Source of the DNA: Nitrospirota bacterium
Lineage (GTDB): Bacteria > Nitrospirota > Nitrospiria > Nitrospirales > Nitrospiraceae
Reading direction: 5' to 3'
Length of the DNA: 45,687 nt
NCBI GenBank assembly: GCA_005887945.1
Contig: VBOL01000167.1
Span: 1 to 45,687 of the forward strand
Shown: one piece after another, positions 1 through 45,687 of the stretch
Layout: each line of letters opens with the position of its first letter
Position numbering within the stretch: the first letter of the stretch is position 1
Program-made: the position numbers and the translations under genes
The notes under the pieces: generated by a model
What the model saw: the letters and a program-made list of their open reading frames with translations, nothing else
Database searches by the model: none
Told to the model about the DNA's origin: nothing

Positions 1-2
1 CC

Positions 3-3000
3 TTTGGCTACACCGTCGAAGAGTTGAAGATGGTCATCACGCCGATGGTCGTGGAAGGCCAGGAAGCAGTGTCGTCGATGGGTACGGATACGCCGTTGGC
101 GGTGTTATCCGATAGGCCGCAACTGCTCTTCAAGTATTTCAAGCAGCTGTTCGCCCAGGTGACCAATCCGCCGATCGATCCGATTCGTGAAGAACTGGTG
201 ATGTCGCTGACGACCAGCATTGGGCCCAAGCCGAATCTGATGCATGAGCATCCGGAGGCCTGCCGCCGCATCCGGGTCAAACAGCCGATTCTAACAAATG
301 CCGAGCTCCAGAAGATTCGCGAGATCGCCGATCCGCATTTTAAGAGCCAGACGCTCAAGATGCTCTTCAAAGTGGCCGAGGGGCCTGAAGGGCTCGGGGC
401 AGCAGTCGACGATCTCTGTCGACAGGCGTCGCAGGCGATTCGCGAAGGCTACAAGTTCCTGATCCTGAGCGATCGCGGAGTCAACGAAGAATGGGCGCCG
501 ATTCCGAGCCTCCTTGGCATCGCCTCCGTCCACCACCACCTTGTGCGAGACTGCACGAGGACGGAAGTCGGCCTCATCGTCGAAACCGGCGAGCCGCGTG
601 ACGTGCATCAATTCGCGGCGCTCATCGGCTACGGAGCCGGCACGGTGAATCCCTATCTCGCCTTCGAATCGCTTGTGGACATGGAACGCGACGGGTATCT
701 GCCGGAAGGGTTGGATGCTCAGACCGCTGAGGGCAAGTTCATCAAGGCCATCAACAAGGGCCTGCTCAAAATCTTCTCCAAGATGGGTATCTCGACCGTA
801 CAGTCTTATTGCGGCGCGCAAATCTTCGAGGCGATCGGATTGAATCACGAGCTGGTCGATCGATACTTCACAGGGACTGCCTCGCGCATTGAGGGCATCG
901 GCATACGGGAGATCGGTGAAGAAACCTTGCGGCGGCACCGCGTGGCCTACGAGCCGACGCCGATCCGGCAACTCGATTTCGGCGGGGAGATCCACTACCG
1001 CATCCAGGGCGAACACCACAACTGGAATCCGGACACGATTTATAAGCTGCAGCACGCGACGATGGCCAACGATCCGAAGAGCTTCGCCGAGTTTTCCCAG
1101 CTCGTGAACGACGACCTGCCGAAAGCGATTCCGCTCGACGAAGTCGAGCCTGCGAAAGAAATCGTCAAGCGGTTCACGACCGGGGCCATGTCCTTCGGCG
1201 CGATCAGCAAAGAGGCGCACGAGACGCTGGCGATCGCGATGAATCGGATCGGCGCCAAGAGCAACACAGGCGAGGGCGGCGAGGATCCTGAGCGGTTCGT
1301 TCCGCTGCCGAACGGCGACTCGAAGAATTCTTACATCAAGCAAGTGGCCTCGGCGCGGTTCGGAGTCACGAGTCACTACTTAGTCAATGCGAAAGAGTTG
1401 CAGATCAAGATGGCGCAGGGAGCCAAGCCCGGTGAGGGCGGACAGTTGCCCGGCCATAAAGTAGATGAAGTGATCGCGAAGTTGCGATATGCCACGCCGG
1501 GCGTCCAGTTGATTTCTCCGCCGCCGCACCACGATATCTATTCCATCGAGGATCTAGCCCAGCTCATTTTCGATCTGAAGAACTCCAGCCCCGATGCGGA
1601 CGTCTCAGTCAAGCTGGTAGCCGAAGTGGGAGTGGGCACGGTCGCGGCCGGTGTTGCGAAGGCGCATGCAGACAAAGTTCTGATCAGCGGCGACTCAGGC
1701 GGCACCGGCGCCTCGCCCCTGGCCTCGATCAAATACGGCGGGGTTCCGTGGGAATTGGGTTTGGCCGAAACGCATCAAACGTTGGTGCTGAACGATCTGC
1801 GCGGACGAATTCGCGTCGAAACCGACGGCCAGCTGAAGACCGGCCGCGATGTCGCCGTCGCCGCGTTGCTGGGCGCCGAAGAATTCGGCTTCTCGACCGC
1901 GCCGCTAATCGTCGAAGGCTGCATCATGATGCGGAAGTGCCATCTCAACACCTGTCCGGTGGGGGTGGCGACGCAAGATCCCGTCTTGCGGAAGAAGTTC
2001 ATCGGCCAGCCGGAGCATGTCGTGAATTTCTTCTTCTTCGTGGCCGAAGAGTTGCGGCAGATCATGGCCAAACTCGGATTCCGCTCGGTAAAGGAGATGA
2101 TCGGGCGCGTGGATAAACTGAAAGCTCAGAAAGCCATCGACCACTGGAAGGCGAAAGGGCTGGATCTTACCCCACTCTTACACGCACCAGATGTTGGGTC
2201 GGAGATTGCCCGCTATTGTGTGCAGAAACAGGACCACGGTCTCGCGGACGTGCTCGATAACAAGCTGATCGAGCTGTGCAAGCCGGCGATCGAGCGAGGG
2301 GAAAAAGTAACTCTGGATCTGCCGATCCGGAATGTGAACCGCACGGTTGGTACGATGATGTCCAGCCGCATTGCAAAGAAGTATGGGCTTGAAGGACTGC
2401 CGCCCGACACAATCACGATCAAGTTCACCGGCTCGGCCGGTCAATCCTTCGGCGCATTCATCTCGCGTGGCATCACCCTGATCCTCGAAGGCGAGTCGAA
2501 CGATTATTTGGGCAAGGGACTGTCCGGCGGGAAGATCATTGTATTCCCGCCGAAGCAGGCGATCTATTCGCCGGAAGAGACGATTCTCATCGGAAACACT
2601 TCGCTCTATGGCGGGACGCAAGGCGAAGCCTATTTCTACGGCATGGCAGGTGAACGGTTCGCGGTCCGCAACAGCGGCGTGCGCGCGGTGATCGAAGGGA
2701 CCGGCGACCACGGCTGCGAGTACATGACGGGCGGCATCGTCGTCGTGCTCGGCCGGACAGGGCGCAACTTTGCGGCGGGGATGTCCGGGGGCGTGGCCTT
2801 TGTGTTGAACGAACTGGACAAATTCCAGTCCCGCTGTAACCTTGGAATGGTCGAGCTGGAGAAAGTCGTCACGGAAGAAGACAAGAAGACGCTGCATCAG
2901 ATGGTCACATCGCATTTCATGTATACCGGCAGCCGCAAGGCCAAGCAGGTTCTGGATGCCTGGGAGACCATGCTGCCGAAGTTTGTCAAGGTGATGCCGG

Positions 3001-3056
3001 TGGACTATAAGCGGGTGTTAGAAGAACGGAAGAAGAAAACTGCCGCGAGCAAGTAA
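3..3056 (+). CDS. gltB: glutamate synthase (NADPH) large subunit, 5'-truncated by window edge
   Basis: Large subunit of glutamate synthase, which makes two glutamates from glutamine and 2-oxoglutarate in cytoplasmic ammonium assimilation. The reading frame is already open at base 3, so this is the C-terminal two thirds of a protein that is normally about 1500 residues; the N-terminal Ntn glutaminase domain lies upstream. Visible are the central domain, the FMN-binding synthase domain ([12 protein letters not shown], then [13 protein letters not shown] near 1190-1300), the three-cysteine 3Fe-4S cluster C-x5-C-x4-C ([15 protein letters not shown], about 1920-1964), and the C-terminal GXGXG repeat domain (about 2400-2800). 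It stops with TAA at 3054. The small-subunit gene follows after about 80 bases containing a G-rich GGGGTAA-type simple repeat. Identification is secure. Confidence 0.97.
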
Positions 3057-3138
3057 TAAGGGGTGAGGCGTTAGGGGTAAGGGGTAAACCGAGAAACATG
3101 TTCGATCGGCACGGACTCAGCACTTAGGACTAAAAGAG

Positions 3139-4504
3139 ATGGGTGATCCCAAAGGTTTTATGAAATATGCCCGCGAGGGGCCGAAGCGGCGTCCCGTCGA
3201 GTTGCGCGTGCTTGACTGGAAGGAATTCTACGAGCCGATCTCGGAAGAAAAACTCCAGACCCAAGGGGCGCGTTGCATGGATTGCGGCGTGCCATTTTGC
3301 CAAAGCACGCACGGCTGCCCGGTTGTGAATCTCATTCCGGAGTGGAACGACCTCGTGCACCGTGGCCGCTGGCGCAGTGCGCTCAAGGCGCTGCACACCA
3401 CCAATAACTTCCCGGAATTCACCGGCCGCCTTTGTCCCGCACCCTGCGAATCGGCCTGCGTGCTCGGGATCAACAGCGACCCGGTGTCGATCCGCATCAT
3501 CGAGTGGGGTGGCCATTGTCGGCTCAGGACCGGCCGGTCTCGCCGCTGCGCAGCAACTGGCCCGTGCGGGCCACACCGTGACGCTGTTTGAGAAAGCCGA
3601 CCGGATTGGCGGCTTGCTCCGGTACGGCATCCCCGACTTCAAGATGGAAAAATGGGTCATCGACCGCCGGTTGGAACAGATGCAGGCGGAAGGCGTCATC
3701 TTCAAGACCAACGTCAGTGTCGGCAAGGATATTTCGGGCGAAGAACTACGGCGCGAGTTCGATGCGGTCGGCCTCACCATGGGCGCGGAGCAGGCTCGCG
3801 AGCTGCCGATTCCTGGGCGGGAGCTCAAGGGCATCCACTTGGCGATGGACTATCTGACGCAGCAGAACAAGCGGAACGCCGGCGATACGATTACGGATGA
3901 ACCAATTACGGCGAAGGGCAAGCGCGTCGTCATCATCGGCGGCGGCGATACGGGATCGGACTGTCTCGGCACGACGCACCGGCATGACTGCAGCGAAGTC
4001 CACCAATTCGAATTACTGCCGGAACCGCCGCCGGAGCGAGCCGGCTCGACTCCCTGGCCACTTTGGCCGATGCAACTCCGCACGTCTCATGCGCACGAAG
4101 AAGGCTGCGACCGGCAATGGAGCGTCTCGACCACCAAATTCACCGGCCACAACGGCCACGTCACGAAACTGCATGGGCAGCGGGTGGGCTTTGAGAGCGG
4201 CAAGTTCATGCCGATTCCGAACAGCGACTTCGAAATGGATGTGGATCTCGTTCTCCTCGCAATGGGCTTCACCGGACCGGTGAAGAACGGCCTGCTCGAC
4301 AGCCTCGGCGTGAAGTACGACGTGCGCGGCAATGTCGCGGTGGACGAGAACTTCATGACCAACCTCGACGGCGTCTTTGCCGGCGGCGATACCAAACGCG
4401 GCGCCTCGCTCATCGTCTGGGCCATTGCCGAAGGTAGGAAAATGGCTGCAGGCGTCGATAAGTATCTGCAAGTCGGCAATTCTGCCAAGAAGTTAGTCTC
4501 CTGA
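3139..4504 (+). pseudogene. gltD: glutamate synthase small subunit, disrupted by a deletion/frameshift
   Basis: Beta subunit of glutamate synthase: an NADPH/FAD oxidoreductase that feeds electrons to GltB. The N-terminal part reads in one frame from ATG 3139 ([15 protein letters not shown]) through the Fe-S cysteines ([24 protein letters not shown]) to IRIIEW ending at 3507. The rest reads in a second frame from [17 protein letters not shown] at 3509, through the FAD/NAD folds (GGGDTGSDC; FAGGDTKRGASLIVWAI), to TGA 4502. In GltD proteins roughly 25 residues normally separate these two motifs, so about 75-80 bases that are not a multiple of three appear to be missing. Everything else is well conserved, which suggests a recent deletion or an assembly error. 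No functional product is expected from the sequence as given. Confidence 0.9.
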
Positions 4505-4581
4505 AGTTTCCCTTCGATTAAGTCATAGCCAACCTGGTCAATCCTCTTTGCGCGCGGAACGCGTGGCTTCAGAAGGATGGA

Positions 4582-4678
4582 GAGGGAGTGGCCAGGTGCC
4601 CTTCTTGCTCGCAGAACGCGCACGATGAAACTGTGCTCGTTCGATGCGCGCAGTAAAGGGCAGCCTCGGCCACTCCTC
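4582..4678. repeat. long imperfect inverted repeat downstream of gltD
   Basis: GAGTGGCC (4586-4593) and GCCCTT (4598-4603) pair with AAGGGC (4656-4661) and GGCCACTC (4668-4675), enclosing about 50 bases. No open frame in this 560-base gene-free stretch (4505-5062) looks coding. The element may be a palindromic intergenic repeat or act as a transcript end for the glt operon; there is no clear T-tract. Confidence 0.4.
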
Positions 4679-4739
4679 TAAAGATTGGAAGTGCCCCGCT
4701 CCTTCGGCAAAGCTCGCTCTGAGCCCTAGCACGCCTATT

Positions 4740-4764
4740 GGCGTCTGAAACAGTTCCAGACGCC
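4740..4764. terminator. hairpin, possible weak terminator
   Basis: A perfect 8-base stem GGCGTCTG / CAGACGCC with a 9-base loop lies between gltD and the cassette array. No T-run follows on either strand, so a terminator role is only a possibility. Confidence 0.3.
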
Positions 4765-4930
4765 ATTCGAATCTCTACACGCATGTTCTGAATCGAGGAG
4801 GACGCGGTGCGTGCAGCTCCGCAGACTGGTTAGGATTGGGCAAACTGTGCGTCCCCGCCAGGCAGAAATAGGCTGCGGGCCAATAGGGAGATAGGCCGCG
4901 CGAATGGCAGTGTATTCTTGTGGGCGGTTA

Positions 4931-4959
4931 TTGACACAGATCCTCGAAATGCAGATGAT
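4931..4959 (+). promoter_or_regulatory. possible sigma-70 promoter upstream of the cassette array
   Basis: TTGACA (4931-4936) is followed after 17 bases by GATGAT (4954-4959), which keeps four of six -10 consensus bases. It lies about 85 bases before the first cassette boundary and points into it, where a cassette promoter would be expected. The weak -10 makes this tentative. Confidence 0.3.
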
Positions 4960-5062
4960 CTCAGGACTTTTCAGTCACCAGAGTTCTGGTACGGTCAGGG
5001 ATAGGCTGCCTGTAGCCATGTCCTTGCCGCCGCTCACTTAATATTTAGGCAACAAGAGTCCC

Positions 5063-5794
5063 ATGAGTCCAGAGGCACGTTTTGAGAGAGAACTCGAACA
5101 ACTGCGTCACGACAGTAATGAAGCCATTCAGTTCCTTTATGCGTGGATCTCATTTCACGCCTGTGCAGGAATAAACGCCAAAATACGTCGAGGTATCAAT
5201 CTCACGCCACTATTTTGGAACACAAGCTTAGGTGCGCTTCAGACCTCCTTGTTCATTGCTCTCGGTCGCATATTCGATCGAAACCCCAAGAGCCACAGCC
5301 TCGATCGTCTTCTTCGGGAAGCCATACAGCATCCAACAATCTTCTCGAAGACGGCCCTGGCAAAGCGGAAAGCAAAACAGTCTCCAGCGGCTACTTGGAT
5401 AAATGACTACGTCAAGGACGCGCACATACCGAGTAGAACGGATTTCCGACGCCTACAGCGGTACGCGAAGAAGAAGAGAACGGTTTACGAAAAGGCATAC
5501 GAGAAGATTCGACACAAGATCTTTGCACATAGTGGTGTCGTTTTTCGGCAGAAATCTGATGAGCTGTTTTCCAAGACAAACGTTCATGAGTTGCAGCGAC
5601 TTGTACTATCCCTGAATGAACTGCACGAAGCGCTGTGGCAACTTTATATCAATGGCCGCAGGCCAGTCTTCCGGAGAATCGTATACACAGTTGCGGCCTT
5701 GCGACGTAGAGCATCAAAGAGTGATCGTCACATCCCGTCGGTGCAGGAAAGTATCGTAAAGGAAGCTTTCGATGTTCTTGCCCTTTACAAATAG
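5063..5794 (+). CDS. cassette-encoded HEPN/AbiU2-like protein
   Basis: A mostly helical 243-residue protein with no signal peptide. Residues 147-158 read EKIRHKIFAHSG, containing R150-x5-H156, the R-x(4-6)-H signature of HEPN domains, many of which are RNases in toxin-antitoxin, abortive-infection and CRISPR systems. The preceding long helices and the (R/K)H-K-x-x-A-H-S style resemble AbiU2-type HEPN proteins. The family call is by motif and overall pattern and was not searched. ATG 5063 lies 18 bases inside the cassette boundary, and the weak AAGAG upstream is the only ribosome-binding candidate. The stop at 5792 is followed almost immediately by attC. Its cassette location implies acquisition by integron recombination. 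Nuclease or defence activity is inference; no antitoxin partner is visible in the same cassette. Confidence 0.75.
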   Translation: MSPEARFERELEQLRHDSNEAIQFLYAWISFHACAGINAKIRRGINLTPLFWNTSLGALQTSLFIALGRIFDRNPKSHSLDRLLREAIQHPTIFSKTALAKRKAKQSPAATWINDYVKDAHIPSRTDFRRLQRYAKKKRTVYEKAYEKIRHKIFAHSGVVFRQKSDELFSKTNVHELQRLVLSLNELHEALWQLYINGRRPVFRRIVYTVAALRRRASKSDRHIPSVQESIVKEAFDVLALYK

Positions 5795-5797
5795 CAC

Positions 5798-5860
5798 GCC
5801 CAACAAACCGCTGCACGCGACCGCGTTAAGAAACGCGGCGCGTGAGCGGTAGTGTTAGGC
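5798..5860 (+). other. attC: attC recombination site of cassette 1
   Basis: R'' box GCCCAAC (5798-5804) and R' box GTTAGGC (5854-5860) bracket an imperfect palindrome. The left arm ACCGCTgCACGCGaCCGCG matches the complement of the right arm ACCGCTCACGCGCCGCG apart from two extra unpaired bases. Such extrahelical bases are the structural hallmark that directs single-strand cassette recombination. The loop is about 8 bases (TTAAGAAA). At 63 bases it is a typical short attC. Confidence 0.88.
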
Positions 5861-5885
5861 AGCGTGTAAAGAGAGGTCGCGAAAA

Positions 5886-6440
5886 ATGGCAGACGCTGAC
5901 ACCCGCGTTCGAATTTGGAACAGCTTCTTCAAACTCGCATGGAGTGAGGCGAAGCATTGCTTTGAACTCGATCACAATTGCCAAAGCGATTCAGAGTTCG
6001 AGCCGATTCTTGGAAGTACGCTGTTGCCCGAACAGCATCACTGCCTCGCCGCAATCACGCTCTGCGCGCTCGCCATCGAGGCTCGGGCAAATCACCTGAT
6101 AGACGAGCTCATTGAGAACGGGCTCAGCGCTGACACGGGTCGCGCTGCAAAGTGGCTTCCTCCAAAGGAGAAGTGGTTCTTGTTGCCCAGTCTTGCGGGG
6201 AAGACTGCCAAACTTAGCTCCGCGTCGCAACCGCACCAAGCGATCGCGCAGATCTGCGATCTGAGGAATGACATCATGCATGTCAAGTTTGACGAAATTG
6301 CCAAGAAACTTCCCGCCGTGGGAACGGTCGAGGGATACTTTCGCGGTTTCGTCGCCGCAATGGAAGACATGAACATCGCTCTCGGCCGGGACATAACATC
6401 ACCCCGACCGGAAGTCCTTTCGAAGGGAAAGTTTGCGTGA
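5886..6440 (+). CDS. cassette-encoded HEPN-like protein with RNxxxH motif
   Basis: A 184-residue helical protein without signal peptide. Residues 126-133 read LRNDIMHV: R127-N128-x3-H132 is the classical RNxxxH active-site motif of HEPN nucleases. Upstream helices (about 15-75) include an acidic, aromatic N-terminal helix and a stretch ALAIEARANHLIDELIE that resembles the core helix of hypothetical HEPN-like proteins. A ribosome-binding site GAGAGG lies about 10 bases before ATG 5886, and the stop is 10 bases before attC. The gene fills cassette 2 and is unrelated in sequence to the cassette 1 protein apart from the motif. RNA cleavage or stress/phage defence is a family-based inference; binding-only HEPN proteins also exist. 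Confidence 0.75.
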   Translation: MADADTRVRIWNSFFKLAWSEAKHCFELDHNCQSDSEFEPILGSTLLPEQHHCLAAITLCALAIEARANHLIDELIENGLSADTGRAAKWLPPKEKWFLLPSLAGKTAKLSSASQPHQAIAQICDLRNDIMHVKFDEIAKKLPAVGTVEGYFRGFVAAMEDMNIALGRDITSPRPEVLSKGKFA

Positions 6441-6450
6441 AAGTAAAGCT

Positions 6451-6525
6451 GCCTAACAACGCGGCGCAGTCGGACCGCCTCCAGCGCTGTGCGCTTCCGG
6501 CGGCCGCTGGCCGCGAACGTTAAAC
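6451..6525 (+). other. attC: attC recombination site of cassette 2
   Basis: R'' GCCTAAC (6451-6457) and R' GTTAAAC (6519-6525) enclose a 75-base imperfect palindrome. The left arm CGCGGCgCAGtCGGaCCGCC pairs with the complement CGCGGCCAGCGGCCGCC, leaving three extrahelical bases. The mismatch between the two boxes shows that TTAAAC belongs to whatever follows the array. Confidence 0.85.
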
Positions 6526-6599
6526 CCGCAAATGTGTATGTAAGACTGGCGCTCGGCAAAGAATAGGTTCCAGCAAAGAAAAGAATTCACGAACCGTTG

Positions 6600-6815
6600 A
6601 TTGCTCCGAGCGCAGACATGCTGCCGCGCGACCTCACCGGAGGAACGGGGACCCACCGAGGCTTGGCGGAGTAGGAAAGCTGGAACTGACTGAAGCACTG
6701 CGATCGAAGGATCGCGGCTGAAGGAATTCCAGAAGGCTTCCACTCGGCCAAGCCCGGAAGGGTCGTTCCGGGAGGTGGGGCGCAGCGGTGGCATGCCAGC
6801 GCTCGTTGTCCCTCC
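6600..6815 (+). other. hairpin-rich non-coding stretch after the cassette array
   Basis: The gap 6526-6874 has no convincing gene but holds successive stem-loops: GCGATC/GATCGC (6700-6715), CCCGGAA/TTCCGGG with a 6-base loop (6753-6772), and GGAGG/CCTCC (6771-6775 with 6811-6815) enclosing AGCG/CGCT around a TGGCATGCCA palindrome. It could be a structured RNA, a palindromic repeat or the leader of the downstream DUF5069 gene. No known riboswitch core was recognised. Confidence 0.3.
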
Positions 6816-6874
6816 TAGACTTTTCTCGTCTTCGTCTGTATGTTTCGAGAAATTGCGACGCTGGAGAAAACTGA

Positions 6875-7246
6875 ATGACGCAACAAACTTATCCCAGAAG
6901 CCCCAAAGCCTTGCTCGGTGGCATGGCCCACCTTGGGCGGTTTATCGACAAGATTCGCCTGCGGCATGCGGGCAAGATTCAGGACTACAACTACATCACA
7001 GTGGGGTTCGATAAGTACCTGGTCGATTTTCTGCAGATCGATCCGAAATCGTTTGAGCAGCGGGTGTTGGCCGGGGGAACGGATGATGAACTTCTCGCCT
7101 GGGTGAAAGCCAACAGTCGAAACCCGTCTGACCAAGAGATCGCGCAATGGAGCCAGGGCCTTCTGGCCTCCGGCGTGCCGGTCGCATCTCTCCCTCTTGT
7201 TCAGACCTGGGCTGACGTCATAGAACTCGACGAAGAGCGGCTGTAG
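6875..7246 (+). CDS. DUF5069 domain-containing protein
   Basis: A 123-residue cytoplasmic protein of unknown function. The pattern YPRSPKALLGGMAHLGRFIDK, followed by AGKIQDYNY, the D-K-Y-L-V-D-F-L block and a C-terminal region resembling DELLAWVK, matches the DUF5069 family. ATG 6875 is preceded by a purine-rich CTGGAGAA. It lies about 350 bases after the integron array and is followed by a hairpin at 7259-7300. The family has no assigned reaction, and context gives no further clue. Confidence 0.8.
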   Translation: MTQQTYPRSPKALLGGMAHLGRFIDKIRLRHAGKIQDYNYITVGFDKYLVDFLQIDPKSFEQRVLAGGTDDELLAWVKANSRNPSDQEIAQWSQGLLASGVPVASLPLVQTWADVIELDEERL

Positions 7247-7258
7247 TCGTGCCGTAGA

Positions 7259-7300
7259 CCTGTGGCGGGATGGCTGCGGAAACAGCTGTTCTGCCACAGG
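7259..7300 (+). terminator. hairpin after the DUF5069 gene
   Basis: CCTGTGGC (7259-7266) pairs with GCCACAGG (7293-7300), with an inner GGCTG/CAGCT element. There is no T-run, so termination is only suggested by position just after the stop codon. Confidence 0.35.
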
Positions 7301-7462
7301 CAGCCGGGGTGGTCGAGACGAGACTTTCAGAATAACCACGCAATTGCTCACGATTTATGGTAAAAGTCAGGCCTGTCCGCGGCATCCTGCTTGCGTGAGG
7401 TACTTAGGATAGGCGGGGGTAAGCCCCTCCGCAACACACACACCAATCAAGGGAGGATCGAC

Positions 7463-7675
7463 ATGATTAAGACAGTCTCGACGTTAACGGCAGCCGCAGT
7501 CCTATTGGGATTCACCAGCGTGTTCGCTCAAACGCCCGCCCCAGCCCCGGAACCAGCCCCAGCCCCAGCGGTCACAGCGCCAGCTCCGGCTGCGGAAGCG
7601 CCGAAGGCTGAGGGTAAGAAAGAAATGAAGGGGAAACATAAAGCCAAAGCCAAGCACAAGGACAAGAAAAACTAA
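7463..7675 (+). CDS. small exported Ala/Pro- and Lys-rich protein
   Basis: A 70-residue protein starting at ATG 7463 behind a good ribosome-binding site (GGGAGG at 7451-7456). Residues 1-22 form a signal peptide (MIKTVSTLTAAAVLLGFTSVFA, cut after AFA-like VFA). A low-complexity Ala-Pro segment (about 23-48) follows, then a strongly basic Lys-rich tail (about 49-70, KGKHKAKAKHKDKK). Such proteins are common in Nitrospira-like genomes but have no known function; binding to acidic polymers or cell wall is only a guess. A strong terminator follows. The frame is open further upstream, but the ribosome-binding site and signal peptide fix this start. Confidence 0.75.
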   Translation: MIKTVSTLTAAAVLLGFTSVFAQTPAPAPEPAPAPAVTAPAPAAEAPKAEGKKEMKGKHKAKAKHKDKKN

Positions 7676-7710
7676 CCGATAGCGTCACGCGGGCAACATG
7701 CGCTCAAAAC

Positions 7711-7752
7711 AAGGCGATCGGTCCTTATGGGCCGATCGCCTTCGTGTTTTTT
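7711..7752. terminator. strong bidirectional rho-independent terminator
   Basis: AAGGCGATCGG (7711-7721) pairs with CCGATCGCCTT (7732-7742); three further pairs close a TTAT loop, and T-rich TGTTTTTT follows on the plus strand. On the minus strand the stem is followed by TTGTTTT. It therefore serves both the small exported protein gene and the convergent gene ending at 7769. Confidence 0.88.
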
Positions 7753-7768
7753 GGGAATGTTAGAGAGA

Positions 7769-8200
7769 TTACGCGGCGATCTTGGTCAGGAGTTTCTTCA
7801 CTTCGACGTGGGCGAAGATGACGTCGGGCTCCCGCTGAAGGGCTTCGTAGTAACTCCGTTCGAAACCGTCTCCTTCCTCCGAAGGACGGATGAGGGCTCG
7901 GGCTTCTATCAGAAAGTGCTCCACTTCAACAAGCGATAGTTCGGACTCGTCATCCAAGAGCTCATCGAGACGAACCACCAGCTGAGATAAGGGGTGAAGC
8001 CAGGTAAACCAAGGATCGTTCAACACCAATTGCAACAGTTCGCTGTTTGACGCGACACGGCCATTGATGCGTTCGTAGGTTACTTGCTCTGCCAGGATGA
8101 GGGCCTTATGGAGACCCAAGAGACTGCCTCGCATGTCGAGGAGCCTCTTGCGGAGAGGACAGGATTTCCTGGTCACGGTCTTCTGCGATACAGACGCCAT
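7769..8200 (-). CDS. conserved hypothetical protein (paralog of 8497-8931)
   Basis: A 143-residue cytoplasmic, mainly helical protein. It shares a long block with the gene at 8497-8931: AEQ(V/L)TYERI(N/H)GR, then LVLNDPWFTWL, LDDxxE, a run of acidic residues, RPSxEGDGFERxYYEAL and a short C-terminal helix. No named family is recognised. The start ATG 8200 lacks a clear ribosome-binding site. The two paralogs are on the same strand, about 300 bases apart, with a repeat element between them, so they look like an old tandem duplication rather than an operon. The gene shares the bidirectional terminator at 7711-7752. Confidence 0.7.
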   Translation of the reverse strand: MASVSQKTVTRKSCPLRKRLLDMRGSLLGLHKALILAEQVTYERINGRVASNSELLQLVLNDPWFTWLHPLSQLVVRLDELLDDESELSLVEVEHFLIEARALIRPSEEGDGFERSYYEALQREPDVIFAHVEVKKLLTKIAA

Positions 8201-8300
8201 AAAATAACTTTAGCAGGTTTATGGAAAAATGGTGACCCCTGGAACTCAGTCGAGAGGTCGATACTCGTCATAGTTTGAATATCGGCATATTCAGCCTTGT

Positions 8301-8420
8301 GCTGTAGCAGCCTGTTGAAAAAGTCCGCCAGCCTGTCTTGTTCATTTGGTCTGTTCGGTCTGTCTGGTTTGTTTGGTTGCATGAGACTAACCAGATGGAT
8401 CAGACAGATCACACACGAAG
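8301..8420. repeat. interspersed repeat end and degenerate GGTCTGT tandem repeat
   Basis: CAGCCTGTTGAAAAAG (8308-8323) matches 14 of 16 bases of the end of the element at 38449-38615. It is followed by a degenerate tandem run of GGTCTGTT/C and GGTTTGTTT units (about 8340-8380), and then by partly complementary AACCAGATGGATCAGACAG (about 8391-8409). The gap 8201-8496 contains nothing else recognisable. Confidence 0.6.
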
Positions 8421-8496
8421 TGGACGGCGCTTCTGAACAGTCTACGGGCGAAGAAAGGGATCGAGTAAGAGGCCGAGTGGCTTGCGCCTGATGGAG

Positions 8497-8931
8497 TTAC
8501 GCTGCTTCTGCCAGCAAGACCCGCGTGACGTCGAAGTGGGCGAGCACCACTTCAGGGGCTCGATTGAGGGCCTCGTAGTAGGCGCGCTCGAATCCGTCGC
8601 CCTCGATCGACGGGCGGGTCAAGGTGTGCACTTCTGCCACAAGGTGTTCGACGTTTTCCTGGGTGATGTCAAACGCGTCGTCGTCCAGGAGTTGATCGAT
8701 CCGGAGCAGCAGATCCAACACAGGGTAGAGCCATGTGAACCAGGGGTCGTTGAGCACCAACTGGATGAGCTCGTCGGTCGAGCCGATGCGGCCATGGATG
8801 CGTTCGTAGGTGAGTTGTTCCGCCGCAATCAATGCGCTATAGAGAGACAAGAGTTTCTGGTGTACCTCCAGCATGGTGCGGCGCAGAGGATCGGTGTGGG
8901 CAGTCGGAGTGGATTGTGACGGCGAAGCCAT
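8497..8931 (-). CDS. conserved hypothetical protein (paralog of 7769-8200)
   Basis: A 144-residue helical protein beginning MASPSQSTPT at ATG 8931. An in-frame extension upstream exists but reads through non-conserved sequence and lacks any counterpart in the paralog. The shared core (AEQLTYERIHGRIGS, LVLNDPWFTWLYP, RPSIEGDGFERAYYEAL) makes the relationship to 7769-8200 clear. It carries a Ser/Thr/Pro-rich N-terminus in place of the basic N-terminus of the paralog. No transmembrane segment or signal peptide is visible. Function is unknown; conservation of two diverged copies side by side suggests both are kept under selection. Confidence 0.7.
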   Translation of the reverse strand: MASPSQSTPTAHTDPLRRTMLEVHQKLLSLYSALIAAEQLTYERIHGRIGSTDELIQLVLNDPWFTWLYPVLDLLLRIDQLLDDDAFDITQENVEHLVAEVHTLTRPSIEGDGFERAYYEALNRAPEVVLAHFDVTRVLLAEAA

Positions 8932-8993
8932 ACGGTTAGTGTAGCAGAGCCCTCGCACAATGAGAGTCGCCACGTCGATGCGAGAGGGCTGTG

Positions 8994-9158
8994 CTATCCC
9001 TCGAAATAGATCACGATTGTGGCCTTACGGCACGAGCAACAGGTTCCTTCCTTTGTCATCGGGACCTTGCCGTCGCTTTCTGCAGCCTTGATCTGCGCAT
9101 CCTGAGCCCGTGCCACTTTGTTATAACAATCGCTGCAATAGGTTGTCGTCTGTCCCAT
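8994..9158 (-). CDS. small cysteine-rich (zinc-ribbon-like) protein
   Basis: A 54-residue protein. ATG 9158 has a very good ribosome-binding site (AAGGAG, 6-7 bases upstream), strong evidence that the frame is used. The protein starts MGQTTTYCSDCYNK and has a second pair in GTCCSCRKATIVIYFEG, so C8-x2-C11 and C40/C41-x-C43 could bind zinc or another metal. Residues between are helical and charged (ARAQDAQIKAAESDGKV). No family name is recognised. A GAGGG/CCCTC hairpin overlaps the stop, and a perfect palindrome lies about 90 bases upstream. Confidence 0.65.
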   Translation of the reverse strand: MGQTTTYCSDCYNKVARAQDAQIKAAESDGKVPMTKEGTCCSCRKATIVIYFEG

Positions 9159-9246
9159 CGTTTCTCCTTGGACTCTGTCGCACAGTGCATTGCGCTGCGT
9201 TGAAGCACTCAGTATTCAGAGCGAATGCGTTCGATACAACGAACAA

Positions 9247-9261
9247 TATAGTTGAACTATA
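9247..9261. promoter_or_regulatory. perfect palindrome, possible operator
   Basis: TATAGTT-G-AACTATA is a perfect 7-base inverted repeat about 90 bases upstream of the minus-strand small Cys-rich gene. Its size and position fit a dimeric regulator site, but nothing identifies the regulator. Confidence 0.3.
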
Positions 9262-9333
9262 GCGCATATCGATGATTTGGTTAGGGGGAACTGGGAGCCA
9301 GGGCAACAGGAGAACATTCCCCAGGACAGTCGA

Positions 9334-9458
9334 GTGAGGCAAGCGGGACGAGCGATACGGGGGAGGGTTCGAGGTCTGAAGTTCAATGTTTTCGGATCTT
9401 CGAACCCCGAAGTTCGAACTATGGATCGCGTCTTTCTCGCCTATCTCGCGCGTTACGG
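9334..9458. repeat. interspersed palindromic repeat, copy 1
   Basis: AAGCGGGACGAGCGA (9341-9355) and CGCCTATCTCG (9438-9448) occur again, in the same order, at 39656-39670 and 39710-39720. Between them CTTCGAACCCCGAA (9398-9411) is the reverse complement of 36389-36402. The 9159-9479 gap holds this repeat and the palindrome at 9247, but no gene. Confidence 0.6.
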
Positions 9459-9479
9459 TCCCTGGATGCTGGTATCCTG

Positions 9480-10148
9480 CTAGCGCCCCACCCGAGTGGC
9501 GAATTGCGCAAAGAGCTCCCCTGTGAGGTGGCGGGTATTGGCTGGGTCGTTGACATCCTTCCGGCGAAGATAGTCGTGGAGGATTCGGCCAGCGGCGGTT
9601 TTGTGGACGTGTGGGAAGGCGAGATTCATGTGGTAGCGGTCGATGGCGCCGGCCACGCGACTGATGAAGATTACGGTGCCATCCGGCTCCTGCCGTTCGA
9701 CAACCCCGACGTGCGTCAACGGATCGTTCACCTTGCTATCCCCATTGAAGTCCCACGTGTTGTCAAAAAACACGAGGTCGCCGGGATGGACAACCGGTCC
9801 CTGGTGGAACTTGCCCTGTTGCCGTATGTGCGCATGAATGAGGCGTACGCCATTCGCTTCGGGATCGCTCGTGCTGTTCTCGTACAGATCGATGCCGTGT
9901 TTGAGGAAGATGGCTCGGGTGACACCGGCGCAGGCGTAGGAGACGCGTCGGCCGTTGCTCTCAATCGTTTTGGCGCCCACGAGTTTGGCCGCTGTCCGCA
10001 CGATCGCGCTCCGGCTCGGCATGCGCTCGACGGATCGACAACAGGGACGCGCCTCCGGTGCCGATGGGCGAGGACGTTCGACCGGTGGCGTGGTACAGCC
10101 CACGAGCGTCACGATTGCGATAGTGGCCATGATGAAAAGGAGTCGCAT
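9480..10148 (-). CDS. NlpC/P60-like lipoprotein (probable cell-wall peptidase)
   Basis: A 222-residue exported protein starting at ATG 10148, with GAGG six bases upstream; a GTG at 10157 is a possible alternative. MRLLFIMATIAIVTLVGCTTP is a lipoprotein signal peptide with lipobox LVGC. The mature domain carries Cys in YACAGVTRAIF (like the nucleophile region of NlpC/P60/CHAP peptidases), the PGDLVFFDN block and THVGVVE supplying the catalytic His. Such enzymes cut peptidoglycan stem peptides in the periplasm. The start codon lies just past the TGA of the upstream ATPase gene (10156-10154), implying coupled translation. Catalytic function is inferred from motifs. Confidence 0.75.
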   Translation of the reverse strand: MRLLFIMATIAIVTLVGCTTPPVERPRPSAPEARPCCRSVERMPSRSAIVRTAAKLVGAKTIESNGRRVSYACAGVTRAIFLKHGIDLYENSTSDPEANGVRLIHAHIRQQGKFHQGPVVHPGDLVFFDNTWDFNGDSKVNDPLTHVGVVERQEPDGTVIFISRVAGAIDRYHMNLAFPHVHKTAAGRILHDYLRRKDVNDPANTRHLTGELFAQFATRVGR

Positions 10149-10153
10149 CGGCC

Positions 10154-11720
10154 TCACCGTACGTTGACAAACCGGCCTTGGGCCGTCTCCCGGAGCTGAT
10201 CGATGTCTTCACGCCGGGTGACGGAGAGTGGCACAGTGTTGTTCAATTCCTCAATCAAAAGATCGGTTGTCAGCGGCGTTTTCTGATGGAGGGCGCGGTA
10301 CAGTGCCGCGACCACAGCCTGTTCGATTTCGGAGCCGCTGAAGCCGTCGCTGGCGCTGACGATCTTGGGCAGATCGAACTTTTTCACGTCCTGCTTCCGA
10401 AGACCCAGGTGAATCTTCCAGATGGATTCTCGCTCGCTGTCGTCCGGCAGGTCCACAAAAAAGATTTCATCGAATCGGCCTTTGCGAAGGAGTTCGGGGG
10501 GAAGCAACGAAAGATTGTTGGCGGTGGCCACGACAAACACCTCTTGCTTCTTCTCTTGAAGCCACGTGAGGAATGCGCCGAACAGCCGGCGGCTCAAGCC
10601 TGCATCGGCCTCGCCGCTTCCGCCCCCTGCGGCCATTGCCTTCTCGATTTCATCAATCCAGAGGACGATGGGCGATAGCGATTCAGCCATCTCGATCGCC
10701 TTGCGGAATTCTTCTCCGACTCACCGACGAATTTATCGAACAACCGGCCTGCGTCGAGTTTTAAGAGTGGGAGCTGCCATTCCCGCGCGATGGCCTTAGC
10801 GGCCAGCGACTTACCACAGCCTGGCACGCCCACGAGCATGATTCCCCTAGGGGGCGTAAGATTGAGCGCCTTGGCCTCAGTGGTAAATCAAATCCGATTT
10901 TCGCACGTTCCAGCCAGGATTTCAGATTGGCGAAACCGCCCAACTCGAACCGGTTGTCTTCAAGCGGATAGTATTCAAGCAGACCGCCATCTTTGATTGC
11001 CTGCACCTTGCGCTTCAGAATCTTCTGCACGTCATCGGCGGAGAGCGTACCGTCTTCGACGACGCATTGTGTGATGACCTGCCGAGCCTGATGGAGCGTC
11101 AGTCCCTGTAAGGCGCGGAGGATGGCGTCACGCTCGTCTGCCGAAGGGCCCTGGTCTGCCGCTTTGGAGTCGCTGATGGAACTGAGGATGCTTTGCACGA
11201 CGGTGGTCGACCGTGGGCCACGGAGAGAGGTTCTGGGGCCGAGCGACTGCATGACGCTCTGGAGCATGCATTGCAGTTCGTCTCGATCCGGCAATTGCAG
11301 GTCGAGCCGGACGACGATCTCTTCGATATCGAGCGGCAGGGCGATGGGATGACCCGTGAGCACGCAGGTGGCACGCGAGCGGTCGTAGGTTGCCGCGACT
11401 TCTCGGAGTTGGCGGGCGACTGCTGGATCTTGTAGGTGCGGCGCGAGATCCTTGAGCCAGAAGACCGCCTCTACTGTCAGGCCTTGTAGGTGTTGGAGGA
11501 CAGCCATAGGTGTGGCTGTCATTCTACTGAGTGTTGGAACGTCGTCGGCGCGGGTGAGTCCTCTGGTGACGGACCATTCGAACAGCGGCATTCGCTCCTG
11601 GGCAGCCACTGATTGCAGCAACTCTAGTACCCGCTCTTCCTCCACCGTCTCGATGACGATCAGCGGGTGGCAGGAGCGAATGAGGGTGCGGAGATCGTGC
11701 ACGCTGGTTGACAGAGCCAT
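10154..11720 (-). pseudogene. Ycf46-like AAA+ ATPase with two frameshifts
   Basis: A roughly 520-residue AAA+ ATPase spread over three frames. From ATG 11720 the N-terminal part (MALSTSVHDLRTLIRSCHPL ...) runs to KIGFDL near 10886. A one-base loss moves the reading to the next frame, with Walker [20 protein letters not shown] second one-base loss near 10710 (after FVGESEKN) moves it to the third frame, with Walker [12 protein letters not shown], the sensor region [21 protein letters not shown] and the C-terminal lid, ending TGA 10154. Protein sequence is otherwise intact and typical of Ycf46-type ATPases, a family linked to photosynthesis/carbon uptake control in cyanobacteria but of unclear role elsewhere. 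Both losses fall at short A/T runs, so sequencing error is as likely as true decay. Confidence 0.85.
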
Positions 11721-11783
11721 AGGAGAGAAATGCTAGCACGAGGCCCGCGTCTCACCAAGGAAAGGGAGCTTTGCTGCGCTGCG

Positions 11784-12683
11784 CTAGGGAGTAGTGGAGG
11801 TCGATGATTTCGCGCAGCGAAAGCCGATCGTAGCCGACCGTTGATCCGGTGCTGAGCCGCCACGGGTCGCAGTTCGGAGCATGATCTTGTTACTCTTCCA
11901 CGAGCCGCCACGGACACTCTTGTAGCGCCCGTTCGTCGGCCCCGGGGGATTCCGTTCCGGCATGTAGGCGTAGTAGTCAGAACCGAACCAGTCCTGCGCC
12001 CATTCGGCGACGTTTCCTGCCATATGGTGAAGGCCATAAGGGCTCTTGCCGGCCTCATGTGAATCCACTGCCGCGAGAATGGGGATCTCATGAACGTGAT
12101 GCTGGCCGAACATGGCGCGCGTGGGGTTGGGGGCAGATTGACCCCAGGGGAATAAGCCGCCTTCGGACCCTCGCGCCGATTTCTCCCATTCAGCCTCCGT
12201 CGGAAGTCGTTTCCTCTTTGCCACGCACAGATCTTTCGCCTCGGACCACGTGACATAGAGCGCAGGCCAGCGGCTCAGGGTCTGGTCCGCGACGGAGTGG
12301 ATCGTGATCACGTGCCAGATCAGTCTCTGCAACTCTTCCGATGGATGGAGTTTTCGCTGTTGTAAGAATGCCAGGTATTCCCCGAGGCTCACTTCATCGC
12401 GATCCATCTCGTAGGTGTCCAGCCAAACTCGATGTTGGGGGAGTTCCGTATCGTCGAACTGCGTCCAGTTTCCATAGGGATCATCATACACTCGTTTGCT
12501 GCCGAGCAAGAACGGACCGGCTGGAATGGTCACCATCGGTGACGGCTGGGCCAACCCCGCGATCCCGGTCAAATGGCGGGCCAGGTCCGGTGAGGGCTTC
12601 AATCCAGCCCGCGCGTCTTGTAGGCTTCCCATGATGATAAGGAGAGAGAGAGCGGTTGCGGGCCATGCCCAATAACGCCACAT
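11784..12683 (-). CDS. exported SUMF1/FGE-fold protein lacking the catalytic cysteines
   Basis: A 299-residue protein with a signal peptide (about 1-26, ending DARA). It has the formylglycine-generating-enzyme/SUMF1 fold: MVTIPAGPFLLGS, ELPQHRVWLDTYEMDRDEVSLGEYLAF, RLPTEAEWEKSARG, YGLHHMAGNVAEWAQDWF and VRGGSWKS ... TIGFRC. In true formylglycine-generating enzymes the last region supplies the active-site cysteines; here it reads RGGSWKSNKIMLRTATRGG without cysteine, so oxidase activity is unlikely. Such domains also occur as binding or structural modules. Its ATG shares bases with the TGA of the upstream coiled-coil lipoprotein gene (TGATG), so the two are translationally coupled and probably act together in the envelope. 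Confidence 0.85.
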   Translation of the reverse strand: MWRYWAWPATALSLLIIMGSLQDARAGLKPSPDLARHLTGIAGLAQPSPMVTIPAGPFLLGSKRVYDDPYGNWTQFDDTELPQHRVWLDTYEMDRDEVSLGEYLAFLQQRKLHPSEELQRLIWHVITIHSVADQTLSRWPALYVTWSEAKDLCVAKRKRLPTEAEWEKSARGSEGGLFPWGQSAPNPTRAMFGQHHVHEIPILAAVDSHEAGKSPYGLHHMAGNVAEWAQDWFGSDYYAYMPERNPPGPTNGRYKSVRGGSWKSNKIMLRTATRGGSAPDQRSATIGFRCAKSSTSTTP

Positions 12684-13417
12684 CAGGTCTTGCTGGGGGA
12701 GGCCAGGGCCTTGTTGATTTCCCGGATGAGACTCCGTTCAATTTCTGCGACCTCCTCTGCGCTCACGCTGAGGAGGCGTCCACCCTGGGCCAGTTTTTCG
12801 AAGTCGGCCTTGACGCTGAGCCGGGTGACATTCGAGGGGAGCGCATGAAGCGACAGCACGTATTGATTCCGTGAGCCGGCGACTTCAAGCGAGGCAGGGG
12901 GGGAGATTTTCCGCTCCGTCACGTAGACCGCTTTCTGATCGGTCTTGATACTCACTTTAAGATGATACCCATTGCGGTTGAGGGCGTCCTCCGCAATCTT
13001 GGCGACGCTGCTCAAGGGGCGGGGGAGGTCTTCAGTCTGGGTCCCTTTTTCCTCAGCGTAGATATTCTGCGCCGCGTGAGCCGCTGCGGTTTTTTGGACG
13101 TCGGCACTCAACTTTTTTGCCTGGGCTGCTTGTATCGCTAAATTGTCAGCGGCGGCCTTGGCGTCGGCCTTGGCGCTCTCGGCCGATTTCCTCGCGTCGC
13201 GCAGCTCCTGGTTCAGCAGATCGATCTGTTGCTGCATGACCTTGTTCCCGTCCTGCAAGGAGGTGACTACCGACTCCTGCTTGGCCAGTTGCTTGCGGAG
13301 CGACTCATTTTCCGCTTTGAACGGAGAGTCGTCGGGCTTGCAACTACTGGCCGAAAAACAGAGCGCGATCGCTCCGATCCACAAGAGCCATTGGTTCGAC
13401 TGAATCTTGTCGTGCAC
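12683..13417 (-). CDS. coiled-coil lipoprotein of unknown function
   Basis: A 244-residue predicted lipoprotein. The start chosen is GTG 13417, because GGAGGG lies seven bases upstream and the resulting N-terminus VHDKIQSNQWLLWIGAIAL leads into the lipobox FSASSC; upstream in-frame ATGs would put that ribosome-binding site inside the gene. After the Cys comes a long coiled coil (about 30-120, rich in K/E/Q/A heptads such as LRKQLAKQESVVTSLQDG). A mixed alpha/beta domain of about 110 residues follows that I do not recognise. The gene overlaps the SUMF1-fold gene downstream by the TGATG arrangement. A role as an envelope spacer or scaffold is a guess. Confidence 0.7.
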   Translation of the reverse strand: MHDKIQSNQWLLWIGAIALCFSASSCKPDDSPFKAENESLRKQLAKQESVVTSLQDGNKVMQQQIDLLNQELRDARKSAESAKADAKAAADNLAIQAAQAKKLSADVQKTAAAHAAQNIYAEEKGTQTEDLPRPLSSVAKIAEDALNRNGYHLKVSIKTDQKAVYVTERKISPPASLEVAGSRNQYVLSLHALPSNVTRLSVKADFEKLAQGGRLLSVSAEEVAEIERSLIREINKALASPSKT

Positions 13418-13525
13418 GTCACGTCCCTCCATCTTGGTTTTCGGATTATCCACGCTTCGCTCCAACTTGTCCACGCCGGAATCCATGAATTGACCCTCAT
13501 CCATTCCGCCAGCTATGCTCGATCC

Positions 13526-14194
13526 ATGACGACCCGCTTGACGGTTCTGAACATAGCTGTGCTGCTCACGGATGTTCTTCTCGGTCTGCCGGGAGCGGTG
13601 GCTGGATCAGATCAGAAGGCCGATGCCATTCCTGCTGAAGACTATGCCTTGTACGACCAGGTGGTGACGAGCAAGTTTCTTACGTCAGCAACTCAGTTGG
13701 TCGTGATCGAACGCATGACCCGGCTCCGTCTCTCTCCAGATCAGGAGGGACCGACGACGATCGGAGCTTTTCAGGAACAGGGGTATTTCGATGGCGAGCT
13801 GCCTGCGGACCTGATCCGGGAATTCAGCGCGGTCAACCGGCAACCAAGCCGGCTCGAAGAACGATTCCACTTTGGTGTCGGCTACCGGTTCGCCACGGGG
13901 GACATGATCGAAGAGCCGGAGGTTTCCCTGGCTCGTCCAGTCACGGTAGCTCGCGCAAGGCCGGTTCAAGCGCCGTCGGTCCTGGATCGTCTGGCCTTCT
14001 CTCGCGTGGCGCGAAGCCTCCGCAACGATCATGCGCTGATGTATGTCGAAGCCCTACGCCCCGACGCCACCGGAGCGGGATTCCTCGTGCGGTTTCGCCG
14101 TCAAGGACGAAGCTGGACGTTGTTCGATACGGAAGTCGCGTGGACCATTCAGGCTCAGGTAGAGCAGGAAGAAGAGCCGCTGCTTGCGCCCTGA
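13526..14194 (+). CDS. exported hypothetical protein
   Basis: A 222-residue protein from ATG 13526. Residues 1-27 form a signal peptide (MTTRLTVLNIAVLLTDVLLG ... AVAG). The mature part begins with IPAEDYALYDQVVTSKFLTS and contains LVVIERMTRLRLSPDQEGPT, a pattern seen in a group of exported bacterial hypotheticals starting with a D-Y-x-L-Y-D-x-V motif. It ends with a charged tail QVEQEEEPLLAP. It diverges from the coiled-coil lipoprotein gene across a 108-base gap and is followed 28 bases later by the MBL hydrolase gene. The longer upstream frame overlaps the divergent gene and was not used. Confidence 0.65.
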   Translation: MTTRLTVLNIAVLLTDVLLGLPGAVAGSDQKADAIPAEDYALYDQVVTSKFLTSATQLVVIERMTRLRLSPDQEGPTTIGAFQEQGYFDGELPADLIREFSAVNRQPSRLEERFHFGVGYRFATGDMIEEPEVSLARPVTVARARPVQAPSVLDRLAFSRVARSLRNDHALMYVEALRPDATGAGFLVRFRRQGRSWTLFDTEVAWTIQAQVEQEEEPLLAP

Positions 14195-14222
14195 TGGGGT
14201 TGGACGGTAGCATGCGTTCATC

Positions 14223-14861
14223 ATGCCGACCGTGATCCGAAAAACCTTTTCCGTCCCGCCCCTTGGTTGCAATTGTTCGATCATTGGAGATCCAGTGACG
14301 AAGCAGGCGATCGTGGTCGATCCCGGTGGCGCGCACGAGCGAATCCTCCACGAGGTGCACCAACTCGGACTCACCGTCAGCCACATTCTCCACACCCATG
14401 CCCACTTCGACCATTTTCTTGCCTCCGGTGAAATGAAGAAGGCGACGGGGGCGACGATCTGTCTGCATCAGAATGATCGTGAGCTATGGAAGAATCTCGA
14501 ATTGCAGTGCCGGATGTTCGGCGTCGCCTATGTGCCTGTTCCGATGCCCGACTACTGGCTCAAGGATGAGGAGAAGCTGCTGGTCGGCCAGGTCTCCGCT
14601 ATCGCACTCCATCCGCCTGGCCACACCCCCGGGTCCATGAGTTTTCATTTCCCGGTCGACAACTTGGTCTTGGCCGGCGACACACTCTTTCGCGGCAGCA
14701 TCGGGCGCACCGATCTCTGGGGCGGAGACTTCGAAGCCATCGAGCAATCCATTCGAGAGCGGTTGTACACCTTGGAGGATGCCACGATTGTGGTGACGGG
14801 GCATGGACCAGAGACCGAAATCGGGTTAGAGAAGGAGACGAATCAGTTTGTCCGTGTCTGA
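14223..14861 (+). CDS. MBL-fold metallo-hydrolase (glyoxalase II-like)
   Basis: A 212-residue metallo-beta-lactamase-fold enzyme. The metal-binding HxHxDH motif is H59-A-H61-F-D63-H64 within HTHAHFDH. Other ligands are in HPPGHTPGSMSFH and GDTLFRGSIGRTDLWGGD, with a final GHGPETEIG. The short C-terminus and overall pattern match the YcbL/glyoxalase II-like group, which hydrolyse thioesters or related compounds in the cytoplasm. No signal peptide. ATG 14223 is well placed. Exact substrate cannot be read from the sequence. Confidence 0.9.
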   Translation: MPTVIRKTFSVPPLGCNCSIIGDPVTKQAIVVDPGGAHERILHEVHQLGLTVSHILHTHAHFDHFLASGEMKKATGATICLHQNDRELWKNLELQCRMFGVAYVPVPMPDYWLKDEEKLLVGQVSAIALHPPGHTPGSMSFHFPVDNLVLAGDTLFRGSIGRTDLWGGDFEAIEQSIRERLYTLEDATIVVTGHGPETEIGLEKETNQFVRV

Positions 14862-14879
14862 CCGGCAGGGGAGGTGACC

Positions 14880-15386
14880 ATGATGGCATGCAAGCTGTTC
14901 GTCCCCTCTATCTGTTTTCTCGGCGCGCTCGCGCTGCCGGTTGCGCAAGCAGGCGAATCTGCACCGGCAACCTCGGAGCTGGTCACGATCACCGATGTAC
15001 AGGTTCGCATCTCCGATCACGGTATTGTGGTGCTCTTGCTGGCCGAAGGCAAGGCCATCCCGATTTTCGTCGATCTTACAGTCGCGCTGTCGATTCAAGG
15101 TGCGTTGAACGGCGAGAAGCTCTCTCGCCCCTTCACTCACGATTTGATGCATACGATCTTGGATGCCTATGGCGGGAAAGTGTTGCAAACCGTCATCACG
15201 CTAAAAGGTGGTACCTATTACGGTGCGTTGACCGTTGCGGTGCAGGATCAGGTGAAGACGTTTGATAGCCGGTCGTCCGATTCGATCGCGCTCGCGATTC
15301 ACTTTAAGGCACCGATTATCGTGGGACGGGATTTGCTGAACTCAGCCGGGAGGTTGCTGGAGAAGCCGAAAGCCGACACGTTATGA
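14880..15386 (+). CDS. exported bifunctional nuclease-family (DUF151) protein
   Basis: A 168-residue protein. The start ATG 14880 follows GGGGAGG by about six bases. Residues 1-25 are a signal peptide (LFVPSICFLGALALPVAQAG). The rest is a DUF151/BFN domain: VRISDHGIVVLLLAEGKAIPIFVDL, DLMHTILDAYGG, GTYYGALTV and SRSSDSIALAIHFKAPIIV, the last being the most conserved block of the family. DUF151 proteins in plants and Thermotoga are associated with nuclease activity; most bacterial members are cytoplasmic, so the signal peptide here is unusual. The gene ends four bases from the convergent gene at 15391. Confidence 0.85.
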   Translation: MMACKLFVPSICFLGALALPVAQAGESAPATSELVTITDVQVRISDHGIVVLLLAEGKAIPIFVDLTVALSIQGALNGEKLSRPFTHDLMHTILDAYGGKVLQTVITLKGGTYYGALTVAVQDQVKTFDSRSSDSIALAIHFKAPIIVGRDLLNSAGRLLEKPKADTL

Positions 15387-15390
15387 GGCC

Positions 15391-15687
15391 TTACTCTTTG
15401 GCCATCCGCTCTTTCAATCGTGCGAGGCGTTTCTCGGTGGACTGCTTAATGAAGGCCATGTTTTCTCCGAGGTGTTGCTCGGCGTTGATTTTGCCTTCCT
15501 CGCGCCGTTTCAGCTGGGCCAGCCCGAATTGCGCGATCGAGGGGCCGTCTTCCTGGTTCAGCACCTTCCAGATCTCCGCACATTTGGGCTGTTTGGCAAC
15601 GGGGTACTTGTCGCAGGGTGGATCGGCTGCCCATGCGGCACCCCAGCTCGCTCCCAGTAGGATGAATACCAACGCCAGTGCAGTCAT
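15391..15687 (-). CDS. small exported hypothetical protein
   Basis: A 98-residue protein. A signal peptide spans about 1-21 (LALVFILLGASWGAAWAA). The mature part has one pair of cysteines (PPCDKYPVAKQPKCAEIW) that could form a disulfide, then a charged helical C-terminus (GLAQLKRREEGKINAEQHLG ... RLARLKERMAKE). No family recognised. It converges on the DUF151 gene with only four bases between stops. Start ATG 15687 lacks a strong ribosome-binding site. Confidence 0.65.
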   Translation of the reverse strand: MTALALVFILLGASWGAAWAADPPCDKYPVAKQPKCAEIWKVLNQEDGPSIAQFGLAQLKRREEGKINAEQHLGENMAFIKQSTEKRLARLKERMAKE

Positions 15688-15841
15688 AGTACCTGTACGT
15701 CTACCCGCGGCATGAATGGCCCCCCTCAGCTTGGCTCACGATAGCACAACTCAACTTGTCTTGCAGACGATCGACGCGTACGAACGGTCGGCCAAGGAGT
15801 GCGTTGCCCGCTGAAGCAAGCGGCGGCATCGCCGACCGCCG

Positions 15842-16357
15842 TTGTTGGTCAAATGGTTGAAGTGTCTCCCTGCCGATGCGAGGCTCTTGGATCTCGGCTG
15901 TGGAGGAGGCCAGGATGCGGGCGATCTCGGTCAGCGTAGGTATCGCGTTGTGGGCTTGGATAGGACGAGTGCGTTGCTTTCAGCGGGACGGCGTCGATAT
16001 CGTTCATTACCGCTGGTTCTCGCCGACCTCCGCCAGCTCCCCTTTCAGGCGATGTCGTTCGATGGCCTCTGGGCTGCCGCCTCGCTGATGCATCTTCCGA
16101 AACCGGTCGCACGTCGTATCCTGACCGATCTGAGCAGGCTTGTCCGTCCAGGTGGCCTGTTCGCCGCGACGGTGACCCAAGGCGTGAAGAGCCGCCTTGT
16201 GACGGATGGGTGGCTCCCCGGACGCTATTTCGCTCGCTGGAGGAAGGACGAACTCGCTCGCGCGGTTCGTCGAGCCGGATGGAAAATTCTTGAGTTGAAG
16301 GTGGTGACTAATCGGGAACGCAAGGGACGATGGTTGAATCTACTGGCGCAGAGATAG
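15842..16357 (+). CDS. SAM-dependent methyltransferase, N-terminus cut off by an in-frame TGA
   Basis: A class I S-adenosylmethionine-dependent methyltransferase domain: motif I LLDLGCGGGQD, then VVGLDRTSALL, VLADLRQLPF, SFDGLWAAASLMHL and LVRPGGLF. The listed frame can only start at TTG 15842. In the same frame an ATG at 15716 begins 32 plausible N-terminal codons (containing TIDAYERSA) before a TGA at 15812-15814, and the reading continues SKRRHRRPPLL into the domain. The usual N-terminal helix of these proteins is therefore present but interrupted by one nonsense codon, probably replacing Trp (TGG). As given, the gene is a truncated or interrupted methyltransferase; the substrate is unknown. 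Confidence 0.75.
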   Translation: MLVKWLKCLPADARLLDLGCGGGQDAGDLGQRRYRVVGLDRTSALLSAGRRRYRSLPLVLADLRQLPFQAMSFDGLWAAASLMHLPKPVARRILTDLSRLVRPGGLFAATVTQGVKSRLVTDGWLPGRYFARWRKDELARAVRRAGWKILELKVVTNRERKGRWLNLLAQR

Positions 16358-16375
16358 AGCTGAGTCGGCCTAGCC

Positions 16376-16397
16376 CGGACTATTCATGAATAATCCG
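16376..16397. repeat. palindrome matching the terminal repeat of the 35067-35259 element
   Basis: CGGACTATTCATGAATAATCCG is an 11-base inverted repeat with one mismatch, between convergent genes. Its core ATTCATGAAT and arms resemble the joined ends of the MITE-like element at 35067-35259 (CCGCATTATTCATGA). It may be a solo remnant or serve as a shared transcript end. Confidence 0.5.
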
Positions 16398-16406
16398 AGC
16401 CAGGGG

Positions 16407-16838
16407 CTACTTCGATAACGTCGGCTCCGATGCCGTGCGGCGATCGAGCGTCAGATAGATCTTGTCGTCGAACGTATAGTAGCCACCCTGGTCGATGTCG
16501 TGCATGATGCAGAACGGTGAAAAGATAATGAGGCAGCCGAAAACATCTCCGACGACCCACCAGGACCAGGTACGATCGATACTGAGCGAGGTCGGTTGAT
16601 AGCCATCCTTGTTCACCTGCGCGAGGTGGTTGCCTTTGCGGCTTAAGGTTACCGTGCCGGGGGCTGTGAGGTGCAGGTAGTCGTCAATGACGAGCTCAGC
16701 CTCCGGCGGGGTGGTGAAAATGGTGACCGACTGTTTGTCGGAATGCATCCAGGTTCCACAGCCTGAGAGTCCTCCGACCAGGGCACACAGCACGAGCCCT
16801 CCTTGCCACACCTTGCCGTTCCTCATTTTCCACCCCAT
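16407..16838 (-). CDS. small lipoprotein with PEGA-like domain
   Basis: A 143-residue lipoprotein with signal peptide and lipobox (LVLCALVGGLSGC). The mature domain SVTIFTTPPEAELVIDDYLH ... APGTVTLSRKGNHLAQVNKDGYQPTSLSIDR has the beta-sandwich spacing of PEGA domains, which occur in surface proteins. A Trp-rich and hydrophobic segment follows (WWVVGDVFGCLIIFSPFCIM), then a short tail. ATG 16838 directly follows the TAG of trpS; a second ATG at 16826 preceded by GGGGTGG is an equally good start. It is the last gene of the minus-strand group beginning with the LpoA-like gene. Confidence 0.7.
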   Translation of the reverse strand: MGWKMRNGKVWQGGLVLCALVGGLSGCGTWMHSDKQSVTIFTTPPEAELVIDDYLHLTAPGTVTLSRKGNHLAQVNKDGYQPTSLSIDRTWSWWVVGDVFGCLIIFSPFCIMHDIDQGGYYTFDDKIYLTLDRRTASEPTLSK

Positions 16839-17828
16839 CTAGATGTTCATTGCCTCGTTCACGTCGTGGAGCGTCGCTTTGGCGACCTCGCCGGCCCGGC
16901 GGCTGCCCTCTGTCACGATGTCGTTCAGGTGCGCGGGATCTTTGCTTAGGCGCGCGCGCGCGTCCCACATCGGAGTCATGCGTTCGACGATTCGATCGGC
17001 GACGAGTTTCTTGCAATCGATACAGCCGATGGCGGCTGTCCGGCATTCGGTATTAATCTGCTCCTGAATCATCGGCAATGAAAAGATTTTGTGAAAATCG
17101 TACACCGGGCAAAGGTCTGGATTTCCGGGGTCGTGGCGTCGGACTCGGGCGGGATCGGTGACCATCGTCTTGAGTTTCTGTCGCACGACTGGTTCGGGGT
17201 CGGACAGGTCGATCGTGTTGCCGTAACTCTTGCTCATCTTCCGCCCATCCGTGCCGAGCACTTTCGGAAACTTGGTGAGCTGCTCCAGCGGTTCACGGAA
17301 CACCGGCTTGTACAGGCTATTGAACCGGCGGGCTAGTTCCCTGGTAAGCTCAAGGTGCGGCAGCTGGTCTTTCCCTACCGGCACGAAATCAGGCTTGTAA
17401 ATGAGGATATCCGCGGCTTGGAGGACCGGATAGCCGAGAAATCCGTACGTGCTCAGATCGCGATCCTTCATCTCTACCCGTTTTTCCTTATAGGTCGGAT
17501 TCCGTTCCAGCCAGGCGACAGGAATCATCATGGAGAACAAGAGATGCAAGACGGCATGTTCCGGGATACGCGATTGCACGAACACCGTGGCTTTCGCGGG
17601 ATCGATGCCTGCGGCAAGCCAGTCGATCAACAACTCGTGGACGAACTCTCGGACGCGGCTGGTATCGGCATAGTTTGTCGAGAGTGCGTGCCAGTCCGCG
17701 ACAAAGAAATAGCACTCGAACTCGTTCTGAAGGCCTTTCCAATTCTCCAAGGCGCCGAGATAGTTGCCGAGATGGAGCAGCCCGCTCGGCTGCATGCCGC
17801 TGAGGACTCGTTTCCTGGGTGTGGTCAT
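16839..17828 (-). CDS. trpS: tryptophanyl-tRNA synthetase
   Basis: Charges tRNA-Trp with tryptophan in the cytoplasm. The 329-residue length is normal for bacterial TrpRS. The class I signatures are present: the HIGH-type motif in SGLLHLGNYLGALENW (about residues 15-30) and KMSKS in GRKMSKSYGNTIDLSD. Conserved blocks GYPVLQAADILIYKPDFVPVG and QLPHLELTRELARRFN confirm the assignment. The ATG overlaps the TGA of the M50 protease gene upstream (ATGA), and its TAG directly abuts the next ATG, so it is embedded in a tightly coupled operon. Confidence 0.97.
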   Translation of the reverse strand: MTTPRKRVLSGMQPSGLLHLGNYLGALENWKGLQNEFECYFFVADWHALSTNYADTSRVREFVHELLIDWLAAGIDPAKATVFVQSRIPEHAVLHLLFSMMIPVAWLERNPTYKEKRVEMKDRDLSTYGFLGYPVLQAADILIYKPDFVPVGKDQLPHLELTRELARRFNSLYKPVFREPLEQLTKFPKVLGTDGRKMSKSYGNTIDLSDPEPVVRQKLKTMVTDPARVRRHDPGNPDLCPVYDFHKIFSLPMIQEQINTECRTAAIGCIDCKKLVADRIVERMTPMWDARARLSKDPAHLNDIVTEGSRRAGEVAKATLHDVNEAMNI

Positions 17829-18568
17829 GGCGTGTTTCCTGTTCCGAGACCGACGGCGGTTGAGAGAATCGTATTGGAGAGACTGTGGGTCAAGGTGCTT
17901 GTGACGGTATGGATCAGGTGGATCTGCGGGTCGAATATGATTAGCGCCACCAGAATAAACATACCGTAGGGTTCCACGCGCATGAGCGCCGTCGCCGCGG
18001 TGTGTGGGAGAAGACTCGTGAGAATTCTCCCGCCATCCAATGGGGGGATCGGCAGCAGATTGAACAGCATTAAGAGCACGTTAATCAAGACGGAGTAGAC
18101 CGCCATCACGGCGATCGGCAGGATGAACATGGTGTGCCACGTGTCTGGAGGAGGGGTCTCTTCTGATTTGGACAAGTAGTTCCCAATCGTTGGCTCGATC
18201 GACAACAGGAGCGCGAAGAGGAGGGCACTGCCGATGGCCAGCGCGAGATTCATGGCCGGTCCCGCCGCTGCGACGAGTGCCATGTCGCGACGTGGTTGGC
18301 GCATGCGGCGTGGATCGATCGGGACCGGTTTGGCCCAGCCGAGAAGGAATCCTCCCGGCATAGCCAGGCAGAGAAGCGGTAGGATGACAGTTCCGAACGG
18401 ATCGATGTGTGCTAGCGGATTCATTGTGAGCCGACCCTGTAGTTTGGCTGTCGGATCGCCGCACCGATAGGCGACCCAGCCATGGGCGTATTCGTGCAAC
18501 ACCATTGCGAAGAGGAGCGGGAGCCCCATGTAGGAAATCGTGTGGAGGATCTGCGGTAAGGAGTTCAT
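17825..18568 (-). CDS. site-2 protease family (M50) membrane metalloprotease
   Basis: A 247-residue polytopic membrane protein. The zinc-binding HExxH motif is H25-E-Y-A-H29 in the first membrane segment (LLFAMVLHEYAHGWVAY). The second catalytic motif is NLLPIPPLDGGRI, supplying the Asp ligand. Between them are GDPTAKLQGRLTMNPLAHID and AAAGPAMNLALAIGSA, typical of the short S2P-like peptidases (YwhC-type) without PDZ domain. Such proteins cleave membrane-spanning peptides. It starts 13 bases after the LpoA-like gene ends and overlaps trpS by four bases. Confidence 0.92.
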   Translation of the reverse strand: MNSLPQILHTISYMGLPLLFAMVLHEYAHGWVAYRCGDPTAKLQGRLTMNPLAHIDPFGTVILPLLCLAMPGGFLLGWAKPVPIDPRRMRQPRRDMALVAAAGPAMNLALAIGSALLFALLLSIEPTIGNYLSKSEETPPPDTWHTMFILPIAVMAVYSVLINVLLMLFNLLPIPPLDGGRILTSLLPHTAATALMRVEPYGMFILVALIIFDPQIHLIHTVTSTLTHSLSNTILSTAVGLGTGNTP

Positions 18569-18581
18569 GCGTTCGGCATTC

Positions 18582-20516
18582 TCAGTTCACCTGAAGGAAT
18601 CGGCCTCGTTTGATTTGCATGAGGAAGAGCGGACGATTCAATGTCCCGTCCAGTCCAAACGCCGCCGGTCCCGCGAGGGAGGAGAGGTCCGGCTGTGTCA
18701 GCAGCTGATCGTGGACGGCTTCGCCCGAGGAGGCGCCGTTTCGAACCGAATCTATCACCAATTTCGCGGCATCGTAGCCCTGCATCGCAAAGATTGTCGG
18801 GTTGGTTTGGAACCGCTTTTTGAACCGGTCGACAAAATCCTGCACGGTCGGGGTGGGGCTGTCCACAAAGAAGCCGTCGACGAACACGGCTCCGTCGATC
18901 GATGAATCGTCCGTGCGGGCAAAGTCCGGCGAGTTCCATCCATTCGCGCCCAGGAAAGGAACTTTCATGTCGTGGAAATTGAGCTGAGCAGTAATGAGGC
19001 CTGCATCGGCGGCGCGGCCTGGAATGAAGATCGCGTCGAAGCCCGGCGTATAGAAAATTTTCTTGTCCAGCTTTGTCAGTTTCCCGGTCAGTTTAGTCTG
19101 ATCAACCGGCACGGACAAGCCATACCTCTTGAGGTCCTCCTCCTTCATGCGTTTGAGCTGCGCACTCACGTCGGCTTCGCCTTCTTTGTAGGATTCAACG
19201 GCGATCACTTCCCCTTCGTGTTGGCGCACTTCTTGGGCGAAGAGCCGGGCCAACTCGCGGCCATACGTGGTGTCGGGGTGCAGGATGCAGAATCGGCGGA
19301 AGCCTTGCTCCTTGATGGCATAGGCCGCGATTCGTTTGGCTTGAAGTTGATAGGTGAGCGCCGTACTGAACACGTAGTTGCCGAGTCGTCTGACGTTCGG
19401 GAGGGTCGCCGTCGGCGTGATCAGGGGGATGTGAGCTCGCTCGGCGAGTTCAGCCATGACGGGCAGATTTTTCGAGAGGAGAGGGCCAATCACGGCGAGG
19501 GGGCGATCGGTGTTCAGCAGTTCGGAGAAGTCGTCCAAAAACGAGGCGTAGTCGGATTCGAAATCTTTGACGATGAGACCAACCGATGTGCTCCCTGCCC
19601 GGTCTCTATTTGCTTCGACGGCCAGCTGCGGCAGGACTGCGGCGATGAAAAACTGGTTGGATTTTAGTTTGGCTTGGAGTGTGGCGAGGAGTTCCGAGGT
19701 TTTCGCTGCCTGCGGGTGGGTTGGGAAATTCACGAGAAATTGCTGGATTTGCCGGATGGCCTGGTGTTCTTCTCCACGGCCGACGTAGAGGTCGATGAGT
19801 CGGAGGGACGCGAGATCGCCAGGAAAGCTGCGTGGAAAGGTGTCCCGGATTCGCTCGAGGGCTTTCTTGTCGGACGTCTCGCTGGCCAGCTCGCGAATGC
19901 GGGTCCGTACGTCTTCCGCTTGGTCTTCGGTTCCCAAGGCCACTTCATCGAGCCACGCCTGAATGGCATGGGTCGCGTCCTTTTTTTGCGCGTAGAAGTC
20001 GCCGCTCAGCCGCAGGGCCTCGCGTTTCGTGCCGTCATCTTTTGAAAGATTGCGCAGGCCCGTCAAGATCGGCAGGGCAAGGTCGAGGTTGCCCATCGCC
20101 GCATGGACTCGGGCCTGCATCAGTTTGCCTCGGTCCGTCACCTCTGAGTCGGGGAACTCGATCTGCAGTTGCCGCAAGTATTTTAAGGCGTCTCCATATT
20201 GCTTTGCGCTGTGCAGGGCTGCACCGAGGAGTAGATAGGTGTCGTCGAGCAGCTCGGGCTTGGGAGAGGTGGCCAGAAAACGACGGAGTACGGTGATGGC
20301 TTCTTCAGCCTGACCTGCGTCGATCAGACGCTTCGCCTGGTTTAGCGCGGGATGGTTCGCCGGTCTAGCGGGTCCTGTTTCTGCATAGACGGGGGAATTG
20401 AACTCGAACCCGGTGACTGGCCCGAGTATGCTCCAAGTAAGTGTAAGCGCATGGCACCAGCGTACCGAAAGTACGTACGTGCGATGTGAAGACAGAGATA
20501 TCAACGGGCGGGCCAT
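18582..20516 (-). CDS. LpoA-like TPR plus periplasmic-binding-fold protein
   Basis: A 644-residue exported protein with a hydrophobic N-terminus (about residues 20-45, ending VYAETG). The N-terminal half is TPR-like (AKRLIDAGQAEEAITVLRRF; LLGAALHSAKQYGDALKYLR; ASLRLIDLYVGRGEEHQAIR). The C-terminal half is a type I periplasmic-binding fold (VGLIVKDFES, PLAVIGPLLSKN, IPLITPTATLP, FRRFCILHPDTTYGRELARLF, FDAIFIPGRAADAGLI). This TPR plus binding-protein layout matches LpoA-type activators of penicillin-binding proteins, and Leu/Ile/Val-type ABC binding proteins are the alternative. The first strand reads AAVLP directly followed by QLAVEANRD; about 15-20 residues normally in between appear missing, an in-frame gap at about 19630. 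It heads a four-gene minus-strand operon. Confidence 0.8.
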   Translation of the reverse strand: MARPLISLSSHRTYVLSVRWCHALTLTWSILGPVTGFEFNSPVYAETGPARPANHPALNQAKRLIDAGQAEEAITVLRRFLATSPKPELLDDTYLLLGAALHSAKQYGDALKYLRQLQIEFPDSEVTDRGKLMQARVHAAMGNLDLALPILTGLRNLSKDDGTKREALRLSGDFYAQKKDATHAIQAWLDEVALGTEDQAEDVRTRIRELASETSDKKALERIRDTFPRSFPGDLASLRLIDLYVGRGEEHQAIRQIQQFLVNFPTHPQAAKTSELLATLQAKLKSNQFFIAAVLPQLAVEANRDRAGSTSVGLIVKDFESDYASFLDDFSELLNTDRPLAVIGPLLSKNLPVMAELAERAHIPLITPTATLPNVRRLGNYVFSTALTYQLQAKRIAAYAIKEQGFRRFCILHPDTTYGRELARLFAQEVRQHEGEVIAVESYKEGEADVSAQLKRMKEEDLKRYGLSVPVDQTKLTGKLTKLDKKIFYTPGFDAIFIPGRAADAGLITAQLNFHDMKVPFLGANGWNSPDFARTDDSSIDGAVFVDGFFVDSPTPTVQDFVDRFKKRFQTNPTIFAMQGYDAAKLVIDSVRNGASSGEAVHDQLLTQPDLSSLAGPAAFGLDGTLNRPLFLMQIKRGRFLQVN

Positions 20517-20567
20517 TAGCTCCTGGCGGTGTGACGGCTATGTCATTTGCACGTGACTACTATCGGA

Positions 20568-20605
20568 AACCCTGTTGGGGTGTCAAGGTAAACCCCCACA
20601 GGGTT
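20568..20605. promoter_or_regulatory. inverted repeat between divergent genes
   Basis: AACCCTGTtGGGGT (20568-20581) pairs with ACCCCcACAGGGTT (ending 20605), one mismatch in 14, around a short loop. It lies between the divergent LpoA-like and xer genes, so it may be an operator acting on both or a small palindromic repeat. No T-run makes it a terminator. Confidence 0.4.
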
Positions 20606-20643
20606 CGTTGTGTTCATCTGAGCGATTGGCTATCATCGCACAA

Positions 20644-21561
20644 ATGATGCTACACCCGCTGGCCGAACGATATTTGAGCCATCTCCGGGTGGAGGGTGGT
20701 CTCTCCATCAACACGGTCGAAGCCTACCGCCGAGACTTGAGTAAATTCCACTCCTACTTGGATCGAATCGGTGTCGTGCCGCTCGGACCTCTTACGCCGG
20801 AGACGTTGACGGGATTTCTCCGCTCCTTGCACGAGGCACGGCTGTCTCGCGCCTCCTCTGTGCGCTGCCTCTCGGCTATTCGTGGATGGCTCCGGTTTCT
20901 GATGCGGGAACAGATGATTGAGGAGAATCCGACCATTGGCCTGGCCCCGATATCACGAGGCGTTCGACTACCCAAAACGTTGTCGCAGCAAGACGTCATC
21001 GCATTGTTGGACCTGGGGGCGGTCCCGACCCCTGAAGACCTGCGTGACCGCGCGATGGTGGAGTTGCTCTATGCGACGGGGCTTCGCGTATCAGAATTGG
21101 TGATGGCTGAAGTCGCGCAGGCAAATCTTGATGTCGGGTATCTTCGGGTCAAGGGCAAGGGTGCGAAGCAGCGTCTTGTGCCGATGGGTGAGGGGGCCCG
21201 GCAGCTGCTGCAGCAGTATGTGGAAGAGGCACGGCCACGGCTTCTCAAGGAACGGGCTTCACGATATGTCTTCGTTTCGAGGCGGGGTGGGCCGTTGACG
21301 CGGCAAGCCTTTTGGAAATTGCTGCGACGCCGTGCACGGCGAGCAGGGATTACACAGGTCATTTCGCCTCACATGCTCCGGCATTCGTTTGCGACGCATC
21401 TGCTCGAAGGCGGTGCGGATCTTCGGTCTGTTCAGGTGATGCTCGGCCATGCGAATATTGCGACGACGCAGATTTACACGCATATTGAACGGGGACGCCT
21501 CAAGCGGGTACATGACAGGTATTTCCCTCGGGTGGGTCGGCGGCGGGGGCAAAAAACATAG
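20644..21561 (+). CDS. xerD: tyrosine recombinase XerD/XerC
   Basis: A 305-residue site-specific tyrosine recombinase that resolves chromosome dimers at dif during division. It has an N-terminal SAM-like DNA-binding domain (YLSHLRVEGGLSINTVEAYRRDL) and a catalytic domain with Arg in ATGLRVSELV, Lys in KGKGAKQR, H-x-x-R in HMLRHSFATHLLEGG, the second His in MLGHANI and the Tyr nucleophile in TQIYTH. The length, lack of extra domains and housekeeping neighbourhood favour Xer over a phage or integron integrase. XerD versus XerC cannot be settled here. Start ATG 20644 (followed by ATG 20647) gives the usual N-terminus; a longer in-frame extension overlaps the upstream inverted repeat. Confidence 0.92.
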   Translation: MMLHPLAERYLSHLRVEGGLSINTVEAYRRDLSKFHSYLDRIGVVPLGPLTPETLTGFLRSLHEARLSRASSVRCLSAIRGWLRFLMREQMIEENPTIGLAPISRGVRLPKTLSQQDVIALLDLGAVPTPEDLRDRAMVELLYATGLRVSELVMAEVAQANLDVGYLRVKGKGAKQRLVPMGEGARQLLQQYVEEARPRLLKERASRYVFVSRRGGPLTRQAFWKLLRRRARRAGITQVISPHMLRHSFATHLLEGGADLRSVQVMLGHANIATTQIYTHIERGRLKRVHDRYFPRVGRRRGQKT

Positions 21562-21682
21562 CCGAGGAGACGCGATTTATTGAGCGGAGTGCATAGCGAC
21601 CGAAAAGTGCAAGAACAGTGCGAGATTCGATTGACAAGGGCAAGTGGAGTTGGTAGCATCGCAGAAGGTTACTAAGGAAATC

Positions 21683-21758
21683 AGGCGGATAGCTCAGTTG
21701 GGAGAGCGCTGCTTTTACAAGGCAGAGGTCACAGGTTCGATCCCTGTTCCGCCTACCA
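21683..21758 (+). tRNA. tRNA-Val (anticodon TAC)
   Basis: A full cloverleaf can be folded: acceptor AGGCGGA/TCCGCCT, D-arm with TAGCTCAGTTGGGAGAGC, anticodon stem CTGCT/GGCAG with loop TTTACAA (anticodon TAC), T-arm ACAGG-TTCGATC-CCTGT, discriminator A and encoded CCA. Confidence 0.97.
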
Positions 21759-21882
21759 GCGCGAAAGCTGGTTCCCGGGGAGCAGGAAAGATCAATTGAA
21801 CAGAAATAATGAAATTTTAGACGAGACCAACCGCTAGATATAGTCTTGTCATCCACATCTTCCGCTACAAGTAGAGTTTCGA

Positions 21883-21959
21883 GGGGCCGTCGTTCAGCTG
21901 GTTAGGACGCCAGATTGTCAATCTGGAGGTCGCGGGTTCAAATCCCGTCGGCCCCGCCA
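21883..21959 (+). tRNA. tRNA-Asp (anticodon GTC)
   Basis: Acceptor GGGGCCG/CGGCCCC, D-arm TCGTTCAGCTGGTTAGGA, anticodon stem CCAGA/TCTGG with loop TTGTCAA (anticodon GTC), T-arm CGGGTTCAAATCCCG, discriminator G and encoded CCA. It lies 124 bases after tRNA-Val and 74 bases before tolQ. Confidence 0.97.
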
Positions 21960-22033
21960 TTTTCCCCTGTGTTTGCTAGACTCCGTAGGCAGGGCTGTAG
22001 TACTTCCTGGAGCCGGGAAAAGGTCATAGCCGC

Positions 22034-22738
22034 ATGTTTCAAACAGGTCTAACTGGATTGGTGGGTTCGCTCGGCGCAGTGTCAAAAATCGTGCTCCTCC
22101 TCCTGTTCGTCTTCTCGGTCATCTCGTGGGCCGTTATTTTCTCCAAATGGCGAGTGTTTCGAGTGGCAGACCGGGAGGACAAGCGGTTCCTCGCTCTCCT
22201 CGTGAAATCACGAGATCTCGACGAGCTATATCGGCAAGCTCGACGAATCGAAGGAAGTCCCAGCGCATGTGTATTCGAAGGGGTCATGGAGCGTGTGGGA
22301 TCCGGGCCAGTCGAGGGGAAGGATGGTGGCGGTTTGGGACCAATTGATCGACACGTGGTGGAGCGGACGGCGTCCCATCTCGCGCAAAGCCAGCTCTCGC
22401 GCCTCGAGAGTTATCTCCCGTTCCTTGCTACGACGGGAAACATTACTCCGTTTATCGGACTGCTCGGAACCGTGATGGGAATCATCGATGCGTTTCGTGA
22501 GATCGGCACCCAAGGGACTGCCAGCATTTCTGCTGTCGCTCCCGGCGTGGCGGAGGCCCTAGTTGCGACAGCAGCGGGTCTGTTCACCGCCATCCCCGCG
22601 GTGATTGCCTATAATTACTTTCTTACTCGGATTCGCAGCACTGCATTTCGCTTGGATTCAGTCACTATCGAGGTCTTGGCGTCCCTCTCAACCCCTGCAT
22701 CGAAGACGAAACCAGTTCCGGTCGGAGTTCAAGGATGA
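22034..22738 (+). CDS. tolQ: TolQ proton-channel subunit
   Basis: A 234-residue inner-membrane protein of the MotA/TolQ/ExbB family. It has a first membrane helix (IVLLLLFVFSVISWAVIFSKW), a cytoplasmic loop, and the paired C-terminal helices (LPFLATTGNITPFIGLLGTVMGIIDAF and GVAEALVATAAGLFTAIPAVIAYNYF) that form the proton path with TolR. The pattern GLLGTVMGIIDAFREIG and the VAPGVAEALVATAAGL block are diagnostic. It is the first gene of the complete tol-pal operon; its TGA overlaps the ATG of tolR (ATGA). Confidence 0.95.
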   Translation: MFQTGLTGLVGSLGAVSKIVLLLLFVFSVISWAVIFSKWRVFRVADREDKRFLALLVKSRDLDELYRQARRIEGSPSACVFEGVMERVGSGPVEGKDGGGLGPIDRHVVERTASHLAQSQLSRLESYLPFLATTGNITPFIGLLGTVMGIIDAFREIGTQGTASISAVAPGVAEALVATAAGLFTAIPAVIAYNYFLTRIRSTAFRLDSVTIEVLASLSTPASKTKPVPVGVQG

Positions 22739-23187
22739 CCCTAGAGTCCCGTCACCGCCGGTTTCTGGCAGAAATCAACGTCATCCCCCTCGTCGATGTG
22801 GTCCTCGTCCTCTTGGTGATTTTCATGGTTACCGCGCCGATGCTGTATCGAGGGATGGATATTAAGCTGCCGACCTCTGCCACGAATTCCATCAAAGCGG
22901 AGATGCGTACGGTGCTCACGATTGAAAAGGATCAACGACTGTATCTTGATAAAGATCCGGTCGGGGTGGCCCAGCTGGAACAGAAATTGAAGCTCTTGAA
23001 ACGGGACCATCCCGATGTGTCGCTGTATCTCAGGGCCGATCGCGACGTACCCTACGGCGTCGTGGTGCAAGTTATGGATGGTGTCAAGAAAGCCGGGATC
23101 GAGAAGATCGGGATGGTCACGGAGCCGATTGGGCCCGAGCGTGTGGGAGCGCCACAAACTCCGCGCTTCCCGTCGCGAAAAAGTTGA
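22735..23187 (+). CDS. tolR: TolR/ExbD biopolymer transport protein
   Basis: A 150-residue single-pass inner-membrane protein. The N-terminus carries INVIPLVDVVLVLLVIFMVTAPML, with the Asp of PLVDVVLVLL being the conserved membrane residue for proton coupling. The periplasmic domain includes VSLYLRADRDVPYGVVVQVMDGVKKAGI, typical of ExbD/TolR. Its start overlaps tolQ by four bases. The tolA start follows 28 bases after its stop. Confidence 0.95.
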   Translation: MTLESRHRRFLAEINVIPLVDVVLVLLVIFMVTAPMLYRGMDIKLPTSATNSIKAEMRTVLTIEKDQRLYLDKDPVGVAQLEQKLKLLKRDHPDVSLYLRADRDVPYGVVVQVMDGVKKAGIEKIGMVTEPIGPERVGAPQTPRFPSRKS

Positions 23188-23215
23188 CGCAACGTGCGCG
23201 AGGGAGCTGGTTGTT

Positions 23216-24211
23216 ATGGCGTCCCAGGCGTCGGTCCTGTCAAGTTCGTGGTTCGATCAGAACGATCAATCCAGGCTGTCCGCTCGACTCAAGCGAACGC
23301 TGGTACTGTCGCTCATCCTTCATGTGGTCGTCTTGCTCGTGGCGGTGGGGCTTCGGCTTCCGCAGCAGGGTGAACGGCCTTTGACGTCTGTGGAAGTGTC
23401 GCTGGTCAGTCTGCCGACACCCGTGAGGCAAGCCGAGTCCGCGAAGCCGGTTGAGTCAGCGAAAATTTCAGATCCGACGCCGACCCCTGCCCCGTTAAGC
23501 AAGACGATGACCGCAAGCGCAACCCCTTCCGCCGCGCCTCCAAGAGGCGAGAAAAGAAGGGACATGTTGCAGGATCTTCAGCTTCCGCCGGATGCGCCGA
23601 AGTTTGGAGATTTGAGCCCAGCATCACAATCGGTGGCTCAGCCCCAACAGGCGGCGAAGGTGCTCGATATCCCACATGTCCCTGATGTGGCGCAAGACCC
23701 GGTCGCGAAGATTCCGCAGCGGTCTACGGTAAGCGATGATCTGGATCGTGAGTTAGAAGAAGAGCTGAAAAAGATCAAACAGTTCCAGCCTGCGGCCAAG
23801 CTGGACATTCCGAAAGAGGTGAAACCGAGCGAGGCGTCAATCAAGCCGGTGCCCCAGCAAGAGATGAAAATTCCGGCGGTCAAGACCCCCGACACGACCC
23901 TGAGGATTTCCGGTACGGCTGGATCGAATCCCTACTGGGCTCGCGTGCAGTCTATTATTAGTAGCCAGTGGGAGCCGCCTCCGATCGATATGGCGGGACA
24001 AACCTATACGATGATTGTCAAGTTTCGGCTTCAACGGGATGGGACGATCAAAGATGTGGTCGTGCAACAGTCGTCCGGGAATGCCTATTTTGATATGGCG
24101 GGCCAGCGCGCCGTGCTGAGGCCACGAGTCCTGCCCGCGTTTCCTGCCGATATGCTAGACAGCTATAGAGATGTAGAAATGGTATTTCGAGTCGGAGAGT
24201 CGGTCGGATGA
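23216..24211 (+). CDS. tolA: TolA/TonB-like periplasm-spanning protein
   Basis: A 331-residue protein linking the inner-membrane TolQR motor to the outer membrane. Start ATG 23216 follows AGGGAG. One membrane helix (LVLSLILHVVVLLVAVGLRL, about residues 30-50) is followed by a long Pro/Ala/Lys-rich linker, a short acidic-basic helix (DLDRELEEELKKIKQF), and a C-terminal TonB/TolA-type domain (NPYWARVQSIISSQWEPP ... VKFRLQRDGTIKDVVVQQSSGNAYFDMAGQRAVLR). The C-terminal pattern and place between tolR and tolB identify it as the TolA component. It overlaps tolB by four bases. Confidence 0.9.
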   Translation: MASQASVLSSSWFDQNDQSRLSARLKRTLVLSLILHVVVLLVAVGLRLPQQGERPLTSVEVSLVSLPTPVRQAESAKPVESAKISDPTPTPAPLSKTMTASATPSAAPPRGEKRRDMLQDLQLPPDAPKFGDLSPASQSVAQPQQAAKVLDIPHVPDVAQDPVAKIPQRSTVSDDLDRELEEELKKIKQFQPAAKLDIPKEVKPSEASIKPVPQQEMKIPAVKTPDTTLRISGTAGSNPYWARVQSIISSQWEPPPIDMAGQTYTMIVKFRLQRDGTIKDVVVQQSSGNAYFDMAGQRAVLRPRVLPAFPADMLDSYRDVEMVFRVGESVG

Positions 24212-25548
24212 CACAGGTGAAACTGATCAGTGCCTGGTTTGGAGGAGCGCTGCTGCTAGCAGGAGTTGTCGGTATTCTTGAATCTGGGGCAGCGGATGTG
24301 TTCCTCGAAGCCACCCGCCCAGATTTCCAAAAAATTTCCCTGGCCGTTGCGGGGATACACAATGCAGGAGGTCCCGACTGGTTGGGGGGGCGGATCGAAG
24401 AAGTTCTCAAAAAGGATGTGCAACGGTCGATGGTCTTTGATCTGGTGGATTTGCCCAGTCTTGGGATTCAAACACCCGATGTCGGAAATGGGACGGGGGT
24501 CGGTTCCAAGGCCGTATTCAAACAAGCGGCTGAGAAGGGTGTCTCGGTCTTGGTCTGGGGAAAAGCGGGCCTGAAAGAGGCGGACAAAAATGCCGACGTG
24601 AACATGGAAGGCTTCGTCTATGACAGCGGCAGCGATGAAGTCGTGGGGGGGAAGCGCTACGCTGGATCGCCCTCGGTTGTGCGGCAGATGGCGCACCGCT
24701 TTGCCGACGAACTGGTGTTTCGTTACACGGGCGAGCCGGGCATCGCGCGGACGAAGATCGCGTATGTGGCTGAACAGGGGGGTGCCCGCGAGTTGTTCGT
24801 GATGGACTATGATGGCTACGATGCGCGCCAACTTACCGCCGATGGATTCCTGAATCTCATGCCGCAATGGTCTCCGGATCGCCGGTTCCTCATCTTCACC
24901 GCCTATCGCAATCGCAATACGCAGGACATCGACATGATTGAATTGGCGACGGGCAAGCGATGGACGGTGATTTCCCTCGGGGGATTGAACATCACTCCGG
25001 CACTGTCTCCTGATGGAAACTTCCTGGCGTTTGCCTCCAGTCACGAAGGCAATTCCGAGGTCTATCGGTTGGATACAAGGACGAAAGCCATTCAACGGCT
25101 GACGGTGAATCCCTCAGGCGACTTGTCTCCCTCATGGTCTCCAAACGGGAGAGAGCTGGTGTTTGTGTCCGATCGAGGTGGCGGGCCCCAGCTGTTCCTA
25201 ATGGGTTCAGACGGGTTGAACGTGCGCCGCCTGACGTTTGAGGGCGATTACAATGCGGCGCCAGTGTGGTCGCCGCGCGGTAACTGGATCGCCTATGTAT
25301 GCCGGACGCATAAAGAGTATAAGCTCTGTGTCATCTCGCCGGACGGACAGAAGCGTATGCAATTGACGACAGGACCGGGTGTCGATGATTCACCCTCCTG
25401 GTCGCCGGATGGCCGGCATCTGGTATTCAGTTCGACGGCCGATGGAAAGAGCCACATCTATATGATCGATGCCGATGGTAAGGACATCGAACGGCTCACC
25501 TTCCAGGGGACGCACAATAGCGCGCCCTCCTGGTCTCCGGCATCGTGA
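24208..25548 (+). CDS. tolB: TolB periplasmic beta-propeller protein
   Basis: A 446-residue protein with a signal peptide (about 1-29, GALLLAGVVGILESGAADV). The N-terminal alpha/beta domain (LAVAGIHNAGGPDWLGG; SVLVWGKAG) is followed by a six-bladed propeller with repeated S-P-D-G-x-x-(L/I)-x-F motifs: QWSPDRRFLIFTA, LSPDGNFLAFAS, WSPNGRELVFVSDR, WSPRGNWIAYV, WSPDGRHLVFSS. TolB binds Pal and helps constrict the outer membrane during division. It overlaps tolA by ATGA and is followed by pal after about 80 bases. Confidence 0.96.
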   Translation: MTQVKLISAWFGGALLLAGVVGILESGAADVFLEATRPDFQKISLAVAGIHNAGGPDWLGGRIEEVLKKDVQRSMVFDLVDLPSLGIQTPDVGNGTGVGSKAVFKQAAEKGVSVLVWGKAGLKEADKNADVNMEGFVYDSGSDEVVGGKRYAGSPSVVRQMAHRFADELVFRYTGEPGIARTKIAYVAEQGGARELFVMDYDGYDARQLTADGFLNLMPQWSPDRRFLIFTAYRNRNTQDIDMIELATGKRWTVISLGGLNITPALSPDGNFLAFASSHEGNSEVYRLDTRTKAIQRLTVNPSGDLSPSWSPNGRELVFVSDRGGGPQLFLMGSDGLNVRRLTFEGDYNAAPVWSPRGNWIAYVCRTHKEYKLCVISPDGQKRMQLTTGPGVDDSPSWSPDGRHLVFSSTADGKSHIYMIDADGKDIERLTFQGTHNSAPSWSPAS

Positions 25549-25628
25549 GGATGACATGTTGACCGTACCGGATGAATGAAGGCACATGAATGATCGAGAT
25601 GACTAACCTAGGAAAAGGAGAAATATGT

Positions 25629-26303
25629 ATGAACAGGACACTCTGTACATGCGGCGTGGTGCTGGTGATGAGCATGGCATTGATTGGTATGCCTGGCTGC
25701 TCCAAAAAATCCGTACAATCTGGCGGTGACTCCCAGTCCACTCAAGGGATGGCGAAGGGAGGGGGGGCAGATAGTTCCAAGTCCGGTGTCGGCAGCTTCC
25801 CGGACACCGGCGTTCAGTCGGGTGGCGGCGGGCTTCGGGGCCTCGACAAGAACCCCTCAGAGGAGCGTGTGGGCAGTGGCACGATGCTGGCGAAGGTGGA
25901 TCCCTCCAGCAGTGCCGAACGACAAATGGATGAGGTCAGGGCCGAGCAGGCCGCCTCAGCTGCAGCGGGCTTGCGAGATGTGTTGTTCGGCTACGATAGC
26001 TGGACGATTTCCGAGGATGGGCGTCAAGCGTTGAGTCGCGATGCCGAGTGGATGAAGTCCAACCCGAGCGCGCTGGTCAAGGTCGAAGGGCACTGTGACG
26101 AACGCGGGACCGCCGCCTACAACCTCGTACTCGGCGAAAAACGGGCAAAAGCCGCCCGGAACTATCTGGTCGAACTCGGTGTCGGCGCCAATCGTCTGTC
26201 AGTGGTGTCGTATGGGAAAGAGCGGCCGTCCTGCAATGAACATGCGGAATCGTGCTACCAGCAGAATCGGCGAGGACATCTTGCGGTGAAAACGGGGAAG
26301 TAG
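25629..26303 (+). CDS. pal: Pal peptidoglycan-associated lipoprotein
   Basis: A 224-residue outer-membrane lipoprotein that binds peptidoglycan through an OmpA C-like domain. ATG 25629 has an AAAGGAG ribosome-binding site eight bases upstream, chosen over an earlier in-frame start. The signal peptide ends in lipobox IGMPGC. A Gly/Ser-rich linker (about 25-100) follows, longer than in E. coli Pal. The OmpA domain contains DVLFGYDSWTISEDGRQAL and VKVEGHCDERGTAAYNLVLG with RAKAARNYLVELGV, the peptidoglycan-binding signature. It completes the tol-pal set. Confidence 0.95.
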   Translation: MNRTLCTCGVVLVMSMALIGMPGCSKKSVQSGGDSQSTQGMAKGGGADSSKSGVGSFPDTGVQSGGGGLRGLDKNPSEERVGSGTMLAKVDPSSSAERQMDEVRAEQAASAAAGLRDVLFGYDSWTISEDGRQALSRDAEWMKSNPSALVKVEGHCDERGTAAYNLVLGEKRAKAARNYLVELGVGANRLSVVSYGKERPSCNEHAESCYQQNRRGHLAVKTGK

Positions 26304-26388
26304 GCGGCGTGCTCTTTGTCGCGACGGTTATGACTCCGTTGTCTACGAAGAGAGAACAGGGGATTCCTTCATCATAGTGGGTGGAACA

Positions 26389-27861
26389 ATGTGGAACTAT
26401 TCGGATACAAAGGGAACCTGGGCGGCGATCTGTGTGATCTGTACCCTGTTGTTGACCGGCTGCATTGCCCAACAAGCTGATCTCAAACAGACGGAGAAGA
26501 ATCTTCAGCAGCGCATCAAGCAGTCGAGCGATGAGTCGGCACAGACCCGTGCGCGACAGAGTCAAGAGATTTCGGTACTTCGGGAGCAGGAGTTGCCGCA
26601 GTTGCGTGGCGAACTGGAGCGCGCGTTGCACCAAGCTCAGGAACTCCAGGGCAAGCAGGAAGACCTCAAGCAGCGCTCTACGCAACTTGAGCAACAAACC
26701 AAGCGGCTCGAACAGTTGGCCGGCAAGCTGGAGGCGGATAGCACAACTCGATACAACCAGGTGCGCGAGAGCCTCAATGCTCAAGATGTGAAAAATAAGC
26801 AGGATCGCGATCAGCTCCGCATGGACGTGAACACTCGCCTTGACGACGTGAGCCGGCAGATGGAGGTGGTGCGAAAAGAGATCATCGAGGTCGTGCAGAA
26901 GACGAACAGCGGACTTGCCAAGAGTCTCGACGTACGTCTAGAGGAGCAGCATAAGGCGCTGACGGATAACCAGGCTCGGGCCGAACAGTTGTCGGCAAAA
27001 TTCGCACAATTCAGTCAGCCCTTAACTGCATGCAGGGATTCGCTGACAGGTTTGAGCGAGCGGGTGAGCCAAGAAGAGCAGGAGAGCAAAGCTTCGGCAA
27101 CCCATATCAATGAGACGAACAAGGCCGTGACCGGTCATTTAGGCGAGGTCAATAAGAGTGTCGCATTTGTCGCGCAGAAGTTTGCTGCCCGTTTCGATGA
27201 ACAGGACCGTCGTCTGGATGCCCTCTCCAAGGTCGTTGAGCAGGTCGCGCAGGATGCGCATGTACGAGGGGGAAGCAAGGGAGGGGCACGTCAGTTACCC
27301 ACGAAGCCGGCCCACCGATCGGCAACGGTGCCTTCGGCTGAAACCCCGAAGGTTGAGCAGGAGATGCCCACGGCTTCGCTCCCTGTGCAAGCGGAAGCGG
27401 GACAATCGGCTGAAGCGGTGACATCGGCAGTCGAGTCCGAGGAGTCGCCGCGCCCGCAAGTCAGCCAGAGTAGTGAGCGTTCCGATAAAGTCGAGTACGA
27501 ACGTCTACTGGCACTGTTTCGTGATGGGGACTTGGATGGAGCCCGGCAGGGGTTCGCCGCATTTTTGCGTGACTATCAGAACTCGGATCTATCTCCAAAC
27601 GCTCGCTATTGGCTCGGTGAATCGCATTACGGCAAGAAAGATTATCGACAGGCGATCGATTCATACGACCGCGTCGAACTGGATTTCCCCCAGAGTGAGA
27701 AAGTACCATCGGCGATCTTGAAGAAAGGATATGCGTACCTGGCGATGAAAGATAAGAAGCGCGCTTCTTCGGCCTTCAAACAGGTGGTGACGTTGTATCC
27801 ACGGACTCCTGAGGCAGGAAAAGCGTCCGATAAACTATCCCAGTTGAAGGAGTCGCGATAA
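26389..27861 (+). CDS. cpoB: CpoB/YbgF-like tol-pal system protein (large, lipoprotein)
   Basis: A 490-residue lipoprotein. The start ATG 26389 gives MWNYSDTKGTWAAICVICTL with lipobox LLTGC. A very long coiled coil rich in Gln, Glu and Lys spans about residues 25-270. A low-complexity linker follows, then a C-terminal TPR domain (EYERLLALFRDGDLDGARQGF; YWLGESHYGKKDYRQAIDSYD; ILKKGYAYLAMKDKKRASSAF) as in CpoB/YbgF, which couples Tol-Pal with peptidoglycan synthesis. At nearly twice the length of the E. coli protein (about 260 residues) the coiled coil is unusually long. A second family member follows immediately. Confidence 0.85.
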   Translation: MWNYSDTKGTWAAICVICTLLLTGCIAQQADLKQTEKNLQQRIKQSSDESAQTRARQSQEISVLREQELPQLRGELERALHQAQELQGKQEDLKQRSTQLEQQTKRLEQLAGKLEADSTTRYNQVRESLNAQDVKNKQDRDQLRMDVNTRLDDVSRQMEVVRKEIIEVVQKTNSGLAKSLDVRLEEQHKALTDNQARAEQLSAKFAQFSQPLTACRDSLTGLSERVSQEEQESKASATHINETNKAVTGHLGEVNKSVAFVAQKFAARFDEQDRRLDALSKVVEQVAQDAHVRGGSKGGARQLPTKPAHRSATVPSAETPKVEQEMPTASLPVQAEAGQSAEAVTSAVESEESPRPQVSQSSERSDKVEYERLLALFRDGDLDGARQGFAAFLRDYQNSDLSPNARYWLGESHYGKKDYRQAIDSYDRVELDFPQSEKVPSAILKKGYAYLAMKDKKRASSAFKQVVTLYPRTPEAGKASDKLSQLKESR

Positions 27862-27866
27862 CCGTG

Positions 27867-28655
27867 ATGCGCAAGAAAACAGGTTCAAGGGGGTTGGTCG
27901 TTCTCATGGCCGGAGCGGTGCTGTTATTCGTCGGATGTGCCAACCACGCAGATTTTGTGGAGTTGCGTGACCACTTGTCGACGGTGTCGAAGTCTCAAGA
28001 ACAAGATCAAAAGCGCCTGGATGCGCTGCAACGACGTTTGGAGTCGCTGGAGCGGGTGAAGGATATCGAATCTGCCAGGTCGAAGCTCGATCCGAAGTTC
28101 GATGAACTGTCTGCACGGATCCAAAGGTTAGAAGGCCGGTTGGCCAAACCCGATGAGACATTGGGTATTCCGGTTGTGCCCAAGGCGGAGTCAGCACCTG
28201 GAGAACCCGTTCGTCCCTCTAAACCACAGAAGCCGGCATCCTCTGCAGATGTGCCGACGATGATGTCCGGCGTTCCCACGATTACCCCGACGTCGGCGTT
28301 CAATCTTGCGTACAATGACTATCTAAACGGAAAATACGAGCTTGCCGTGGCGGGCTTTCAGCGATTTGTGAAAGACTTCCCTGGGACGTCGTTGACGCCG
28401 AATGCCTACTACTGGTTGGGAGAGTCCTCCTATCAGCAGAAGGATTACGTTCGTGCGATGCAATCGTTTGAGTACCTCTCGGCGGAGTATCCAGGAAACG
28501 AGAAAGTGCCGGCGGCGCTCTTCAAATCGGGGCTCGCGGCGGGAGAAACCGGGGATCTCGCCAAATCGAAAAAGAATCTCAAACGGGTCATCGAAGAGTT
28601 TCCCACGTCGGAAGAGGCGAAGCTGGCCAAGAATAAGCTGGCCGAAATTCGATGA
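27867..28655 (+). CDS. second CpoB/YbgF-like tol-pal system lipoprotein
   Basis: A 262-residue lipoprotein: signal peptide with lipobox LLFVGC, a coiled coil (about 30-95, ELRDHLSTVSKSQEQDQKRL), a Pro-rich linker, and a C-terminal TPR domain (NLAYNDYLNGKYELAVAGFQ; YYWLGESSYQQKDYVRAMQSF; SGLAAGETGDLAKSKKNLKR) of the YbgF type. Its size matches a standard CpoB better than the preceding gene does. It begins only five bases after the preceding stop, and the two proteins share the YWLGES block, so they are tandem paralogs that have diverged in coiled-coil length. Confidence 0.85.
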   Translation: MRKKTGSRGLVVLMAGAVLLFVGCANHADFVELRDHLSTVSKSQEQDQKRLDALQRRLESLERVKDIESARSKLDPKFDELSARIQRLEGRLAKPDETLGIPVVPKAESAPGEPVRPSKPQKPASSADVPTMMSGVPTITPTSAFNLAYNDYLNGKYELAVAGFQRFVKDFPGTSLTPNAYYWLGESSYQQKDYVRAMQSFEYLSAEYPGNEKVPAALFKSGLAAGETGDLAKSKKNLKRVIEEFPTSEEAKLAKNKLAEIR

Positions 28656-28721
28656 TCGGACGTCCATCGAGACGGCTCGTGGTGGCTCCCTTGTTCCGGG
28701 CGTTCCCTGGAGTCTAACTTC

Positions 28722-30554
28722 ATGCCCGCCGCCAGTTGCTCCGCCAAGATCCATGTCCTTCCAGACGATGTAGTCAGCCGCATCGCGGCCGGCGAGGTCG
28801 TCGAGCGCCCTGCCGCCGTCGTCAAAGAATTACTGGAAAATAGCCTCGATGCAGGGGGCCTGCATATCACAATCGATGTGAAAGATGGTGGACTGGCCCT
28901 CATGCGAGTCATGGATGATGGAGAGGGGATCAACCGTGCCGATCTTCCCCGTGCCTTCGAGCGGCATGCCACCAGTAAGCTCCGATCAGATCAGGATCTC
29001 ACCTCGGTGAGGACAATGGGCTTTCGCGGCGAGGCGTTACCGAGCATTGCGTCCGTCTCCCATGTGCTGGTGACGACCGCCACCAGGCAGGATACGGTGG
29101 GATCACAGTTCACCCTGGTAGCAGGAGTAGGCAGTTCTATCGTGGACGCACCCCCCCTGCCTGGCACCCGGATCGACGTCTCCAATCTATTTTTCAATCA
29201 ACCGGCCAGAAAGAAGTTTCTCAAATCAACCACGACCGAATTCTCCCATATCAGTCATGTCGTGCAACTCGCAGGCCTCGCCTGGCCATCGGTGCACTTC
29301 CGCCTGACCCATAACGGCCAGGAGATCCTCAACTATCCCGCCGTGACAGCAGATCGCGATCGAATACTTCAAGTATATCGCCAGGCGTTTCTCGATCGGA
29401 CTATTGAGGTGCGAGGCCGGACAGCGGGATCGTCAATCCGCGGCGTGATGGTCGATCCTATCCATGCGCGGTCCTCGAGAACGCCACAGGAATTGTTTGT
29501 GAACCGGCGTCCCATCCGCAATGCGACCGTGTTTCATGCGGTCATGGATGGGTATGGATCGTTTCTGCCCAAAGGGCATCACCCGACATTCGTGCTCTTT
29601 CTGGATATCGAGCCGGACCGACTCGATGTCAACGTCCATCCCACGAAGAAAGAAGTCCGTTTTGCGGAAACAGAAGCCCTTCATCAGTTGGTGCGTCAGT
29701 CAATCCGCCACGCACTCAGTGGTTCCGAGCGGAAGGCCGTGTTGGGTCTCTCGCAGGCAGGGCTGTCGCAGACGGCGCCGGAGTTCGCTCCCACGGCCGA
29801 GCGGCAGACTGCATCGTTCCTGGATTCTCATCCGACCGCCTTGAACTCGGCTCGCAGGCAGGACACCCGGATCAATATTAGTGACGCGGCGTCCCTGTCC
29901 GGCATCGTCGAGGGAAGTCAGTTGGTGTTCGCCCACGAGACAGCCGCGGCGTATCAGCGGGGAGAGAAGCCCGACATCGTGCCGTTTGGACAGATCCTCC
30001 GGACCTATCTCGTGGCGCAGGTGGGCGAAGAACTGCAGGTGATCGATCAACATACGGCGCACGAGCGTGTCCTCTTCCAACGGCTCTGGCGAGGGTGGCA
30101 GAGCCGGGATATTCCCTCGCAGCCGCTCTTGATTCCGGAGCCGATCGAGCTGTCGGCGGCGCAAAGCACGCTGTTGCTCAAGCGTCGTGATGATCTGGAG
30201 AAACTCGGCCTCCTGATTGAACCGTTTGGTACGACGGCCGTGGCAATTCGCGGGGTTCCGATTGGACTTGGCAAGGTAGACGCGGCCATCTTGGTGCAGG
30301 ATCTGATTGACGATTTGACCGAGTGGGACAGCGCATCGTCTCTGGAGCTGCGAGTTCAACCCGTTCTGGCGTCACTGGCCTGCCATGGAGCGGTGCGTGC
30401 CGGACGCGCCTTGACCCTTCCAGAAATTCAAGAGCTGATTCACGATTGGGTGCAGGAAGGGTTGATTATGACCTGTCCGCATGGCCGCCGCACGGCGTTT
30501 CGTCTTTCGACAGATGAGCTTGCCAAGCTGTTCGGGCGGGTTGGATGGTCATGA
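28722..30554 (+). CDS. mutL: DNA mismatch repair protein MutL
   Basis: A 610-residue GHKL ATPase that couples mismatch recognition by MutS to strand incision. N-terminal motifs: VVSRIAAGEVVERPAAVVKE, LLENSLDAGG, GEGINRADL, RTMGFRGEALPSIASVS and LFFNQPARKKFLKS. The C-terminal domain has DQHTAHERVLFQR, close to the endonuclease motif DQHA-x2-E-x4-E but with Thr for Ala and Gln for the last Glu, plus SLACHGAVRAG and CPHGRR. The overall length is normal. Its stop overlaps the start region of miaA, a pairing common in many bacteria. Confidence 0.96.
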   Translation: MPAASCSAKIHVLPDDVVSRIAAGEVVERPAAVVKELLENSLDAGGLHITIDVKDGGLALMRVMDDGEGINRADLPRAFERHATSKLRSDQDLTSVRTMGFRGEALPSIASVSHVLVTTATRQDTVGSQFTLVAGVGSSIVDAPPLPGTRIDVSNLFFNQPARKKFLKSTTTEFSHISHVVQLAGLAWPSVHFRLTHNGQEILNYPAVTADRDRILQVYRQAFLDRTIEVRGRTAGSSIRGVMVDPIHARSSRTPQELFVNRRPIRNATVFHAVMDGYGSFLPKGHHPTFVLFLDIEPDRLDVNVHPTKKEVRFAETEALHQLVRQSIRHALSGSERKAVLGLSQAGLSQTAPEFAPTAERQTASFLDSHPTALNSARRQDTRINISDAASLSGIVEGSQLVFAHETAAAYQRGEKPDIVPFGQILRTYLVAQVGEELQVIDQHTAHERVLFQRLWRGWQSRDIPSQPLLIPEPIELSAAQSTLLLKRRDDLEKLGLLIEPFGTTAVAIRGVPIGLGKVDAAILVQDLIDDLTEWDSASSLELRVQPVLASLACHGAVRAGRALTLPEIQELIHDWVQEGLIMTCPHGRRTAFRLSTDELAKLFGRVGWS

Positions 30555-31552
30555 TGGCCATTCCAACGAGAGCGACGTGTCGTCTCTCCGAGACGCAGGT
30601 CGGTTTCAAGCCTGTTGTCGTGCTGGTTGGACCGACTGCTGTGGGGAAGAGCCGCGTAGCGGTCGAGGTGGCAAAGGCTTTCAAGACCGAGGTGCTCACA
30701 GCAGACTCCCGGCAAGTCTATCGTGGTATGGATGTTGGGACGGATAAGCCAGTTCCAGAGGAGCGCCAGGGTGTTCCCCATCGGCTGGTTGATCTCGTCG
30801 ATCCCGATGAATCGTTTAATGCAGGATTGTATCGCCGTCAGGCTGTCGATGAGATCGAGCGCCTCTATCGAGACTGCCGCCTTCCCCTGGTAGTGGGTGG
30901 CACAGGGCTCTATGTGCGGACCCTCCTCAAGGGCTTGTGCGACGCACCAAAGGCCGATCCGATTGTACGGGCGGCCCTCCGGCAGGAGGCGAAAGACCAA
31001 GGGCACGATCGCCTCTACGCGAGGCTCGTGGATGTCGATCCTGTGGCCGCAGCGAGGTTGCACCCACGCGACGAATCGAAAGTGATCCGCGCGCTGGAGG
31101 TGTACCAGCTATCCGGTCGTCGGATGTCGGAGTTTCAGCAGGAGCATGGGTTTGTCGAGCGGCCTTATTCAGCCTTGATCATCGGCTTGAACCGAGACCG
31201 CGACGCGCTGTATCGGCGTATCGAGGAGCGGATTGATTGGCAGCTGGCTCACGGATTGATAGAAGAGACGAAGCAACTCCTGGCTCAGGGGTATCAGCGC
31301 GCCAGTGCGGCCATGAAAGGCTTGGGGTATCGACAGGTGGCCGAGCACTTGGCCGGCGAGTATGACGTCGCTGAAATGGTTCGGCGATTTAAACGGGACA
31401 CGAGACATTATTCCAAACGACAAATGACTTGGTTTCGAAAGGAACCGGGGATTCAGTGGGTGACGATCAAGGAGTCGGAGTCGGTCCAGCACACGGCAGC
31501 GCTGGTGATCGGACAGGTGGATCGATTTCTCACCACACTACATGAGGATTAG
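30545..31552 (+). CDS. miaA: tRNA dimethylallyltransferase MiaA
   Basis: A 335-residue enzyme that adds a dimethylallyl group to A37 of tRNAs reading UNN codons. Motifs: P-loop GPTAVGKSRVAVEVA, ADSRQVYRGMDVGTDKP, VGGTGLYVRTLLKG, RRMSEFQ and YSKRQMTWFRKEPGI. The N-terminal extension of about 20 residues before the P-loop region is slightly long. ATG 30545 lies inside mutL; ATGs at 30551 and 30554 are alternatives. It is followed two bases later by mtnP. Confidence 0.96.
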   Translation: MVMMAIPTRATCRLSETQVGFKPVVVLVGPTAVGKSRVAVEVAKAFKTEVLTADSRQVYRGMDVGTDKPVPEERQGVPHRLVDLVDPDESFNAGLYRRQAVDEIERLYRDCRLPLVVGGTGLYVRTLLKGLCDAPKADPIVRAALRQEAKDQGHDRLYARLVDVDPVAAARLHPRDESKVIRALEVYQLSGRRMSEFQQEHGFVERPYSALIIGLNRDRDALYRRIEERIDWQLAHGLIEETKQLLAQGYQRASAAMKGLGYRQVAEHLAGEYDVAEMVRRFKRDTRHYSKRQMTWFRKEPGIQWVTIKESESVQHTAALVIGQVDRFLTTLHED

Positions 31553-31554
31553 GG

Positions 31555-32454
31555 ATGACACGGCAGGGGGAGGCAGCGCGCACAGACATTGGGATCATCG
31601 GCGGCAGTGGACTGTACGACATCGAGGGGCTTCGGAAGGTCAAGGAACTGGCGGTAAAAACTCCCTTCGGGGCTCCCTCCGACAAGGTGGTGCTCGGCGA
31701 GTTGGACGGGATTCGCATCGCCTTTCTCTCGCGACATGGACGCGGACATCGGGTCAATCCTTCGGAGATCAACTATCGCGCGAATATTTACGCCCTCAAG
31801 TCGCTCGGGGTGAGCCGGGTGATTTCTGTGAGTGCGGTCGGGAGTATGAAGGAATCGATCAAGCCTGGGGACGTGGTGCTGCCGGATCAGTTTATTGATC
31901 TCACCAAGCGGCGGGTTTCGACATTCTTTGAGGGGGGCATCGTCGCGCACGTGGCATTTGGTGATCCGGTCTGTGCTTCGCTCGGGGCGTCATTGTTTGC
32001 TGCGGCCCGAACGGTCGGCGCCAACGTGCATCAGGGTGGCGTCTATCTCTGCATCGAAGGGCCGCAGTTTTCGACCAAAGGAGAGTCCCGGTTGTATCGT
32101 CAGTGGGGTGCGAGTGTGATCGGGATGACGAATCTCCCTGAGGCCAAGCTCGCTCGTGAGGCAGAACTCTGTTACGCCACGGTGGCCTTGGCAACCGATT
32201 ATGACTGTTGGCATGAGACGGAAAAGGCCGTCACCGTCGAGGCGATCTTGACCACTCTCCGTCAGAATGTCACGTTGGCCAAGCGACTGTTGCGGACGGC
32301 GATGCGTGCGGTGGCCGACGTCAAGGACTGCAGCTGTCAGTGCGCATTGCAGGATGCCATTATCACGGCGCCCGATCGGATGCCCGCCACACTCCGACGG
32401 AAGCTGGCCTTGTTGATGGATCGGGTTGTTCCGGTGAGGAAAGGATTTCGGTAA
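31555..32454 (+). CDS. mtnP: S-methyl-5'-thioadenosine phosphorylase
   Basis: Phosphorolyses methylthioadenosine to adenine and methylthioribose-1-phosphate (methionine salvage). The 299-residue sequence carries GIIGGSGLYDIEGL, the phosphate-binding SRHGRGHRVNPSEINYRANI, the EGPQFSTKGESRLYRQWGA block and MTNLPEAKLAREAELCYA, typical of the hexameric/trimeric MTAP family. A pair of Cys residues near the C-terminus (DCSCQCAL) is also seen in close relatives. It follows miaA by two bases and precedes a PfkB kinase by three bases. Confidence 0.94.
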   Translation: MTRQGEAARTDIGIIGGSGLYDIEGLRKVKELAVKTPFGAPSDKVVLGELDGIRIAFLSRHGRGHRVNPSEINYRANIYALKSLGVSRVISVSAVGSMKESIKPGDVVLPDQFIDLTKRRVSTFFEGGIVAHVAFGDPVCASLGASLFAAARTVGANVHQGGVYLCIEGPQFSTKGESRLYRQWGASVIGMTNLPEAKLAREAELCYATVALATDYDCWHETEKAVTVEAILTTLRQNVTLAKRLLRTAMRAVADVKDCSCQCALQDAIITAPDRMPATLRRKLALLMDRVVPVRKGFR

Positions 32455-32457
32455 GCC

Positions 32458-33372
32458 ATGGGAAAGTTACTCGTAGTCGGATCGGTCGCGTTAGATACGG
32501 TGAAAACACCCTTCGGGGAGGTCAGCGAGGTCCTTGGAGGTTCGGCCACCTATTTCTCAACTGCGGCCAGCTACTTTACTAGTGTCGACCTCATCGCAGT
32601 AGTGGGTGAAGATTTTCCCCCGCAACACCTGGCCTTCCTCAAGAACCGTGGCATCGACTTGACGGGGTTAGAGCGAAGGCCCGGGGCGACGTTTCGATGG
32701 AAAGGGGAGTACACGCATCAGTTGAACGAAGTGCACACTCTCGATACGAAACTCAATGTATTCGAAACCTTTCGACCAAAGATTCCCGAAGCCTACCGAT
32801 CCCCCGACCTGTTGTTTCTCGGTAATATCGATCCGGAGCTTCAGTTGGATGTGCTGCAGAAGCTTTCGCGTCCTCCATTGGTCGCGTGCGATACGATGAA
32901 CTTTTGGATCAACGGCAAGCGAGACGCGTTGTGGCGTGTCTTGGAGCAAGTCGATATTCTGGTCATTAACGATGGGGAGGCCCGCGCACTCGGCGAAAAT
33001 ACGAATCTAGTGAAGGTCGCACAAAAAGTACTCGCGCGTGGGCCCAAGCACCTCATCATCAAACGTGGGGAGTATGGGGTCTTGATGTTCAACGAGAAGC
33101 AGGTGTTCGGGGCTCCGGCCTTCCCGCTTGAAGACGTGTGCGATCCAACCGGTGCGGGGGATACCTTCGCCGGCGGTTTCCTGGGATACCTGACGGCTAC
33201 CGGCAATCGTTCGGTCGAGGCCTTCAAACAAGCGATTATCTTCGGGAGCGTCATGGCGTCATTTACCGTAGAAGCCTTTAGTCTTGACCGTTTGCGAATC
33301 CTGGACTACAAAGAGGTTGAAGAACGGTTTCGGGCCTTTAAGCAGTTGACTCATTTCGAGGACATTTCGTGA
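32458..33372 (+). CDS. PfkB-family sugar/nucleoside kinase
   Basis: A 304-residue ribokinase-like kinase. N-terminal GSVALDTVKTPFGEVSEVLGG and SATYFSTAASYF give the substrate-binding region, and DPTGAGDTFAGGFLGYLTATG the anion hole and catalytic Asp. The position directly after mtnP suggests a purine-salvage or methylthioribose-related kinase such as adenosine kinase, but substrate is inferred from context only. Its TGA shares a base with the next ATG (TGATG), so expression of the lipoprotein gene is coupled. Confidence 0.88.
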   Translation: MGKLLVVGSVALDTVKTPFGEVSEVLGGSATYFSTAASYFTSVDLIAVVGEDFPPQHLAFLKNRGIDLTGLERRPGATFRWKGEYTHQLNEVHTLDTKLNVFETFRPKIPEAYRSPDLLFLGNIDPELQLDVLQKLSRPPLVACDTMNFWINGKRDALWRVLEQVDILVINDGEARALGENTNLVKVAQKVLARGPKHLIIKRGEYGVLMFNEKQVFGAPAFPLEDVCDPTGAGDTFAGGFLGYLTATGNRSVEAFKQAIIFGSVMASFTVEAFSLDRLRILDYKEVEERFRAFKQLTHFEDIS

Positions 33373-34058
33373 TGCAAAATCTCTTTGCCAGTTCGATTGT
33401 TCGACCATTCGCGCGTCCGTTGCTTGTGTTGGCCCTGTTGATCGGATGGCTGTCTGGCTGTGCCACATCGGAAGGTTTGGCACAGAAGTCAAAAGGGTAC
33501 TACCAGGAAGGCGTCGCGAGCCTGGAGCATGATCAGCAAAAGGCCTTTGTGTCGTTCCAAAAGGCCGTGAAGCTCGATCCGAGCAACAAAGAAGCACGAT
33601 ACGTGCTTGGCCATATTCTGGCGCTGCAGGGTAAATTGCCCCAAGCCGAGGAGGAATTCGGGGCCGCAGCGAAGCTCGATGAGAATTATTCGGAAGCGTA
33701 TACTTATTTAGGCCAGGTCTTGGAGAAACAGGGGCGGTGGACGGAAGCGATCGCCGCATTCCGTCAAGCGCTGACCAATCCCTTGTATGCAACGCCGGAC
33801 CTGGCCCGATTCCATCTCGGCCGGTCGCTGGCTCACGAGAGTGATTACGAGGGCGCGATGGAAGCGTTTGAGGATGCCTTAGTGGTCAATCCACCCAACG
33901 TCCCCCCGGCTTTGTTACACTTGGAGTTGGGGCGTGTGTATTACAAGCTGGGGTTCGAACGACGCTCAAGGGAATCGCTGACCAAGGTGACGACACTCGA
34001 TAAGGGCGGCGAGTATGCCGCAGCCGCGAAGGAACTGCTGACACGGCTCAAGCCGTAG
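33372..34058 (+). CDS. TPR-repeat lipoprotein
   Basis: A 228-residue lipoprotein from ATG 33372: signal peptide (VLALLIGWLSGC lipobox) followed by about four TPRs (AFVSFQKAVKLDPSNKEARYV; AEEEFGAAAKLDENYSEAYT; AIAAFRQALTNPLYATPDLA; AMEAFEDALVVNPPNVPPAL). The layout resembles PilF/PilW, the pilotin TPR lipoprotein for type IV pilus assembly, but no other pilus gene is in the window. Sits between the PfkB kinase and the RodZ-like gene, overlapping the former by one base and 10 bases before the latter. Confidence 0.82.
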   Translation: MQNLFASSIVRPFARPLLVLALLIGWLSGCATSEGLAQKSKGYYQEGVASLEHDQQKAFVSFQKAVKLDPSNKEARYVLGHILALQGKLPQAEEEFGAAAKLDENYSEAYTYLGQVLEKQGRWTEAIAAFRQALTNPLYATPDLARFHLGRSLAHESDYEGAMEAFEDALVVNPPNVPPALLHLELGRVYYKLGFERRSRESLTKVTTLDKGGEYAAAAKELLTRLKP

Positions 34059-34068
34059 AGAGACACCC

Positions 34069-35001
34069 ATGGAATCGATCGGAGAATTTTTCAAGCAGGT
34101 GCGAGAGACCAAGGGGCTCACCATCGACGAAGTCGCATCCAAGACGCGAATTCGAACTGATTTTGTGAAGGCGCTGGAAGACGGGAACTTCGCCAAGTTG
34201 CCCGATCAAGTGTTTGCGCGAGGCTTTGTCCGGTCCTATGCCCGATCCCTCGGGCTCGATGAAGACGATGCGATCCACCGATTCGCTCAATCGGCAGGCG
34301 CCTATTACGACAAGCAAGTCGAGCGGGAACGTTTGAAAGTCAGGCAGGCGGAGGAAGAGCGGAAGCGCCAAGCCAATCGAAAGGCCGTCGCGATTGCGAT
34401 CGGCATCGCGATTCTCACGCTCATCTTCCTCTTAAGCCGGGAACAGTCGTCGCTCCTGGTTCGTCGTTCGAGCTCAGACCTTCCGGCTTCCACATCCAAG
34501 CGGACTGCTCCACCGATTCCAGAACCCCAGGACGCGCCGCCAAGCCAGCAGGCCGAGGCGGTTCCGCCGGCTCCCAAGACCAAACCGAGCGAGTCCCCTG
34601 TCGTATCAGCTAAGGCGGGCGAAGGAAATAATGTTGAGCCTGTGACCGGCCCAGCACCCACAGCTTCGCCTGTGCCGGAGCTGGCAGCTCCGAGTCCTTC
34701 GTCGCTGGGGAGCGACGGGCCGCTGGGAGGGATTTCACTCGAAGCGTCTGGAGCAACGGAGGGACAGTTGGCGCTGGACCTTGAGGCGACAGAGCTGAGT
34801 TGGGTCGTCGTTCAAATCGATGGTGGCAGCCCCCAAGAGGCCTTGCTACGACCTGGAGAAAAGGCCAGATGGAAAGGCCAGGACCAGTTTAACCTGACGC
34901 TCGGTAACGCCGGGGGCGTCAAGGCCGAACTCAATGGTAAACCTCAAAAGCCCTTCGGCCCGAGGGGCAAAGTCGCACGCGATATCGTCATCAAGCGCTA
35001 A
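34069..35001 (+). CDS. rodZ: RodZ-like helix-turn-helix membrane protein
   Basis: A 310-residue bitopic protein. Residues 1-66 are a helix-turn-helix domain (GEFFKQVRETKGLTIDEVAS; FARGFVRSYARSLGLDED). A basic stretch precedes one membrane helix (about 106-123, AVAIAIGIAILTLIFLLS). A Pro/Ser/Ala-rich periplasmic linker follows, ending in a DUF4115-type domain (LDLEATELSWVVVQIDG ... LRPGEKARWKG ... FNLTLGNAGGVKAELNGK). This is the RodZ layout, which ties MreB to the envelope in rod-shaped cells. Pairing of a TPR lipoprotein with RodZ is common in many genomes. Confidence 0.88.
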   Translation: MESIGEFFKQVRETKGLTIDEVASKTRIRTDFVKALEDGNFAKLPDQVFARGFVRSYARSLGLDEDDAIHRFAQSAGAYYDKQVERERLKVRQAEEERKRQANRKAVAIAIGIAILTLIFLLSREQSSLLVRRSSSDLPASTSKRTAPPIPEPQDAPPSQQAEAVPPAPKTKPSESPVVSAKAGEGNNVEPVTGPAPTASPVPELAAPSPSSLGSDGPLGGISLEASGATEGQLALDLEATELSWVVVQIDGGSPQEALLRPGEKARWKGQDQFNLTLGNAGGVKAELNGKPQKPFGPRGKVARDIVIKR

Positions 35002-35066
35002 CCGCTCTTCAGCACCCTACATCCAGTCGCAGCACGTTTTCTTCCACCCACTTAGCGGCCATCCCT

Positions 35067-35259
35067 TAACCCGCATTATTCATGACGGTTCGTCGCGAAA
35101 TCGCTGAGCCGCGTCGCAAGACCGGCGCGCGGAGTCCTGAGTACCCGATGCGTACTCGTGCAGTACGGTGAGGGTTCGAGGGGCGAACACTCTGGCCGGG
35201 GCTCGTCGTAGCAGTGGATTGACGATTGCAGCAGAAGTGCTCATGAATAATGCGGGTTA
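35067..35259. mobile_element. MITE-like element with 19-base perfect terminal inverted repeats
   Basis: TAACCCGCATTATTCATGA (35067-35085) is exactly repeated in inverse at 35241-35259, enclosing about 155 bases with no credible gene but with inner palindromes (GAGTAC...GTACTC-like near 35135-35160). Size and ends fit a non-autonomous miniature element. The rest of the long gap 35002-35718 (about 35260-35590) shows no gene I can support. Confidence 0.75.
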
Positions 35260-35595
35260 GTTCAAATCCAAGCATGCTCCGGTTCTGTGGCCGACTGTCT
35301 TGGCTCGTCGCGCCGAGGGCTGCACAGGCGTGCGATACCGAGGAATGGGGCGCCGCAGCAGAGACTGAGGCGCAATGGCGCCACCCTTTTGAGACTTCCG
35401 AGATTCCTGGGATTGTACATGCCTCTAACTAGCAGGAACATCGTGCCTCGCCGTGAGGGTGTTCTGGCACGAGCTTTGATTCCTATCTGGTAGGACTGAA
35501 CGAAAGCCGGCGGAGTGGAAGTGAGTATGAGGCCGGGAACGAGGTAGTGAAAGAGTAGCGGAGTGGGGAGACCGTCCGCTAACACCCTGGATTGC

Positions 35596-35625
35596 TTGAC
35601 ATGAGTGGAAGGCCATTGTTATATT
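35596..35625 (+). promoter_or_regulatory. sigma-70-type promoter for the cytochrome c gene
   Basis: TTGACA (35596-35601) and TATATT (35620-35625) are separated by 18 bases, about 95 bases before the cytochrome ATG. Both hexamers are near consensus, making this the best promoter in the window. Confidence 0.65.
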
Positions 35626-35718
35626 CGCCCGCGTTTTGTCGCTTTGACATGGATCTCATGAGCCAGCGGCCAGAGGCCGAGTTTATGTGCGGTGGTTAAA
35701 CACAAAGGAGGAAGTCTG

Positions 35719-36165
35719 ATGGGGTATTTTTCTAAGTTCTTGGGAATCAGCGTAGCGCTGATGATGCTGTCGGTCTCGGTGGTGGGAGCCGAAGAGCGTG
35801 ATCCGCTTAAGCCCCGCGTTCCGGCGGATCAGATGGCCGAAGCGAGGGCCAACAAGAGTCCGGTTGAAGCGACCCCGGAGAACATTGCCAAAGGAAAGGC
35901 GCTGTTCGAAGGCAAGGGCACCTGCTTCAATTGCCATGGTAAAAACGGGGATGGCCAGGGCGAGGCTGGTAAGATTCTGAATCCGAGCCCCCGCAATTTC
36001 ACAAACTGCAAGTTCCACAAAAAGCGGAAAGATGGCGAGCTCTTCTGGGTGATCAAGAATGGTAGTGTAGGCACAGGCATGGTCCCCTTGATCCCGGCCG
36101 CGATCACCGAACTAGAAGCCTGGACGATCATCAACTACGAGCGGAGCTTCTGCAAAGGCGAGTAG
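35719..36165 (+). CDS. exported monoheme class I cytochrome c
   Basis: A 148-residue periplasmic electron carrier. ATG 35719 follows a strong AAAGGAGG site. Signal peptide about 1-24 (VALMMLSVSVVGA). The heme-binding motif is C69-F-N-C72-H73 in GTCFNCHGKNGDG, with ASP/PRN-F-T-N-C-K-F after it and a probable Met ligand in GSVGTGMVPLIP. The extra Cys pair (NCKF, SFCKGE) could form a disulfide. The gene has its own promoter and a strong terminator, so it is a stand-alone transcription unit. Small c-type cytochromes of this kind are abundant in nitrite-oxidising Nitrospira; the exact redox partner is unknown. Confidence 0.9.
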   Translation: MGYFSKFLGISVALMMLSVSVVGAEERDPLKPRVPADQMAEARANKSPVEATPENIAKGKALFEGKGTCFNCHGKNGDGQGEAGKILNPSPRNFTNCKFHKKRKDGELFWVIKNGSVGTGMVPLIPAAITELEAWTIINYERSFCKGE

Positions 36166-36186
36166 TTTCGTCGCAGCTGTGAGTTC

Positions 36187-36224
36187 AAGAGGGTGGAGGA
36201 CCGAATCCTCCACCCTCTTTTTTT
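36187..36224 (+). terminator. strong rho-independent terminator after cytochrome c
   Basis: GAGGGTGGAGGA (36189-36200) pairs perfectly with TCCTCCACCCTC (36206-36217) across a CCGAA loop and is followed by seven T residues. The rest of the gap 36225-36546 holds only repeat fragments, including TTCGGGGTTCGAAG at 36389-36402. Confidence 0.92.
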
Positions 36225-36546
36225 GTCTTCTGATCGTGTGATTCTGTCTCGTTGAACATCCGTGGAAGGGATGGGAAACGTTTCACGTTTCATGGTCACA
36301 CAAGCGCCGCGAGCACGACGCCTGGGAAAGGAGTGTAGTGGGCGTGAAGTGTGAGACATACGAGAAAGGCGCGATCCGAAGTTGGAAGTTCGGGGTTCGA
36401 AGTCCAGAAAACCTCGAACGTCGGACCTCAAACCCTTGTCTGTCCCGCTGGCTTCGCTCGACTATCCTGCAGGGACATTCTCCTCTTGTCCACGACGTGC
36501 AGGACATTGAGGTTCTGCTATGCCGAAATGTTTTTTCCGCAGCCTA

Positions 36547-38364
36547 TTAGTGGGCCTCGGTGCCCTGAATCGCAGCGACCTTGGTCAATATCAAGGCAGC
36601 GGATGGATCGGTTGGGCGAATCGCCGGATCAGCGAACGGGCGTTGCTCCTGGTTCATGTGGGTCTTGGAGGCCCAGCGCACTTTCTGGCTGAGATAGGTC
36701 ACCGTTTCGCCGAGTGTCACGTCGCCATCCCGGTTGGTATCGGCCTCGCCGCGCAGTGCCCGCAGCAGATAATAGGTGAACAGCCCATGCCGATGTTGGT
36801 CGTCTTCCAACCCCCACCCGATGCCGCTGGTTCCGATGACATGGAGGGTCGAGCTTCCCGTAGGATTCCATTGGGGGAGGGCGATCTTGGTTCGGCTATA
36901 CGGTCCCATACGTGACACAATGCCATCGAACAGAAACACCGTCTGTTTCGCTTTTAAGCGAGACAGTGCTGCCTCCAAATCCTTGAGCTGGTATGCCCGT
37001 GAGGTGGTTGTGGCGGTCCCATCGTACGGTACCAGAAACGTCTCTCCCGTTGAAGAGACTGAAGCCAGACCGGCGAAATAGATAATGACGACCGCATCCT
37101 TGTTCATGTGAGGCGGCAGCCAATCCAGTAGCGCTTCGTCAATATCCGAACGTATGGCCTTCCAGTCTTGCAGTAGAAGTATATTGGAGGCCGGCAAGCC
37201 ACCGAGAGTCTGAAAATAGTTCGAGACCATCTTGGCATCCAAGGAGGCGAACTTGCGGGATGGGACTTGCCGGTCTCGATAGGATCCGATCCCAATTGAG
37301 ATCAAGTAGGTGTGGGGCTGCCGAAATCCTGTGACCACAGCTGGGATTTGATCCACGTCGTCGGTCTTGATGCCGGTCGACTGGATCGACAGGACTAGGG
37401 TTTGAGTCGGCGGCTGAGTACGGAGTTCTGAATCAGAGACTGCCACGTGGATCTCGGCCTTCTGTTGTTGGACGGACTGCGGTACCGTCGCCACAAATTC
37501 GATCGAGCGGGATTGGCCTGGTTGCAGTCGTCCGATCGCCAGCGAGGTAGTCGGAAACTGGGCGAGCAGCGAGGCGGTTCCCGTCAAGACCGCCGTGACT
37601 CCCTGAAGTTCCAGCTCTCCTCCGTTCACTAGGTCGATGCGGACCCAAATGTGCTCGCCTCCTTCAAAGACCATATTGCTGTTCTCGTCCAACACAGTGG
37701 CCATAAACGAGAGTGCCGATGGAGTGGCTTGTGCTGGTATGGTCGCTGTCGGTGGAACTGGTCTTACGGGCAATGCTTCCACTGGTACGGGAGCGGTTCC
37801 GCCCGTCGCCGCCAACTGGGTTCGGACGGTGCGCATGAATTGTGTCGAGAGAGCGATCCCAGCGTCATGCACGAGCTCTCCGATATTACCGTAGTCGCAT
37901 CGGCGTATGGCTGGTTCTAGAATAAGGCGTTGGTTGTGCGTGATGGAAACATCCTTAAAGATTAAGAGCGTCTCGAGGGTCATGTCCGCAGGCACCCGAT
38001 CATAGACATTATCCGCCCAAAGTTTGAGGTCCGAGCGTTGGAGCATGACCACGATCTCCGTGTCGGGCTGGATCTGTGCGGCGATTCCACCGGTGACGGT
38101 CACGGCCGCAAAATTTTGGTAGGCTACGTCAATCATAATCGATTCGACTTCTTCCCCCACGTTGAGCTCGTGGGGGCTATTGCACCCATCGATATACTGC
38201 ATCTTGAGATTGGTGAAGGAGGGGTCGAAGGTCAGCTTGATGGAGTTGGCCAGACGCGGACCCAAGTCCGGTAAGGGGGTTCGGTGAAACGCCGAAGTCA
38301 GCTTCGCGCATCCCCACAGCCCACCCACTGTGATGAGGAGACACACGAGAATGGTCCATCGCAT
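36547..38364 (-). CDS. lipoprotein with inactive caspase-like (C14) domain
   Basis: A 605-residue exported lipoprotein from ATG 38364 (WTILVCLLITVGGLWGC lipobox); further upstream the frame runs through a repeat element and is not counted. The N-terminal third is an unrecognised domain, then comes a Pro-rich linker. A beta-sandwich region of CARDB type (about 230-340: GGEHIWVRIDLVNGGELELQG) follows, then a caspase-like p20 fold (HTYLISIGIGSYRDRQVP; NILLLQDWKAIRSDIDEALLDWL; VVIIYFAGLASVSSTGETFL). The usual catalytic YFxGHG His is replaced (AGLAS) and the catalytic DACFSG Cys region reads LFDGIVSRMG, so both active-site residues are absent. A final EF-hand-like DTNRDGDVTLGE could bind calcium. 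Confidence 0.82.
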   Translation of the reverse strand: MRWTILVCLLITVGGLWGCAKLTSAFHRTPLPDLGPRLANSIKLTFDPSFTNLKMQYIDGCNSPHELNVGEEVESIMIDVAYQNFAAVTVTGGIAAQIQPDTEIVVMLQRSDLKLWADNVYDRVPADMTLETLLIFKDVSITHNQRLILEPAIRRCDYGNIGELVHDAGIALSTQFMRTVRTQLAATGGTAPVPVEALPVRPVPPTATIPAQATPSALSFMATVLDENSNMVFEGGEHIWVRIDLVNGGELELQGVTAVLTGTASLLAQFPTTSLAIGRLQPGQSRSIEFVATVPQSVQQQKAEIHVAVSDSELRTQPPTQTLVLSIQSTGIKTDDVDQIPAVVTGFRQPHTYLISIGIGSYRDRQVPSRKFASLDAKMVSNYFQTLGGLPASNILLLQDWKAIRSDIDEALLDWLPPHMNKDAVVIIYFAGLASVSSTGETFLVPYDGTATTTSRAYQLKDLEAALSRLKAKQTVFLFDGIVSRMGPYSRTKIALPQWNPTGSSTLHVIGTSGIGWGLEDDQHRHGLFTYYLLRALRGEADTNRDGDVTLGETVTYLSQKVRWASKTHMNQEQRPFADPAIRPTDPSAALILTKVAAIQGTEAH

Positions 38365-38448
38365 CGTGAGTCGTTGAGGTGAGCCTGGTGTGTGTCGCTC
38401 GACGACTATGGCCTGGGGGGAGCTGTCTGCCGTGACTGGTTTAGCTAG

Positions 38449-38615
38449 CAGCATGCTGAAAAAGTCGCCCTTCTCACCCGCCCGACCCCGGCGCGTCGAG
38501 ACGCACCTTTTCCCATCCGGCGTTCTCGCGTCGCTCAGAGGCTCAACGTACCGAAGCGTACGCTTCGCCTCTTCGCTCGTTACGGCCTTGCCGGACAGCC
38601 TTTTTGAGCATCCTG
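38449..38615. repeat. interspersed repeat with imperfect terminal inverted repeats
   Basis: CAGCATGCTGAAAAAG (38449-38464) and CTTTTTGAGCATCCTG (38600-38615) are inverse repeats differing at two of 16 bases. The 167-base interior contains further palindromic segments and no gene. The left end recurs at 8308-8323. Confidence 0.65.
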
Positions 38616-38849
38616 TATGGTCTGCTCTGGTTGCCCAAAACGTGTGGACCATCGAGTGTCCTGGTGTGTCAAAAATAGTTTTTCCGCAGCTTGCTACTGG
38701 AATTCAAGGCGGGCACCGTACCGAAATGCCAGGCTGAATGCAACAGGGCGCGGGGCTCCGCCGGACTTGACAGATCCGCAGGTGGGGAGCGAACGTACAA
38801 GAGTGGAGAGTGCAGCGGCGGACGAACCTGCATGGTCGAGAGGTGGGGG

Positions 38850-39629
38850 ATGCGTCATTTGCTGAAACAAGTAAGCCTCATGCTCAGCGCTGTGTTTGTG
38901 GTTTCTTGTGCCTCCACCATTCCGTCTGCACGGATCGGCGACTATGTTTCCTCAGAGCGCCAGGCCGGCGACGAGGCTTTCGCGAGGATTAATCAGCGAC
39001 CCCTACAGGCAGGGCTTGTCGTGGTGTCAGATACGGCAGAGCTAGGTGCGGCTCCGAATCTTCCGGAAGAGGCACTTGCTCGCCTCGGAGAAGGTCTACA
39101 ACGGGACCTCGGTCGTACGATTCCTGTGGCGATAACAGAGATGATCCCAGCCGACCATATCAGGCCGCAGCCGCATGGGGATTGGGCCCAGTTCGCAGAA
39201 CTGGGACGGCAACATGGGCTCGAGTATCTGGCCGTTGTGGTTGTCTCCAGCACCGAGCAGGAATATCCCGTGACGCTCTTTCTGGGATGGACCACGCACG
39301 TGCAGCCTGGATTTCGTCGAGATAACTGGTCGCTGCTGGAATGTGCCCTCTTAGAGTTGAAACACAATCAGACCTTGATACAGGCCGAAGGACGGGGCTG
39401 GGCCACCCAAGATCGTCCGAGCGCACCAGGGATTAATCAATGGTATCCGACCGTCTACCTACGTCCTCAGGATCAGCGGCGTATTTGGCCTCCGACATAC
39501 GCGGGCGCGCCGAATACGCTGCGTGTCGTGTCATTTGAGCAAGCGGCTAAGCGGCTGGTGCTGAAGCTACAGAACTCTTGGCTCGGGGTATTGGAATCCG
39601 AGGCGACAGCTCGGAAAACCGGTTCCTAG
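38850..39629 (+). CDS. lipoprotein of unknown function
   Basis: A 259-residue lipoprotein. ATG 38850 follows AGGTGGGG, and the N-terminus MRHLLKQVSLMLSAVFVVSC has a clear lipobox (VVSC). The mature protein contains alternating hydrophobic strands (GLVVVSDTAELGAAPNLPEE; LEYLAVVVVSSTEQEYPVTL; GWATQDRPSAPGINQWYPTV) and ends LQNSWLGVLESEATARKTGS. No domain name recognised. Its stop TAG overlaps the first bases of a repeat motif also found before the gene, so it sits between copies of an interspersed element. It diverges from the caspase-like lipoprotein gene. Confidence 0.7.
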   Translation: MRHLLKQVSLMLSAVFVVSCASTIPSARIGDYVSSERQAGDEAFARINQRPLQAGLVVVSDTAELGAAPNLPEEALARLGEGLQRDLGRTIPVAITEMIPADHIRPQPHGDWAQFAELGRQHGLEYLAVVVVSSTEQEYPVTLFLGWTTHVQPGFRRDNWSLLECALLELKHNQTLIQAEGRGWATQDRPSAPGINQWYPTVYLRPQDQRRIWPPTYAGAPNTLRVVSFEQAAKRLVLKLQNSWLGVLESEATARKTGS

Positions 39630-39739
39630 CAAGCTGCGGAATAGCCTCGCGTGACAAGCGGGACGAGCGAGACGGGCACACGACGTGGGAGCCTAATCTG
39701 TCCACGTCGCGCCTATCTCGCATCGCTCGGGCGTCACGG
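39627..39739. repeat. interspersed palindromic repeat, copy 2
   Basis: TAGCAAGCTGCGG (39627-39639) is the exact inverse of 38684-38696, on the other side of the lipoprotein gene. It is followed by AAGCGGGACGAGCGA (39656-39670) and CGCCTATCTCG (39710-39720), both shared with the copy at 9334-9458. Confidence 0.6.
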
Positions 39740-39747
39740 TCATACTT

Positions 39748-39795
39748 AATAGTCCCCTTCGGGCTCCGTTGGGTGAGGGTCCGAGGGGGACTATT
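39748..39795. terminator. long hairpin upstream of htrA
   Basis: AATAGTCCCC (39748-39757) pairs with GGGGACTATT (39786-39795), with CTTCGGGCTC/GAGGGTCCGAG-type pairing nested inside. It may end the preceding lipoprotein transcript or be part of the htrA leader; TTAGTCTTTG after it is only weakly T-rich. Confidence 0.4.
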
Positions 39796-39883
39796 AGTCT
39801 TTGAAGCCCTCGGAACGGATAGTGTACGATGCACCGTTCAGCTCATGATGTCGCGTCGGTCAACCCTGTGGAGGAACGCTGTT

Positions 39884-41395
39884 ATGGTCACGCGGAGTAA
39901 GGGGGGGAATGTCCGAGGTCTTGTCGCAGGTATCGGTCTGGTCATGTGTACCTTCGCGTTTACTGTCCTGCCGAGCGAACCCACAGCCTTAGGCGCCGGG
40001 GTTCCAGCTGGGCTGACTCAAGGATTTTCAGAGATCGTCAAGCAGGTCACGCCAGCAGTGGTGAACATTGCCGTGACCGGGGGTGGGGAAGGCGGGGGAC
40101 GAGGTCGGAGATCGCCGTTGCCCCCAGGTCCCTTTGGTGGACCTCCGGGTGAAGAAGCGCCAGGGGGTGAACTCCCGACTCCTCCGCCGATGCCTCCGGG
40201 GCATGGACGCCCTGATCAAAGCGCCGGATCCGGCGTCATTTTTGATCCGAACGGATTTATCGTGACCAACAACCACGTGGTCGAAGGTGCCACGCAGATC
40301 ACCGTCACGCTCAGCGATCGACGGGAATTCAGCGCGAAAGTGGTGGGAACTGATCCGAAGACGGACTTGGCTGTGGTCAAGATCGAGGCGAAGAACCTCC
40401 CAGCCTTAAAATGGGCTGAGTATGATAAATTGCAGGTCGGCGATCTTGTGTTGGCAGTCGGCAGTCCGTTCGGACTGAGTTCCACCGTGACCCTTGGCAT
40501 CATCAGTGCCTTGGGACGCGGCAACGTCGGCATTGCAGACTATGAAGATTTCATCCAGACCGACGCCGCAATTAATCCGGGCAATTCCGGCGGGGCGTTG
40601 GTCAATGTGAGCGGCGAACTCATTGGGATCAATACGGCAATTTTCTCAAGGACCGGCGGGTCGGAGGGGATTGGATTTGCCATTCCCAGCAGTATCGCGT
40701 TGGATATCGTTAACAGTCTGCAGAAGACCGGCAAGGTCGTGCGCGGCTGGATGGGTGTCGCGATTCAAGAGATCACGCCGGCCTTGGCCAAATCCTTCAA
40801 GCTCCCGGAACAACGCAAAGGCGTACTCATCAGCGACGTGAATGAAAACGGCCCTTCTCATGCTGCGGGTGTGAAGCGCGGCGATGTGGTGATTGCGTTC
40901 AACGGGAAAGAAGTCCAAAACGTGAGTCAGTTGCGAAACCTCGTCGCGCGCACGATTGTCGGTATGGATGCGCAGGTAAAGGTTTTGCGAGACGGCAAGG
41001 AACAGACGATTGCCGTGAAGGTGGCGGAGCGACCGACGGATGAAATGTTGGCAAAGAAGGAGCCGTCAGCCCCCAAGGAACCGGTCGAGACGGTGAAGCC
41101 GCCAGATAATGTCTTGGCCTCTCTCCGTGTGCAGGGGTTGGATGCGGCCACGATGAGTCAATTGAACATCTCGGCGAAGATGACGGGTGTCGTCGTGACG
41201 TCGGTCGAGAGCGGCGGCTCTGCGGAAGCGGCGGGTCTGCAGCGCGGCGACGTGATTCAGGAAGTGAACCACGAGGTCGTGAAGACGCTCGAAGACTACC
41301 AGAAAGCCTCGAGTAATTTGAAAAAAGACGAGTTGGCCGTCCTGCTCCTGAGCCGGCAAGGGAATAACCTGTTTGTCGCAGTCAATCCCAAGTGA
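39884..41395 (+). CDS. degP: HtrA/DegP-type periplasmic serine protease
   Basis: A 503-residue periplasmic protease/chaperone for misfolded envelope proteins. ATG 39884 follows GGAGG by nine bases; earlier ATGs lack a site. Signal peptide about 10-38 (ending GAG). A Gly/Pro-rich insert (about 66-112) precedes the trypsin-like domain with H131 (NNHVVEG), D161 (TDLAVVK) and S235 (NPGNSGGAL). Two PDZ domains follow (MGVAIQEITPALAKSF ... GVKRGDVVIAFNGKE; SLRVQGLDAATMSQL ... GLQRGDVIQEVNHE). Catalytic triad intact. A perfect hairpin separates it from tatC. Confidence 0.94.
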   Translation: MVTRSKGGNVRGLVAGIGLVMCTFAFTVLPSEPTALGAGVPAGLTQGFSEIVKQVTPAVVNIAVTGGGEGGGRGRRSPLPPGPFGGPPGEEAPGGELPTPPPMPPGHGRPDQSAGSGVIFDPNGFIVTNNHVVEGATQITVTLSDRREFSAKVVGTDPKTDLAVVKIEAKNLPALKWAEYDKLQVGDLVLAVGSPFGLSSTVTLGIISALGRGNVGIADYEDFIQTDAAINPGNSGGALVNVSGELIGINTAIFSRTGGSEGIGFAIPSSIALDIVNSLQKTGKVVRGWMGVAIQEITPALAKSFKLPEQRKGVLISDVNENGPSHAAGVKRGDVVIAFNGKEVQNVSQLRNLVARTIVGMDAQVKVLRDGKEQTIAVKVAERPTDEMLAKKEPSAPKEPVETVKPPDNVLASLRVQGLDAATMSQLNISAKMTGVVVTSVESGGSAEAAGLQRGDVIQEVNHEVVKTLEDYQKASSNLKKDELAVLLLSRQGNNLFVAVNPK

Positions 41396-41409
41396 CACGC
41401 ATGACAATA

Positions 41410-41442
41410 GCTGCGACCGCTCGGCATCCGAGCGGTCGCAGC
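41410..41442. terminator. perfect hairpin between htrA and tatC
   Basis: GCTGCGACCGCTCGG (41410-41424) and its exact complement (41428-41442) flank a CAT loop, 15 pairs. There is no T-tract, so it may be an RNA-stabilising or attenuating hairpin rather than a full terminator. Confidence 0.55.
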
Positions 41443-41465
41443 AGGCCATCGGATGAACGGATCGT

Positions 41466-42413
41466 ATGTCGTCCAACAGCCTAAATTCACTCAACAAGTG
41501 GCTGCAAGACACGATCTTCAAGCCGTTGGAAGATAAGAAAATGCCGGTGATGGAGCACCTCGTGGAGCTCCAGGTCCGGCTGACGCGTGCGGTTATCATC
41601 ACCGCCGTGGTGTTTGTCGGCACTTTTTTCTATGCCGACATGTTGGTCAAGTGGCTTCGCATCCCCCTCCAGAACATGTTTAGGCCGGGCTCCCTGTCGT
41701 GGGTGCCGACCGATCTGCCGACCATTCCATTCGTCTTTCTCGCGCCGGCTGAAGCGTTATGGCAAAACGTCAAGGTGGCCGGGCTCTTTGCTCTCGTCGC
41801 CGTGACCCCGTACATTCTGTTGGAAGTCTGGCAATTCGTCGTGCCGGGACTCCATGCCCAGGAACGGCGCTTTGTCGGGCCGTTTGTGCTGTTGACTGCC
41901 GTGGCTTTTTACGCAGGGATAGGCTTTTCCTTTTTCTTCGTGCTTCCGTTTGCGCTGAATTTTTTGGTTTCCTATGGCGTCAACGCCGGCTTCATTCCCC
42001 AGATCTCCATTGCGCAGTATGTGGGAGTTGCCCTGTGGTTCTTGATGGTGTTCGGACTGATTTTTGAAGTCCCGCTCGCGATCACTCTCATGGCAAAATT
42101 TGGGTGGGTCGATGCGCCTTTTCTCAAGCGGTATCGCAAGTGGGCCCTGTTGGGGTCATTCATCTTTGCCGCAATTCTTACCCCAACGCCCGATCCCTTC
42201 AACCAATGTCTCATGGCCCTGCCGATGTATGGATTCTACGAAGTCGGCATTTTGAGCGCAGGGTTTTTCAACAAAAAGAAGCCGGTGTCGGGGGGGTCAG
42301 GTATGCCTGCCGTGGTCACCGCAGCAGTAGGAAACGGCAAGGCGCCGTCGGTGGGACTCCCTAACGTAGGAGAGGGCGACTACGTTGGCGTGCCAACAGA
42401 TCGACGACGATGA
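41466..42413 (+). CDS. tatC: TatC twin-arginine translocase subunit
   Basis: A 315-residue six-helix inner-membrane protein that recognises twin-arginine signal peptides. Signatures: the N-terminal MEHLVELQVRLTRAVIITAV (MxEHLxELRxRL-type), PYILLEVWQFVVPGLHAQERRF, the FSFFFVLPFALNFLVSYG helix and LMVFGLIFEVPL, then ILTPTPDPFNQCLMALPMYGFYEVGI. It has an unusually long soluble C-terminal tail (about 265-315, Gly/Val/Pro-rich). No tatA or tatB in the window. The neighbouring Mo-cofactor genes suggest folded molybdoenzymes as cargo, by inference. Confidence 0.95.
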   Translation: MSSNSLNSLNKWLQDTIFKPLEDKKMPVMEHLVELQVRLTRAVIITAVVFVGTFFYADMLVKWLRIPLQNMFRPGSLSWVPTDLPTIPFVFLAPAEALWQNVKVAGLFALVAVTPYILLEVWQFVVPGLHAQERRFVGPFVLLTAVAFYAGIGFSFFFVLPFALNFLVSYGVNAGFIPQISIAQYVGVALWFLMVFGLIFEVPLAITLMAKFGWVDAPFLKRYRKWALLGSFIFAAILTPTPDPFNQCLMALPMYGFYEVGILSAGFFNKKKPVSGGSGMPAVVTAAVGNGKAPSVGLPNVGEGDYVGVPTDRRR

Positions 42414-42461
42414 CGAGAACCGGCGGATCGGACGTAATGTTTTTTTATAGAAGGAAGATAC

Positions 42462-43415
42462 ATGGGTCGTGAATTGAACATCATTCAACCTCCCAGCTCC
42501 GGCGACAGTGATACTTGCGTATACATGTGGGCCTGCGCGATCTGCGATGAGAACGAAACCTGTCAGAAGGACAAGGAGGGGCACAGTCGCTGGTTGGTGG
42601 CCAAACGGATGGAGCGGATCGAATACAAAGTGCTCATCATGAGTAACAAGGGTGGAGTCGGAAAGAGTACCTGTACGACAAACCTCGCCGTGAGTCTCGC
42701 GCTCAAAGGGTGGCATGTCGGCATTTGCGACATGGATATCCATGGCCCGAACATTCCAAAGATGGTGGGGGCCGAAGGGCAGAAGCTCAAGATCAGCAGC
42801 TCAGGCGGGATTATCCCGTTTCAGGCGTATAACCTCAAGATTGCCTCGATGTCCTTCTTGTTGCAGAATTCGGACGATCCGATCATCTGGCGCGATGCGT
42901 ACAAGTATGAGTTCATCAACCAACTCTTGGGCGGTGTCGAGTGGCAGGATCTCAATTTTTTGTTTGTCGACTTACCTCCCGGAACCGGCAACGAATCGGT
43001 CACGACCATCGATCTGCTCGGCAATGTCAGCGGCGCGGTGATCGTTACGACGCCACAGGAAGTGGCCTTGCTGGATTCCCGCAAGTCGGTCACATTCTGC
43101 AAAGACAGCGAAGTCCCGATCATCGGGATTGTCGAAAACATGAGCGGGTTGGAGTGCCCCCATTGTCACAACCACATTGAGGTATTCCGGAAAGGCGGCG
43201 GGGAAGCCTCCGCGATCGATATGGGCGTGCCCTTCCTCGGGCGCATTCCGCTCGACCCCGATGTCGTGATCCAGTCTGACGCTGGTGAGCCATTTGCGAT
43301 GTTCAATTCCGACACGCCCACGGCCGAGTGCTATCACGAGATTGCCAACAAGGTCGAAGCGTTCTGCAAGAAGAGCGGGTCGCTTGTGAAAATCGCGTCC
43401 CGGCAGGGGCACTGA
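42462..43415 (+). CDS. NBP35/Mrp-type P-loop ATPase (Fe-S cluster carrier)
   Basis: A 317-residue ApbC/Mrp/NBP35-family ATPase that assembles or delivers iron-sulfur clusters. The deviant Walker A is KGGVGKST (residues 63-70), followed by DMDIHGPNIPKMVG, DLPPGTGNES, and the conserved CxxC in LECPHCHNH. An N-terminal Cys cluster C19, C25, C28, C34 (CVYMWACAICDENETC) resembles the extra Fe-S site of NBP35. ATG 42462 has AGAAGGAAG upstream. It starts 49 bases after tatC and precedes moeA by 14 bases, pointing to maturation of Fe-S/Mo enzymes. Confidence 0.9.
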   Translation: MGRELNIIQPPSSGDSDTCVYMWACAICDENETCQKDKEGHSRWLVAKRMERIEYKVLIMSNKGGVGKSTCTTNLAVSLALKGWHVGICDMDIHGPNIPKMVGAEGQKLKISSSGGIIPFQAYNLKIASMSFLLQNSDDPIIWRDAYKYEFINQLLGGVEWQDLNFLFVDLPPGTGNESVTTIDLLGNVSGAVIVTTPQEVALLDSRKSVTFCKDSEVPIIGIVENMSGLECPHCHNHIEVFRKGGGEASAIDMGVPFLGRIPLDPDVVIQSDAGEPFAMFNSDTPTAECYHEIANKVEAFCKKSGSLVKIASRQGH

Positions 43416-43428
43416 TGAAGGAGAGACT

Positions 43429-44727
43429 GTGAAGGCCACAGACGCGACAGAGGGGCTTACGCAGCTGCAGGAGGCGCAGCGGATCGTGTTGGAGGCCACG
43501 CCGACGCTGGGCTTGGAGAAGATTTCGATCCTCGATGCCCTTGGCCGTGTCCTCGGCGAGGACATTGTGGCGGAACGGGATAATCCACCCTGGGACAACA
43601 GTGCGATGGATGGGTTTGCGGTGCGGTGGGACGATATCAAGCAGGAGTATGCGATTCAGAAACCGGTGACGCTAACGGTGATCGAAGATGTAGCTGCAGG
43701 CAAGATGCCGTCAAAGTCCGTCGGCGCGGGGCAGGCGATTCGCATCATGACCGGGGCCCCGCTCCCGAAGGGGGCGGACACGGTCTTGAAGGTCGAAGAC
43801 ACTGAGCATACACCGGATTTCGTTCGCGTCTTCAAGCCGGAACAGCAAGGCGCTAACATTCGGCCTCAAGGCGAAGACGCCAAGAAGGGCGAGTGCATTA
43901 TCGGCAAGGGGACCCAGATTCGTCCGGGTGAAGCGGGGATGTTGGCGATCCTCGCGAAGTCGTTCATCTTTGCCTATCAACGGCCCCGGGTGGCAATCAT
44001 TTCGACCGGTGATGAATTGGCAGATTTGGATGAGCGGTTCAGCGAAGATAAAATCATCAACTCCAATAGCTACGGGATTGCGGCAGCGGTCCAGGAGGCT
44101 GGTGGCATTCCCCTGTTGCTGGGGATTGCGCGGGATACGCTTGCGGCGCTGAAGGAAAAGATTTCGCATGGACTGACGGCAGATATTCTGGTGCTGTCCG
44201 GTGGCGTGTCGATGGGCGATTACGATTTCACGAAGGCGGTCTTCCACGAACTGGGCGCAGAAATGAATTTCTGGAAGCTGGCGATCAGGCCAGGGCAGCC
44301 GCTTGCCTTCGGCAAGATTCAGGGGAAACTAGCCTTCGGCTTGCCGGGAAATCCCGTGTCCTCCATGGTGACGTTCGAGCAGCTCGTGCGGCCGGCGATG
44401 CTCAAAATGAGCGGACGCCGGAGTTATGGTCGGCCGGTCGTGCAGGCGATCTTTCAGGAGAGGTTTTCCAAACGGACAGACCGACGCCACTTTCTACGCG
44501 GTGTGCTCACTCGAGAGGACGGTGTCTTCAAGGTTCGAACGACCGGTGCGCAAGGGTCTGGAATGTTGACCTCCATGGTGAAGGCCAATTGTTTAATCGA
44601 TATCCCCGTCGAAGTTGAACGAGTGAACCCGGGCGATCCGGTATCGGTTCAACTGTTGAGTGGAGAAGCCTGGGCCAGCCATTCCGAGCATATTCATACC
44701 GGTCCTCACCGGCAGTCCTGTTGCTGA
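43429..44727 (+). CDS. moeA: molybdopterin molybdotransferase MoeA
   Basis: Inserts molybdate into adenylated molybdopterin, the last step of Moco synthesis. The 432-residue protein starts at GTG 43429 behind GAAGGAG. Signatures: DNSAMDGFAVRWDD, RIMTGAPLPKGADTV, ISTGDELADLDERF, the MoCF-type SGGVSMGDYDFTKAV, and GLPGNPVSSMVTFEQLVRPA. It follows the NBP35/Mrp gene and is separated from mobB by about 105 bases containing an inverted repeat. Confidence 0.96.
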   Translation: MKATDATEGLTQLQEAQRIVLEATPTLGLEKISILDALGRVLGEDIVAERDNPPWDNSAMDGFAVRWDDIKQEYAIQKPVTLTVIEDVAAGKMPSKSVGAGQAIRIMTGAPLPKGADTVLKVEDTEHTPDFVRVFKPEQQGANIRPQGEDAKKGECIIGKGTQIRPGEAGMLAILAKSFIFAYQRPRVAIISTGDELADLDERFSEDKIINSNSYGIAAAVQEAGGIPLLLGIARDTLAALKEKISHGLTADILVLSGGVSMGDYDFTKAVFHELGAEMNFWKLAIRPGQPLAFGKIQGKLAFGLPGNPVSSMVTFEQLVRPAMLKMSGRRSYGRPVVQAIFQERFSKRTDRRHFLRGVLTREDGVFKVRTTGAQGSGMLTSMVKANCLIDIPVEVERVNPGDPVSVQLLSGEAWASHSEHIHTGPHRQSCC

Positions 44728-44745
44728 TCCTGATAGGGAAAGGAT

Positions 44746-44822
44746 GTCAATAGTCATCAGTCACTAGTCGATGACGAGAATCATTCGTGATCGCCTTTGA
44801 CCGATGACGATTGACTATTGAC
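44746..44822. repeat. inverted repeat between moeA and mobB
   Basis: GTCAATAGTCA (44746-44756) is exactly inverted in TGACTATTGAC (44812-44822), with GTCGATGACGA and GACCGATGACGA as related inner units. This looks like an intergenic repeat; it could affect read-through into mobB. Confidence 0.5.
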
Positions 44823-44833
44823 CAGTTACACTC

Positions 44834-45358
44834 ATGGACGTACCTATTGTCTCGTTTGTCGGTCGGTCGAACAGCGGGAAAACCACGCTGATCGAGCGGG
44901 TGATTCCTGAGTTGGTCCGGGCCGGCTACAAGGTGGCAACGGTGAAACATGCCGGACACGGGTTTGACCTCGATACGGAAGGGAAAGATAGCTGGCGCCA
45001 CAAGCGAGCCGGTGCCAGCAGCGTGATGGTGCTCTCCAAAGGGAGTATGGCGATGTTTGCCGATGTGTCCGATCAGATGAATGTCGAAGACGTGCGGGAT
45101 CGGTTTCTCGATCACACCTACGACCTGATCATTGCCGAAGGATGGAAACACGAGGGGTATCCGAAGATTGTTATCGTCCGTGAGCAGATCGGCGAAATTC
45201 CTGTTTCCACTGAAGGGTTGCTCGCGGTGGTATCGGACAAGCCCATCGATCTGCACGTGCCGCTGTTCGGGTTGGACGATGTCGTCGGGGTGGCCGCCAT
45301 GATCATGAAGCAGTTCCCAAGGTCGCGGTCTCGTGCGGAGCATGGGCTGGAAACCTAA
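44834..45358 (+). CDS. mobB: molybdopterin-guanine dinucleotide biosynthesis protein MobB
   Basis: A 174-residue P-loop GTPase that assists formation of the guanine-dinucleotide form of Moco used by bis-MGD enzymes. Signatures: SFVGRSNSGKTTLIERVIPE, VATVKHAGHGFDLDTEGKDS with WRHKRAGASSVMVLSKG, and DLIIAEGWKHEGYPKIVIVR. It overlaps the start of the following cytochrome gene by 17 bases, so the two are expressed together. MobA is not in the window. Confidence 0.94.
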   Translation: MDVPIVSFVGRSNSGKTTLIERVIPELVRAGYKVATVKHAGHGFDLDTEGKDSWRHKRAGASSVMVLSKGSMAMFADVSDQMNVEDVRDRFLDHTYDLIIAEGWKHEGYPKIVIVREQIGEIPVSTEGLLAVVSDKPIDLHVPLFGLDDVVGVAAMIMKQFPRSRSRAEHGLET

Positions 45359-45687
45359 AGTGACCATCGCCCTGGCTCTCGTTGCCTGTGTCCTCGCGTT
45401 TGGCGCTGTGGCTACCCCTATCACGAGTCAGCCGACGTTCTGTGCCGATTGCCATACCATCGCGCCCTCCTATGAGAGTTGGGTGAAATCCTCGCATCGA
45501 GAGGTGGCCTGCGTCGCCTGCCACGTGCGACCGGGCATTGAGGGCTGGCTCCACGATAAAGCCTGGGCGGGGACGAAGGATGTGGCGATCTACCTGTTCG
45601 GCGCCCCGACTGATCCCCGTAATCTGCAGGCGAAAGTCGATTCCGCTGTCTGCCTGAGTTGTCATCGAAACATTCTTCGTATGTCCG
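45342..45687 (+). CDS. NapC/NirT-like multiheme cytochrome c, 3'-truncated by window edge
   Basis: The first 115 residues of a membrane-anchored multiheme cytochrome. ATG 45342 follows CGGAG. An N-terminal membrane helix (TIALALVACVLAFGAVATPI) leads to three CxxCH heme motifs so far: CADCH (C34-H38), CVACH and CLSCH. Sequence between (SYESWVKSSHREVACVACH; GIEGWLHDKAWAGTKDV) matches the NapC/NirT type that passes electrons from quinol to periplasmic enzymes. It overlaps mobB by 17 bases. The remainder lies beyond the window. Confidence 0.85.
   Translation, partial: MGWKPKVTIALALVACVLAFGAVATPITSQPTFCADCHTIAPSYESWVKSSHREVACVACHVRPGIEGWLHDKAWAGTKDVAIYLFGAPTDPRNLQAKVDSAVCLSCHRNILRMS

Follow-up and report, generated by a model that had tools for sequence, protein, structure and literature searches.

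The window, by which we mean the whole 45,687-nucleotide stretch of Nitrospirota DNA that has been analysed here, holds two genuine integron gene cassettes, and the array that they form occupies a chromosomal integron site whose position, between a gltD-like gene and a DUF5069 gene, is fixed genus-wide. We consider it highly probable that a Nitrospira-like genus has a sedentary chromosomal integron platform at this site, of which the array is the local copy in a decayed state. In the course of events that we propose, an integrase (IntI), transcribed towards attI on the strand of the cassettes, would formerly have inserted one-gene cassettes at attI; in the lineage of the window, intI would have been eroded to its 3' end and the crossover base of attI would have mutated, while the two cassettes left behind would probably still be expressed, by way of a conserved promoter that lies within the attI region. 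The array looks frozen.

The features on which this reading is built are listed in Table 1; the intI stub, the attI region and the exact edges of the array are absent from the earlier note, which was made from the sequence of the window.

Table 1. Features of the integron site and its surroundings (positions in the window)
Feature	Position	Strand	Basis
gltD-like gene (glutamate synthase small subunit), left chromosomal anchor	3362-4504	+	Conserved position in relatives
intI relic, last 28 codons with the catalytic Tyr segment YTHVLNRGGRG	4749-4832	+	tblastn
attI region	4859-5050	+	Alignment A6 of 10 species; ends in core TTTAGGC (5044-5050)
Candidate cassette promoter, TTGACA-N17-GATGAT	4931-4959	+	Both hexamers invariant in 10/10 species
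Gene cassette 1 (810 bp)	5045-5854	+	attI crossover to attC1 crossover
ORF of protein 1, HEPN_AbiU2, 243 aa	5063-5794	+	Pfam PF18734, E 3.6e-23
attC1 (closes cassette 1)	5798-5860	+	Model R1, 43.7 bits, E 2.8e-8; fold z -8.4
Gene cassette 2 (665 bp)	5855-6519	+	attC1 crossover to attC2 crossover
ORF of protein 2, candidate HEPN, 184 aa	5886-6440	+	RNxxxH motif read directly
attC2 (closes cassette 2)	6451-6525	+	Model R1, 47.2 bits, E 4.1e-9; fold z -4.1
Conserved right flank of the integron site	6520-6662	+	Starts exactly at the crossover
DUF5069 gene, right chromosomal anchor	6875-7246	+	Pfam PF16798, E 1.2e-37; neighbour conserved in relatives

The attC sites and the boundaries of the cassettes

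Our search for attC sites is based on a covariance model (R1) that has been trained on 17 sites from relatives only, with the window excluded; the training sites were aligned in a shortened form, with the middle loops cut, and two extrahelical bases were fixed in the structure. Run across the entire window with the filters off, R1 matches exactly two sites, both on the sense strand; the third-ranked match (12.9 bits) is the reverse strand of attC1. The R boxes of the two sites are GCCCAAC/GTTAGGC and GCCTAAC/GTTAAAC, respectively, with the R' box of attC2, GTTAAAC, forming the junction with the chromosomal right flank; in both sites the extrahelical bases are G and A, at positions that match those of the relatives' sites. 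The bottom strand folds with slightly lower energy than the top strand, both at attC1 (-29.5 vs -28.4 kcal/mol) and at attC2 (-27.1 vs -25.6 kcal/mol), and a slight advantage of the bottom strand is what is expected of attC. The R boxes, the extrahelical bases and the bottom-strand folding that define an attC structure are present in both sites, which are separated by 590 bp; R1 finds the cluster of at least two attC sites by which a CALIN element is recognised. The earlier note had described two attC sites with inverse R boxes and extrahelical bases, and had advised running a covariance model over positions 5700-6600: both sites are matched in that interval, and the description is borne out by the scores, the boxes and the G and A bulges.

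The pairs of R1 have a covariation score of 0.311 vs 0.125 +/- 0.019 in shuffles, and 77% of the cells of its alignment are paired vs 24-41% in slid versions; both controls are biased towards the structure, because it was drawn from the same sequences, and the independent test is the window. Six genomes of the genus contain no attC at E <= 0.01, and R1 is therefore specific. An Rfam search of the window returned no match to an attC family. A hand-made attC scorer, which detected both window sites but was noisy in the relatives, has been superseded by the covariance model.

Hairpins are common near the ends of bacterial genes, and it might be proposed that both sites are terminator-like hairpins that follow ordinary chromosomal genes; against the E-values obtained with R1, the specificity of this model, the conserved extrahelical bases, the bias for the sense strand and the exact junctions with the flanks, we give this proposal practically no weight.

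The edges of the array are set by the crossovers after positions 5044 and 6519. The start of cassette 2, GTTAGGC (5854), is perfectly complementary to the cassette's own R'' box, GCCTAAC (6451), which is the classical signature of a cassette. Each cassette contains one intact ORF and both ORFs have the same sense, in agreement with the two consecutive cassettes with small same-sense genes that had been read at the outset.

A fixed site between gltD and the DUF5069 gene

The left anchor of the site is a gene that we take, from recognition of its sequence, to be gltD-like; its DNA is 79-84% identical in relatives of the same genus and the same family, where its position is unchanged. In the window, the gene is split across two overlapping ORFs (3139-3591 and 3362-4504), which could stem from a frameshift or a small deletion, or from an error in the assembly. 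The right flank is 87-94% identical in the nine same-genus relatives that retain it, and 77% identical in G019.

A DNA search of 60 relatives has located the ends of homology on both sides of the array: the left homology ends at about 5048-5054, and the right homology resumes at 6518, or about 25 bases earlier where the last attC is also common. In the aligned junctions, the breaks fall between AATAG and TTRG on the left, and between G and TTAAACCCGCAAATGTG on the right, i.e. at the integron crossover; locus L033, whose strand was reversed in one of the alignments, is disregarded there. Between these junctions, the genes differ from species to species, and the DNA of either cassette is absent from the gltD/DUF5069 locus in the 60 relatives searched. 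The earlier note had held that the same genes at fixed, non-integron positions in related genomes would speak against its reading; here the position is fixed, while the genes differ.

Two families of repeats lie at this locus: positions 4541-4685 belong to a repeat of about 145 bp whose copies, about 90% identical, are scattered through the genus, several to a genome (for example, in the window's genome, G000, on contigs C157, C280 and C8), and positions 6604-6860, to the right of the array, belong to a second family, of which relatives contain pieces in several locations and in both orientations.

The attI region and its candidate promoter

The attI region is found at a conserved chromosomal position; nine other species match the window there at 89-95% identity, vs 80-83% for the adjacent gltD coding DNA. 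Its crossover base, at 5044, is a T in the window, where relatives read GTTAG; the crossover G is missing in two of the ten species, namely the window's and G030. Within the region, TTGACA-N17-GATGAT is the sole promoter-like site in a scan of positions 4480-6900, a count that is no higher than the chance expectation. The promoter-like block is kept in the species where the crossover G has been lost, a pattern that would fit selection for expression and not for recombination, and the cassettes are probably transcribed from this candidate promoter.

The mean divergence between species is 0.084 for attI and 0.163 for gltD, and the low divergence of the attI flank could instead reflect lateral exchange of the locus between species. 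Taken further, the cassettes would have arrived by interspecies homologous recombination of the whole locus with its flanks, with no local capture by an integron, an explanation that we hold to be improbable. It would account for both flanks being more alike between species than gltD is, and for flank and gltD distances that are uncorrelated (in a Mantel test that is itself uninformative); it would not account for break points that coincide on both sides with the integron crossover base, for cassettes that differ in each species, or for the presence of intI or its relic at the site. Interspecies exchange may add to integron capture, but does not replace it.

The integrase gene: intact copies, relics and absence

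The intI relic of the window has been detected against the IntI of G019 (tblastn E 1.1e-4), as one open frame that continues across the catalytic Tyr segment and shares its strand with the cassettes. Its score of 76 compares with a maximum of 57 among 400 dinucleotide shuffles; among 75 real control blocks, one reaches 76 and contains the relic itself, the next highest being 48. Five other species have comparable relics at the gltD locus (L036, L037, L040, L042 and L043), and in two species, G016 and G019, this locus contains an intact intI above the NCBIfam cut-off, also on the strand of the cassettes; the two intact integrases are only 57% identical to each other. At locus L043 (G017), the left attI precedes the relic, which is thus within the array, as though one integron had been stacked on another, and this locus may therefore hold remnants of more than one integron.

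An intI above the cut-off is present in two of the 32 genomes of the genus, and a search of the window's genome with the profile TIGR02249 returned none above the cut-off; this genome is a draft (92.6% complete, 366 contigs), so that an intact intI could be missing from the assembly. A complete sedentary integron has a functional intI beside attI, and the site in the window has the relic only. The array had been called integrase-less, which stands insofar as no intact intI has been found in the genome; it is not a stray array, being part of a fixed platform with an intI stub and attI. A recombinase gene at 20575-21561 was considered as intI and rejected, as its product resembles XerD and scores weakly with the IntI profile; this XerD-like tyrosine recombinase gene is located immediately upstream of genes for tRNA-Val and tRNA-Asp.

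Further remnants have been found outside the gltD locus. In the window's genome, R1 matches a total of eight attC sites, and there are two further intI relics (C53 and C317) and further attI-like sequences (C114, C245 and C351). The two relics (loci L119 and L121, respectively) and a third in another genome (L107, G004:C192) are 3' relics, each with attC downstream on the same strand; the genomes with these loci hold several decayed integrons at different places. An attI-like motif, GC(A/T)GC..ACTTAATAGTTAG, occurs at many other loci (L100, L101, L102-L114), with a different sequence after each, and splits into several families by its upstream sequence.

These remnants bear on whether the array is frozen, since the cassettes might still be moved by an IntI that acts in trans, from another locus or from another cell. 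The full replacement of cassettes between species at one site, the intact attC cores, and the other attI-like and attC sites that are scattered in the genome are in favour of such movement, which we nevertheless judge unlikely: no intI above the cut-off is found in the window's genome, few genomes of the genus have one, and the crossover G of attI has been lost in both the window and G030.

The cassette-encoded proteins

The two products had been described as carrying the motifs R150-x5-H156 (protein 1) and R127-N128-x3-H132 (protein 2) and as otherwise unrelated, and both descriptions hold: the residues are at these positions, and a profile-profile comparison of the two proteins finds no relation.

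Protein 1 matches the Pfam family HEPN_AbiU2 with 82.5 bits, where the curated cut-off is 26.8. A genome-wide scan has retrieved 25 relatives, from Burkholderiaceae, Acidobacteria, Thermodesulfobacteriota, Gammaproteobacteria, Planctomycetota, Nitrospirae, Nitrobacter and others. All 25 aligned sequences keep both R150 and H156, which, together with the Pfam match, confirms the AbiU2-like character that the earlier note had assigned. Its AlphaFold model is confident and all-helical (pLDDT 87.7), with no significant fold match in the PDB; as protein 1 matches no solved fold, the case for HEPN is made by the profile match, by the motif and by the assignment of the family in PMC3710099. We predict that protein 1 works as a HEPN ribonuclease through R150 and H156, and abortive infection or dormancy would be its most likely context.

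Several homologues of protein 1 adjoin attC sites. An attC matched by R1 lies directly downstream of the AbiU2 homologue, on the same strand, at four loci (L133, L135, L139 and L150); weaker downstream matches are seen at L136, L140 and L138, and flanking sites at L134. All 16 of the attC matches listed near AbiU2 homologues are on the homologue's strand. Within the genus, G011 has an attC at 1460-1537 after an AbiU2 gene (L122); the ORF of this gene reads into its own attC, which gives it the tail PNPSIERTSSSGLRPLPAAAHVKR. It had been suggested that the same cassettes be sought in other arrays, and this search has been rewarded for AbiU2: in several other phyla its homologues adjoin attC sites, which makes AbiU2 a gene that recurs in cassettes. 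Relatives of protein 1 also occur in five conjugative plasmid records, and none was found in a search of viral contigs.

Protein 2 has no match to a Pfam or NCBIfam profile; it matches a PADLOC CARF-HEPN profile at E 0.03 only. The 396 genomes of the phylum contain one relative (L083), at about 28% identity, in which RNxxxH retains its Arg, Asn and His and the second helix retains an Ala-Ile-Glu, a sample of one; no relatives were found in plasmids, phages, viral contigs or general genome contigs. The predicted model is weak (pLDDT 51.7) and places the motif where the third long helix ends, which is its position in the topology of HEPN domains (PMC3710099); in a fold search with this model, the best matches include HEPN toxins and are non-significant (E >= 0.35). 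For protein 2, the HEPN reading of the earlier note is plausible from the motif and the fit of the predicted topology, with no profile match and a model of low confidence. The missing profile, the poor model and the non-significant fold matches speak for protein 2 being an unrelated helical protein in which RNxxxH occurs by chance, to which we assign a minor but appreciable probability; the residues kept by so distant a relative and the placement of the motif point the other way, and we regard it as likely that protein 2 is a HEPN protein. Its putative activity would be that of a HEPN ribonuclease. For both cassettes, a function in defence, abortive infection or stress response is a prediction from sequence.

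At the gltD site, other species carry other genes: a HEPN_AbiV protein in G030 (Pfam E 1.7e-15; PADLOC AbiV E 9e-5), a Schlafen AlbA_2 protein in G023 and an HNH endonuclease in G026, while the cassettes of G012, G006, G028 and G017 appear HEPN-like by eye and have no Pfam match. Given the AbiV, AlbA_2 and HNH cassettes, the site seems often to carry predicted nucleic-acid-targeting proteins. We tentatively suggest, as a possibility that falls short of being likely, that the gltD site has become a slot from which predicted defence proteins that target RNA or DNA are expressed, and in which selection after the loss of intI would keep the promoter, the attI flank and the remaining cassettes; species would carry AbiU2, AbiV, Schlafen-AlbA or HNH proteins there, and possibly more HEPN-like cassettes.

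Relation to known integrons and cassettes

Two CALINs have been reported in Candidatus Nitrospira inopinata, with no complete integron in the phylum (IntegronFinder 2.0, PMC9024848). The array of the window resembles them, with two attC sites and no working intI nearby in the same phylum, but differs in that its ancestral platform is known, from the fixed locus, attI, the intI relic and the intact intI of two relatives. In Xanthomonas, an integron platform is located downstream of ilvD and has undergone progressive loss of intI with leftover cassettes (PMC12444791); common to both cases are one ancestral chromosomal site per genus, intI loss and residual cassettes, whereas the present case belongs to another phylum, has gltD as its neighbour, an intI directed towards attI, far shorter arrays, and decay down to a 3' stub. 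In the chromosomal integrons of Treponema, intI has been lost and cassette remnants left in one species (PMC3607928); intI and cassettes share a strand there as well, and intI loss with cassette remnants is likewise shared, but the arrays of the genus studied here are short and there are several integron relics per genome.

HEPN cassettes have been on record since 2013, including an integron cassette HEPN family (PDB 3jrt), together with the hypothesis of dormancy ribonucleases, while AbiU2 genes were described beside Sel1-repeat genes and restriction-modification operons, and not in cassettes (PMC3710099). The case of the window is similar in having a cassette-coded HEPN protein for which a dormancy or defence ribonuclease is hypothesised; a sequence comparison with PDB 3jrt found no match, and protein 1 belongs to AbiU2. 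Sedentary chromosomal integrons have also been described as antiphage biobanks (Darracq et al. 2025, cited in PMC12409362). In both cases a chromosomal integron has single-gene cassettes whose products are predicted to be defence proteins, while the array here is tiny and apparently frozen, with a defence role that is predicted from sequence.

HEPN cassettes (2013), decayed chromosomal integrons (Xanthomonas, Treponema) and Nitrospira CALINs are already known, and the array described here is a well-resolved new case; to judge by the literature examined, what is new is a fixed platform at which one genus has intI in intact and relic states, together with AbiU2 as a cassette of several phyla. 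With the array read as a decayed platform, the isolated attC clusters of this nitrifier-like lineage would be explained as fossils of a genus-wide integron, for which a series from intact to relic is available at one locus; and as AbiU2, known from abortive infection, recurs as a cassette in several phyla, its suspected role in phage defence becomes testable with natural cassettes.
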